Shown here: piece by piece, positions 1 through 46,803 of the stretch
How the letters are laid out: each line of letters opens with the position of its first letter
How positions within the stretch are numbered: position 1 is the stretch's first letter
From: Gemmatimonadota bacterium
GTDB lineage: Bacteria; Gemmatimonadota; Gemmatimonadetes; Longimicrobiales; Gaopeijiaceae
Direction of reading: 5' to 3'
DNA: 46,803 nucleotides
Assembly: GCA_030827315.1 (NCBI GenBank)
Contig: JAURER010000022.1
Span: 1-46,803 of the forward strand
Translations under genes and position numbers: made by a program
Notes under the pieces: model-generated
What the model was told of the DNA's origin: nothing
The model's database searches: none
What the model saw: the letters and a program-made list of their open reading frames with translations, nothing else

Positions 1-483
1 CGGCTCTCCTCGCACGACGCCGTGTCGGCGGGTGGTGCGGAGAGCGTCACCTTCCTCGTGGCGCCGAACCGGGGATTCGATCCGATGCCGCTGGCGAAGA
101 TCGCGAGCGGAGGCGAGCTCTCACGCATCATGCTGGCGCTCAAATCCATTCTCGCCACCGTCGACCGCGTGCCCGTGCTGATCTTCGACGAGATCGACGC
201 CGGCGTGGGAGGCGTGATCGCCACGTCGGTGGCGCGCAAGCTCGCGGAAGTGGGGGAGCGGCATCAGGTGTTCGTGGTGACCCACCTTCCCCAGGTCGCG
301 TCGCGCGCGGCGTCTCATCTGCTGGTTGAGAAGGGCGAGCACGCGGGACGCACGACCACCGCAACCCGGCTTCTGGACGGCGAGGCCCGGGTCGAGGAGA
401 TCGCGAGGATGCTCGGGGGTGACCCCGAGTCGACGACGTCGCGCGAGCACGCGCGGGAGCTGCTCGGGGCCGCCGGGGCGTAG
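1..483 (+). CDS. recN: DNA repair protein RecN, C-terminal part (5' end outside the window)
   Basis: RecN is an SMC-like ATPase that acts in recombinational repair of double-strand breaks. Only the C-terminal ATPase lobe lies here; frame 1 is open from the first base. Visible motifs are the ABC signature region (KIASGGELSRIMLALK), the Walker B/D-loop (VLIFDEIDAGVGG) and the switch His region (VFVVTHLPQVAS). The protein ends normally at the TAG at 481-483 after an EHARELLG tail, as in other RecN proteins. The next gene converges on it with only 6 bases between the stops. The identification is secure; only the upstream extent is unknown. Confidence 0.95.
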   Translation, partial: RLSSHDAVSAGGAESVTFLVAPNRGFDPMPLAKIASGGELSRIMLALKSILATVDRVPVLIFDEIDAGVGGVIATSVARKLAEVGERHQVFVVTHLPQVASRAASHLLVEKGEHAGRTTTATRLLDGEARVEEIARMLGGDPESTTSREHARELLGAAGA

Positions 484-489
484 CGGGCG

Positions 490-2115
490 CTACCGCACCT
501 CGCGGGTCGGTCCCCAGAAACGCCGGAAGAGCCGGAGCCCGCCCTCCACCTTCGTGACCTGCGGCGCGTGGCCGCCACTGCCGTCGAAGGTGTGCAGCAG
601 GCGCAGGTGGACTTCCATCGGAAGGCCGCTTCCCCCGCCCAGCCACGGCACCACCGAATCGTAGCGGAGCCCCGCACCCACCTGGTGCAGTTTCACGCCG
701 CTCTCGATCTCCATGACCACGGGGTCGAGCACGCCGTCCGGAGAGACGAGTTCGAAGTCGTCTCGGCCCTTGCGGAAGAAGCGGTACTCGCCGTGGAGCA
801 CCAGCGCGTCCGCGAGGTAGAGGGTGGGGGCGATGCCCGCGGAAACGTAAGAGCCCGGCTTCCACGTGAGCTCCCGACGAGTCCAGAGGGGCGCCATCAG
901 CTGCTCGGGTCCGGCGACCCGGCGGGTGACGGTGGCGGACCCCTGCGTAGCGTAGCGCCCGCCTGCCGTGAGTCCCACGCGGCGCCCGAATCGCAGCGTG
1001 GCGGTCACGCCTCCCTCGAGGTCCAGCTGGGCGTCCGCGCGTCCCACGTCGAGGAGGATGTCCGGGTCGATCGGGACCCCTGTCGGGAGGCGGGCCATGA
1101 AGCTCGCGGTGACGCGATACCCCAACCCCGGGTGCGGAATGCGCTCCTGGCCTCCGTACCGCACCGGCGGCGTCCAGCCCGGTGTCAGATTGTCCAGCAG
1201 CCGAACCCTGGCCGAGAGTTCGATGTCACCCGCCCCGTAGATTCCCGGCCGGGTCCGGAGGGGGGAAGCGCCGATGCCGCTTCCTGGCTGCGAGGGCAGG
1301 AGGGGGAACCCTTCCGAGGTCAGTACCGCGGTGCCCAGCGCGAGGGGCGCGAGCCCGCCGAGCCCCGCGGCACCGAGGGCGGCGCTCAGCGCGGCCGCCT
1401 CCGCGGCCAGGGCACTGGCCGCGACACTGCCCACGCGGGGAAAAAACGGCGTGGCGGAGTAGGCGGTCTCCATCGCCCCGTGGAACCCTGTCGCTCGAGC
1501 CGAGAGGTCCTGGGCCGCCGAGCACGAGGCGCTTGGCCCGGCAGCGCACGCGGTGGTGGCGTACTGCGCAGCGAGCGTGCCGGCGTTGCCGGCGCTTGCC
1601 AGGAATGTGTTCACGGCCGCGGCGTTCGTGATCGTCGGGTTCACCCCCAGATTGCCGTTGACGGAGTCCGGGAAGAAGACGACGTCGATCGCGGTCCGGG
1701 TACGGATCCACGGCACGACCAGGCCCACCGTGAGCCAGTCGAGCACGCCCACGTGGGCACCGACTTCGATGCGTGAGACGTCCTGGGTGATTCGCCCGTC
1801 CGTGGAGCCGAGGACCGGTTCGTAGTCCGAGATGCCCGTGATGCCGCGCATCGTGTTGCGCAGGGTGGGCATCCCCGGAAAGAGGGAGAGCGACGTCGAG
1901 TCCGTGAGGTCCTCGCCCAGCTTCTCCATCCGCTCCGTACCGTCTGGCAGGCGCCCGAAGCGGCGGTCCCAGGCGTCGAAGATGCCGTTCGTCTGGAGCC
2001 GCACGCGACCCCGGGGCACCATCGTGTCGTCGAGTACCTGCGCCGCGGTCGCGGAAGCCATTGCGGCGCTGGCGAGCACGGCCGCGAGGAGCGCGGCGTT
2101 CAGGCTGGATCGCAT
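490..2115 (-). CDS. Secreted, probably outer-membrane beta-barrel protein of unknown function
   Basis: The 541-residue product starts with a clear signal peptide (MRSSLNAALLAAVLASA... cleaving near ATAA-Q). The mature part alternates hydrophobic and polar residues, with many Gly/Tyr/Arg turns (for example RVRLLDNLTPGWTPP, YRVTASFMARLPTGVP, APTLYLADALVLHGEYRFF), and ends in a strand-like LRLFRRFW segment, as expected for a transmembrane barrel. Residues about 180-270 are an unusually Ala-rich stretch, possibly a loop or periplasmic insert. I recognise no named family; a transporter or porin-like role is only a guess. Codon use is typical of the neighbours. A possible -10 element (TATGTTCT, minus strand, 2204-2197) lies about 85 bases upstream. 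Confidence 0.75.
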   Translation of the reverse strand: MRSSLNAALLAAVLASAAMASATAAQVLDDTMVPRGRVRLQTNGIFDAWDRRFGRLPDGTERMEKLGEDLTDSTSLSLFPGMPTLRNTMRGITGISDYEPVLGSTDGRITQDVSRIEVGAHVGVLDWLTVGLVVPWIRTRTAIDVVFFPDSVNGNLGVNPTITNAAAVNTFLASAGNAGTLAAQYATTACAAGPSASCSAAQDLSARATGFHGAMETAYSATPFFPRVGSVAASALAAEAAALSAALGAAGLGGLAPLALGTAVLTSEGFPLLPSQPGSGIGASPLRTRPGIYGAGDIELSARVRLLDNLTPGWTPPVRYGGQERIPHPGLGYRVTASFMARLPTGVPIDPDILLDVGRADAQLDLEGGVTATLRFGRRVGLTAGGRYATQGSATVTRRVAGPEQLMAPLWTRRELTWKPGSYVSAGIAPTLYLADALVLHGEYRFFRKGRDDFELVSPDGVLDPVVMEIESGVKLHQVGAGLRYDSVVPWLGGGSGLPMEVHLRLLHTFDGSGGHAPQVTKVEGGLRLFRRFWGPTREVR

Positions 2116-2251
2116 TGCGGTTTTCAGGGATTCGGAGGGCCGGCACGCCGTGGAAACAGATGTCGCACCCGGGGGGCCGGGGCGGCGATCGGCCAGAGAA
2201 CATAGGGGTTTACGCGATTCCGAGGAACTCGGTCCCCCCTGTGGCGCGGCA

Positions 2252-2282
2252 TTGACCGACCCCGGGCATCTTCCTACTTTCG
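2252..2282 (+). promoter_or_regulatory. Promoter of tRNA-Gly
   Basis: TTGACC at 2252-2257 and TACTTTCG at 2275-2282 are separated by 17 bases. Transcription would start near 2287, about 13 bases before the mature tRNA. The -35 is near the sigma-70 consensus; the -10 resembles the TAnnTTTG form known from the FCB group rather than TATAAT. Confidence 0.65.
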
Positions 2283-2299
2283 TTGGCGCGTCACAACAT

Positions 2300-2372
2300 G
2301 CGGGAATAGCTCAGTTGGTAGAGCACAACCTTGCCAAGGTTGGGGTCGCCGGTTCGAGTCCGGTTTCCCGCT
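2300..2372 (+). tRNA. tRNA-Gly (anticodon GCC)
   Basis: A 73-base cloverleaf: acceptor GCGGGAA pairs fully with TTCCCGC, the D arm is GCTC/GAGC, the anticodon stem is CAACC/GGTTG with loop TTGCCAA (anticodon GCC at 2333-2335), and the T arm is GCCGG-TTCGAGT-CCGGT. The discriminator is T2372 and no CCA is encoded. It has its own promoter just upstream and a hairpin terminator 14 bases downstream. Confidence 0.97.
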
Positions 2373-2385
2373 CTGACGTAACACG

Positions 2386-2419
2386 AATCCCGGCAAGGCC
2401 TCACCGCTTTGCCGGGATT
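2386..2419 (+). terminator. Hairpin terminator after tRNA-Gly
   Basis: AATCCCGGCAA (2386-2396) pairs perfectly with TTGCCGGGATT (2409-2419) around a 12-base loop. The following TGTGCTTGT is only moderately T-rich, so it is a weak intrinsic terminator by E. coli standards, but its place directly behind a tRNA supports the call. Confidence 0.65.
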
Positions 2420-2501
2420 TGTGCTTGTCGGACTGTGCCGGAACCTGTGCCAGTGGTTGCGGCCCAGCCGCGCGGGTTGGCACGCCAGGCTTTGGAGGAA
2501 T

Positions 2502-2999
2502 GTGCGACCCTGGATGCGGAAGGTCAGGGGTGTGCTGGGCACCGGTGCCCTGTGGGGGGTGGCGGGCGCTCTGTTCGGCGCGCTGGTCGGCGGCCTGAGC
2601 ACGCTCCTCGGAGGTCCGCTCTTCGGTTCGCTCCTTGTGGGCGGCCTCTGGTTCGGAAGCTCCGGCTTTGTCCTGGGGAGCGGCTTCGCCGTGATGCTCA
2701 CCGTCCTGCACGGGCGCCGCTCGCTCGATGACCTGACGCCGACCAGGGCGGCCGGGTGGGGGGCGCTCGTGGGCGCCGGCCTGCCGTTGCTCGGCACCGT
2801 CCTGCTGATGGTGTCGGCGGGACTGCCCCTGATGCCCGTGCTTGTTCCCATCCTGGTGGTGGACTCTCTCTTCTACGGGGCGCTCGGGGCTGCCCTCGCG
2901 ACGGGTACCGTGGTGGCTGCCAAGCGGGTGCCCGAGTCGTCCGTCGGCTCCGGAGCAGCTCTTAATGAACTGGAACCACCGCGCGCCGTGGACACCTGA
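2502..2999 (+). CDS. Small multi-pass membrane protein of unknown function
   Basis: The product (165 aa) has about four hydrophobic segments rich in Gly/Leu/Val separated by a short basic loop (HGRRSLDDLTPTRAAGW). It is a paralogue of the protein at 6207-6650: both begin with a W-x-R-rich amphipathic start, share the G-R-R-(S/R)-(L/F)-D-(D/E)-(L/M)-(T/S) loop followed by A-A-W/G-W-G, and align without gaps over the first 18 residues when this gene starts at GTG 2502. That alignment decides the start; GGAGG at 2494-2498 is close (3 bases), so ATG 2514 remains possible. It lies alone between two tRNA genes. No function can be named. Confidence 0.75.
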   Translation: MRPWMRKVRGVLGTGALWGVAGALFGALVGGLSTLLGGPLFGSLLVGGLWFGSSGFVLGSGFAVMLTVLHGRRSLDDLTPTRAAGWGALVGAGLPLLGTVLLMVSAGLPLMPVLVPILVVDSLFYGALGAALATGTVVAAKRVPESSVGSGAALNELEPPRAVDT

Positions 3000-3041
3000 C
3001 GGGCCACGACCTCGCGTCCCGCGGCGGGCCCCCTGGAGCTA

Positions 3042-3071
3042 TTGTCGGCGGGCACGGACGGGTTAGGTTCT
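3042..3071 (+). promoter_or_regulatory. Promoter of tRNA-Cys
   Basis: TTGTCG at 3042-3047, a 16-base spacer, then TAGGTTCT at 3064-3071, only 7 bases before the mature tRNA end. Its layout matches the tRNA-Gly promoter. Confidence 0.5.
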
Positions 3072-3078
3072 TCGTCAC

Positions 3079-3149
3079 GGCGCCGTGGCCAAGTGGTAAG
3101 GCAGAGGACTGCAAATCCTTTATCCCCGGTTCGAATCCGGGCGGCGCCT
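3079..3149 (+). tRNA. tRNA-Cys (anticodon GCA)
   Basis: A 71-base cloverleaf: acceptor GGCGCCG pairs with CGGCGCC, the anticodon stem is GAGGA/TCCTT with loop CTGCAAA (anticodon GCA at 3111-3113), and the T arm is CCCGG-TTCGAAT-CCGGG. The discriminator is T3149 and no CCA is encoded. A strong intrinsic terminator follows at 3167. Confidence 0.97.
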
Positions 3150-3166
3150 CTGGATCGATTCGAATG

Positions 3167-3194
3167 GCCCCACGAGCCCGGCTCGTGGGGCTTT
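3167..3194 (+). terminator. Intrinsic terminator after tRNA-Cys
   Basis: GCCCCACGAG (3167-3176) pairs with CTCGTGGGGC (3182-3191) around a 5-base loop, followed by TTTCTCGT. A perfect 10-bp stem with a short T-run. Confidence 0.8.
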
Positions 3195-3419
3195 CTCGTG
3201 TGCACGAAGCGCAGCTCGTCAGGCGCGGGTACCGGACGTTCTCGGTGGAAGTGGAGGTCGAACCGGTAGAGGTCCCGAACACGGAACGCGACGAGCGGTT
3301 CTCCTCCGTCAATCTCGGGGTCAGCGGGTATCTGGGGCCGCTCGGCTTCGGGCTCGGCGGGTGAGGCCGGGCGATCGCCGGCCCGGCGGCGACCTGACGT
3401 CCGAGCTCGGCCAAGGGCG
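3195..3419. other. Intergenic stretch without a recognisable gene
   Basis: Between the tRNA-Cys terminator and the end of the peptidase gene. A 66-codon frame (3164-3364, plus) begins inside the terminator and has no family resemblance, so I leave it out. The only structure is the inverted repeat at 3366-3387. Confidence 0.5.
3366..3387 (-). terminator. GC-rich hairpin behind the isoaspartyl peptidase gene
   Basis: GCCGGGC (3366-3372) and GCCCGGC (3381-3387) form a perfect 7-bp stem with an 8-base loop about 33 bases beyond the stop of the minus-strand peptidase gene. There is no T-run, so if it ends transcription it would need Rho or act as a 3'-end stabiliser. Confidence 0.35.
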
Positions 3420-4442
3420 CTATTCGTCGCCCCAGATCGCGACGTGCGGTTCGCCGTCGGCTCCGATCCATCCGCGGTACATGCCCGGCGTGTTGAAGCC
3501 GAGCTCCACGGAACCGTCGGCACCCAGCGCGCACATGCCTCCGGAGCGCGGCGCCTGCGCCTCGAGCACGTCGTACAGGACGGCGCGCACCGCCTCGGTG
3601 AGGTCGACGCCGGCATGCGTCATGCGTGCGTGGACGTCGTAGGCGACGGCGTTGCGGATGAAGTACTCGCCCCAGCCCGTGCAGGAAACTGCGCAATGGG
3701 ACGAGGCGTAGGTTCCGGCGCCGATGATGGGGGAGTCGCCGACCCGCCCCCACGTCTTGTTGGCCATGCCACCCGTCGACGTCGCCGCCGCGAGGCGGCC
3801 GGAGGCGTCGAGCGCGACCGCACCGACAGTACCGGCCCGGTCCGCGGGATCGTCGGCGCCGCCGATCTCCCGACCCGTCGCCGGGCGGGGGCCGGACGCC
3901 TGGCTGAAGCCCGCGGGCGCGCCGTCTCCCTGAACCGTCGGACGACCGCGGCTCCGCTCCTTCGCCCTGCGCAGCTCCTCGCGCCGGCGCTCCGTGTGGA
4001 AGAACGTGTTGTCGGTCACGGGAATGCCCTGCGCCCGGGCGAAGGCCTCGGCGCCTTCACCGATCAGCATGAGGTGCTCGGATCGCTCCATGACCAGACG
4101 CGCCAGCTCCACGGGCGAGCGCACGTTCGTGACGCCGGCGACGGCGCCGGCGTCGAGGGTCGGGCCGTGCATGATCGAGGCGTCCATGGTGACCACGCCG
4201 CGTTCGTCGAAGTTCGATCCGAGGCCGGCGTTGAAGATAGGGGCGTCCTCCATGACCCGGACCGCCGCCACCACGGCGTCGAGGGCGCTTCCGCCCGTGT
4301 CGAGTGCGCGACGTCCGGCGACCAGGGATTCCGCGAGCGCGGCCCGATAGTCGGCCTCGAGCTCGGGGGTCATGTCGGACCGGGAGAGGATGCCGACGCC
4401 GCCGTGGATGGCGAGACCGTGAGAGATGCGGGTGCGTTTCAT
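3420..4442 (-). CDS. iaaA: Isoaspartyl peptidase / L-asparaginase (Ntn-hydrolase, type 2)
   Basis: This family makes a proenzyme that cleaves itself and uses the freed N-terminal Thr to hydrolyse beta-aspartyl peptides or asparagine. Seen here: the N-terminal LAIHGGVG motif, the NAGLGSNFDERGVVTMDASIM segment split over the oxyanion region, the autocleavage site AGTVGAVALD with the nucleophile Thr at about residue 205, the STGGMANKTWGRVGDSPIIGAGTYA substrate loop, and a late SGGM. Length (340 aa from ATG 4442) is normal. No signal peptide, so probably cytoplasmic. A GTG three codons upstream is an alternative start. The linker before Thr205 is long and charged (RRREELRRAKERSRGR), as is common for the removed peptide. 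It diverges from the CsgG-like gene. Confidence 0.9.
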   Translation of the reverse strand: MKRTRISHGLAIHGGVGILSRSDMTPELEADYRAALAESLVAGRRALDTGGSALDAVVAAVRVMEDAPIFNAGLGSNFDERGVVTMDASIMHGPTLDAGAVAGVTNVRSPVELARLVMERSEHLMLIGEGAEAFARAQGIPVTDNTFFHTERRREELRRAKERSRGRPTVQGDGAPAGFSQASGPRPATGREIGGADDPADRAGTVGAVALDASGRLAAATSTGGMANKTWGRVGDSPIIGAGTYASSHCAVSCTGWGEYFIRNAVAYDVHARMTHAGVDLTEAVRAVLYDVLEAQAPRSGGMCALGADGSVELGFNTPGMYRGWIGADGEPHVAIWGDE

Positions 4443-4589
4443 GGCTGGCACAATAGGCCGGTCCGCCCACGCGCACCATCACTGCGCGGCCGTGCTTTAC
4501 ATCGCCGTGTCCTCGTCGATTCATTGCTCGGGAGAGGGCCGGACCGCCGACGAGGTTCGGCGGCGAGTCACGAATCGTGAGCCAGAGCC

Positions 4590-5447
4590 ATGCCGATCCT
4601 GCCCATGCCGCCGCGCGCTCCCGCTTCGAGGGCCCTTGTGCTGGCCTCCCTCGCCGTACTGGCGCTTCCGTTGGGAGGCAACCCGGGCAGGGTCGCCGCC
4701 CAGGAAGACGACCGCCGTGTGGTCGCCGTCATGCCCTATCACAACCACACGGGCGACGAGAGGTACCAACATCCCGGGCGTGCGTTCTCGAGCATGACGA
4801 TTTCCGAACTCTCGGTGATCGACCGCATCCGGCCATGCGAGCGGGCGCGCCTCGAGGAGCAGACCAAGGAGATGGATTTGCAGTCCTCCGGGTACGTCGA
4901 CCCGGAGCCGGATCAGACGCTGGGTCCCATGATCGGCGCGGAGTGGGTGGTCACGGGCGCGTTCCTCACGGTGAATCCGGAGATGAGGCTCGACAGCCGG
5001 GTCGCCAGCGTGGAGACCACGGAGATCGTCACCGCCGCGGAGGTCACGGGTCAGCAGGAGTCGCTCTTCGACCTCCACCAGCGCCTCTCCGACCCGGTGG
5101 TGCAGAGCCTATACGCGGTTCTGACGGAGGACGAACAGTCGAAGCGCCGGGCGCAGCAGGAGGCGAACCGGATCGACGACATGCAGTCGATGCTCAGATT
5201 CTCCGAGGCGCTCTGCCTGCTCGACTACGGCGCCTGCGTGGAGTCTGCGGACCTGCTGCAGGACGTGCAGGCCGATGCCCCGGGCTCCGTGATCGTGCGT
5301 GCCACCCTGGGCCTCATGCGCCAGAGAGTGGAGGACGAGGCGAGGGGCGCCCTGAGCGCCGAGGCCAACCGGAGGATCGGGGGACTGCTGGGCCGCAGCC
5401 GAAACGCGCAGCCTCAGTGCCCGCCCCGCCCGACCCAGTGCGGCTGA
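4590..5447 (+). CDS. Secreted CsgG/TolB-N-like protein
   Basis: The 285-residue product has a signal peptide (ALVLASLAVLALPLGG..., cleaving near VAA-Q). The mature N-terminus RRVVAVMPYHNHTGD, the segment LSVIDRIRPCERARLEEQTKEM and the QTLGPMIGAEWVVTGAFL stretch follow the pattern of CsgG/FlgO/TolB-N domains: a strand, 'sensitive to E/R-rich helix', then a G-A-x-x-V-V-T-G core that inventories paralogous lipoproteins in the outer-membrane secretion field. The last third (about 180-265) is helical and could be TPR-like. No lipobox is visible, so it is likely soluble in the periplasm. Function is inferred only from the fold pattern. Confidence 0.65.
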   Translation: MPILPMPPRAPASRALVLASLAVLALPLGGNPGRVAAQEDDRRVVAVMPYHNHTGDERYQHPGRAFSSMTISELSVIDRIRPCERARLEEQTKEMDLQSSGYVDPEPDQTLGPMIGAEWVVTGAFLTVNPEMRLDSRVASVETTEIVTAAEVTGQQESLFDLHQRLSDPVVQSLYAVLTEDEQSKRRAQQEANRIDDMQSMLRFSEALCLLDYGACVESADLLQDVQADAPGSVIVRATLGLMRQRVEDEARGALSAEANRRIGGLLGRSRNAQPQCPPRPTQCG

Positions 5448-5529
5448 GGAAGCTGCGGGAAGAGCGAGGGAGATGAGCGTCGCCACGGTGCGGCGGCAGG
5501 GGCCATCGACGGCACCGTTCGGCTTCGCT

Positions 5530-6207
5530 CTACCTCGATTCCTCTCTGCGTCGGGCGGTCCAGATCACGTGCCGGGAGCCCTTGCCGGCATGCGCCCGCA
5601 CGATGGTCTCTGCGACGTCGAATCCGGCCGAGCGGAGCCGGGTCGCAAAGACCCGATCCGGCCCCGCCGACCAAATCGCGAGCGTGCCGCCGGGGCGAAG
5701 GGCCCGGAAGATGACCGCGAGTCCGGCGGCGGAATAGAGCCATGCGTTCGAGGCTCGTGTGAGGCCATCGGGACCGTTGTCGACGTCGAGGACGATCGCG
5801 TCGAAGCCTCCCCGCTCGGCCTTGACGAGACGGGTCACGTCCACTGTGTGGAGTCGGACGCGGGGGTCGTCGAGCGGTCGCCCGGAGAACGAGCCCAGGA
5901 CGCCATGGTTCCACTCCACCACACCGGGCACGACCTCCGCCACGACCACCTCGGCGTCGCTTGCCAGCCCCTGCAGTGCGGCGGCGAGCGTGAATCCCAT
6001 GCCGAGCCCTCCGATGAGCACACGAGCCGACGCCGTCCGTTCCAGACCTTCGCAGGCGAGCGTGCCCAGCGCGTCCTCGGAGGCATGGGCTCGCGTGTTC
6101 ATCAGGTCCTGACCCCCGACGATACGGATGAAGTAATCCCCGCCTCGTCGGTACAGGCCGAGCTCTGCCGATTCGCCCGGAATCGGTGCCGTGCCCAACG
6201 GTTGCAT
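5530..6207 (-). CDS. Spermidine-synthase-like methyltransferase/aminopropyltransferase fold protein
   Basis: The 225-residue product has the Rossmann SAM/dcSAM-binding core: VLIGGLGMGFTLAAAL (motif I), VVVAEVVPGVVEWNHG (acidic end of strand 2), RLHTVDVTRL, FDAIVLDVDNGPDGL (motif IV region) and LRPGGTLAIWSA. This resembles spermidine-synthase-like proteins, but the usual gate and Asp pair for putrescine binding are not convincing, so polyamine synthesis should not be assumed. Its ATG (6207-6205) overlaps the stop of the upstream membrane-protein gene as TGATG, so it is the last gene of the PadR-led operon and probably translated by coupling. Confidence 0.75.
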   Translation of the reverse strand: MQPLGTAPIPGESAELGLYRRGGDYFIRIVGGQDLMNTRAHASEDALGTLACEGLERTASARVLIGGLGMGFTLAAALQGLASDAEVVVAEVVPGVVEWNHGVLGSFSGRPLDDPRVRLHTVDVTRLVKAERGGFDAIVLDVDNGPDGLTRASNAWLYSAAGLAVIFRALRPGGTLAIWSAGPDRVFATRLRSAGFDVAETIVRAHAGKGSRHVIWTARRREESR

Positions 6208-6650
6208 CACGGCCCCGGAGCTCGGCCGGTGGCGGCGTCGGGCCCGGTCGCCGGAGCCGCCGGCTCCTCGGCCATGCGCGCGAGCGCCAGTGTTCCGGAG
6301 GCGCACCCGCCGCCCGCGAGAGCGAAGATCACCCCGAGCAGCGGGAACATGGCGGGGCCGACCACGGCGGACAGGCCGGCGGCGAGCACGAGGCCGCCCG
6401 CGCCTCCCCACGCCGCGAAGCGGGGCAGGGACATCTCGTCGAATCTTCGGCGGCCCTCCGCGACGCCCAGGATCGCGGAAAACGCGACCCCGCCCAGGAA
6501 GCCCAGGAGTGCCCAGAAGAGGGGGAAGGGGACGTCGGCCGCGCCGAACCCCACGATGACCAGCATGACCAGCCCCGCGGCCAGCCATGCGACGGACCAG
6601 AGCAGACCCATGCCGAGAGCCCCGCGGAGACGCCTGCGCCATCTGTGCAT
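6207..6650 (-). CDS. Small membrane protein, paralogue of 2502-2999
   Basis: The 147-residue product begins with a basic amphipathic start (MHRWRRRLRG), has about four hydrophobic segments and a conserved loop GRRRFDEMSLPRFAAWGG between the second and third. The loop and the N-terminus match the protein encoded between the two tRNA genes (GRRSLDDLTPTRAAGWG). Third gene of the PadR operon, 10 bases after the multi-pass protein gene and overlapping the methyltransferase gene by TGATG. The tail (APATGPDAATGRAPGP) is disordered. Family not recognised. Confidence 0.75.
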   Translation of the reverse strand: MHRWRRRLRGALGMGLLWSVAWLAAGLVMLVIVGFGAADVPFPLFWALLGFLGGVAFSAILGVAEGRRRFDEMSLPRFAAWGGAGGLVLAAGLSAVVGPAMFPLLGVIFALAGGGCASGTLALARMAEEPAAPATGPDAATGRAPGP

Positions 6651-6660
6651 GCGCGCCGTC

Positions 6661-8037
6661 CTACCGGTACCCGAAGACGAAGGGGAAGACCGCGACGACG
6701 ACCCAGGCCCACGCGGCGTACACCGGCAGGTAGGCCGTCTGCCACCGCTCCAGCGGGGCGAATCCCCCTCGGCCTCCGAGGAACTTCGCGTAGAGCACCG
6801 CCGACCATCCGAGGTTGACCACCAGGATGAGGTTCTCGCCCAGGGCCGCGACCCGGTTGGGGCTGAAGCCGAAGGTCGAGATTCTCGCCAGAATGGCCCA
6901 GAGCGCCATGGCGTCCACCAGCAGCGCGCACACGACCAGGACGAATTGAAGCGCATCGAAGAAGCCGGGCCCGGTCTGAGGGTCCCGCGCCGAGAGCGAG
7001 TAGAGCAGGAGCCCGACGACGACCACGAGCAGCAGGTCGAACCCGATCAATACTTCGCGCTCCACGTTGATCCCGCTCCCGGTGAAGATCATGGTTCCGA
7101 GGAACGCCAGCAGCAGGAGCGTGAAGAGGGGTGTGAAGATCATGGTGAGCACGGGCGCCATGTTCTCGATGACGCTCTGCTTCGCCTCCACCAGCCATCC
7201 GGCGATGATGACGGCGCCCACGACGCCACACGGCAGGATCCAGGAGTTGAGGAGCCACTCCACGTCGAGTCCGATGGCACCGAAAATGAACACGGTGCTC
7301 CCCATGAGCACGCCGCCGCCGAACGCGATCAGGGCATAATAGATGAACCACTCGCCGGAGAAGCGGACGTAGTTCATGCGCTGCGCGTGGCTGCGCCACG
7401 CGCCGCCCGCGTAGCCGACGCCGACTGCGAGCCAGAGCGCCATCGGGAGGTGGAGCGCCGCGAGGATCTCGGTGCTGCCTCCCTGCTCGAACGGGATCAG
7501 GTTCACGGCGAGCGCCCCCAGCGCGAACGGGACCGCGAGTCGAATGAGAGCCGCGGGCTCCATCGCCCTCTTCCAGGCGAAGAATCCGGCGAGGAGGGGC
7601 AGTACGAAAAGGCTGAAATTCCGCAGGTAGAAGGACTCCGTCGCGGGTCCGCCATCCGCGATCGTCAGCCCGAACAGTTCCGGTGTCTTGACCGCCACGC
7701 CCGCCGCCACGGCCAGTCCGAGGGCGACCAGGGCTTCCCGAGCCCAGCTTGCTGCGCCCTCGGGAGATTCCGCGACCACGAGGCGCTTCCAGAGCCGCTC
7801 GGAGTGTTCACGCGCAAACTCCCGGGAGAGGGTGTCGAGCTCGCCCAGGCGTTTTACGCCGATGAGAAACGCCTCTTCGTCGTCGAGGCCGGCCTTGGCG
7901 AGATCCGCCACCTGGTTCCGGAGGTGGTCTTCGAGCTCGTCCACGTCGCGACCGTTCATGCTTTCCCGGCGAAGCACCCACGAGCGCCACTCGGCGATCC
8001 GGTCCTCGAGCACCTGCCTGTCTCCGTGGTTCGCCAT
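6661..8037 (-). CDS. Permease-prefix/HAAS-type multi-pass membrane protein, PadR partner
   Basis: The 458-residue product starts with a soluble helical domain (about 1-80: LEDRIAEWRSWVLRRE, DVDELEDHLRNQVADL, GLDDEEAFLIGVKRLGELDTLSREFA). This is the 'permease prefix'/HAAS pattern typically encoded beside PadR regulators. About ten membrane segments follow, including a polar-poor DUF4153-like core and SVIENMAPVLTMIFTPL. No transport signature is visible. ATG at 8037-8035 overlaps the padR stop as TGATG, so the pair is translationally coupled: a regulator and a membrane protein acting together is the usual reading. Substrate or signal unknown. Confidence 0.75.
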   Translation of the reverse strand: MANHGDRQVLEDRIAEWRSWVLRRESMNGRDVDELEDHLRNQVADLAKAGLDDEEAFLIGVKRLGELDTLSREFAREHSERLWKRLVVAESPEGAASWAREALVALGLAVAAGVAVKTPELFGLTIADGGPATESFYLRNFSLFVLPLLAGFFAWKRAMEPAALIRLAVPFALGALAVNLIPFEQGGSTEILAALHLPMALWLAVGVGYAGGAWRSHAQRMNYVRFSGEWFIYYALIAFGGGVLMGSTVFIFGAIGLDVEWLLNSWILPCGVVGAVIIAGWLVEAKQSVIENMAPVLTMIFTPLFTLLLLAFLGTMIFTGSGINVEREVLIGFDLLLVVVVGLLLYSLSARDPQTGPGFFDALQFVLVVCALLVDAMALWAILARISTFGFSPNRVAALGENLILVVNLGWSAVLYAKFLGGRGGFAPLERWQTAYLPVYAAWAWVVVAVFPFVFGYR

Positions 8038-8390
8038 CAGGCCCCCTGCGGGCAGAGTTGGAAGAAGCTGAACGGGGTCGCGCGCAAGGTATCGCTCACG
8101 ACCTGCCACTGACGTCGCTGCAGGGTGAGCTCTTCGGAGCCCTGCTCGGTCAGCCGGTAGTATTTCCGGCGGCGCCCGGTCTCGGAGCGACCCCAGCTCG
8201 CCTTGACGAGTCCGTTTCGCTCGAGGCGGTGCAGGACGGGGTAGAGCATGCCGTCCGTCCACTGGAGCTCACCGCTCGAAAGCTCCTCCACGCGTTTGAT
8301 GATCGCGTAGCCATAGCTCTCGCCCTCGCTCAGGATCGCCAGAACCAGGGGGGTCGCCGAAGCGGCGACGAGGTCCTTGCCGATGTCCAT
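8037..8390 (-). CDS. PadR-family transcriptional regulator
   Basis: 117 residues with the PadR winged helix: LVLAILSEGESYGYAIIKRVEELSSGELQWTDGMLYPVLHRLERNGLVKASW, then the wing GRRRKYYRLTEQGSEEL. These proteins are dimeric repressors, many of them sensing small ligands or membrane stress. It is the first gene of a four-gene minus-strand operon and diverges from the methyltransferase gene at 8526; direct repeats in the shared 135-base gap are a plausible operator. ATG 8390 is chosen because the domain starts right after it; no strong Shine-Dalgarno is seen. Confidence 0.92.
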   Translation of the reverse strand: MDIGKDLVAASATPLVLAILSEGESYGYAIIKRVEELSSGELQWTDGMLYPVLHRLERNGLVKASWGRSETGRRRKYYRLTEQGSEELTLQRRQWQVVSDTLRATPFSFFQLCPQGA

Positions 8391-8428
8391 ACAGTCAGCC
8401 GTAGTGGGATTGTCTCGTGATCCCCGTG

Positions 8429-8451
8429 ATACATAGAGGCAGTATACATAG
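8429..8451. promoter_or_regulatory. Direct repeats, candidate PadR operator
   Basis: ATACATAG occurs at 8429-8436 and again at 8444-8451, a 15-base period, in an otherwise GC-rich gap between padR and the divergent methyltransferase gene. The second copy sits in GTATAC, a palindrome. On the minus strand the repeats read CTATGTAT and could overlap the padR -10. PadR sites often contain ATGT/ACAT halves. Autorepression is inferred. Confidence 0.45.
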
Positions 8452-8525
8452 CAGCGCGAGGTATAGGCAAGACATGGGGCGCCGAACGACTCATTGGGTC
8501 GTCCCCCTCGCATCCGGAGAAATCG

Positions 8526-9158
8526 ATGTCGGAGCCGAAGCCGCGCACGCCCGAGGCCCTCCTCGCCACCTTCGGCCCGATCGACATCTACGTCTTCGAT
8601 CAGCTCCTGCGCGGCCGCATCACCCCGGACATGCGTATCCTCGACGCCGGCTGCGGCCCGGGGAGAAACGCCGAGTACCTGATGAGGTGCGGAGCGGACC
8701 TCTACGGCGTCGACTCCGACCCGCGCCAGATCGCTCGGGTCCGAGGGCTTGCCGGCCGGGTCGCCCCGCAGCTCACCCCCGACCATTTCGTCGTAGCGCC
8801 CCTGTCGGATCTCCCGTTCGCGGACCACTTCTTCGGCGCCGTGATCTGCAGCGCGGTGCTCCACTTCTCGGAGAGCTCGGAGGCGTTCGAGGCCGCCATG
8901 GCCGAGATGTGGCGGGTGCTGGGGTCCGGGGGGGTGTTCTTTGCGCGCCTCGCTTCTTCCATCGGCATCGAAGACCGCGTGACGCGTCTTCACGACCGCT
9001 GGCATCATCTGCCCGACGGGAGCGATCGCTTCCTGGTGGACGAGGCGTATCTGGAGGGTGTCGTCTTGGCCCTCGGGGCCGAGCAGCTCGATCCGCTGAA
9101 GACGACGATCGTCCAGAACATGCGGGCGATGACCACCTGGGTGCTGCGAAAGAGCTGA
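8526..9158 (+). CDS. Class I SAM-dependent methyltransferase
   Basis: 210 residues. Motif I is RILDAGCGPGRNAEYL, followed by GVDSDPRQIARVR (acidic residue binding the SAM ribose), PLSDLPFADHFFGAVICSAVLHF (motif IV area) and MWRVLGSGGVFFARL (post motif). This pattern is of the Methyltransf_11/TehB-like group; the substrate cannot be told from sequence. GGAG at 8517-8520 sits 5 bases before ATG 8526. It is transcribed away from padR, so the shared gap could control both. Confidence 0.85.
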   Translation: MSEPKPRTPEALLATFGPIDIYVFDQLLRGRITPDMRILDAGCGPGRNAEYLMRCGADLYGVDSDPRQIARVRGLAGRVAPQLTPDHFVVAPLSDLPFADHFFGAVICSAVLHFSESSEAFEAAMAEMWRVLGSGGVFFARLASSIGIEDRVTRLHDRWHHLPDGSDRFLVDEAYLEGVVLALGAEQLDPLKTTIVQNMRAMTTWVLRKS

Positions 9159-9163
9159 GCCGG

Positions 9164-9718
9164 TCAGTTCATCGACGGATCGAACGGCATCCTGGAGAGC
9201 CGGAGGTACTCGGGACCCATCCGCTGAAGCACGCGACTCCACAGCAGTTCGGGGTTGTCGGTGAAGACGTCGTCCGGGAGCGCCGGCGTCACGATCCAGC
9301 TGTCTTGCTCCAGCTCGGCTTCGAGCTGCCCGGGGCCCCAACCGGCGTAGCCGGCGAAGACACGGGCGCGGACGATGGCCTCGCGGGTCCCGGGGGCAAT
9401 CTCGCCGATGACGAAGCCGATGGTCTGCAGGACGGGCATGTCGGCGGCGCCCTCGGAATCGAAGTCGGCGAGTAGCACCACGCCCTCCGGCTGAACGGGT
9501 CCACCCTGGAAGACCGGATCCCTGGGCGGAACCAGATCCGCGAGATCGGGCACGGCATCCTTCGCTTCGACGTCGAGCGCGCGGTTGAGCACCACGCCGA
9601 GAGCTCCTTCCGCGTTGTGTTCTCCCAGGAGAACGACGGTGTGCCGGAAGTTTGGGTCGAACAGCCCCCCCGACGAGACGAGGAGGTTTCCGCGCAGGCT
9701 GTTGGTCTCTGCAGGCAT
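9164..9718 (-). CDS. YqgE/AlgH family protein (UPF0301)
   Basis: 184 residues with the family marks: LRGNLLVSSGGLFDPNFRHTVVLLGEHNAEGALGVVLNR near the N-terminus, FQGGPVQPEGVVLL in the middle and ARVFAGYAGWGPGQLEAELEQDSWIV, then the DVFTDNPELLWSRVLQRMG tail. Length is typical. The biochemical role of the family is unsettled (AlgH was named from alginate regulation in Pseudomonas). ATG 9718 is chosen because the conserved region begins ten residues later. It lies 100 bases behind the propeller-amidohydrolase operon on the same strand. Confidence 0.9.
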   Translation of the reverse strand: MPAETNSLRGNLLVSSGGLFDPNFRHTVVLLGEHNAEGALGVVLNRALDVEAKDAVPDLADLVPPRDPVFQGGPVQPEGVVLLADFDSEGAADMPVLQTIGFVIGEIAPGTREAIVRARVFAGYAGWGPGQLEAELEQDSWIVTPALPDDVFTDNPELLWSRVLQRMGPEYLRLSRMPFDPSMN

Positions 9719-9818
9719 GAAGGCTCCGCGGGTCGGGGTCTTCTGTTGATTCCGCCCGGTGTGAAGGAGGGGGCGGTCTCGCGTCGCCGCGAAGCCGCCG
9801 CCCTCCGTCACGTACCGG

Positions 9819-12800
9819 TCAGCGCCGGGACCCGTCCGGACCGATGCCGGAATTCGGGACGGGCGGCGACTCGGTCGGACGCTCGCGGTCGAGCGGGCGC
9901 GCCTCCGGGTAGATCTCGTCCAGGGTCTCTGCGTCGTAGATGCGTCCGTCCTTCATGACGTGTTCGATGTCCACGGTGTTCCGCAGATCGTCGAGCGGAT
10001 TACTTCCGAGGATCACGATGTCTGCGAACTTGCCCACCTCGATGCTGCCCAGGTGCTTTCCGAGGCCGATCGCTTCCGCCCCCAGCCTCGTGGCGGCCCT
10101 GAGGATGTCGTGGTTCGAGGCGCCACCTGAGCCCATCGCCCACATCTCCCAGTGGAAGCCCACGCCCTGGATCTGGCCGTGGCTTCCGACGCCCATGCGG
10201 CCGTCGCCCTCGAGCATCTTCTTCACGAATTCCCCGTGACGCGGGAAAACGTATTCCTCCGGGAGGAACCACCCGGCCTGTCCGGGGCTTCCGCCCGCGC
10301 CAGGTCCACGACGTCGGGCCCGGGTGTCGAGGTTCGCTTCGGGCACGAAGGCATTCAGCTTCGGGTCGTCGTGAACGTTCTCCGTGGCGTAGAAGAAGTT
10401 CTCGCCGAACGGCCCGCCGTACGACACCACCAGTGTGGGCGTGTTGGTGGTGCCCGACGCCGCGAAGAGCTCCACGACATCGGAGTAGATCGGCGCGATC
10501 GGCAGGTTGTGCTCGATGCCTGCGTATCCGTCGATCGCGTGGGTCATGTCGAGCCGGAAGTCGAGCCCGCCCTCCGTGGTGGGCATGATCTCGAGCTCCC
10601 GGGCCGCCTGGATGACCCACTGACGCTGCTGCCGGTTGCCGGTCATGTACATCTTGAGCGTCTTGGTGTCGAAGTACTCGGCGTAGCGCCGGAGTACCGA
10701 TTTCGCGTGATTGGCGTCCCGGATGTTCTCGCCGACGAAGACGCCGGGCCCGGTCGAGTAGACGCGCGGTCCGATCAGGTCTCCGGTGAGGACCCGGTCC
10801 GTGTAGCTCAGGACGTCGGTGAACGCGGTCTGCGGGTCGCGTGTCGTGGTGACGCCGTATGAGAGGGTGGCCAGGTACTGCCACACTTCCTCGGGGTGGA
10901 TCTCCGGCACCAGCCACATGCTGTGGTAGTGCGTATCCACGAAGCCGGGCACGAGCGTCCGGCCCGTGACGTCGATCTCCCGCGCGCCTTCGGGGACCTC
11001 GACCGAGTCCGCCGGCCCGACCGCCACGATGCGGTTGTCGGTCACTACGACCACGCCGCGCTCGATCACGTGCGGCGTCCGGGCGGAGTCACCCGGTAGG
11101 TCGGCCATCGTGATGATCCGGCCGCCGATCAGCGCGACCGTGCCGCGGGGGATGTCGCGGGGCAGGGTCACCTCGATGGCGCGTTCGGTCGGCTCGTAGG
11201 CCTCGGTAGTGTCTGCCAGGAGTTCGTCCTCGCCGTCCCGGACCCGGCGGGCCTTCGTCGCCACCTCCTCCGCGGCGGCGCGGATGGAGTCCGCCCGCGC
11301 GAGGAGTGAATCGGCGACGACCTGCACGGAATCGGCGGCGAGCCGGCGGATGTCCGCCGTGATCTCTTCGGGTACGTCGGCGTCGGCTTTTCGCAGGCTG
11401 TCCGCCTCGGCCCTCCGATTTTTGAGCGTGTCGGACACGGCCAGAGCCCGCGCTCGGATCAACGCCCGCGCGTGCCCGGTGGCCTCCTCTGCCTCCTCCT
11501 CGGCCTCCACGCCGTCCAGGTCGTACGTGAAAAGCACCTTGCCCATGGCCCAGTGGAGTGCCGAGCCGTCGGCGGCCCACACGGGGAACTCGCCACCGAC
11601 GTCGGTGAGCTTGCGCACGGGTACCGGCGACGCGTCGAGGTTCGTGAGGACGATGTTCGGGGGATCCTCGCCGACTTCCGCCAGCTCGATCACGAAGATG
11701 TCGTTTCCGAACTGCGTGAACGCCCGGTCCCCCTCCGGCGAGAGCATCGCGAGGCCCGCAGGTGAGGGCCCTCCCGGCTCGGCCGGGGGCGTCGGATCCG
11801 TCGGGTCGGGTCCCTGCTTCCAGGGAAAGACCCGACGCGGGAGGTACTCCCACTCGTTCGGGTGAGGACTCGCGTAGCCGGGCACGCCCTGCCGGCCCAG
11901 CACCCGCAGGTGCCGCTTGACGTCCGTGCCGTCCCAGCGGAAGGACACCAGGCCCTCGATCGGGCTGTACGCGTAGATCCGGTCGGGCTGACTCGATGCG
12001 AAGTGGGCCACGTCCCGTGAGCCCGTCGGGGAGATCACCGTGGCCTCGCCACCGGTCGCGGGTACCCACACAAACTCCCCGCCGACGGCCCCGAAGAACG
12101 GGTCGGACGCCTCCTTCAGCTGCCGGGCTGCGGCGCGCGTGGCGACGATGCGCCCGCCGTCCGGAGACCACGCCGGGTTGGCGTAGAGTGCCGCGACGGC
12201 GCTCAGCCGGGTGGTTGCCCCTCCGGCCGCCGGAACCTTCATGATGTGCCCGCCGTCCGCGTCGTCCCATGTCACGTAGCCGATCCAGGCTCCGTCGGGC
12301 GACCAACGCGGGTGGAACTCGCCCACGTCCGCTTCGGTGAGCCTCCGGCTGTCGCCGTCCGGAAGCTCCCGAATCCAGAGTCGGTCGAAGGCCGTGAAGA
12401 CGACCCGCGTGCCATCCGGTGAGACGGAGGGGCTGCGGATCTGCGAGGCCGTGACGGTGGCGGTCGTGTCGATGTCGTAGTCGAAGCGGACCTCCGGCCC
12501 GATGGCGACCTCGACCGGCACCTCGAAGGGGATCTCAGTCGCCTCGCCGCCGTCCATGGGGACGTTCCAGATGCGGCCACCGTACGACACGACGATCGCC
12601 GACCCGTCAGGCATGAAGGCGTAGCCGGGCAGGAGGTCGAGCGGCGCCCGCGACTCCTGATCGTCTCGCTGCACCGGGTAGGCGAGCCACTCCTCATCGC
12701 CGGTGACGAGATCACGCTTTCGCAGGCCCGTGTCGGCGTCGTATCGCGTTCCGTATACGAGCCAGCGCCCGTCCGGAGACACCGCCGGCCGAAAACCGGA

Positions 12801-13529
12801 GCCGTACCGGTTGGTCATGACCGTCGAAACGCCGGTCTCCCGATCGTACCGGTAGAGCTGGTAGCGGGGGAGGCGCGCGTTGTACTGCCAGTCCCCGGCG
12901 CCTCCCGCGTACCAGATGTATCGGCCGTCGGGGGTCGGGGCCGCGCCCACCATCTTCATGGCGGCCGGGGGATCGCCGAGCGTCAGCGGAGTGCCTCGCT
13001 CGGCGTGGTACAGGTAGAGCTTCGCCGGGGCCCCGAGCGGGCCGGACGCTCGGCTGACCACCACGTACGCGCCGTCCGGAGTCCATTCGGGAGAGGTGAA
13101 CAGGTTCCCGTTGCCCTGCGACACCTGGGTCGTGTCGGTACGGTCCAGGCGCATGGTCCAGAGGTTGTCGCCGCCGCTGCGGTCCGACACGAAGGCCACG
13201 GACGCCCCGTCCGGGCTGAAGCGGGGCTGCGTGTCGAACGACATCCCCGTCAAAAGGGGTGAAGCCACGCCCCCGGTGACGGGCATGGTGTAGAGGTCAC
13301 CCAGCAGGTCGAACACGAGGGTCCGCCCGTCAGGGCTCACGTCCAGCGAGATCCACGTCCCCTCCCGGGCCGTGAACTCGGCGGTCCGGGTACTCCGGAG
13401 CGGGAGCGGGTCTGGCCGGCCGCCCGGACCGCCGGGACGTGCCTGCCCGGCGAGCGGTGCCGACGCGAGGGCGGCGAACAGCGACGTCGCCAGCACTCCC
13501 CGGGTGACGCACTTCGCGGCGCGGCTCAC
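9819..13529 (-). CDS. Secreted PD40 beta-propeller / amidohydrolase fusion, second of a tandem pair
   Basis: 1236 residues. A signal peptide (cleaving near PLAG-Q) is followed by two sets of TolB-like PD40 blades (repeated SPDGRTLVFDLLGDLY, FSPDGASVAFVSDRSGGDNLW, WSPDGAWIGYVTWDD), then an amidohydrolase barrel from about residue 800 with the H-x-H site GFVDTHYHSMW near 866, the LKMYM Lys strand, GIEHNLP, and GVGSHGQIQG near the C-terminus. Between propeller and barrel sits an extra charged Ala/Glu/Arg segment of about 110 residues (GHARALIRARALAVSDTLKNR... onward), probably coiled coil, that the paralogue lacks. GTG 13529 overlaps the upstream stop as GTGA, so the two are coupled. The usual late Asp ligand context (GTD) reads GSH. 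Probably a periplasmic or extracellular hydrolase of peptide-like or cyclic amide substrates; substrate unknown. Confidence 0.88.
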   Translation of the reverse strand: MSRAAKCVTRGVLATSLFAALASAPLAGQARPGGPGGRPDPLPLRSTRTAEFTAREGTWISLDVSPDGRTLVFDLLGDLYTMPVTGGVASPLLTGMSFDTQPRFSPDGASVAFVSDRSGGDNLWTMRLDRTDTTQVSQGNGNLFTSPEWTPDGAYVVVSRASGPLGAPAKLYLYHAERGTPLTLGDPPAAMKMVGAAPTPDGRYIWYAGGAGDWQYNARLPRYQLYRYDRETGVSTVMTNRYGSGFRPAVSPDGRWLVYGTRYDADTGLRKRDLVTGDEEWLAYPVQRDDQESRAPLDLLPGYAFMPDGSAIVVSYGGRIWNVPMDGGEATEIPFEVPVEVAIGPEVRFDYDIDTTATVTASQIRSPSVSPDGTRVVFTAFDRLWIRELPDGDSRRLTEADVGEFHPRWSPDGAWIGYVTWDDADGGHIMKVPAAGGATTRLSAVAALYANPAWSPDGGRIVATRAAARQLKEASDPFFGAVGGEFVWVPATGGEATVISPTGSRDVAHFASSQPDRIYAYSPIEGLVSFRWDGTDVKRHLRVLGRQGVPGYASPHPNEWEYLPRRVFPWKQGPDPTDPTPPAEPGGPSPAGLAMLSPEGDRAFTQFGNDIFVIELAEVGEDPPNIVLTNLDASPVPVRKLTDVGGEFPVWAADGSALHWAMGKVLFTYDLDGVEAEEEAEEATGHARALIRARALAVSDTLKNRRAEADSLRKADADVPEEITADIRRLAADSVQVVADSLLARADSIRAAAEEVATKARRVRDGEDELLADTTEAYEPTERAIEVTLPRDIPRGTVALIGGRIITMADLPGDSARTPHVIERGVVVVTDNRIVAVGPADSVEVPEGAREIDVTGRTLVPGFVDTHYHSMWLVPEIHPEEVWQYLATLSYGVTTTRDPQTAFTDVLSYTDRVLTGDLIGPRVYSTGPGVFVGENIRDANHAKSVLRRYAEYFDTKTLKMYMTGNRQQRQWVIQAARELEIMPTTEGGLDFRLDMTHAIDGYAGIEHNLPIAPIYSDVVELFAASGTTNTPTLVVSYGGPFGENFFYATENVHDDPKLNAFVPEANLDTRARRRGPGAGGSPGQAGWFLPEEYVFPRHGEFVKKMLEGDGRMGVGSHGQIQGVGFHWEMWAMGSGGASNHDILRAATRLGAEAIGLGKHLGSIEVGKFADIVILGSNPLDDLRNTVDIEHVMKDGRIYDAETLDEIYPEARPLDRERPTESPPVPNSGIGPDGSRR

Positions 13530-16500
13530 CGGTCACCTCCCGGGATCCCGGCGCGGACGCTGGGCGCCGTGTGTCTCCATGGTTCGTCCGGCGCAGGGCG
13601 TTGCCTGGGCCAGATTTCGTCGAGGGTGTCTCCGTCGTAGAGTCGTCCGTTCATCATGACGCGATCGATGGTGTTGGTGTTGCGGATGTTCTGGAGCGGG
13701 TCGGCGTCGAGAATCACGAGGTCGGCGAGCTTGCCGGGCTCGATCGAACCGAGATCCCCGCCCAGACCCAGCGCCTCGGCGCCCATGAGGGTCGCGGCTC
13801 TCAGGGCCGCGTGCTCGTCCATCCCACCGCTCTGGAGGGTCCAGAGCTCCCAGTGGTAGCCCAGCCCCTGGAGCTGCCCGTGGCTCCCCACGCCGGTTCG
13901 GCCGCCGCCCTCGACCAGCTTGGCGAGCCACGCCGAGTGCTTCCGGAACGCGTACTCGTCGTCCATGAACCAGCCGCCCGGGCCAGGCCCGCTGGTCTGC
14001 AGCCTGCGCGCCTTGCCGTCGATCTCGGCCTTCGGCGTGAAATGGTTCAGCTTCGCGTCGCCGACCACGTCCTCGTTGGCGTAGTACCAGTTTTCGGCCC
14101 AGGGGCCGCCGTAGCTCACGAGCAGGGTGGGGGTGTTCACCGTTCCCGACGCCGAGAAGAGCCGCACGACGTCGTCGAACGCCGGTACGATGGGCATGGT
14201 GTGCTCCACGCCGGGATATCCGTCGGCCGCGTGCGTCATGTTGAGGCGGTAGTCGAGACCGCCCTCGGTGGTGGGCATCAGGCGCAGCTCGCGAGCCGCC
14301 ATGATGAGCCACTGGCGCTGCCTGCGGTTGCCCGACATGTACATCTTGAACGTCTTGGTGTCGTAGTAGTCGCTGTACTTCTGCAGCACATCGCGCGCGT
14401 GCTCGTAGCTCCGGCTCTGATCACCGGCGAAGACACCCGGGCCCGTGGAATAGACGCGCGGGCCCGTCATCCGCCCCGCGCGCACCATGTCCTCGTAGGA
14501 GAGCACGTCCGTGGTGGCCGTCTGGGGATCGCGCGTCGTGGTGACGCCGTAGGCGAGATTCGCCTGGTAGATCCAGGGGCGCGCCCAGTGGAAGTCCCAG
14601 AGGTTCCACATGTGCGCGTGCGTGTCCACGAATCCCGGAACGATCGTCTTGCCCGTGACGTCGACGACTTCGGCACCCGGGGGCACGGCCCCGGGTCCGT
14701 CGGAAACCGACGTGATCCGGTTGTCGGTCACGACGATGTCGGCGTTCTCGAGGATCTCGTCACCGTTCATGGTGATGGCCCGCGCTCCCCTGAGTACGAC
14801 GGTGCCCCTCGGAACGTCACGCGGCGCTTCGACCGCGATCCGTGTTTCGGCCGGTGCGTACCCGGGCGTGCGCGCCTGGTCGAGATCGTACGTGAAGAGC
14901 GCGTTGCCGAGCGACCAGTGCACGGTGCGTCCGTCGGCGGCCCACGAGGGAAATTCCGCGCCGAGCTCGTTCAGCTTCCAGACGGGCACCGCGGCCGAAT
15001 CGGGCTTGAACACGTCGACGGAGGGGAGCGTCGCCCCGAGGTCGGGGACGGTCACCGCGTAGACGTCGTTGCCGATCTGCGCGAGTGCGAGGTCTCCCTG
15101 CGGTGCCATCCGGACGGACCCCGCGATGCGCCGGGGGATCAGCTCCCGCGGCGCTCCGTCCTCTTCCTCGAACTCCCGGGGCAGCACGAGATCGGACGTC
15201 TCGGACACCGCGTACCGGTCCGGCGCGCTGCCGGCCGAGAGGTCGACGCGCGAGGTGACCTGGAGGTGGAGCTTCACGTCGGTGTCGTCCCAGCGCGCGG
15301 ACGACAGGGCGAAGGTTCGCTCGCCCGAAGCCGGGGAGCCCGGCACCGGGTCCGCCTCCGCCGAGCCGTAGTAGAAGATCCGGTCGGGGTCGGAGGTGAA
15401 GTGCGGCGCCTCGCGTCCGTTCGTCGGGCCGATGACCGTGACGTCGCCGCCGCCCGCGGGCACCCAGACGAAGTCGGAATCCAGGCCGAATCCGATGAAG
15501 GGATCGATGGCCTCCTGGATGTTCCGCCGGGACGAGCGGATCGCGACCACCCGCGACCCGTCCGGTGACCAGGCGAGCTGCTGGTAGTACGCCGGGACCC
15601 GGGTGAGCGTCCGGGCCTCCCCTCCACGGGCCGAGACGCGACGGATGTGACCTTCGCCGGCGTCGTCGTTCCAGGTGACGTAGGCGATCTGCGTTCCGTC
15701 CGGGGACCACACGGGGTGGTACTCGCCCCATTCGTCATCGGTGAGCCGCTGCGGCGTGCCGTCCGGCAGGGTCGCCACGTAGAGGCGATCGAGCGCCGTG
15801 AAGGCGACCCTCGTGCCGTCGGGAGACGGGCGGGCGTCACGGATCTGCTTCACGGTAAACGTCGGCGAGTCCTCGACCGGATACTCGAAGTCCACCTCGG
15901 GCCCGATCCCGACCTCCACGTCGGCCGAGAACTCGATCTCGGTCGGTGCCTGTCCGTCGATTGGCACCCGCCAGATCCCACCACCGTACGACATGATCAC
16001 GGCGCTTCCGTCCGGCGTGAAGGCGTAGCCCGGCAGCACGTCCATCGAGGCCGTCGATTCCTGGTCGTCGCGCTGGATGGGGAAGACGAGCCAATCCTCC
16101 TCGCCGGAGGCGAGGTCCCGGATCCGCAGCCCCGTGTCGGCGTCGTGCCGGCTGCCGTAGACGAGGCGCGTGCCGTCGGGTGAGAGCGCCGGGCGGAATG
16201 CCGAGCCGTACCGGCTCGTCATCGGTGTCTGCGTGCCGGACTCGCGATCGTACACGAACAGCTGGTACTGCGGGAGCACGGCGTTGTACTCCCACGAGCC
16301 ACGCCGTTGCGCGTACCACACATAGCGTCCGTCGGCGTCGACGGCCGCACCGAGCATGCGAAGGGCGGGCGGTCCGCCGACCATCTCCAGGCCGGTGCCG
16401 CCCTCCGTGTGGTAGAGCCACAGCTTCTCGAGACCCGCCCGCGGGGCGGCGCGGGACACGAGGACGTACCTCCCGTCCGGCATCCACTCGGGTGAGACGA

Positions 16501-16906
16501 AAGCGCTGCCGATGCCCTTCGTGAGCTGGGTCGGCTCCCCCCCCTCGGCCGGCAGGATCCAGACGTTGTCGTCTCCGCTCCGGTCGGACACGAATACGAT
16601 TCTGTCACCCTGGGGACTGAAGCGGGGTTGCATGTCGTGGCCCATACCCTCCGTGAGGCGCCGCGCCTGCCCGCCGGTGATCGGCATCGCGTACAGGTCG
16701 CCGAGGAGATCGAAGACGATGGTCTGGCCGTCGGGGCTCACGTCGAGCGAGATCCACGTGCCTTCCGTGGCCGTGAACCGCGCGAAGCGCGCCGGCTCGA
16801 GCGGCAGTCCGCGGTCAGGGTCGAGATCCACCTCCTGCGCCAGGACGGGCGCTCCCAGAAGGAGGGCGGCGATCGGGAGAACGAGAGCTCGAAGGGACCC
16901 AGGCAT
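13526..16906 (-). CDS. Secreted PD40 beta-propeller / amidohydrolase fusion, first of a tandem pair
   Basis: 1126 residues from ATG 16906, which places the signal peptide (SLRALVLPIAALLLGAPVLA-Q) at the N-terminus; the open frame runs on upstream without sense. Layout equals its neighbour: propeller blades (WISLDVSPDGQTIVFDLLGDLY, FSPQGDRIVFVSDRSGDDNVW, WSPDGTQIAYVTWND) and a C-terminal amidohydrolase with GFVDTHAHMWN near residue 763, FKMYMSGNRRQRQW, GVEHTMPIVP and GVGSHGQLQG. It lacks the charged insert of the downstream copy: the barrel follows directly after FTYDLDQARTPG. Tandem duplication with later divergence is the simplest history. The pair is probably co-expressed and exported. A metal-dependent hydrolase; the substrate cannot be named. 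Confidence 0.88.
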   Translation of the reverse strand: MPGSLRALVLPIAALLLGAPVLAQEVDLDPDRGLPLEPARFARFTATEGTWISLDVSPDGQTIVFDLLGDLYAMPITGGQARRLTEGMGHDMQPRFSPQGDRIVFVSDRSGDDNVWILPAEGGEPTQLTKGIGSAFVSPEWMPDGRYVLVSRAAPRAGLEKLWLYHTEGGTGLEMVGGPPALRMLGAAVDADGRYVWYAQRRGSWEYNAVLPQYQLFVYDRESGTQTPMTSRYGSAFRPALSPDGTRLVYGSRHDADTGLRIRDLASGEEDWLVFPIQRDDQESTASMDVLPGYAFTPDGSAVIMSYGGGIWRVPIDGQAPTEIEFSADVEVGIGPEVDFEYPVEDSPTFTVKQIRDARPSPDGTRVAFTALDRLYVATLPDGTPQRLTDDEWGEYHPVWSPDGTQIAYVTWNDDAGEGHIRRVSARGGEARTLTRVPAYYQQLAWSPDGSRVVAIRSSRRNIQEAIDPFIGFGLDSDFVWVPAGGGDVTVIGPTNGREAPHFTSDPDRIFYYGSAEADPVPGSPASGERTFALSSARWDDTDVKLHLQVTSRVDLSAGSAPDRYAVSETSDLVLPREFEEEDGAPRELIPRRIAGSVRMAPQGDLALAQIGNDVYAVTVPDLGATLPSVDVFKPDSAAVPVWKLNELGAEFPSWAADGRTVHWSLGNALFTYDLDQARTPGYAPAETRIAVEAPRDVPRGTVVLRGARAITMNGDEILENADIVVTDNRITSVSDGPGAVPPGAEVVDVTGKTIVPGFVDTHAHMWNLWDFHWARPWIYQANLAYGVTTTRDPQTATTDVLSYEDMVRAGRMTGPRVYSTGPGVFAGDQSRSYEHARDVLQKYSDYYDTKTFKMYMSGNRRQRQWLIMAARELRLMPTTEGGLDYRLNMTHAADGYPGVEHTMPIVPAFDDVVRLFSASGTVNTPTLLVSYGGPWAENWYYANEDVVGDAKLNHFTPKAEIDGKARRLQTSGPGPGGWFMDDEYAFRKHSAWLAKLVEGGGRTGVGSHGQLQGLGYHWELWTLQSGGMDEHAALRAATLMGAEALGLGGDLGSIEPGKLADLVILDADPLQNIRNTNTIDRVMMNGRLYDGDTLDEIWPRQRPAPDEPWRHTAPSVRAGIPGGDR

Positions 16907-17461
16907 GCGTTTCCACTCCGGGAATGGGCGCCGGACAAGTCGACTCGCACGCGCTCGGTCGGTCTCGCACACGTGCGACGGAACGCGGGAGATTAATGGC
17001 AGATGGCGCTCGATGCCACGGAGAACGGTGCGGTGGCTTCGAGCACGAGCGCGGCTGGGCCCGACCGTTTGCGGAGACGGCCGGAGAGCGTGAAAATGGA
17101 CCCGGACGCCGCACCCCGAATGGAGGAGCACCTTGCAGCGCGAGGCCGGCACCACCCAGACCCCCCGACTCCCGCTCCAGCGGCTCGTTTCGGGTCCCTC
17201 CAACGTCGATGGGCGGCGCGGGTCGGCCGCCTGGCCGGACCCTGGGAACGCGGGCGGCCGGTCCGGGCCACGATGAGACTCACGGCGCGTGAGCACCCGG
17301 CGGCGGTCAAGCGCTACGCGCACGTGTCGCCGGCCCCGCCCTGGACGCGTCGATGCGGTCGCACGTGCCCCGGCACCTCACACGGATGCACCCTCGGGAG
17401 GGGGCACCGCGGTCCTCATGTCGCGCATGGCTCCCGCCGGCGGGTCCTGGCGGTTTGGGAC
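16907..17461. other. 555-base gap without a convincing gene
   Basis: Upstream of the propeller-amidohydrolase operon. Frames here (17003 onward on plus, 16993-17310 on minus) are rich in Arg/Pro/Ala and resemble no family. The promoter of the operon should lie in the first part, but I see no clear -35/-10 pair. Confidence 0.5.
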
Positions 17462-17677
17462 GTGGCCGACGGTGCGGTGCCGTCCGCGCCGAGGGAAGGG
17501 CGCGCCACGGCCCGGCGCCCGATCGGCCTCCGTGAGCGCACACCCGCCGACCTCCTGACCACGGTGCGGCGCGTCGGCCTCACCGTGGCGTCCCGATGGG
17601 AAGAAGTCGCCCTCGGAACGTTCTTTCTCGCGTTCACGTGGTTCGCGATTGAGTGGCTGCGGTTGATCTTCCGGTAG
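17462..17677 (+). CDS. Possible small membrane-anchored protein
   Basis: The last 50 codons before the TAG at 17675-17677 look coding: third positions are nearly all G/C and the peptide reads as an amphipathic helix (ERTPADLLTTVRRVGL) followed by one membrane segment (VALGTFFLAFTWFAIEWL) and a short basic end. The start is uncertain: GTG 17462 gives 71 residues, a later GTG gives about 37; neither has a good ribosome-binding site. No relatives recognised. Confidence 0.35.
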   Translation: MADGAVPSAPREGRATARRPIGLRERTPADLLTTVRRVGLTVASRWEEVALGTFFLAFTWFAIEWLRLIFR

Positions 17678-17732
17678 CGCCGGAACCCAGCGCCTTTCAC
17701 CCTCGTCACCTCACCTCCACCCCCGGAGCCCC

Positions 17733-18608
17733 ATGCGACCCGCGAGTCCGTTGCATCACCGAGCGAGACTCCTGTGCCTGTACGTGGGCGTGCCCCTCGT
17801 CACGTGCCTCGGATCTCCGGGTGTACCGGTCGCCGCCCAGGAAGCGGAGGTCTTCGCCGTCCGCTACGGAACGATCCGCGGTTTTCCGCTGCGCGGCCTG
17901 CTTCCGGACGCGCCCGAGGGGGAGCGGATCGACATCGCGTTGGCCGTGTGGGTGGTGCGCTCGGCCGACCGTGTCGTCCTGTTCGACACGGGATTTTTTC
18001 GCGAGTCGTGGTTCGAGCGCTTTGACGTGCGCGACTTTGTGCGCCCCGACCGGGCGATCGCCTCACTCGGGATCGCCCCCGGAGACGTGACGGACGTCGT
18101 CGTGAGCCACGCACACTGGGACCACATGGGCGGACTCGAGCTCTTTCCTGCCGCCACCGCGTGGATCCAGCGAGAGGAGTTCGTCTACTACACGGGGCAG
18201 GCGTGGCAGCAGGGCGCCCGGCGCGGGGGCATCGATGCCGCCGACGTCGTGCACCTCGTGCAGCGGAACACCCAGGGTCTCGTCCGGCTCGTCGACGGGG
18301 ACGGGGTCGAGATCATCCCGGGCCTCACGGTCCACACGGGATCACGACACACCTTCGCCTCGCAATACCTGCACGTCGCAGGTGCGGCGCCGATCGTGCT
18401 CGCCTCCGACAACGTCTACCTGTGGCGGGCGATCGAAGAGGGACGGGCAAGCGCGACGTTCGAGCCGGACGATCGCGACGGCAACGTCGCGGCCGCGCGA
18501 CGGATGGTGCAGCTCGCCGGAGACGTTGGGCGTGTGATCCCGGGACACGACCCGGACACCTTCGTCCGATTCCCCGAGGTCGGCGAGGGGGTGGTCCGCA
18601 TCCGCTGA
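17733..18608 (+). CDS. Secreted metallo-beta-lactamase-fold hydrolase, N-acyl-homoserine-lactonase-like
   Basis: 291 residues with a signal peptide (cleaving near PVAA-Q). The metal site is complete: SHAHWDHMGG (HxHxDH), TGSRHTFASQY (fourth His), LASDNVYLW (bridging Asp, with Tyr three residues on, as in AiiA), and VIPGHD (last His). DTGFFRESWF precedes it. This set and order match the quorum-quenching lactonase branch of the fold, so hydrolysis of a lactone in the periplasm is a reasonable guess; other esters are possible. It stands alone, about 80 bases before a small frame. Confidence 0.85.
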   Translation: MRPASPLHHRARLLCLYVGVPLVTCLGSPGVPVAAQEAEVFAVRYGTIRGFPLRGLLPDAPEGERIDIALAVWVVRSADRVVLFDTGFFRESWFERFDVRDFVRPDRAIASLGIAPGDVTDVVVSHAHWDHMGGLELFPAATAWIQREEFVYYTGQAWQQGARRGGIDAADVVHLVQRNTQGLVRLVDGDGVEIIPGLTVHTGSRHTFASQYLHVAGAAPIVLASDNVYLWRAIEEGRASATFEPDDRDGNVAAARRMVQLAGDVGRVIPGHDPDTFVRFPEVGEGVVRIR

Positions 18609-18690
18609 CGGGCGCGCGGACCGGTCACGACACCGCGCCGCCCGCCGCGCTATGTTGTGAGTCGCTTTCCACGCGAACGGTGTCGGCCCC

Positions 18691-18804
18691 ATGGATCTCC
18701 AGGACCTCGGCTACGCACGCTGGCGCCCCCACCCCGGGCACGGGCTCGAGGCCGCCGTCGCCGACTACCGCGCAGCCTTCACTTCAGAGGACGGGAGCGG
18801 CTGA
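18691..18804 (+). CDS. Small upstream reading frame (37 aa), possible leader or gene remnant
   Basis: ATG 18691 to TGA 18802-18804 encodes MDLQDLGYARWRPHPGHG and then a short helix ending FTSEDGSG. Its stop is 3 bases before the GTG of the SnoaL-like gene, so ribosomes could pass on. A TATGTTGT element at 18651-18658 is a possible -10. No ribosome-binding site and no family seen; it may be only a remnant of a larger N-terminus. Confidence 0.3.
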   Translation: MDLQDLGYARWRPHPGHGLEAAVADYRAAFTSEDGSG

Positions 18805-18807
18805 GCC

Positions 18808-19299
18808 GTGCGTCTACGCACCTGTCTGGGAGTCATCGTCGCCATGACCGCTCTTTCGAACCCGTCCGGGGCCAGCGCCCAGAGTGGAGCCGAGTCCGAT
18901 GAAGCGCGCATCAGGGCCGCACGAGCCGCCTCGAATCGAGCGATCGCGGCCCACGACGTCGCGGGCGCCCTCGCGGTCCTGGACGAGGGCTTCCATGCCG
19001 CCATTTCCAGCGGAGCGTTTCGGACGAGCCGTGAGGAAATGGGCCGTGCCTTCGCCGAACGCTTCGAAGCGTTCCCCGACGCGGTGTACGTACGCACCCC
19101 CGTCACGGTGGAGGTCGAGGCGGACGGCGCGGTTGCAGCCGAGGTCGGTGAGTGGGTGGGAAGCTGGACGACCGAGGAGGGTCCGTTCCGGACCGGGGGC
19201 CGGTATGCGGCGCACTGGAGGAAGGCGGCGGACGGCCGCTGGCTGATCCGCGCGGAGCTCTTCGTGCCGCTCTTCTGCGAGGGCCCGGGCTGCTCGTGA
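18808..19299 (+). CDS. Secreted SnoaL/DUF4440-like (NTF2-fold) protein
   Basis: 163 residues from GTG 18808. A signal peptide (CLGVIVAMTALSNPSGASA-Q) is followed by a cone-shaped NTF2-like domain: a first helix RAASNRAIAAHDVAGALAVLDEGFHAAIS, SREEMGRAFAERFEAFPDAVYVRTP, VGEWVGSWTTEEG and the final strand pair YAAHWRKAADGRWLIRAELFVPL. This matches DUF4440-type small secreted proteins, which often have no known ligand. It has a Cys pair at the end (FCEGPGCS) that may form a disulfide. Confidence 0.8.
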   Translation: MRLRTCLGVIVAMTALSNPSGASAQSGAESDEARIRAARAASNRAIAAHDVAGALAVLDEGFHAAISSGAFRTSREEMGRAFAERFEAFPDAVYVRTPVTVEVEADGAVAAEVGEWVGSWTTEEGPFRTGGRYAAHWRKAADGRWLIRAELFVPLFCEGPGCS

Positions 19300-19323
19300 G
19301 CCGATACGGGGGCAGGGGGGCGT

Positions 19324-19860
19324 CTACTTCTTCCGCGCCGGGAACTGCCAACCACGCTGGACACGCCGCGGCTCGTCGACCACCACGAAGGAGTCGGGCG
19401 CACCGCGATCGACTACGTCGAGGTACCGGGAGACCTGGCGGCGCGGAAGGACGGAGTAGAGCACTTCCACGTCGCCCGCCCGCCCGCGGCCGATCATCTC
19501 GGTCACGCCGAATCCGGTGTCCCGGAGGTCGGCCGCGAGTTCGGCGCCACCCTGGCGCACGACCGTGCGGATGGTGGCGAGTCCGAGCGCGAGCCTCTCC
19601 TCCAGGCGAAGCCCTACGAAGTTCCCGGTAGCGAAGCCGGCCGCGTACCCGACCACGTGCAGGGGGCTCGTGAGATGCTGGACCACGATGCCGATGGCCG
19701 TGACCCAGATCAGGACCTCGAAGAACCCGATGAACGGGGCCAGAAACCGGCGGTTGCGCATGATGAGGAGCATCCGGATCGTCGCCATGCTCACGTCCGT
19801 GACGCGCAGCATGAAGACGACGAGCGGGCCGTACGGTCCTGAGACGAGTTCCGAGAGCAT
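19324..19860 (-). CDS. DUF5698/DUF2179 membrane protein (UPF0316 family)
   Basis: 178 residues: three membrane segments in the first 90 (PLVVFMLRVTDVSMATIRMLLI, LAPFIGFFEVLIWVTAIGIVV, VVGYAAGFATGNFVGLRLEE) with the family motif R-x-x-D-V-S-x-x-T-x-R, then a soluble DUF2179 domain (TVVRQGGAELAADLRDTGFGVTEMIGRG...VLYSVLPRRQVSRYLDVV). Length and order fit UPF0316 proteins. Function unknown. Convergent with the SnoaL-like gene and divergent from DUF486. Confidence 0.88.
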   Translation of the reverse strand: MLSELVSGPYGPLVVFMLRVTDVSMATIRMLLIMRNRRFLAPFIGFFEVLIWVTAIGIVVQHLTSPLHVVGYAAGFATGNFVGLRLEERLALGLATIRTVVRQGGAELAADLRDTGFGVTEMIGRGRAGDVEVLYSVLPRRQVSRYLDVVDRGAPDSFVVVDEPRRVQRGWQFPARKK

Positions 19861-19999
19861 GACGCGAGCGATCCGGATGGTGCGTTGGAGGGGGCATGAT
19901 ATCTTCGTGGCGCACGGGCCGTTGCGGGAGGTCCTTCACGGGTCGGACGCCCCTCGCGCGGCCACGTCCAGGCATCCACTCTCCTGCTTCGGAACGCGC

Positions 20000-20359
20000 G
20001 TGTCCTCGCCCATTCTCAAGACGGTCCTCCTGCTCTGTGCCTCGAACGTCTTCATGACGCTGGCGTGGTATGCGCACCTCAAGGAACTGGGGCACCGCCC
20101 GTGGATCGTCGCCGCCCTGTTCAGTTGGGGCATCGCCCTCTTCGAATACCTCCTTCAGGTGCCCGCGAACCGCATCGGCCACACGGTGATGACCATCGGG
20201 CAGCTGAAGATCCTTCAGGAGGTCGTGACGCTCTCCGTCTTCGTGCCGATCGCGGTGTTCTATCTCCGGGAGCCCGTGAAGCTCGATTACCTCTGGGCGG
20301 GGCTCTGCCTGTGCGGTGCCGCGTTCTTCCTCTTCCGTGGCGGGCTGGTCGCACGCTGA
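20000..20359 (+). CDS. DUF486 (DMT-superfamily-like) membrane protein
   Basis: 119 residues, four membrane segments: LKTVLLLCASNVFMTLAWYAHL, IVAALFSWGIALFEYLLQVPANR, a central LKILQEVVTLSVFVPIAVFYL and LDYLWAGLCLCGAAFFLF. WY-x-H-L and YLLQVPANRIG are typical of DUF486. GTG 20000 is chosen because it sits right before the first membrane segment and yields the usual length (about 110-120); no ATG fits. TATCTTCG at 19900-19907 could be its -10. Confidence 0.85.
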   Translation: MSSPILKTVLLLCASNVFMTLAWYAHLKELGHRPWIVAALFSWGIALFEYLLQVPANRIGHTVMTIGQLKILQEVVTLSVFVPIAVFYLREPVKLDYLWAGLCLCGAAFFLFRGGLVAR

Positions 20360-20408
20360 GCGCTGGCGCCTCCCTTTCCCCGCGCGGAGCGCTCGGCGAG
20401 CTTTCCTT

Positions 20409-21125
20409 ATGGGCGCATACTCCGAGATCGTCCCGTTCTTCGACCTCCTCTACTCCAGCCTCAAGGACTACGAGCACGAGGCCCGGAAGATCGACGAGGT
20501 CCTCCGCGGGAGTGGCCAGACGGCCCGTCGGATCCTCGACGTGGGGTGTGGCACGGGACTTCACGCGTACGCGCTCGCCCGGCTCGGCTACGTGGTCGAC
20601 GGTGTCGACGTGGAGCCCGGATGCCTCCGTATCGCGGCCGACCGCAACCCGCAGGGCGTCTTCCGGCGGGCGGACATGCGTACCCTCGCGGTGGACGATC
20701 CGTACGACGCGGTCGTGTGCCTGTTCGGGGCCATCGGGCACGCGCGTGACGAGGAAGGACTGAGAGGGACCCTGTCCAGCCTCGCGGCGGCCGTGCGGCC
20801 CGGTGGGGTCGTCATCGTCGAGCCCTGGTTCGAGCCCGGGGTGGTCGCCCACGGGGATGTCGCGATGCACACGGCGGAGTCGGAAGAGGTGAAGCTCTGT
20901 CGCATGTCGCGGACCACGATCCACGACCATCTCTCGGTGCTCGAGTTCGACTACCTGATCGCCACGCGCACGGCGACGACGCACCACCGGGAAGTCCACG
21001 AGCTTGGCCTCTTCCCGGCCCGTCTGATGGAGTCCGAGCTCGCGGCCGCGGGTCTCGAGGTGAGCCGCGACGCCCATGGCTTCGCCGGCGGCGGTCTCTG
21101 GATCGGACGCAGGCCCGCGTCGTAG
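20409..21125 (+). CDS. Class I SAM-dependent methyltransferase (DesVI/TylM1-like)
   Basis: 238 residues: FFDLLYSSLKDYEHEARKIDEVL at the start, motif I RILDVGCGTGLHAYALARLG, GVDVEPGCLRIAADR, DMRTLAVDDPYDAVVCLFGAIGHA (motif IV) and AVRPGGVVIVEPWFEPG. The Y-D-L-Y/K-D-Y N-terminus and the VEPWFEP stretch resemble N,N-dimethyltransferases of amino sugars, but no sugar genes lie nearby, so the substrate stays open. It follows DUF486 by 49 bases on the same strand. Confidence 0.82.
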   Translation: MGAYSEIVPFFDLLYSSLKDYEHEARKIDEVLRGSGQTARRILDVGCGTGLHAYALARLGYVVDGVDVEPGCLRIAADRNPQGVFRRADMRTLAVDDPYDAVVCLFGAIGHARDEEGLRGTLSSLAAAVRPGGVVIVEPWFEPGVVAHGDVAMHTAESEEVKLCRMSRTTIHDHLSVLEFDYLIATRTATTHHREVHELGLFPARLMESELAAAGLEVSRDAHGFAGGGLWIGRRPAS

Positions 21126-21150
21126 GGTCTCCGGGGGCCGGCCCCGGCGG

Positions 21151-21783
21151 TCAGAGCGGCGCGTCGCCTCCCGCGCCCGGCCTTGCGAGGCCCGCGGCCT
21201 CGAGTCGCCTCGGGGTCAGGACGCCGAGGGACATGAGCGTGCTCACCGCGTCTTCGATCTCCCAGTCGAGGCGCTCGACCGCGCTCGAAGGCACCATCTG
21301 AAGAAAGCCGGTCGTCGGATTCGGCGTGGTCGGAATGAAGACCGCACACCACTCGAGACCGTCCGGACCGGTGATGGTGTTCGTCAGGAAGCCGATCGCG
21401 CGCATCCCGGGGGTGGGAAACTCCACCATGACGACGGTTCGGAGCTGGGCACGCGGGGTGCTGAACGAGTCCACCACCTGCTTGGACGCCCCGTAGATCG
21501 CCCGCACCAGCGGGATCCGGGCGACCGCCTTCTCCAGGAACCCGATGATGCGTCGCCCCAGCACGTGCGTTGCGACCTCGCCCACGATGAGGAGGAGGAG
21601 CACGAGCAGGCCGAGGGTGGTCGCGACCTGGAGGGAGGCCGGAAGCTGCACCAGGAGCGGCTGCAGGAACGGGAGTAGCAGCTCGGTCAGGGCATTGTAG
21701 AGGAAGCGCAGGGCAAAGAGCGTGATTCCCAGGGGAATCAGCACGGCGAGGCCCGTCGCGAGGCGACGCTTGAACAGGTCCAT
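21151..21783 (-). CDS. DUF502 membrane protein
   Basis: 210 residues. Two membrane segments (LATGLAVLIPLGITLFALRFL and VATTLGLLVLLLLIVGEVATHVLG) are followed by the DUF502 soluble region: EKAVARIPLVRAIYGASKQVVDSF, VVMVEFPTPGMRAIGFLTN, CAVFIPTTPNPTTGFLQMVP, and DAVSTLMSLGV. ATG 21783 is chosen over longer forms because the product then begins MDLFKRRLATG, the usual start. Function unknown. Confidence 0.9.
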   Translation of the reverse strand: MDLFKRRLATGLAVLIPLGITLFALRFLYNALTELLLPFLQPLLVQLPASLQVATTLGLLVLLLLIVGEVATHVLGRRIIGFLEKAVARIPLVRAIYGASKQVVDSFSTPRAQLRTVVMVEFPTPGMRAIGFLTNTITGPDGLEWCAVFIPTTPNPTTGFLQMVPSSAVERLDWEIEDAVSTLMSLGVLTPRRLEAAGLARPGAGGDAPL

Positions 21784-21959
21784 GGGTAGTGGCCGGGAAC
21801 CGGGAATTCGGGGCGGCACGGTCGGGCCGCGCACCGCAATATCGCCCCGAAACCGGCGGAACGGGGAGTCGGCAGATCGAGAAACCCGTGGCCTTTGCGC
21901 CACCGGACGCGTCAGGCATCTTCCTCGCCGCGACGACGCCCCACACCGGAGAGGCAGCC

Positions 21960-22451
21960 GTGACACACGAGCAGGGTCGAAGTCGGGCCGCGGGCGTCTC
22001 CGTGGGCCACGTGCACCTGAAGGTGGCCGACCTCGAGCGTTCGATCCGCTTCTATTCGGAGGTCCTCGGCTTCGAGGTGACCCAGCGCATCGGGGATTCG
22101 GCCGCCTTCCTCGGCGCGGACGGATACCACCATCACGTCGGACTGAACATCTGGGAGTCCCGAAGCGGCAGCCGACCGGCCCCGGGCACCACGGGTCTGT
22201 ACCACGTGGCCTTCCTGTACCCCGACCGGGCCGCACTCGGGGACGTCCTCCGCCGACTGCGGGAACACGGCATCCCCCTGGAGGGGGCCGCGGACCACGG
22301 CGTGAGCGAGGCGCTGTATCTGCGTGACCCCGACGGGAATGGCGTTGAGCTCTACCGCGATCGTCCGCGGGAGGAATGGCCGCGCGGGACCGACGGAGCG
22401 CTGCAGATGTTCACGCGTCCTCTGGACGTCCGGGGCCTGCTGGACGCCTGA
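21960..22451 (+). CDS. VOC-family (glyoxalase/extradiol dioxygenase fold) protein
   Basis: 163 residues from GTG 21960, with GGAGAGG 6 bases upstream. A betaalphabetabetabeta unit begins VGHVHLKVADLERSIRFYSEVLGFEV with His as first metal ligand; YHHHVGLNIW, TTGLYHVAFLYPDRAAL and LRDPDGNGVELYRDR supply the later His and the Glu. One pair of units fits CatE/BphC-like N-terminal domain proteins. Substrate unknown. Confidence 0.85.
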   Translation: MTHEQGRSRAAGVSVGHVHLKVADLERSIRFYSEVLGFEVTQRIGDSAAFLGADGYHHHVGLNIWESRSGSRPAPGTTGLYHVAFLYPDRAALGDVLRRLREHGIPLEGAADHGVSEALYLRDPDGNGVELYRDRPREEWPRGTDGALQMFTRPLDVRGLLDA

Positions 22452-22523
22452 GGCCGGGGCATCGTCGGGCTCGCGGCAAGCCCCTCGCCGTGGGAAGGGG
22501 GCCGGACGGCAGCCGAATTCGAG

Positions 22524-23057
22524 TCAGCGACGGTCGTGCTCCGTTCGCTCGTCCGGCTCCCGACCCTCGTCCCCGTCCACGGCTTCCGAACGGGCCACGC
22601 CGCCGGGCTGCACGTAGGCGCTCGCCGCGCCGTGCTCGTAAACGAGCCTTCCGCCGGAATGTCCGACCATGGTGCCGACGATCGCGAGCCCGACCCCCGT
22701 CACGATCGCGGCCCCCCTGACGATCTGGCCGGGCCTCCCCGGCAAGAGTCCGGCGGACACGACGACCAGTCCGATGATCGTGAGGGGAAAGAAGAGTTTC
22801 GCGCGCTCCTCATGCTCGTGGAACGCGGCGGCCGGCACGATCCCCTCCACGGCCTCTTCTTCGTTCTCGCCGGTCTGGATGGCGGCCCACGATGCGAGGA
22901 CGAGCCCGGCCGCGAGGGCCACCACCGGCAGCCAGGCGGGCCGGAGGGCCGCACCGCGCCGGATCGCGAGGAAGGCCACGACCGCCGCCAGGGGCAGGAG
23001 GACGACGAGCGCGACCGGAAAGTGCACGACGGACGGATGCAGCGGCTGCGGCAACAT
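22524..23057 (-). CDS. DUF2231 membrane protein
   Basis: 177 residues. It opens with MLPQPLHPSVVHFPVALVVL, whose paired His near the first membrane helix are typical of DUF2231 (the LHP..VHFP motif). Four membrane helices follow, one loop carries GENEEEAVEG and HEHEERAK, and the tail is charged and disordered. Members of the family are often found with redox or c-type cytochrome genes; binding of heme or a metal by the His pair is a guess. Divergent from the creatininase gene. Confidence 0.82.
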   Translation of the reverse strand: MLPQPLHPSVVHFPVALVVLLPLAAVVAFLAIRRGAALRPAWLPVVALAAGLVLASWAAIQTGENEEEAVEGIVPAAAFHEHEERAKLFFPLTIIGLVVVSAGLLPGRPGQIVRGAAIVTGVGLAIVGTMVGHSGGRLVYEHGAASAYVQPGGVARSEAVDGDEGREPDERTEHDRR

Positions 23058-23225
23058 GGTGTCTCCCGTACCTTGAATGTTCCGAAATCTCGCCCGCCCC
23101 GCCGGCGCGCGGTATCCTGCCACCGCTCCATTCGTCACCCCATACGCCCCCGGCGGCCGGGGCGAGGCCTTTCGGACCTCTTCGAGTCGGAGCGAGACAC
23201 CCGCAACCGGTGAGGAGAAGCGCGC

Positions 23226-23990
23226 ATGAGCGGACGTCCCTGGGTCCTGACCGAGACGACCCTGAAGGCCACGCGGGACATCGAATACGAGGTGGCGATC
23301 CTGCCGTGGGGCGCGACCGAGCCGCACAACCTCCACCTCCCCTTCGGCACCGACACCGTCCAGGCGACGGCCGTCGCGGCGGAGGCCGCACGGCGTGCGT
23401 GGGAAGCAGGCGCGCGGGTGGTCGTTCTGCCGGCGATCCCCCTGGGCGCCAACGCGCAGCAGCTCGGAACCGCGCTCACCCTCAATCTCGACCCGAGCAC
23501 GCAGGCGCTCGTGCTGGAGGACATCGTCTCGAGCCTAGAGCATCATCAGGTGCGCAAGCTTCTGATCCTCAACGGTCACGGGGGCAACGATTTCCGGCAG
23601 ATGGTGCGGGAGCTGCAGGCCCGCACCGAGGTGTTCCTGTGCGTGTCGAACTGGTGGACGGTGGCCGACGGCAGCCAGTACTTCGACGAACCCGGGGACC
23701 ATGCGGGCGAACTGGAGACGAGCGTGATGCTCCACCTCGAGCCCGGATGGGTGCGCCCGCTCGCGGAGGCCGGGCCCGGCCGCGCGAGGACGTTCCGACT
23801 CCGGGGGCTGCGAGACGGCGTCGCTTGGGCGCCTCGGGACTGGGCCAGCGTCACGGACGACACCGGAGTCGGCGATCCCGCGGCCGCGACGGCGGAGAAG
23901 GGGAGACGCTTCGTAGACGCGGCCGCCGGGAAGCTCGCCGCCTTCCTCTGCGAACTCGCCGACGCGGACGCCTTCGACCTGTACGAGTGA
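23226..23990 (+). CDS. Creatininase-family amidohydrolase
   Basis: 254 residues. The metal-binding order of the family is present: LPWGATEPHNLHLPFGTDTV (Glu, His, Asp), LILNGHGGNDFRQM (His) and DHAGELETSVMLHLEPGWV (Glu). This family includes creatininase, 2-amino-5-formylamino-pyrimidine hydrolase ArfB and mycofactocin MftE; none of their pathway genes is nearby. Cytoplasmic, no signal peptide. GAGGAG lies about 9 bases before ATG 23226. The substrate cannot be fixed. Confidence 0.88.
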   Translation: MSGRPWVLTETTLKATRDIEYEVAILPWGATEPHNLHLPFGTDTVQATAVAAEAARRAWEAGARVVVLPAIPLGANAQQLGTALTLNLDPSTQALVLEDIVSSLEHHQVRKLLILNGHGGNDFRQMVRELQARTEVFLCVSNWWTVADGSQYFDEPGDHAGELETSVMLHLEPGWVRPLAEAGPGRARTFRLRGLRDGVAWAPRDWASVTDDTGVGDPAAATAEKGRRFVDAAAGKLAAFLCELADADAFDLYE

Positions 23991-24026
23991 GGGTCGAGCT
24001 CGCTTCGAGATCTGATGAGCCGGCGA

Positions 24027-24356
24027 CTGCACGATGACCGTGGCCTGCATTCCGCCATGGATGGTGCACTGATACGTCACGCTGCCGGCCGTGGTGAACG
24101 GGTGCGAGAACGGTCCCGACGACTGCGTCGGCGACGCACCTGCCGAGCCGGGCAGCGTAACGTTGTACGACGCAGAGCCCGCCCACGTCCAGGTCACGGT
24201 TCCGCCGACCGCGACCCTCAGCGAGGTTGGGTCGAAGGCGTTGTCCCGCACGGTCACGGCGTCCGTCGTCCCCCCGCGTCTTGCCGACGTGCTCTCGAGC
24301 GTCCACAATCCAGCGACGACGTCATCGGCCTCCTGTCGGGCCGGTGGGCCCGCTTA
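24027..24356 (-). pseudogene. Decayed cupredoxin (plastocyanin-like) gene
   Basis: The minus strand encodes a clear cupredoxin: AVTVRDNAFDPTSLRVAVGGTVTWTW, SHPFTTAGSVTYQC and TIHGGMQATVIVQ. It is probably not functional. There is no ATG or GTG start (only TTG 24308 after a stop at 24354-24356), no signal peptide, and no stop after the usual VIVQ end, so the frame runs on antisense into the creatininase gene to 23535. The first copper ligand, normally His in a PHNV motif, is Tyr (SASYNV); Cys, His and Met (C-x2-H-x2-M) remain. A sequencing error at either end could also explain part of this. Confidence 0.6.
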
Positions 24357-24362
24357 GCTTCG
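24333..24362 (+). promoter_or_regulatory. Promoter of the permease-EIIA fusion gene
   Basis: CTGTCG at 24333-24338, 16 bases, then TAGCTTCG at 24355-24362. It mirrors the tRNA-Cys promoter (TTGTCG-16-TAGGTTCT). The permease ATG is 62 bases further on. Confidence 0.45.
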
Positions 24363-24423
24363 GCACCGCGTCGCGCGATCGGCTCCGAGCGTGATCGTTC
24401 CGTTCCCTCCAGCCTCGCCCAGC

Positions 24424-26550
24424 ATGGACGCCGTCGACCCCTCGACCGTCGCACATCCGCAGGCACCCGCCCGACTCGAAAAGCAGCTTGGGCTGTGGGA
24501 CGTCTACGCGCTCGCCACGGGCGCCACGCTGAGCTCGGGATTCTTCCTTCTGCCGGGCCTCGCGGCGGCGGGTGCGGGCGCTGCGATGCCGCTCTCGTAT
24601 CTCCTGGCGGCCCTCATCGTGCTCCCGGGCTTGTTCAGCAGTGTGGAGCTGACCACGGCGATGCCCAAGGCCGGGGGCATCTATTACTTCCTCGATCGCA
24701 GCATGGGCCCTCTCGTGGGCACGATCGGGGGCTTCGGGACGTGGATCGCGCTCGTGCTCAAGGCGTCCTTCGCCCTCATCGGTGTCGGAGCCTACCTGCA
24801 GCTTTTCTTTCCCAGTCTGCCGTTCGGGCCGATCGCGGGCGGCCTCGCCCTCGCACTCGGCGTTGTGAATTGGTTCGGGGCGAAGAAGACGGGCTCGGCG
24901 CAGGTCATGCTCCTGATCGGCCTGTTCGTCCTGCTCCTCTGGTTTTGCGGCTACGGGCTTCTTCAGGTCGAGATCGGCCGGCTCGGCGCGGTGTTCCGTC
25001 CGGAGGCCGCAGGGCTGGTCTCCACCGCCGGACTCGTGATCATCAGCTACATGGGGCTGACGAAGGTCGCGAGCGTCGCCGAGGAGGTGAAGAATCCGGA
25101 GCGCAATCTGCCGCTCGGCACCTTCCTGGCCTTCGCGACCGTGGTGCTGGTGTACGTCGTCGGCACGGCCGTGATGATCGGTGTCACGGGCGCTGATGTC
25201 CTCGCGGCTGCGGACAACGGGCACGGTGACCTGACGCCGGTCGCGACGGTCGCGCGCGACCTGGCCGGAGCGCCCGGCGCCATGGTGATGACCGTCGCGG
25301 CGGTGCTCGCGGTCCTGTCCGGAGCCAACGCCGGCATCCTCAGCGCGTCGCGCTACCCGCTCGCGATGGGTCGCGACCGACTCCTTCCGGATCTGTTCGG
25401 AAGCGTGGGAAGCCGAGGATCTCCCACGACCGGAATCGCGCTCACGGTGGGCATGATCGTCTTCTGCGTCACGGTCTTCGACCCCACCGGCATCGCGAAG
25501 CTCGCGAGCGCATTCAAGCTGGTGATGTTCGCTCTGGGGTGCCTGGCGGTCATCGTGATGCGCGAGAGCCGCATCGAGTCGTACGATCCCGGATACCGCT
25601 CACCCTTCTACCCGGGCATGCAGATCCTGGGGATTCTCGCGCCCTTCTGGCTGATCGTCGAGATGGGCTTTCTCCCGACGCTGTTCACGGCCGCGCTCAT
25701 CACGCTCGGGGCCATGTGGTTCACGTACTACGCGAAGAAACGGGTGGACCGCGAAGGCGCCATCTTCCACGTCTTCGAGCGCCTCGGCCGGCAGCGCGAC
25801 GACCGCCTCGACACGGAACTCCGGGTAATCATGAAAGACCGCGGACCGCGCGACGCCGACCCCTTCGACGCCCTCTTCACCGGCGCGCGCGTACTGGACG
25901 TCGAGGGGTCGATCGACTTCGAAGCCCTCGCGCGTGCGGCCGCCGAGCGGCTGGCGCTCGACCTGCCCGTGCCGGCCACCACGCTCTTCGAGGGCTTCAT
26001 GCAGGGCACGCGGGTCGGGGCCACGCCCGTCTCGCACGGGGCCGCCCTCCCGCACGTGCGGATGGACGCGATTCCGCGGTCGCACCTGCTCCTGGCGCGG
26101 GTGGCCGGAGCGGTCCGCTTCGAGAAGCTCAGTGCGTCCCTGCAACCGGATGACCCCGTCCGCGCCGTCTTCTTCCTGGCAGGGCCCGAGAGCGACCCGG
26201 GTCGGCACCTGCGCATTCTCGCTCAGATCGCCCGTCGCGTAGACCAGGACGGCTTCATGACGGAGTGGCTGGCCGCGGAGGGGGACACGCAGCTGAAGGA
26301 GGCGCTCTTCCGCAACGAGCGGCTGTTCGTCATGACGCTCGACGGCCGGGGCCCGCGCCGGCGTCTGGAGGGCAGTCGCCTGCGGGACCTCTCGACCCCC
26401 GACGGTACCCTCATCGCGATGATCCGCCGCGGCGACGAGATGATCATTCCCCGCGGCGAAACGGTGCTCGAGCGCGGGGACCGTCTCACGGTGCTCGGCA
26501 GGCCTGACGCGATCCTCGAACTACGGGATCATTACCTGAGCGACGGCTGA
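24424..26550 (+). CDS. Amino-acid/polyamine permease fused to PTS EIIA-like and TrkA-C-like domains
   Basis: 708 residues from ATG 24424 (GTG 24391 would add 11). Residues 1-440 are an APC-superfamily permease with about 12 membrane helices: the first is LATGATLSSGFFLLPGLAAA with the usual G-S/G-F break, and SYMGLTKVASVAEEVKNPERNLP is the classic helix 6-7 loop. After a basic linker, about 480-620 resembles a type-2 EIIA domain, with the candidate phospho-His in GAALPHVRM (about residue 544). The C-terminus (about 640-705: LRDLSTPDGTLIAMIRRGDEMIIPRGETVLERGDRLTVLG) is a TrkA-C/RCK-C domain. This suggests an importer gated by ligand or phosphorylation. Substrate unknown. Confidence 0.85.
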   Translation: MDAVDPSTVAHPQAPARLEKQLGLWDVYALATGATLSSGFFLLPGLAAAGAGAAMPLSYLLAALIVLPGLFSSVELTTAMPKAGGIYYFLDRSMGPLVGTIGGFGTWIALVLKASFALIGVGAYLQLFFPSLPFGPIAGGLALALGVVNWFGAKKTGSAQVMLLIGLFVLLLWFCGYGLLQVEIGRLGAVFRPEAAGLVSTAGLVIISYMGLTKVASVAEEVKNPERNLPLGTFLAFATVVLVYVVGTAVMIGVTGADVLAAADNGHGDLTPVATVARDLAGAPGAMVMTVAAVLAVLSGANAGILSASRYPLAMGRDRLLPDLFGSVGSRGSPTTGIALTVGMIVFCVTVFDPTGIAKLASAFKLVMFALGCLAVIVMRESRIESYDPGYRSPFYPGMQILGILAPFWLIVEMGFLPTLFTAALITLGAMWFTYYAKKRVDREGAIFHVFERLGRQRDDRLDTELRVIMKDRGPRDADPFDALFTGARVLDVEGSIDFEALARAAAERLALDLPVPATTLFEGFMQGTRVGATPVSHGAALPHVRMDAIPRSHLLLARVAGAVRFEKLSASLQPDDPVRAVFFLAGPESDPGRHLRILAQIARRVDQDGFMTEWLAAEGDTQLKEALFRNERLFVMTLDGRGPRRRLEGSRLRDLSTPDGTLIAMIRRGDEMIIPRGETVLERGDRLTVLGRPDAILELRDHYLSDG

Positions 26551-26632
26551 GAGGCCCGGCGCGTCGGATTCGCGGCGGGGCGGGGCGCCGCCGTCCCCCG
26601 CGATCCTCAACGCTTCCCCCGTTCCGGGTGTC

Positions 26633-26664
26633 TTGCTCGTTGATCCAGTACCTCCGTACCTTGA
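26633..26664 (+). promoter_or_regulatory. Promoter of the DUF1592-DUF1552-ankyrin operon
   Basis: TTGCTC at 26633-26638, 18 bases, then TACCTTGA at 26657-26664, 31 bases before the ATG at 26695. No other candidate is seen in this 144-base gap. Confidence 0.5.
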
Positions 26665-26694
26665 CGTGTTGGACCTCCCAGGGAGTCTGCCCGG

Positions 26695-29121
26695 ATGAAG
26701 CCGCTCGTTCTCACGCTTGCTGCCGCAGGGGTATCCCTCGCGCTGGCCGGCGAAATCGCCGGCCCGGACTCGTCGCGCCCCGCCGCCGTCGAGCTGACGG
26801 TACCCGCGACCGTCCCGGCCGACGTCGATCCGAATTCGCTGGTGGAATCGACGTGCGTGCGGTGCCACAGTGATTCGCGCCTGCGCGGCAACCTCTCGCT
26901 CGAGGGCTTCGACATCGCCGCGGCCGAGGACAACGCCGAGGTCGTGGAGAGGATGATCCGGAAGGTGCGCGCGGGCATGATGCCGCCGCCGGGGACGCGA
27001 GCCCCCGAGGGGGACACCCTCATGCAGTTCGTGGAGACGCTCGAGCGGACCATGGACCGAGCGCGGACCCGCACCCCGAACCCGGGTCGCCGGACCTTTC
27101 AGCGCCTGAACCGGCCGGAGTACGAGCAGGCCATCCGAGACCTGCTGGATCTTGAGGTCAAGGCCGAGCAGTGGCTCCCTCTCGATCAGATGTCGGCGAA
27201 CTTCGACAACATCGCGGACGTACAGGCGCTCTCCCCGATGCTGCTCGAGGCCTACCTCAACGCGGCGTCGGACATCAGCCGCATGGCGGTGGGTGACCGG
27301 AACGCTCCGGCGATCAACGTCACCTACCGCAACTCGCAGTACCAGTCCCAGCATCCGTGGGACCAGGTCGACGGCGCACCATACGGGACGCGCGGCGGCA
27401 TGGTGGTTCAGCATGTCTTCCCCGCCGACGGGGCCTACACCTTCGGGATGGCCTTTGCCTCCGGCGACAACACGCGCTTCGAGGACATCGACATCTCCAT
27501 CGACGGCGAGCGCGTGGCGCTGATGGCGTATACCCGTTCCGGTGAGGCAGCCGACGGGCGCGGAGGTGGCGCGCTCTGGACCGAGCCGGTCTTCGTGCGC
27601 GCCGGGCAGCGCTCTCTGTCCGCCGCGTTCATCCGCCGTTCCGACGGCCCGTACGAGGACCTGATCCGCCCGCACGACTGGTCCATGGCCGGCGGCGGGT
27701 CGGGCGGCGAGGGCATCACCACGCTGCCCCACCTGCAGGAGTTCATCGTGGGAGGGCCGCACGAGGCCACCGGCCTCTCCGAGACGTCCAGCCGCAAGCG
27801 TATCTTCGTCTGCCGCCCGACGCAGCCGAGTGAGGAAGAGGCCTGCGCCCGGCAGATCATCGAGAACCTGGTGACGAGGGCGTACCGTCGCCCGGCGTCC
27901 GAAGAAGACGTCGACGGTCTGATGGACTTCTACCGCACGGGTCAGGCACGGGCCGGCTTCGAGCGTGGCGTGCGCGATGCGATCGAGGCGCTGCTGGCGA
28001 GTCCGTTCTTCGTGCTTCGCCTCGAGCGCGAGCCCTCGAATGCGAAGCCCGGCGAGGCCTACCGGCTCGGGGATATGGAACTCGCCTCGCGGCTCTCGTT
28101 CTTCCTCTGGGGGACGCCACCGGACGCGGAGCTGCTCAGGGTCGCCCAGGCCGGCCGGCTCACCGACGAGCGGGAGCTCGAGCGTCAGACCCGGCGCATG
28201 CTGGCCGACGCCCGGGCCGAAGCACTCGGGACCCGCTTCGCGGCGCAGTGGCTGCGCCTCCAGGACCTCTACAAGGTCCGTCCGGACCCGAACTTCTTCC
28301 CGAACTTCGACGAAACGCTTGCCGACGCCATGCGGACCGAGACCGAGATGTTCTTCAATCATCTCGTGCAGGCGGACCGGGACGCGCTGGAGCTCTTCAA
28401 CGCGAACTACACGTTCGTGAACGAGCGCCTCGCCACGCACTACGGCATGCAGGGAGTCGCGGGACGCCACTTCCGGCGCGTGGAGTACGAGGATGGTGCG
28501 CGCCGCGGGCTCCTCGGGCAGGGCAGCGTGCTGGTCCTGACCTCGCTGGCCAACCGGACGTCACCGGTGCTCCGGGGCAAGTGGGTCATGGAAGTGCTCA
28601 TGGGCACGCCACCCCCGCCGCCGCCCCCGGGCGTGCCCGACCTCGACGACACCGAGGGCACCCAGGAAGGCAAACGACTCACGACGCGGGAGCGCATGGA
28701 GATCCACAGGGCGAACCCCACGTGCAATGCCTGCCACCGCTTCATGGACCCGATCGGGCTGGCGCTGGACAACTTCGACGTGACCGGCACGTGGCGGGTT
28801 CGCGAGAACGGCATGGCGCTCGACACCCGCGGTGAATTCTACGACGGCACCCCGATCACGACTCCGAAGGAAGTGGCCGACGCGCTCCTGAAGCGGCCCG
28901 TGCCGCTGATGCGCTCGTTGACCGAGAACCTCATGGCGTACGCGCTGGCGCGTCGAGTGGAGTACTACGACCAGCCGATCATTCGCAGGATCGTGGACGA
29001 ATCCGAGGACGACGGCGCGTACCGCGTGCAGTCGCTGATCCTCGGCGTGGTTCGCAGCGACGCCTTCCGCATGAAGCAGGCGTCCGACGCGGTGACGGAT
29101 ATGGGCGCGCCGCAACACTGA
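26695..29121 (+). CDS. Secreted DUF1592-type multi-domain protein with c-type heme motifs
   Basis: 808 residues with a signal peptide (PLVLTLAAAGVSLALAG). A cytochrome-c-like start carries CVRCH (Cys54, Cys57, His58). Then come DUF1587 (RRTFQRLNRPEYEQAIRDLL), DUF1595 (ARQIIENLVTRAYRRPASEEDV), DUF1592 (YRLGDMELASRLSFFLWGTPPDAEL), DUF1588 (GLLGQGSVLVLTSLANRTSPVLRGKWV...NPTCNACHRFMDPIGLALDNFD, with a second CxxCH at 677-681) and DUF1585 (LTENLMAYALARRVEYYD). This order is standard. The two CxxCH sites suggest electron transfer outside the cytoplasm. Followed after 77 bases by the DUF1552 gene. Confidence 0.92.
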   Translation: MKPLVLTLAAAGVSLALAGEIAGPDSSRPAAVELTVPATVPADVDPNSLVESTCVRCHSDSRLRGNLSLEGFDIAAAEDNAEVVERMIRKVRAGMMPPPGTRAPEGDTLMQFVETLERTMDRARTRTPNPGRRTFQRLNRPEYEQAIRDLLDLEVKAEQWLPLDQMSANFDNIADVQALSPMLLEAYLNAASDISRMAVGDRNAPAINVTYRNSQYQSQHPWDQVDGAPYGTRGGMVVQHVFPADGAYTFGMAFASGDNTRFEDIDISIDGERVALMAYTRSGEAADGRGGGALWTEPVFVRAGQRSLSAAFIRRSDGPYEDLIRPHDWSMAGGGSGGEGITTLPHLQEFIVGGPHEATGLSETSSRKRIFVCRPTQPSEEEACARQIIENLVTRAYRRPASEEDVDGLMDFYRTGQARAGFERGVRDAIEALLASPFFVLRLEREPSNAKPGEAYRLGDMELASRLSFFLWGTPPDAELLRVAQAGRLTDERELERQTRRMLADARAEALGTRFAAQWLRLQDLYKVRPDPNFFPNFDETLADAMRTETEMFFNHLVQADRDALELFNANYTFVNERLATHYGMQGVAGRHFRRVEYEDGARRGLLGQGSVLVLTSLANRTSPVLRGKWVMEVLMGTPPPPPPPGVPDLDDTEGTQEGKRLTTRERMEIHRANPTCNACHRFMDPIGLALDNFDVTGTWRVRENGMALDTRGEFYDGTPITTPKEVADALLKRPVPLMRSLTENLMAYALARRVEYYDQPIIRRIVDESEDDGAYRVQSLILGVVRSDAFRMKQASDAVTDMGAPQH

Positions 29122-29198
29122 CGAGACCGAAGCAGGAACACGCAAGGCCCCACCTCAGCACAACCGATCGAAGCACCACCTTCGAGGAGAACGGGACG

Positions 29199-30623
29199 AT
29201 GGAGTTCATCACCGGAAAGCACCTGGATCGCCGCACCTTCCTTCGGGGCATGGGCGGCTCGTTCGCGCTCCCGTACCTGGACGCGATGGTCCCCGCGGGT
29301 CGGATGAGCGGCTCGGTCGAGCGCTCCAACCAGGCCCGCACGCCCCTCATCGCCATCGAAGAGGTGCATGGACTCGCCGGGTGCAACGAGTGGGGTGCCA
29401 CGCAGCACCTGTTCGCGCCCGAGATCATCGGCAAGGACTTCGAGATGGTGCCCAACAGCGCACTCATCTCCCTGGAGCCCTACCAGGAATACCTGACGAT
29501 CGTCAGCAACACCGACGTGCGCATGGCGGAGGCGTTCACGGCCCCGGAGATCGGCGGAGACCACTTCCGCTCGAGCGCCGTATTCCTCACGCAGCAGCAC
29601 CCGAAGCAGACCCAGGGGTCGGACCTCTTCGTAGGCACGTCCCTCGACCAGATCCACGCGCGGAAATACGGCCAGGACACGCCGCTCCCTTCGATGCAGT
29701 TCACCATCCCGAGCATCGACCAGGCCGGCGGCTGCACGTACAACTACTCGTGTGCCTACACGGACTCGATCAGCTGGGCGTCCCCGAGTGAGCCGCTCCC
29801 GATGATCCGCGATCCACGCGTCGCCTTCGACATGCTGTTTGGGGCGGGGGGGACACCTGCGGAGCGCTCCGAGCGGCGGGCCATGCGCTCCAGCATCCTG
29901 GACTGGATCTCCACCGAGGTGCGCGGCATCAACCGGCAGCTCGGTTCCGAGGACCGTGCCCGGATGGAGCAGTACCTCGACAACGTCCGCGAGATCGAGC
30001 GTCGCATCCAGATGGTGGAGTCGCACAACCGGAGCGGCGAGGAGCGTGAGATCCCGGAAGCGCCGGCCGGTGTTCCGGACTCGTATCGCGAGCACATGGA
30101 GATCATGTTCGACCTCCAGGTCCTGGCCATCCAGACGGACATGACGCGCGTCGTCACCTTCAAGACCGGACGCGACTCCGAGAACCGAGTGTTTCCTGAG
30201 TCCGGCTCGGACCGGCCCTTCCACCCGGCGTCGCACCACGGCGGACGGGAGGAGGCGATCCTCGAGTTCAACAAGATCTGCCAGTACCGGGTGAGCATGC
30301 TCCCGTACCTCATCGAGAAGCTGCGGACCACCATGGACGGGGACGCAAACCTCCTCGACAAGTCCGTGGTGATGTTCGGATCGCCGATGGCGGACGCGAA
30401 CCTCCACAACCACCGGCGCTGCCCCCTCGTCTTTCTGGGCAAGGGCAACGGGGTCCTGGAGGGCAACCTGCACCTCAAGGCGGCCGACGGCACGCCCATG
30501 GCGAACGTCATGCTCACGCTCATGCAGGAGCTCGGGCACACCGACATGCACAGCTTCGGTGACAGCACCGGCGGCTTCATGCTGAAGTCGTCCGGGCGCA
30601 CGACGACCCAGGAGATCTACTGA
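29199..30623 (+). CDS. DUF1552 protein with Tat signal
   Basis: 474 residues. LDRRTFLRGMGGSFALPYL is a Tat export signal (R-R-x-F-L), so the protein is exported folded, possibly with a cofactor. The body has the DUF1552 marks: SAVFLTQQHPKQTQGSDLFVGTSLDQ, CTYNYSCAYTDSISWASP, SEDRARMEQYLDNVREIERRI, TDMTRVVTFKTGRDSENRVFPESG, HPASHHGG and LDKSVVMFGSPMADANLHNHRRCPLVFLG. DUF1552 is related to the alkaline-phosphatase-like DUF1501 proteins that partner DUF1592/DUF1800 proteins. Its ribosome site AGGAGA is at 29182-29187. Function unknown. Confidence 0.92.
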   Translation: MEFITGKHLDRRTFLRGMGGSFALPYLDAMVPAGRMSGSVERSNQARTPLIAIEEVHGLAGCNEWGATQHLFAPEIIGKDFEMVPNSALISLEPYQEYLTIVSNTDVRMAEAFTAPEIGGDHFRSSAVFLTQQHPKQTQGSDLFVGTSLDQIHARKYGQDTPLPSMQFTIPSIDQAGGCTYNYSCAYTDSISWASPSEPLPMIRDPRVAFDMLFGAGGTPAERSERRAMRSSILDWISTEVRGINRQLGSEDRARMEQYLDNVREIERRIQMVESHNRSGEEREIPEAPAGVPDSYREHMEIMFDLQVLAIQTDMTRVVTFKTGRDSENRVFPESGSDRPFHPASHHGGREEAILEFNKICQYRVSMLPYLIEKLRTTMDGDANLLDKSVVMFGSPMADANLHNHRRCPLVFLGKGNGVLEGNLHLKAADGTPMANVMLTLMQELGHTDMHSFGDSTGGFMLKSSGRTTTQEIY

Positions 30624-30687
30624 TCTCTTCGGGCGAGTCCGCATCCGCGGCACGTCGATCCAACGCATGCACTCGAGGAATCGAACA

Positions 30688-32664
30688 ATGAGACGCTCGC
30701 ATCTTCTGCGTGTGGCCGGGGTCCTTATTGCGGCTGGCATGATCGGCGCAGCGCCCGCCGAGGCGCCGGTGGCGGACGCCGCGCGTGAGGGTGACATCGA
30801 GACGGTGCGCCGGCTTCTTCGCGAGGGCGCGGACGTCAACGCCGCGCAGGGCGACGGCATGAGCGCGCTCCACTGGGCGGCCGAGCGCGGGGACACCGAG
30901 ATGATCGGCGTGCTCCTCTACGCCGGCGCGCAGGTGGGGGCGACCACCCGGATCGGAGAGTACACTCCACTCCATGTGGCGGCCCGCAACGGGCACCTCG
31001 AGGCGACGCAGGCGCTTCTGCGCGGCGGCGCGGATGTCGGGGCCGTTACGGATCCGAGCGGTTCGACGCCGCTGCATCTCGCGGCGCTCGCGGGGAGTGG
31101 GGAGGTGGTGCGCGCACTCATCGGCGCCGGGGCCGATCCGAACGCGGCCGAAGCTGAGTGGGCGCAGACGCCACTCATCTTCGCGTCTTCGTGGAACCGC
31201 GTGGACGCCATCGTGGCGCTCATCGAGGGAGGGGCCGATCCGAACCAGGCAGCCCGCAGCGAGGACCTGCGCATGAGTCAGCGGCTGGATGCCGAGGCGG
31301 ACCGGCGATACAACGAGGTCCTCAAGGCGTTTACCAACGACGGGGCGTGGCAGCCCACCTCGGCGCAGGTACAGGCCGCGGTTCGGGCGGGCCGGGCTGC
31401 GTATGAAGGCGATCCGCCTCCGACGCGGCGCCAGGCGCAGAGCCGTTTTCGGCCGGTCCGGATCACGTCCAAGGGCGGCCTGACGCCGCTCTTGCACGCG
31501 GCCCGGCAGGGGCACATCGAAGCGATGCGGACCCTTCTGGATCGGGGGGCTGACATCGATCAGGTCGGCGGCGGGGACGGGACGTCTCCACTCCTGATTT
31601 CTACGATCAACGGGCAGTTTGACGCGGCCATGCTCCTGCTCGAGCGTGGCGCCGACCCGAACCTCCAGTCGTCGGTAAACGGCGTGACGCCGCTGTTCGC
31701 GACCGTGAACTCCGAGTGGCAGCCGCGCACGCGCTACCCTCAGCCGCAGGAGCGTGAGCAGCAGAATTACGGGTACCTCGAGGTCATGGCGGCCCTCCTC
31801 GAAGCAGGCGCGGACCCCGACGCCCGCCTGACCATGCACCCGTGGTACATGGAGTACACGGGGTGCGGCAACGCCAACTGCGGACTGATCGACACGAACG
31901 GTGGTACCGCGTTTCTCCGGGCGGCGTACGCGACCGACGTGGAGGCGATGCGGCTCCTGAAGCAGTGGGGCGCCGATCCGTTCATCGCTACGCGCGCTCC
32001 AGAGCAACGCCAGCGGCAGACGCCCGAGGAGATGCAGCGGGCATTCCAGATCGACCGGATCGCCGATGCGGACACCTTCGCGGTCATGAACGACTCGGCG
32101 AAGGTATCCGCCGTGGTCGCCATCTGGGCCGATCTGCCCGACTCCGTGAAGGCCGAACTGCGCGAGGCCGACGTGCGCGCCCGCCCGGGTGACTTCCGGG
32201 CCGCGGTGGTGGAGCATGCCCAGCGCCAGGACTCCGTGAGTGCGGCGCAGCCCGACCCCTCCGGGCTCCCGCCGGTTCCCGTCGGTGGGGCGGCCGTGTC
32301 CGCGATTCACGCGGCTTCGGGGGTGGGGTACGGCGAGGGCTTCGCCGGCAACGCGCACCGGCACGTGGAAAATGGGTGGCTCCCGGCCGTGAAATTCCTG
32401 ATCGAGGAGGTCGGCATGGACGTGAACCTGCGCGACCACAACGGCTACACTGCCCTCCATCACGCCGCGGCGCGCGGCGACAATGAGATGATCCTCTATC
32501 TCGTGGAGCAGGGTGGTGACGTTCGTGCGATCAGCCGCCGGGGGCAGACCACCGCGGACATGGCCAACGGCCCCGTCTCGCGTGTGTCGCCGATTCCGGA
32601 GACCGTCGCGTTGCTCGAAAGCCTGGGATCGGCCAACAGCAACAACTGTCTCACCTGCCAGTAA
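30688..32664 (+). CDS. Secreted ankyrin-repeat protein
   Basis: 658 residues from ATG 30688 (GAGGA 9 bases upstream); ATG 30667 would add seven. The signal peptide is LLRVAGVLIAAGMIGAAPAEA. Ankyrin repeats run in two blocks: about 25-195 (VRRLLREGADVNAAQGDGMSALHWAAERGD, TPLHVAARNGHLEATQALLRGGADV and two more) and 265-440, with a final unit near 570-630 (YTALHHAAARGDNEMILYLVEQGGDV). Between blocks is a charged linker (QRLDAEADRRYNEVLKAF). A lone Cys pair lies in TGCGNANCGL and the C-terminus has NNCLTC. Third of the triad, 64 bases after DUF1552; it probably scaffolds the others outside the cell membrane. Confidence 0.9.
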   Translation: MRRSHLLRVAGVLIAAGMIGAAPAEAPVADAAREGDIETVRRLLREGADVNAAQGDGMSALHWAAERGDTEMIGVLLYAGAQVGATTRIGEYTPLHVAARNGHLEATQALLRGGADVGAVTDPSGSTPLHLAALAGSGEVVRALIGAGADPNAAEAEWAQTPLIFASSWNRVDAIVALIEGGADPNQAARSEDLRMSQRLDAEADRRYNEVLKAFTNDGAWQPTSAQVQAAVRAGRAAYEGDPPPTRRQAQSRFRPVRITSKGGLTPLLHAARQGHIEAMRTLLDRGADIDQVGGGDGTSPLLISTINGQFDAAMLLLERGADPNLQSSVNGVTPLFATVNSEWQPRTRYPQPQEREQQNYGYLEVMAALLEAGADPDARLTMHPWYMEYTGCGNANCGLIDTNGGTAFLRAAYATDVEAMRLLKQWGADPFIATRAPEQRQRQTPEEMQRAFQIDRIADADTFAVMNDSAKVSAVVAIWADLPDSVKAELREADVRARPGDFRAAVVEHAQRQDSVSAAQPDPSGLPPVPVGGAAVSAIHAASGVGYGEGFAGNAHRHVENGWLPAVKFLIEEVGMDVNLRDHNGYTALHHAAARGDNEMILYLVEQGGDVRAISRRGQTTADMANGPVSRVSPIPETVALLESLGSANSNNCLTCQ

Positions 32665-32728
32665 CGACGTGCGGACCCCGGGTCTCGTATCCGAGGCGCC
32701 CTCTCCGCGCTAGGCGGGGCCGGTAGTC

Positions 32729-32929
32729 ATGGAAGTCCTGTGGATCCTGCTGCCGGCCCCGTTCGTCGGGTACCTGATTGCGGACAGTGTCCGGAAGATC
32801 TTCTCCGAAGACGACCGACTCCTGCGGAAGGTGCTCGCCGATCAGCCCGTAACCATGACCGCGGGGCTCACGATCGTGGGCTCGGTCGTGGTCTGGGTCG
32901 TGTCCGAGGTCGCCCGGGGTCTCCTCTAG
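32729..32929 (+). CDS. Small two-helix membrane protein
   Basis: 66 residues: VLWILLPAPFVGYLIADSV, a charged hinge RKIFSEDDRLLRKVLADQ, then MTAGLTIVGSVVVWVVSEVARGLL. Third positions are G/C-rich and the two helices are well formed. Its TAG (32927-32929) lies inside CTAG, and the converging gene's TAG is read from the same four bases on the other strand. Unknown function. Confidence 0.7.
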   Translation: MEVLWILLPAPFVGYLIADSVRKIFSEDDRLLRKVLADQPVTMTAGLTIVGSVVVWVVSEVARGLL

Positions 32930-33159
32930 GCGAGCGCGAACGCCATCGTCCGGCGATCGGCCATCGCACGGCGCTCCCCGAGACGCCGGTCACGCCCCGA
33001 TCGCAGATCGGCCGTGCTGCGGCGATCGGCCGCACGTCGATCGGAGCCTACCCTCTCGGCGGCACTCCTCCGCTCTTCGCCGCGCCGAGGTTCGGCCCGA
33101 CGCTCCGATCCGTTGCGCCGATCGTCGCCCGCGCGTCTGGTCGAGAATCGCTCCAGCAT
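32926..33159 (-). CDS. Small arginine-rich repeat protein
   Basis: 77 residues, about a third Arg. It is built of a D/E-R-R unit repeated about every 5-9 residues (STRRAGDDRRNGSERR, EPRRGEERR, GSDRRAADRR, SGRDRRLGERR, MADRRTM). The gene is well supported: AAGGAGG (minus strand, just 6 bases before ATG 33159) is the best Shine-Dalgarno seen in this window. Similar R-R-x-x-D-R-R stretches occur at the N-termini of some PilZ proteins, but no second domain is here. With such charge, binding to RNA, DNA or a polyanion is possible. It converges with the membrane gene on a shared CTAG. Confidence 0.65.
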   Translation of the reverse strand: MLERFSTRRAGDDRRNGSERRAEPRRGEERRSAAERVGSDRRAADRRSTADLRSGRDRRLGERRAMADRRTMAFALA

Positions 33160-33402
33160 CGCAGTCCTCCTTGGGGAATGCGAAGTTTGAACTTCAAGAT
33201 GGCTTCCGGGGTGGTGGTCGTCCAGAACATTGTCGCGGCCAGCCACACGGCCGGGTGACGGTCATTCCTCGAGGAGGCCGGCGCCACGGCCGATGAGTTC
33301 GGCGCGGTGGAGTGCGGCGCGCGAATGTGGCGCGGGCCACTCAACCCACTCAAGCGTGCAAAGCCTTGCCGCATTGAAGCTTCGGCGACCATTATCCCCG
33401 CC

Positions 33403-34023
33403 ATGGCGCACATCCCGTACGTTCCAGACGACAGAGCTGAAGGGCTCCTCGCCGAGCTCTATCGACGCCTCCGGGGCGAAGAGGGCGTCGTGGACAATAT
33501 CCTTCGGGTCCATTCCCTGAATCCGCGGTCCCTGCAGGACCACCTGCAGATGTACGCCCACCTCATGCGCGGCCCGTCACCCCTCTCCCGCGTCCAGCGC
33601 GAGATGATCGCCGTCACCGTGAGCGCCGAGAACGACTGCTTCTACTGAGTGACGCACCACGGGGCGGGCCTCCGTAAGCTCACCGGCTCGCGCGCGCTGG
33701 CGCATGCGCTGGCCTTCGACCACCGGGCCGCGGAAGTCGGGGCCGCCGACGCGGCAATGCTTGACTACGCCGTGAGGCTGACGCGCGAGCCGGCCCGTGT
33801 ATCTTCCGCAGACGTGGAGCGGCTTCGGGCCGTGGGCTTCACGGACGCCGCGGTGCTCGACATCTGTCAGGTGACGGCGTACTACAACTACGTGAACCGG
33901 CTCGCCGACGGCCTCGGCGTGGAGCTGGAAGACTTCTGGCGCGGGGAAGAGTTGACGATGAGTCGGGAGGAGTTCGAGGAGGCGGCCGCACGCCGCCGAG
34001 CGCGTGCGGAGGCGGGCGAGTGA
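33403..34023 (+). CDS. AhpD-like peroxidase-related protein, candidate selenoprotein (TGA = Sec82)
   Basis: 206 residues if the TGA at 33646-33648 is read as Sec. Relatives in the AhpD/carboxymuconolactone-decarboxylase fold have E-x11-C-x2-C-x3-H; here Glu67, Cys79, the TGA at position 82 and His86 fit that spacing exactly, with TGA in the place of the second (peroxidatic) Cys: NDCFY-TGA-VTHHG. Both halves are in one frame and family-like (IPYVPDDRAEGLLAELY before, DAAMLDYAVRLTREPARV and ICQVTAYYNYVNRLADGLGV after). A SECIS-like hairpin follows. The stop overlaps hutH as GTGA, so the second half is translated into hutH. Alternatives: a nonsense mutation or two separate proteins (GTG follows the TGA directly). 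selA, selB, selC and selD are not in the window. Confidence 0.75.
33649..33683 (+). promoter_or_regulatory. Candidate bacterial SECIS hairpin
   Basis: Directly after the TGA, GTGA (33649-33652) pairs with TCAC (33680-33683), GC (33654-33655) with GC (33678-33679), and ACGGGG (33659-33664) with CCTCCGT's CTCCGT side (33670-33675), one G-T pair included. The apical loop is CGGGC at 33665-33669. The loop starts 16 bases after the TGA and has G in its first two bases, which fits the published bSECIS consensus. Confidence 0.6.
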
Positions 34024-35549
34024 GCGCGGTCGTGGTCGACGGCCTCAACCTGACGCTCGAGGACGTCGAGCGGGTCGCGACCGATCCTTCGGTGCGCCTC
34101 GCCCTGTCCGACGACGCTCGAGGACGCATGCGCGAGTCGCGTCAGCTCATCGAGGAGAAGGTCGCCTCCGGTCAGCCGGTGTACGGTGTGACCACGGGCT
34201 TCGGCCGCCTCGCGGACGTCGCGATCGAGCCGGAGCAGCGCACCGCGCTGCAGCACAACCTCGTCCGATCGCACGCCTCGGGCATGGGCGACCCACTCGA
34301 CCGGTCGGCCGTCAGGGCGCTCATGCTACTGCGCGCCAACACCCTGGCGCGTGGCGTCTCGGGATGCCGTACGGATCTGGTCGAACGGCTGCTGGCCCTG
34401 CTCGAGGCCGGAATCCACCCGCGCGTACCCGAGTTCGGGTCGGTCGGGGCGAGCGGTGACCTCGCCCCCCTCGCCCATGTCGCGCTCGCCCTGCTCGGCG
34501 AAGGTCTGGCCGAGAAGGACGGGGTCTGGGGCCCGGCTTCACGGTGGATGGACGAGGCCGCCATCGCGCCCCTCACCCTCGGATCGAAGGAAGGGCTGGC
34601 GCTCATTAACGGCACGCAGGCCACGACCGGCCTCGGCATCCTGGCCCTGAAGGCCGCCGAACGGGCGCTGGACACGGCCGAAGTGGCCGCGGCGATGTCC
34701 CTCGAGGCCCTGCTCGGTACGCCGGAAGCCTACCGGGCCGAGATTCACGACGCGCGCCCACACGCCGGACAGATCCGCTCGGCCGCGCTGCTGAGGGCGC
34801 TCCTCGTCGACTCCGAGATCCGTGAGTCGCACCGGGAGGGGGACAGCCGCGTCCAGGATGCGTACGCGCTTCGGTGCGTACCCCAGGTGCACGGCGCAGC
34901 CCGGCACGCGCTCGCGTACGCGCGGGGAATTCTGGAAACCGAGGCGAACAGCGCCACCGACAACCCCCTCGTCTTCGCCGAGGCGGGCGCCGTGGTGAGC
35001 GGGGGCAACTTTCACGCGCAGATCGTCGCGCAGGCCCTCGACCTCCTCGCGATCGCCGTGACCGATCTCGCGTCGATCTCGGAACGGCGCATCGAGCGCC
35101 TGCTGAACCCGGACCTCTCGATCGGCCTTCCCGCGTTCCTCTGCGCGAACCCCGGTCTGGAGAGCGGCTTCATGATCGCGCAGGTCACCGCCGTGGATCT
35201 CCTGGCCGAAGCCCGCATCCTCTCCCACCCCGCTTCGGTGGACTCGGTGACGACGAGCGCCAATCAGGAGGACCACGTCTCGATGGGGCTCGCAGCGGCC
35301 CGCAAGGCCCGCCGGGCCGTCGCGTGTCTGGAGCGCGTGCTGGCGACAGAGCTCATGTGCGCCGCCGAGGGCATCGAGTACAGACGGCCCCTGCGTGGCG
35401 GGCGCGGCGTCGAGGTCGCCTGGGAGCGGGTGCGGGCCCGTATCCCCAGACTCACGGGAGACCGCGCACTCGGGCCCGATCTCGATACCCTCACCGATCT
35501 CATCCGGATGGGAACGTTCAGCAGCATCGCCGAGGAGCTGGAATCATGA
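34020..35549 (+). CDS. hutH: Histidine ammonia-lyase
   Basis: 509 residues. It deaminates histidine to urocanate, the first step of histidine use. The MIO cofactor forms from Ala-Ser-Gly at 144-146 ([15 protein letters not shown]). Also present are [28 protein letters not shown], the catalytic Tyr/Asn region ([10 protein letters not shown]), and SATDNPLVF with SGGNFHAQ. Length is normal. GTG 34020 overlaps the AhpD-like stop as GTGA, and its own stop overlaps hutU as ATGA, so three genes form one operon. Confidence 0.97.
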
Positions 35550-37219
35550 CGACAGACACGATCGCGGCACCGGGCCGGACCGTCCGGGCCCCGCACGGCA
35601 CGGAGCGCAGCTGCAAGGGATGGACGCAGGAGGCCGCCCTGCGGATGCTCATGAACAACCTCGACCCCGACGTCGCCGAACATCCGGACCGGCTCATCGT
35701 CTACGGCGGAACCGGGAAGGCCGCGCGAAGCTGGGAGGCGTTCGATGCCATCGTCCGGTCGCTGCGCGACCTTGAGAACGACGAGACACTCCTCGTCCAG
35801 TCGGGCAAGCCGGTGGGGATCTTCCGGACCCACGAGCATGCCCCCCGGGTCCTCATCGCGAACTCCAACCTGGTGGGGCGCTGGGCCACGTGGGACCACT
35901 TCCACGAGCTCGAGCGGCGCGGGCTCATGATGTACGGCCAGATGACTGCGGGCTCCTGGATCTACATCGGGACCCAGGGGATCCTGCAGGGGACGTACGA
36001 AACGTTCGGCGCCATGGCCCGGAGGCACTTCGGCGGCACGCTCCGCGGCCGCTGGGTTCTGACCGGCGGCATGGGCGGCATGGGCGGGGCCCAGCCGCTC
36101 GCGACGACCATGAACGAGGGCGTCATGCTTTGCGTCGAGGTCGACGAGTCCCGTATACGGCGCCGGCTCGACACGCGCTACTGCGACCGGATGACGCACG
36201 ATCTCGACGAGGCGCTCTCCTGGGTCCGCGAGGCCACCGCCGCCGGGGAGGCGGTGTCGATCGGGCTCGTAGGCAACTGCGCCGACGTGCTTCCGGAGCT
36301 CGTGCGCCGGGGCGTGACTCCCGACATCGTGACGGACCAGACGTCGGCGCACGATCCGCTCCACGGGTACGTGCCCGCGGGCATGTCGCTGGCCGAAGCG
36401 GCCGACCTCCGCGCCTCGGACGCCGCGGAGTACGTACGCCGCTCGATGGGGTCGATGCGTGCGCACTGCGAAGCGATCGTCGCGATGCAGGGCGCGGGCG
36501 CGGTGGCGGTCGACTACGGCAACAACCTGCGCGGGTACGCGCAGGACGCTGGATTCGAGGGGGCGTTCTCGTACCCGGGCTTCGTGCCCGCGTACATCCG
36601 GGACCTGTTCTGCGAAGGGAAAGGGCCATTCCGCTGGGCCGCTCTGTCCGGTGACCCGAAGGACATACACCGCACGGACGAGCTCGTTCTGGAGATGTTC
36701 CCGGAAGACGAGCATCTCTGCCGATGGATCCGCATGGCGCACGAGAAGGTCGCGTTCCAGGGCCTCCCCTCCCGCATCTGCTGGCTGGGGCAGGGCGCTC
36801 GCGCCCGCTTCGGGCTGGCTCTCAACGAGCTCGTGGCATCCGGCGAGCTCCGTGCCCCGATCGTCATCGGGCGCGACCACCTCGACACCGGCTCTGTGGC
36901 GTCTCCCAACCGAGAGACCGAGTCGATGAAAGACGGCACCGACGCGGTGGCCGACTGGCCCATCCTGAACGCACTGGTGAACACGGCCTCCGGGGCGAGC
37001 TGGGTGTCGTTCCACCACGGCGGTGGGGTGGGCATCGGGAACTCGCTGCATGCAGGGCAGGTGATCGTCGCCGACGGCACGCCGGAGATGGCCAGACGTC
37101 TCGAACGGGTACTCACGAACGACCCCGGTATGGGGGTGATCCGGCACGCGGACGCGGGATACGACATCGCACGGGAGACGGCGCGTCGGGAGGGGATCCA
37201 GATTCCGATGGACGACTAG
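35546..37219 (+). CDS. hutU: Urocanate hydratase
   Basis: 557 residues. It converts urocanate to imidazolonepropionate with tightly bound NAD. Seen: [31 protein letters not shown] at the start, [27 protein letters not shown], the glycine-rich [43 protein letters not shown], the catalytic Cys in [14 protein letters not shown], and [22 protein letters not shown] overlap with hutH. It converges with hutF across 42 bases, which hold a GC-rich partial hairpin. Confidence 0.97.
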
Positions 37220-37261
37220 GGCGGACGAGTTCGAGCGCGCCGGCCGGCTCGTTCCGGCTTC

Positions 37262-38665
37262 TCAGTCCTCGAGTTCGAGCGCCAGTTGGGGCGTGTCCGC
37301 GCCCAGCGCCCGCGCGACCAGGGCATACGCCTCGGCCACTGCGCCCTCACGCACGTGGCGCCCGTCCCGGACGACGTGCGTTCCACCGACGAGGACGTCC
37401 GATACCGGTGAGTCGTCGCCCGAAAAGACCCAGGAGTCGAGAAGATCGTCGCCCGAACGCCCGACGAGGCTCGCGTGGCTCGGGTCCAGAACGACGATGT
37501 CGCCGCGGTAGCCGGGAGCGAGCCGTCCGATCCGACGGCCACAGGCGCGCGCACCTCCGCTCCAGGCGTGATCCAGGAGCACTCGCCCGGTCGAGCGCGC
37601 CTTGGGCCCCGCCGCGACGTTGCGGGTCCGCGTGGCCAGCCGCTGCGCGTACTCGAGCATACGCACTTCCCCCACCGGCGACCGACCGACGTGGGAATCC
37701 GTCCCGATGGCCCACGCGCCGCCCGCGTCCCTGTACTCGGCGTACGGGAAGAGGCCGTCGCCGAGGTTCGCCTCGGTGGTAGGGCAGAGGCCCACGACCG
37801 CGCCGGTACGTGCGATGCCTCGAACCTCCGTGGAATCGACGTGCGTCGCGTGGATCAGACACCACGACGAATCCACCGGAGCGTGATCCAGAAGCCACTC
37901 GACCGGGCGGGCACCCGACCACGCCAGACACGCATCGACTTCGCGCGTCTGCTCGGCGACATGGATGTGAATCGGGATCTCGGGGTCCATCGCCCGCGCG
38001 GCGTCGACCGCCACCGAGAGATCCGCGGGCGTCACCGCGCGGAGCGAATGCAGGGCGAGGCCCACGCGCACGGTTCCCGCGGCCGCGCCCGCCCCGAGCA
38101 CCGCGACGTCGCCCACGAGTTCCTCGACCGAGGCGGTGAAACGCTTCTGCCCGGCCACCGGCGGCTGGCCGCCGAAGTCCGACGCTCGATAGAGCGTGGG
38201 CAGGATCGTGAGGCCGACGCCCGCCGTCTCGCCCGCGGAGAGGATCCGGCGCCCCATCTCGACGGGGTCGTCATAGGGACGCCCGGTCGGGTCGTTGCGG
38301 AGGTAGTGGAACTCGGCGATCGACGTGAACCCGTGACGCACCAGCTCCGTGTACAGGCGAGCCGCGATGGCCTCGACGGCCGGTGGGTCGAGCTTCTCGA
38401 GGAAGCCGTACATGCGCTCGCGCCACGTCCAGAACGTGTCCCCGGTCGGCGAGCCCCGCTCTGTGAGCCCCGCCATGGCGCGCTGGAAGGCGTGCGAGTG
38501 GACGTTGGGCACCCCGGGCACGGCGACACCCGGCACGTGCCGAGCGCCCTGCGGGGTCGTCTCGGTCCGCACCGACGTGATCCAGCCACCCGCGTCGACG
38601 GCGATGCGCACGTCGCGTTCCCAGTTTCCCGAGAGAAAGGCGGAGTCGAAGAAGAGGTCGGGCAT
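37262..38665 (-). CDS. hutF: Formimidoylglutamate deiminase
   Basis: 467 residues. HutF turns N-formimidoyl-glutamate into N-formylglutamate and ammonia, so this organism likely uses the five-step route that ends with HutG. Amidohydrolase marks: PNVHSHAFQRAMAGL (H-x-H), HIHVAEQTREVDAC, CLIHATHVD, PTTEANLGDGLF and AIGTDSHVGRSP (the Asp). The start at ATG 38665 (MPDLFFDSAFLSG) is chosen, as the longer frame adds an unlikely basic stretch. It is read divergently from hutI across 66 bases. Confidence 0.95.
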   Translation of the reverse strand: MPDLFFDSAFLSGNWERDVRIAVDAGGWITSVRTETTPQGARHVPGVAVPGVPNVHSHAFQRAMAGLTERGSPTGDTFWTWRERMYGFLEKLDPPAVEAIAARLYTELVRHGFTSIAEFHYLRNDPTGRPYDDPVEMGRRILSAGETAGVGLTILPTLYRASDFGGQPPVAGQKRFTASVEELVGDVAVLGAGAAAGTVRVGLALHSLRAVTPADLSVAVDAARAMDPEIPIHIHVAEQTREVDACLAWSGARPVEWLLDHAPVDSSWCLIHATHVDSTEVRGIARTGAVVGLCPTTEANLGDGLFPYAEYRDAGGAWAIGTDSHVGRSPVGEVRMLEYAQRLATRTRNVAAGPKARSTGRVLLDHAWSGGARACGRRIGRLAPGYRGDIVVLDPSHASLVGRSGDDLLDSWVFSGDDSPVSDVLVGGTHVVRDGRHVREGAVAEAYALVARALGADTPQLALELED

Positions 38666-38731
38666 CGGCACGGAGTGTAGATTGGTCAGGAACCCACGGC
38701 AACGCCGACCCACGCACACCGGAGGACTTCA

Positions 38732-39973
38732 CTGGACGCCTGTGATCTCCTGATCCGAAACGGACACGTCGCCACCATGGTCGAGCGTGCCGACGACCCC
38801 TGGGGCGCCATTCGTGACGCCGTCGTGGCCGTATCCGACGGCTTCGTCCGGTGGGTCGGACCCGAGGTCGACGCGCCGGCGAGACTGCTGACCTCGGCCA
38901 CCCGTACCCTGGATCTCCGGGGAGGGTGGGTCACGCCCGGACTCGTCGACGCCCACACGCACCTGGTTTTCGGCGGCAACCGGGCCGACGAGTGGGAGCG
39001 CCGGCTGCAGGGCGCCACGTACGAGGAGATCGCCCGGGCCGGCGGTGGCATCCTCTCGACGGTGCGGGCCACCCGGGCGGCCGATCGGGAAAGTCTCCTC
39101 GCCTCGGCTGAGGACCGTCTCACGACCCTGGTCGACCACGGATGCACGACGGTGGAAATCAAGTCGGGCTACGGCCTGGACCTCGCGACGGAGTTGCGAA
39201 TGCTCTCCGTGGCTCGCGACGCGGGCGCCCGGGCCGGGGTCACGGTCTCCACGACCCTCCTGGGCGCTCACGCGCTGCCACCGGAGTACCGGGACGACCG
39301 CGCATCGTACCTCGACCTCGTGTGTCGCGAGATGATTCCGGAGGCGGCACGCCTGGGCCTGGCCGACGCGGTGGACGCGTTCTGCGAGGGGATCGCCTTT
39401 ACGCCTGCCGAGTGCGCGCGGGTTCTCGAGACCGCCGCGGCCCACGGACTCGCGGCGCGACTCCACGCCGATCAGCTGTCCGACGGCGGCGGTGCGGCGC
39501 TCGCGGCCCGGCTCGGCGCGCGTTCGGCAGACCATCTCGAGCACACCTCGCTCGCGGGCGTGGAGGCGATGGCGGAGGCGAACACGGCGGCGGTGCTCCT
39601 GCCCGGAGCGTACCACTTCCTTGGCGAGACGCAGCGGCCACCCGTCGGGGCATTCCGCTCGGCCGGGGTGCCGATGGTCGTCGCCACGGATCTGAATCCC
39701 GGTTCGTCACCCCTCGGGTCGCCGCTCCTGGCCCTCAACTTCGCGTGCGTTCTCTTCGGTCTCACGCCTGCCGAGGCCGTGGCCGGCATGACGCGTGCGG
39801 CCGCGCCCGTACTGGGCCTCGAGGACCGGGGAAGGGTGGTCCCGGGTGCGCGGGCCGACCTGGCCTGCTGGGCGGTCCGGACCCCGGCGGAACTTTGCTA
39901 CTGGATGGGCGTCAACCCCGTCACCGCCGTGGTGGCCGGAGGCGAGGTGGTGCGCGGCGCGGCGGACGGATGA
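38732..39973 (+). CDS. hutI: Imidazolonepropionase
   Basis: HutI opens the ring of imidazolonepropionate to formimidoylglutamate. Marks: GLVDAHTHLVFGGNRADEW (H-x-H), ARAGGGILSTVRATR, VEIKSGYGLD, TLLGAHALPPEYR, LHADQLSDGGG, DHLEHTS and ATDLNPGSSPLGS (Asp). The start needs care: the family N-terminus (a D-L-L-I-R-N-G stretch) lies upstream of ATG 38777 in the same frame, with no in-frame ATG or GTG. CTG 38732 stands 6 bases after GGAGG (38721-38725) and gives LDACDLLIRNGHVATM, a normal N-terminus (413 aa). ATG 38777 would cut off the first strand. A TAGATTGG at 38678 may be its -10. Confidence 0.93.
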   Translation: MDACDLLIRNGHVATMVERADDPWGAIRDAVVAVSDGFVRWVGPEVDAPARLLTSATRTLDLRGGWVTPGLVDAHTHLVFGGNRADEWERRLQGATYEEIARAGGGILSTVRATRAADRESLLASAEDRLTTLVDHGCTTVEIKSGYGLDLATELRMLSVARDAGARAGVTVSTTLLGAHALPPEYRDDRASYLDLVCREMIPEAARLGLADAVDAFCEGIAFTPAECARVLETAAAHGLAARLHADQLSDGGGAALAARLGARSADHLEHTSLAGVEAMAEANTAAVLLPGAYHFLGETQRPPVGAFRSAGVPMVVATDLNPGSSPLGSPLLALNFACVLFGLTPAEAVAGMTRAAAPVLGLEDRGRVVPGARADLACWAVRTPAELCYWMGVNPVTAVVAGGEVVRGAADG

Positions 39974-39991
39974 CGACGAAGCTCGGCTCTG

Positions 39992-41524
39992 CTACAGCCC
40001 TCCCGGCCGGCGCCGCACCGGGGCCGACGGGCGAGCGGGCGGCCCGGAAGGACGGGCAGGAGCCCGCGATCCCGCGCTCGGCTGCGAGCGGGGTGCCGTT
40101 CGTGCGGGGTCCGCTCCGGACGCGCCCGATCTCGTAGCGGGTCGGGCATCGCCGCGGGGCGGTCCCGAACGTGACGAAGGGGCGGGGCGGGCCTGGGTTG
40201 CGCCGCGGGAAGGAGCGGCCGACGGACGTGCCCGCGCGGCGGGAGTCTGCCCCGCGCGGGCCGGCGGCGCCTCGCGCACGCCGGAGCCCGGGGCCGTCCG
40301 GGCTCGGCTTGGGGCGCGAGACGGAGCGGGCGTGGCACCCGGGTTCGACCGCGGAGCCGCCCGCGTCGCCTCCGAGGGCAGGCCCGCCGGAGCGCCCGAA
40401 CGCACCGAAGTCGGACGACGACTGAGCGTGGCCCGCCCCCGATCGGGCGCCGGCGGGGCGTCCGTGGCCCTTCCCCTCGTCGCGGGGCGCTCCTGAGAGG
40501 GACCTGCGACGGGGTTCCCCCTCACCTCCGCGCTCGGTGACCGAGACGACCCGGACCGGGCACTCGGCGCGGGGGGCGATCGCTTGAGGACGGAGGCGGG
40601 TCGGGTGGCGGGGGATCCCCGTGTGGTGCTCTCGACCGCCACGGGTCGGCGACCGACGGTGGGCCTGCGCGCGTCACCCGCCACGGGTGCGTCGGCGCGC
40701 CCCCCCGCGCGTACGCCGGAGCGCGACGACGGGGCTCCCGGAGCGGTGGCCCGTCCTGCGCTGGTGGTCGGCCCCACGGCGGGCGCCCGGCGATTCACCG
40801 ACGAGACGCCGTTGGGGCGGCCGTTCGCGGCTTCCGCGATCTGCGCCCTCGACGGGGCCGCGGGCCCGGCCGTGGGCCGCCGCTGGGCCGTGCGCCCGGT
40901 GGCCGAACCCCCGGGTCTCTCCTTGTATCGGGCGTCGCTCCCGTCGTAGTGCGGCGTGGCGTACACCCGGCTGAAGTGCCGGGGTGCGTAGGCGTAGTAG
41001 TAGCCTCCGCGGCTCCAGCCTCGAGCGTAGTGCCCGTCGGAGTACCCGTTCCAGTACCCGTTCCAGTACGACCCCCAGGGGTCATACGCCCAGTACGGGC
41101 CCCACGGCTCCCAGAAGGGGTCCCCGACGTACGCGAAGCGGGACGGCACCGGACGGAAGACGCCCCATCCCCGGTAGCTCCAGGAGTACGGGTGATAGGC
41201 TGGGTAGTACGACGCGGTCACGACGCACGCGGCGTGGTACCCGTAGTCGTAGTCCCAGCAGCTGGCCGAGCCGTGGACGCGGCTCGAGTAGATGCCGTAC
41301 CCGTCGTAGCCACCGTACGCGTAGCCGGGGTGCGCGCTCCCGAAGGAGGCACCGACGAAGACCGACCCGGCGTCGTAGGCCAGCGCGCCGACGCCGAGCG
41401 AGACGCCCGTGAAGAGCGGCCCCGTGGAGAAGCCGAGCGAAAGGCTCGACTGCCCCCGCACTCCGACGGCCCCGACCGTCGCCAGGGTCGCGAGAACCAG
41501 AGTCGCTCGGGCTGCGCTACGCAC
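39992..41524 (-). CDS. Secreted repeat-rich protein of unknown function
   Basis: 510 residues from GTG 41524, chosen since GGAGG lies 5 bases before it and the product then begins with the signal peptide (ATLVLATLATVGAVGVRG-Q). The first 200 mature residues are rich in Tyr, Trp, Gly and Pro, with short repeats (GYAYGGYDGYG, WEPWGPYWAYDPW, YWNGYWNGYSDGHYARGW) like surface or adhesive proteins. The rest is a low-complexity Pro/Ala/Arg/Ser tail with many P-A/R-P and RP-x-x-x-R-P turns, surely disordered and very basic, perhaps binding polysaccharide or nucleic acid. No family is recognised. Confidence 0.7.
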   Translation of the reverse strand: MRSAARATLVLATLATVGAVGVRGQSSLSLGFSTGPLFTGVSLGVGALAYDAGSVFVGASFGSAHPGYAYGGYDGYGIYSSRVHGSASCWDYDYGYHAACVVTASYYPAYHPYSWSYRGWGVFRPVPSRFAYVGDPFWEPWGPYWAYDPWGSYWNGYWNGYSDGHYARGWSRGGYYYAYAPRHFSRVYATPHYDGSDARYKERPGGSATGRTAQRRPTAGPAAPSRAQIAEAANGRPNGVSSVNRRAPAVGPTTSAGRATAPGAPSSRSGVRAGGRADAPVAGDARRPTVGRRPVAVESTTRGSPATRPASVLKRSPPAPSARSGSSRSPSAEVRGNPVAGPSQERPATRGRATDAPPAPDRGRATLSRRPTSVRSGAPAGLPSEATRAAPRSNPGATPAPSRAPSRARTAPGSGVREAPPARAGQTPAARARPSAAPSRGATQARPAPSSRSGPPRGDARPATRSGASGADPARTAPRSQPSAGSRAPARPSGPPARPSAPVRRRPGGL

Positions 41525-41604
41525 GGTATCCTCCTTCGCTGAGTCTGCCCGCGGGAGGTGCACGACGCGTGCCAGCCCGGCACGAGATCCACATCCCTAT
41601 GCTT

Positions 41605-41634
41605 ATCATATAGTTACGAATGTCCGTCTCAGAA
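41605..41634 (-). promoter_or_regulatory. Possible promoter of the repeat-rich protein gene
   Basis: On the minus strand TTCTGA (41634-41629), 18 bases, then TATGAT (41610-41605), about 80 bases before GTG 41524. It is the most AT-rich patch of the gap. Confidence 0.35.
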
Positions 41635-41650
41635 TTCGCGTAAGGTGAAC

Positions 41651-41812
41651 GGTGTCCAGCGCGTGAGACAGCGGACACCGGAGTGGACACTCCGCAGCCG
41701 CTAGCGACGCGCCGGGTCGCCGCGGCGACGCGGCCTTCAAAGCCGGTCGCGATGTGCGATCGGGGGCGCTCGGCGCGAGCCGGAAGCGGGCTCGCGGCAC
41801 CGTCTGCCGCGA
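41651..41812. repeat. Cluster of inverted repeats in the gap before rho
   Basis: In the 532-base gap 41525-42056, which has no credible gene, three perfect inverted repeats occur: GGTGTCC (41651-41657)/GGACACC (41673-41679), GGAGT (41680-41684)/ACTCC (41689-41693), and CTCGCGGCA (41790-41798)/TGCCGCGAG (41804-41812) with a 5-base loop. None has a T-run. They could fold in a rho leader RNA or mark protein sites. Confidence 0.5.
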
Positions 41813-42056
41813 GGGTGCCCGGAGCGCGCCAGCGGGTGCTCCAGGTACCCGCCATACAAGGTCCGGTTGGAGAAGCGTCTTGATCCGCGCCGGTGTTCGT
41901 GGGAGATTGTTGCAGTCCAGCCGACGTGGCAGTCGCCCTCGGCCCGGCGCGCCCCTCCGGCCCGCCGATCGGATAAGACCACGATCAGTCCGTTCGTGGA
42001 ATCATCTCCCGACGGGCGCCGCGGTGTTCTCGTGAACCGGCCGCCGGCCCGTCCAA

Positions 42057-43523
42057 TTGGGTGAACACGTGCCCGAAACGCCAGAAGTGGAAAAGAGCGA
42101 AACGCCGCAGGTCGAGGCCCGGTCCTCCGAGTCGCCTCCCGCGGATCCTTCCTCCCCCGACACGCCCGCGTCGGCAGGGGGCGACGGCGAGTCGTCCTCC
42201 GGCCATCGTGGGCGCGGACGCAATCCGCGCCATTCGTCCGACCGTTCCGACCCGAAAGGCGGCCGTCGCAATCGCCGGCGGCGGCGTGGACGCAAGCGGA
42301 AGGGCGAAGACCCGGAGCGCGGCGGCAGTCCCAGCGAGTCGGAGCTCATGGACGGCCTTCCGGACGATCCGGAACAGCTCATGTCCATGTCGAGACCCCT
42401 GGGGCTCCTGGAGGTACTGAGCTCCGGCTCTGGATTCATTCGCCGTCGGGAGTCCGGGTACGCGCCCGGCCAGGACGACATCTACGTGCCATCGCGCATG
42501 CTCGAGAAGTACGGACTGCGCTCCGGGGACGAGATGTACGGGATCGTGTCTCCGCAGGCCCGCGCCGGGAAGAGTCCTCCGCTCGCGTACCTGGCCCTGG
42601 TCAACGACCGTCCGCCGGAAGACGCCCAGCGTCGTCCGGAGTTCAACCGGCTCATGGCGATGCACCCCGACCAGCAGCTCCGCCTCGAGTGCGGGCGCAC
42701 ATGGCGGGGCGAGCCGGAGATGACCAACCGCGTCATCGACCTCTTCTGCCCGTTCGGCAAGGGCCAGCGCGCGATGATCGTCGCCCCGGCCAAGGCTGGA
42801 AAGACGATGGTCATGCAGTCGGTTGCCGAGGGCATCGTCAAGAACCACCCGGAGTGTCACCTGCTCATCCTGCTCGTGGACGAACGTCCCGAAGAGGTCA
42901 CCGAGATGCAGCAGTGCGGCTTCGGGGAGGTGATCGCGTCGACCTTCGACCGTCCCGCCGAGCGTCACGTCCAGGTAGCCGAGATGACCCTTGAGCGGGC
43001 CCGGCGGCGTGTCGAGCAGGGTGAGGACGTCGTGATCATCCTCGACTCGATCACGCGCATGGCCCGTGCCTACAACACGGTGCAGTCCGGGAGCGGACGC
43101 ACGATGTCCGGCGGCCTGGACTCCAACGCCCTCGAGAAGCCGAAGCGCTTCCTGGGGAGCGCGCGGAAGATCGCACCCGACCAGGGCGGGGGCTCGCTGA
43201 CCATCATCGCCACGGCGCTGGTGGACACCGGCTCGCGGATGGACCAGGTGATCTTCGAGGAATTCAAGGGAACGGGAAACAGCGAGCTCGTGCTGTCCCG
43301 GGAGCTGGCCGACCGGCGCGTCTATCCGGCCATCGACCTCTCGGCGTCGGCGACCCGGAAGGAAGAGTTGCTCCTCGACGACGACCAGCTCTGGGTGTCG
43401 CACGCGATGCGGCGGCAGCTGGCCGGGCTCCAGCCAACCGAGTCGATGATCGAGCTGCTCGGAGCGATGCGGAAGACGAAGACCAACCGCGACCTCATCG
43501 ACTGGGCGCGGAACCGCTCCTGA
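42057..43523 (+). CDS. rho: Transcription termination factor Rho
   Basis: 488 residues from TTG 42057 (GTG 42069 would also serve). The hexameric RNA helicase ends Rho-dependent transcripts. Seen: an OB-fold RNA site (GLLEVLSSGSGFIRR...DDIYVPSRMLEKYGLRSGD), the P-loop IVAPAKAGKTMVMQ, LLILLVDERPEEVTEM, Walker B VVIILDSITRMARAYN, SGGLDSNALEKPKRFLGSARK (Q-loop) and the R-loop IFEEFKGTGNSELVLSREL. The first 100 residues are Ser/Pro/Arg-rich and disordered (GGRRNRRRRRGRKRKG) and replace the helical Rho_N domain, as in several high-GC phyla. Its end overlaps the converging SRPBCC gene by 29 bases. Confidence 0.96.
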   Translation: MGEHVPETPEVEKSETPQVEARSSESPPADPSSPDTPASAGGDGESSSGHRGRGRNPRHSSDRSDPKGGRRNRRRRRGRKRKGEDPERGGSPSESELMDGLPDDPEQLMSMSRPLGLLEVLSSGSGFIRRRESGYAPGQDDIYVPSRMLEKYGLRSGDEMYGIVSPQARAGKSPPLAYLALVNDRPPEDAQRRPEFNRLMAMHPDQQLRLECGRTWRGEPEMTNRVIDLFCPFGKGQRAMIVAPAKAGKTMVMQSVAEGIVKNHPECHLLILLVDERPEEVTEMQQCGFGEVIASTFDRPAERHVQVAEMTLERARRRVEQGEDVVIILDSITRMARAYNTVQSGSGRTMSGGLDSNALEKPKRFLGSARKIAPDQGGGSLTIIATALVDTGSRMDQVIFEEFKGTGNSELVLSRELADRRVYPAIDLSASATRKEELLLDDDQLWVSHAMRRQLAGLQPTESMIELLGAMRKTKTNRDLIDWARNRS

Positions 43524-44133
43524 CCGAGTCACCGGCCTCGGTGCCGGCGGAGTCGCCCGCCGCTTCGCCCCCGGGCGTCGCGGGCTCGAATCCCTCGACC
43601 GCCTCGTCGATCACCTCGGCGAGGCGGTCGATGCTCTTTCCGAGTTCGGTGCTCTGGGCGCGATCCATCGAGAGCGCCCAGTACCCCATCAGCGGGTTCC
43701 TGCCGAGATCACCTTCCTCCCGCCAGCGCAGGCGGGTGCCCTCGCCCTCGGGGCTGAGCTCGACGGTGCCGCGGGTCTCCATGACGGCATTCACCGCGCC
43801 GTCCACGCGGACCACGTAGCTGACTTCGTCCGGTGTCGAGCGCTCGACCCGGAAGGTCCCCGAACCCAGCTCGCGGCTGTTCCACGAGATGCTCGCGCCC
43901 GCGCCGCGGGCGGGGCCGGTTCGCTCGAGTGAGTCGGGCCACGGTGTCCATGCCTGCCACCCCTCGGGCGAGTCCAGGAAGGTCAGCACGACGTCGGGGG
44001 GCGCGGGGACGACCCCCTCGGCGCTGGCTTCCCAGTCCGTGGGCAGCAGGAAGCCGACCCCGATCAGGACGATGAGGACGATCGCGCCGCCGCCGAGCAC
44101 GATCGTGCCCGGTCCGAACAGCGCCCCCCTCAT
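43495..44133 (-). CDS. Membrane-anchored SRPBCC (START-like) protein
   Basis: 212 residues. One N-terminal membrane helix (TIVLGGGAIVLIVLIGVGFLL) is followed by a SRPBCC fold: SAEGVVPAPPDVVLTFLDSPEGWQAWTPWP, SISWNSRELGSGTFRV, VELSPEGEGTRLRWREEGDLGRNPLMGYWAL and a closing helix STELGKSIDRLAEVIDEA. Such proteins bind lipids or other hydrophobic ligands; the W-x-x-W-x-P-W loop is usual in polyketide cyclase-like members. The tail is disordered and acidic. ATG 44133 overlaps the esterase stop as ATGA. The C-terminal 29 bases overlap rho in antisense. Confidence 0.82.
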   Translation of the reverse strand: MRGALFGPGTIVLGGGAIVLIVLIGVGFLLPTDWEASAEGVVPAPPDVVLTFLDSPEGWQAWTPWPDSLERTGPARGAGASISWNSRELGSGTFRVERSTPDEVSYVVRVDGAVNAVMETRGTVELSPEGEGTRLRWREEGDLGRNPLMGYWALSMDRAQSTELGKSIDRLAEVIDEAVEGFEPATPGGEAAGDSAGTEAGDSVRSGSAPSR

Positions 44134-44888
44134 CGGCGCACCCGGCGGTCCATGACCTCGCCCATGACCGCCTCGAGGACCGGCCATGCGTTCAGGGCCA
44201 CCCGTCGGTGTCCCTCGGGATTGGGGTGGATGCGATCGTCCTGGTTCAGTTCGGGCACGCCGGCGACTCCTTCGAGCAGGAAGGGGATAAGCGCCGCGCC
44301 CGTCGACCGGGCCACCTCGGGGAAGACGGCCCGAAACGCGGCGGTGTAACGGTCGCCCATGTTGGGCGGGGCCTCCATGCCTGCGAGGACGAAGAGGGCC
44401 TCCGGGTAGGCCTCTCGGGTGCGTCGAATGATCTCCTCGAGGTTGGCGGCAAGGGCTTCCGGGTCCTGGCCACGGAGGCCGTCGTTGGCGCCGAGTTCGA
44501 CGACGAGCACGTCGACCTGGCTGCGCAGCAGCCAGTCGACGCGACGGAGCCCCCCGGCGCTCGTGTCGCCGGAGACTCCCGCGTTCACGGCCCGGAACGG
44601 ACGGCTCGCGGAGTCGGCCATCTGGGCCAGGACCGAGACGTAGCCGTCCGCTTCGCGTTCCAGGCCCATGCCGGCCGTCAGGCTGGTGCCCAGGAAGACC
44701 ACCACCGGTGGTTCGTCGGAGGGAACCCTCGCCTCCGTGGGGACCACCATGGTGGAGTCGGACGCGACGACGTCCGCCGCGCCGGAGCGCCCGGGCGCTC
44801 CGGTATCACGCGCGGCCTCCGGCGAATCCGCCGCGGAGCATGCGACGATCGCGAGGACGACGAGCAGGGGATGGAGTGAGCGATTCAT
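44130..44888 (-). CDS. TesA-like SGNH arylesterase/thioesterase, lipoprotein
   Basis: 252 residues. A lipoprotein signal (LLVVLAIVAC, Cys17) puts it on a membrane in the periplasm. SGNH blocks are in order: VFLGTSLTAGMGL (block I, Ser69), VNAGVSGDTSAGGLRR (Gly), VELGANDGLRG (Asn) and DDRIHPNPEGHR (Asp/His). It matches TesA (acyl-CoA thioesterase I / lysophospholipase L1) in all. As in E. coli, it is divergent from ybbA-ybbP. Its start codon overlaps that of the ABC gene (CATG at 44886-44889). The N-terminal part after Cys is a disordered linker of about 40 residues. Confidence 0.9.
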   Translation of the reverse strand: MNRSLHPLLVVLAIVACSAADSPEAARDTGAPGRSGAADVVASDSTMVVPTEARVPSDEPPVVVFLGTSLTAGMGLEREADGYVSVLAQMADSASRPFRAVNAGVSGDTSAGGLRRVDWLLRSQVDVLVVELGANDGLRGQDPEALAANLEEIIRRTREAYPEALFVLAGMEAPPNMGDRYTAAFRAVFPEVARSTGAALIPFLLEGVAGVPELNQDDRIHPNPEGHRRVALNAWPVLEAVMGEVMDRRVRR

Positions 44889-45597
44889 GATGATCGTGGC
44901 CGAGGGGCTCGAGAAAAGCTACACGAGTGGCGGCAGACCTCTACCCGTGCTCCGCGCGCTCGACCTCGAGATCGAGGCCGAGTCGTTCGTGTCGATCGTC
45001 GGTCCTTCGGGCAGCGGGAAGACGACGCTGCTCGGTCTCATGGCCGGTCTCGATGAGCCTTCGGGTGGACGGGTTCTCCTGGACGGAAAGGACATCTTCG
45101 CCATGACGGAGGACGGCCGGGCCGAGTTCCGCGCCCAGAAGGTCGGATTCGTGTTCCAGACCTTCCACCTGCTTCCGACGCTGACCGCGCTCGAGAACGT
45201 TCTCGTGCCCCTGGAGCTTCGTGGTGACGCGAGGGGAGCACGCGACCGGGCGACCGCCCTGCTCGAGCGCGTCGGACTCGGTGGCCGGCTCCATCACTTT
45301 CCTGCGCAGCTGTCGGGCGGGGAGCAGCAGCGGGTCGCCCTGGCCCGTGCCTTCGCCAACCGGCCGAAGATCCTCTTTGCCGACGAGCCCACCGGGAATC
45401 TCGACCAGAAGACGGGCGCGTCGATCGTGGAGATGATCGAGGAGCTCAACCGGGAAGCGCAGACGACCCTCGTTCTGGTGACGCACGACCCCGCCCTCGC
45501 GGAGCGGGCGCACCGGGTCGTGTCGCTGGCCGATGGGCGTGTGGCCACGGACCGCCCGGGCCGCTCGGCCTCCGTTTCGGTCACGGCACCCTCGTGA
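44887..45597 (+). CDS. ybbA: ABC transporter ATP-binding protein (YbbA/LolD-like)
   Basis: 236 residues. Walker A is VGPSGSGKTTLLGLMAGL, the Q-loop is VGFVFQTFHLLPTLTALENVLVPLEL, the signature is LSGGEQQRVALARAF, Walker B is ILFADEPTGNLD, and the switch His is in LVTHD. The order LLPTLTALENV and the E-P-T-G-N-L-D are typical of the MacB/LolD/YbbA group that pairs with FtsX-like permeases. It overlaps the permease as GTGA. ATG 44887 and 44890 are both possible starts. Likely role with YbbP: lipid or lipoprotein handling in the envelope; exact cargo is not known. Confidence 0.92.
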   Translation: MMIVAEGLEKSYTSGGRPLPVLRALDLEIEAESFVSIVGPSGSGKTTLLGLMAGLDEPSGGRVLLDGKDIFAMTEDGRAEFRAQKVGFVFQTFHLLPTLTALENVLVPLELRGDARGARDRATALLERVGLGGRLHHFPAQLSGGEQQRVALARAFANRPKILFADEPTGNLDQKTGASIVEMIEELNREAQTTLVLVTHDPALAERAHRVVSLADGRVATDRPGRSASVSVTAPS

Positions 45598-46803
45598 CGA
45601 GGACCGGGCGCGCGCCGCTTCGGCCCGCCTTCGCGCTTCGGCTGGCCCTGAGGGAAAGCCGGCACGGGCTGCGGCGCATCGGCGTCTACATGGCGTCGAT
45701 CACGCTGGGGGTGGCGGCACTGGTGTCGATTCACTCCTTCCGGGACGACTTCGCTCGCTCCATCCAGGAAGAGGCGGACGTCCTCATGGGCGCCAATGCG
45801 CGCATCGGAGACGACAGGCCCCTGGCTCCGCCGGTGCTCGCCATCGTCGACTCCCTGCGCGGCGCCGGCGTGCCCACGGCCCGCGTTACCACCATCTCCT
45901 CGATGGTGCTCGCGCCGCGCACACAGGCGGTACGTCTCCTCCAGGTGCGGGCACTCGACCCCGGGTATCCCTACTACGGGTCGGTCACCACGACACCCGC
46001 CGGGCGCTGGGGCGCGCACCTGGAGACGGGCCGCGTGCTCGTCGACCCCGCCGTGCTCACGCAGCTGGGCGTGGCAGTCGGCGACACGCTCGTCCTCGGG
46101 CGCGAACGGCTGGAGATCGCCGGGACCGTGGCCGACCTCCCCACCGACGTGGCGTACCAGACCGCCATCGGCCCCCGGGTGCACGTGTCGCAGGAAACGG
46201 TCCAGAGGGCGGGCCTCATCGGGTTCGGGAGCCTGGCGGAGTACGAGGTCTACCTGGAGCTCCCCGCCGCGACCGACCGCCAGGCGATCCGCGAGCGCTA
46301 CGACTCGGTCTTCCGCGACACCGGCGCCCGGTACAGGCTCGCCGAAGAGCAGGCTCAGAGCCTGTCCAACGGCGTTCGGTTCCTGGGCCGTTTCCTCGCG
46401 CTCGTCGGACTCGCGGCGCTGCTGCTCGGCGGAGTGGGCGTGGCCAGCGCCATCCACGTCTACATCCGGGAGCGTCGTCCGGGGATCGCGGTGCTCCGCT
46501 GCCTCGGGGCCGGTCAGAGCACGGCGTTTCTGGCCTACCTCATTCAGGCCGCGATGCTCGGCCTCCTGGGCGCCTCGGCCGGCGCGGCGCTGGGCGTCGT
46601 GCTGCAGGCAATCATGCCCACGATCCTCGCCGGGGTGCTTCCCGTCGATGTGACGACGAGACTCTCTTTCCCTTCCATCGTCGCCGGCCTGGGCATCGGT
46701 GGGTGGATGGCCGTGGTCTTCGCGCTGATTCCGCTGCTGCAGGTCCGGGACGTGCCCCCCCTCGCGGCCCTGAGACAGGACTTCGAGGTTCGCCGCGGCC
46801 ACC
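45594..46803 (+). CDS. ybbP: FtsX-like ABC permease, YbbP-type (3' end outside the window)
   Basis: GTG 45594 overlaps the ybbA stop as GTGA; 403 codons lie in the window and the frame is still open. The N-terminus is basic (LRLALRESRHGLRRIGVY) and the first membrane helix is MASITLGVAALVSIHSF. A large periplasmic domain follows (MGANARIGDDRPL, PAGRWGAHLETGRVLVDPAVL, GDTLVLGRERLEIAGTVAD), then the FtsX helices FLALVGLAALLLGGVGVASAIHVYIRERRPGIAVLRCLGA, FLAYLIQAAMLGLLGASAGAALGVVLQ, and IVAGLGIGGWMAVVFALIPLLQVRDVPPLAALR. E. coli YbbP has two such FtsX units, so a second should follow. Confidence 0.88.
   Translation, partial: MTRTGRAPLRPAFALRLALRESRHGLRRIGVYMASITLGVAALVSIHSFRDDFARSIQEEADVLMGANARIGDDRPLAPPVLAIVDSLRGAGVPTARVTTISSMVLAPRTQAVRLLQVRALDPGYPYYGSVTTTPAGRWGAHLETGRVLVDPAVLTQLGVAVGDTLVLGRERLEIAGTVADLPTDVAYQTAIGPRVHVSQETVQRAGLIGFGSLAEYEVYLELPAATDRQAIRERYDSVFRDTGARYRLAEEQAQSLSNGVRFLGRFLALVGLAALLLGGVGVASAIHVYIRERRPGIAVLRCLGAGQSTAFLAYLIQAAMLGLLGASAGAALGVVLQAIMPTILAGVLPVDVTTRLSFPSIVAGLGIGGWMAVVFALIPLLQVRDVPPLAALRQDFEVRRGH

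Follow-up and report, generated by a model that had tools for sequence, protein, structure and literature searches.

By build, the nearest described counterpart of the protein family considered here appears to be the Arg-rich region (ARR) of Cle, a CheY-like c-di-GMP effector of Caulobacter. In the accessible part of the source, this region is attached to a REC domain, carries tandem [Y/F]xGP[D/E][R/K]R motifs, and is sufficient to bind c-di-GMP (PMC5677366). Small DUF1127 proteins offer a second comparison. According to the portion of the text available, they contain on average 14% Arg and have two predicted helices, and one of them, CcaF1, is an Arg-rich RNA binder (PMC12501420).

We studied a small Arg-rich gene in a 46,803-nucleotide contig of a Gemmatimonadota bacterium (the whole stretch that was analysed, referred to as the window). 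The gene encodes an Arg-pair repeat ('DRR') microprotein, and the features at its locus are the following:

32926..33159, minus strand: DRR microprotein gene, 77 codons plus stop TAG (reading frame, orthologs, codon test, frame test)
33166..33172, minus strand: ribosome-binding site AAGGAGG, 6 bases 5' of the DRR ATG
33160..33402, no strand: divergent intergenic region of 243 bases, up to the ATG of an AhpD-like gene (gene order)
32729..32929, plus strand: convergent neighbour encoding a hydrophobic protein of 66 aa, with overlap between its stop codon and that of DRR

The coding part runs from 33159 to 32929 on the minus strand, with the TAG at 32928-32926, and the product (MLERFSTRR...DRRTMAFALA, 77 aa) contains 10 RR pairs, 24 Arg, no Lys, and 14 Asp+Glu, giving a net charge of +10. 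The initial annotation, which gave no strand, had described 77 codons with about ten R-R pairs in a D/E-R-R rhythm, and the minus-strand reading confirms this. The plus-strand reading of 32926-33159 was rejected: it gives a different peptide with fewer Arg, and a search of its own genome matched itself alone. The DRR protein holds eight [DE]RR in 77 aa, compared with at most three elsewhere in the window's six frames and at most four in order-1 Markov simulations of the window (n=60). The AAGGAGG at 6-base spacing was also found as annotated (33172-33166); it is the basis on which the initial annotation suggested that the protein may be abundantly translated. That it is the best ribosome-binding site of the window is true in the AAGGAGG sense alone, as AAGGAGG-N4-9-ATG has a single match in the window (the DRR gene; 0.06 expected) whereas AGGAGG-N4-9-ATG has three (1.53 expected). 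A GTG located 29 codons upstream in the same open frame is a possible alternative start, which would give a protein of 106 aa, but 7 of the 8 orthologs in the genus, as read, start at this ATG or at most two codons away.

A consensus scan found no sigma-70-like promoter in the intergenic region (33160..33402); in several relatives, this position upstream of the DRR gene is occupied by a K+ channel and/or an antiporter. The 66-aa hydrophobic protein (32729-32929) is present in 6 of the 7 other genus loci and has no Pfam or NCBIfam match; it is context, outside the proposed DRR system. Rfam reports two tRNAs over the window and nothing else. As a separate observation, the AhpD-like/peroxidase-related gene (33403-34023, plus strand) has an in-frame TGA at 33646-33648 within CFY-TGA-x-x-HH, and this TGA is kept in all eight loci inspected (three genera), with conserved bases following it. 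The pattern is as expected of a CxxU selenoprotein, which makes the gene a candidate.

Homologues, whose search the initial annotation proposed, were found both within the genus and beyond it. Orthologs of the DRR gene are present in 8 out of 14 genomes of the genus (the window's own counted). On one side or both, the gene order of each of the seven other loci agrees with that of the window, with the caveat that the contigs of some relatives end nearby; hutH lies on one side in six of the seven, and in G010 the ankyrin and DUF1552 genes are retained on the other. The eight-sequence alignment has 26 invariant columns, of which 22 are Arg, and in every one of the 22 at least two different Arg codons occur. 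The mean pN/pS is 0.50 over 28 ortholog pairs, with synonymous change near saturation. Among the possible frames, the sense frame alone is free of stops in all eight sequences. One antisense frame is nearly as conserved (mean identity 0.51 vs 0.54 for sense), and it has 3 stops vs 0 and 19 invariant columns vs 26. Based on these sequence comparisons, the DRR ORF can be taken as shown to be a conserved protein-coding gene, and the earlier view of it as a real protein is supported by the orthologs, the synteny and the codon test. Four other matches were rejected as spurious: one in G003 (three stops), those in G081 and G105:C12 (read, and not repeat-like), and G000:C84:32972-33154 (antisense).

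Using a profile of 24 sequences (E<=1e-3), we found matches in 30 of the 154 genomes of the order, 29 of them within the window's taxonomic family (121 genomes). The match in G082 is doubtful and regarded as spurious (it contains one stop, and its locus L108 lacks a dense repeat), and the locus of the G054 match (L109) has no dense repeat either. In wider samples, at E<=1e-4, the profile matched 64 of 394 genomes from the class and 63 of 395 from the phylum, where the two samples overlap and the matches are only partly verified; among the matches listed, all fall within the window's class. When the genus set was compared with the set from family f6 by hhalign, the probability was 94.7% (E 6.1e-8), both sets being compositionally biased.

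The 58 members that were translated (a part of all matches; the readings of L101 and L104 lack a start codon) show a regular architecture. Conservation of the R-R spacing, suggested earlier as a check, was borne out with some selection bias: 480 of 559 RR-to-RR steps are 5 or 6 residues, 59 are 11 or 12, and 20 are other, and these counts are biased since most of the 58 members were found with a profile having that spacing. Because the spacing-aware profile had found most members, we also took, regardless of spacing, all segments that hold 8 or more RR per 70 aa from 687,443 bases. In the 81 segments with at least 40% acidic residues before RR, 0.93 of the steps are 5, 6, 11 or 12, as compared to an average of 0.52 in the remaining 112 segments (<40% acidic); this control used loci fetched by the profile, so the spacing bias is lessened and not removed. 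D or E precedes 444 of the 617 RR pairs in the 58 members, which contain 61 Lys as compared to 1447 Arg. The longest RR step is 10–12 residues in 46 of the 58, mostly in the middle of the chain and often with a V-x-V core. A common plan is two [D/E]RR blocks around a step of 11–12 residues (often xVxVxERR), and genus members have two long steps, the second retaining a single R. All 31 proteins tabulated have a net charge between +6 and +20, and their charged-residue fraction ranges from 0.36 to 0.62. DRR proteins are mostly stand-alone, roughly 60–106 aa long, with about 7–15 RR pairs. The window protein shares the features by which we recognise members (RR every 5–6 residues, mostly behind D/E, few Lys), matches the profile, and lies in the gene order common to its relatives. 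Separately, two f6 genomes (L135, L149) have a further DRR-like ORF, located about 1.6–2 kb upstream of the first.

The statement that no named family exists for such proteins holds for the members tested. Pfam has no family for 10 members, the window protein among them (one relative has a match at E 9.3), and NCBIfam has none for nine. PHROGs, searched with four members, gave nothing for the window protein; one relative has weak matches to two function-unknown families, phrog_17893 (E 0.013) and phrog_13593 (E 0.25). In PDB, neither a search with one profile nor searches with two sequences gave a match. Structure models of the window protein (24 sequences) and an f6 member (16 sequences) reached mean pLDDT of 59.6 and 61.0 and pTM of 0.11 and 0.13, with a low-confidence helix at 12-21 in the f6 member, so that in the two members modelled no confident fold is predicted. 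Two members had no match in plasmid and phage collections, which is weak evidence of absence because the BLAST low-complexity filter was on, and the window protein alone as query had none in the genome-contig collection, where three close relatives as queries gave three matches. Our literature searches found no paper with the strings DRRSG, DRRxxxRR, ERRxxxRR or RRxxxDRR and nothing on an arginine-rich bacterial 'DRR motif' repeat, and among the best matches listed for arginine-rich small proteins of Gemmatimonadota none concerned the DRR family. The existence of DRR as a conserved small-protein family of Gemmatimonadota bacteria, as yet without a name, is well supported. A phylum that has received little study gains a family of small proteins whose repeat is unusually strict; in our judgement, annotation easily overlooks short, compositionally biased ORFs of this kind.

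Several relatives have, immediately upstream of DRR and on the same strand, a gene for a K+ channel (Ion_trans_2, TrkA_N and TrkA_C) or for a Na+/H+ antiporter that carries a cNMP-binding domain. The antiporter is found in 13 genomes of the taxonomic family (E<=1e-100), and DRR lies directly downstream of it in eight (G015, G018, G019, G031, G099, G108, G136 and G137). In G009, G016, G107 and G143, DRR was not seen beside the antiporter in a scan that also missed the weak members L102 and L103, nor by eye in 900 bases on one strand; G144 was left unjudged, as its contig ends there. The channel is found in nine genomes of the family (E<=1e-70), with DRR beside it in six (G008, G009, G011, G013, G030 and G092); the G011 channel is frame-shifted and the G092 channel contains a stop. 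The end of the channel gene, the antiporter and DRR share one contig in G137 and G010, and for G019 and G136 we infer the order channel-antiporter-DRR across contig breaks. In G107 both channel and antiporter are present and DRR was not seen. The antiporter of G010 (L016:599-1375, plus strand) seems to be reduced to an N-terminal segment and the cNMP-binding domain, the latter being the only domain detected by Pfam, with DRR still downstream.

In the window's genome (98% complete), neither channel nor antiporter was found at E<=1e-20, and in G006 (L017) the sequence upstream of DRR looks like a shrunken remnant of the K+ channel, with start and end kept and the middle lost. DRR thus outlives these neighbours. 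In other lineages its surroundings differ. Two tandem DRR genes are found in L051, L055 and L058; those of L051 lie behind genes read as ECF sigma and anti-sigma factors, in a stretch where two genes have no Pfam match. A sigma-like gene neighbours DRR in L105, and kinase-like, lipoprotein-like and signal-peptidase-like genes do so in family f6 (labels given by eye in L105 and f6, not by profile). Elsewhere in the window, the gene at 39992-41563 (minus strand) encodes a 523-aa protein without a Pfam match, whose relatives in G134 and G135 adjoin a DRR gene.

The repeat also occurs as a part of larger proteins. We read all 21 profile matches from the class and phylum samples that have open frames of at least 200 codons; 16 are fusions and five are not (G015, G017, G250, G327 and G357). 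The fusions comprise six with REC-GGDEF, one with GGDEF, two with REC (L160 and L161), one with TrkA_N, one with DUF4388, one that is zinc-ribbon-like (a label below the Pfam cut-off), and four whose C-terminal stretch has no assigned identity. Nine of the 16 went through Pfam, including three of the six REC-GGDEF proteins, the other three being called by likeness and GGDEY; the start codon that precedes the repeat is uncertain in L158. GGDE[FY] is retained in each of the seven GGDEF fusions, and five residues ahead of it stands an RxxD, which we take to be the inhibitory site. The six REC-GGDEF proteins look like orthologs of one another, and so do the two REC proteins, so that two events may account for these eight fusions. 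In the TrkA_N fusion (L110:2666-4141, minus strand), the C-terminal Arg-pair repeat tail includes GPERR units.

The initial annotation had suggested a nucleic-acid or polyphosphate binder; what lies beside the repeat in relatives, or is fused to it, fits signalling through second messengers or cation transport at least equally well. Our best guess, a tentative one drawn by analogy, is that the DRR repeat is a disordered c-di-GMP-binding module. We hold this reading most likely, with RNA binding as its main rival, given the likeness to the Cle ARR, the co-occurrence with GGDEF, and a c-di-AMP cyclase that is uninformative. GGDEF is found in 28 of the 29 DRR-positive genomes of the family vs 53 of 92 others, the exception being the doubtful G082; after removing G082 (doubtful match with a stop) and adding G092, the numbers are 29/29 vs 52/92, an association confounded by relatedness because 35 of 40 genera have GGDEF. 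c-di-AMP was considered as ligand and set aside: its cyclase (DAC) is present in 115 of the 121 family genomes, and being nearly universal it does not discriminate. Among the 58 members, YKGPERR occurs in one (L169), GP[DE]RR in eight and aromatic-Pro-[DE]RR in 22; the window protein lacks the Cle motif, and no genus ortholog is among the latter two groups.

If DRR binds c-di-GMP, each [D/E]RR unit would offer guanidinium groups to guanine and phosphate, in the way of the Cle Arg-rich peptide, and the chain would fold around c-di-GMP, possibly as an intercalated dimer. A free DRR protein could then serve as a c-di-GMP sponge or as an effector on partners, and fused to REC-GGDEF or REC the repeat could be a product-sensing tail. 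By a further step, DRR in the ancestral gene set may act on cation transport; in our literature search, none of the best matches listed, with their texts accessible in part, linked the channel or the antiporter to c-di-GMP. The wider picture is speculative and, taken as a whole, unlikely: disordered polyvalent c-di-GMP microproteins across Gemmatimonadota, acting as free [D/E]RR 'sponges' and swapped between proteins as tails of diguanylate cyclases, receiver domains and RCK-type membrane proteins, would link c-di-GMP to K+/Na+ homeostasis.

RNA, DNA and acidic lipids are further ligands of Arg-rich peptides. DRR may be an RNA- or nucleic-acid-binding microprotein that acts like CcaF1/DUF1127, its Arg pairs touching the RNA backbone and bases and its acidic residues curbing non-specific binding, which we regard as possible and somewhat unlikely. 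The net positive charge of all 31 tabulated proteins with few Lys fits such a role, as does the RNA binding described for Arg-rich CcaF1 in the available text (PMC12501420); the acidic residue before 444 of 617 RR pairs is not what we would expect of an RNA binder, and none of the 16 fusions showed a recognisable RNA-associated domain (Pfam on 9 of 16).

Gene order bears on a role as accessory subunit of cation transport, in which a cytosolic basic peptide would dock on the channel RCK or the antiporter cNMP domain, or anchor these proteins to acidic lipids. DRR follows the antiporter directly on the same strand in 8 of 13 genomes and adjoins the channel in 6 of 9 (two more inferred across contig breaks), and one TrkA_N protein (L110) has the repeat as its own C-terminal tail. 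We consider this role improbable. At the loci of G000, G005 and G006, DRR persists with no intact channel or antiporter, G107 has both without DRR seen, the antiporters of G009, G016 and G143 have no adjacent DRR seen, and the members read in other lineages have other neighbours.

A disordered polyampholyte without specific ligand, protecting against ionic or osmotic stress or driving condensates, would account for the low model confidence, the charged-residue fraction of the 31 proteins, and the K+- and Na+-handling neighbours present in part of the family; the sharply conserved RR spacing and the invariant arginines exceed the needs of bulk charge, and we give this explanation slightly less credence still. 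That the ORF is a spurious Arg-rich reading produced by GC-rich sequence has a very small chance of being right and is largely refuted: RR-rich segments are common in wrong frames (112/193 have <40% acidic residues before RR) and the antisense frame is nearly as conserved, but the orthologs share start, stop region and synteny, the sense frame beats the antisense in stops and invariant columns over the eight sequences, and Arg codons vary at all 22 invariant sites.

Compared with known systems, DRR proteins resemble the human microproteins p14ARF and NISM in being Arg-rich and, on our reading of DRR, disordered; unlike DRR, these two are eukaryotic, and the accessible part of the source mentions no regular [D/E]RR spacing (PMC13276856). 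With DUF1127 proteins (YjiS, CcaF1), as far as the available text describes them, DRR shares small size, Arg richness, a mostly stand-alone form, and several copies per genome in some lineages; unlike them, the window protein has 24 Arg in 77 residues, a strict repeat and no confidently predicted fold, and the DUF1127 Pfam profile matches neither it nor nine relatives. The Cle ARR, in the part of its description available, has two units in about 28 aa, unlike DRR with about 7–15 RR pairs, mostly without the aromatic-Gly-Pro part and mostly stand-alone; the window protein in particular is stand-alone, with neither the tandem [Y/F]xGP[D/E][R/K]R nor a CheY-like REC domain attached. Both are short, Arg-rich and built of tandem acidic-Arg-Arg units, and among the DRR relatives L160 and L161 are likewise fused to REC and L169 carries YKGPERR.
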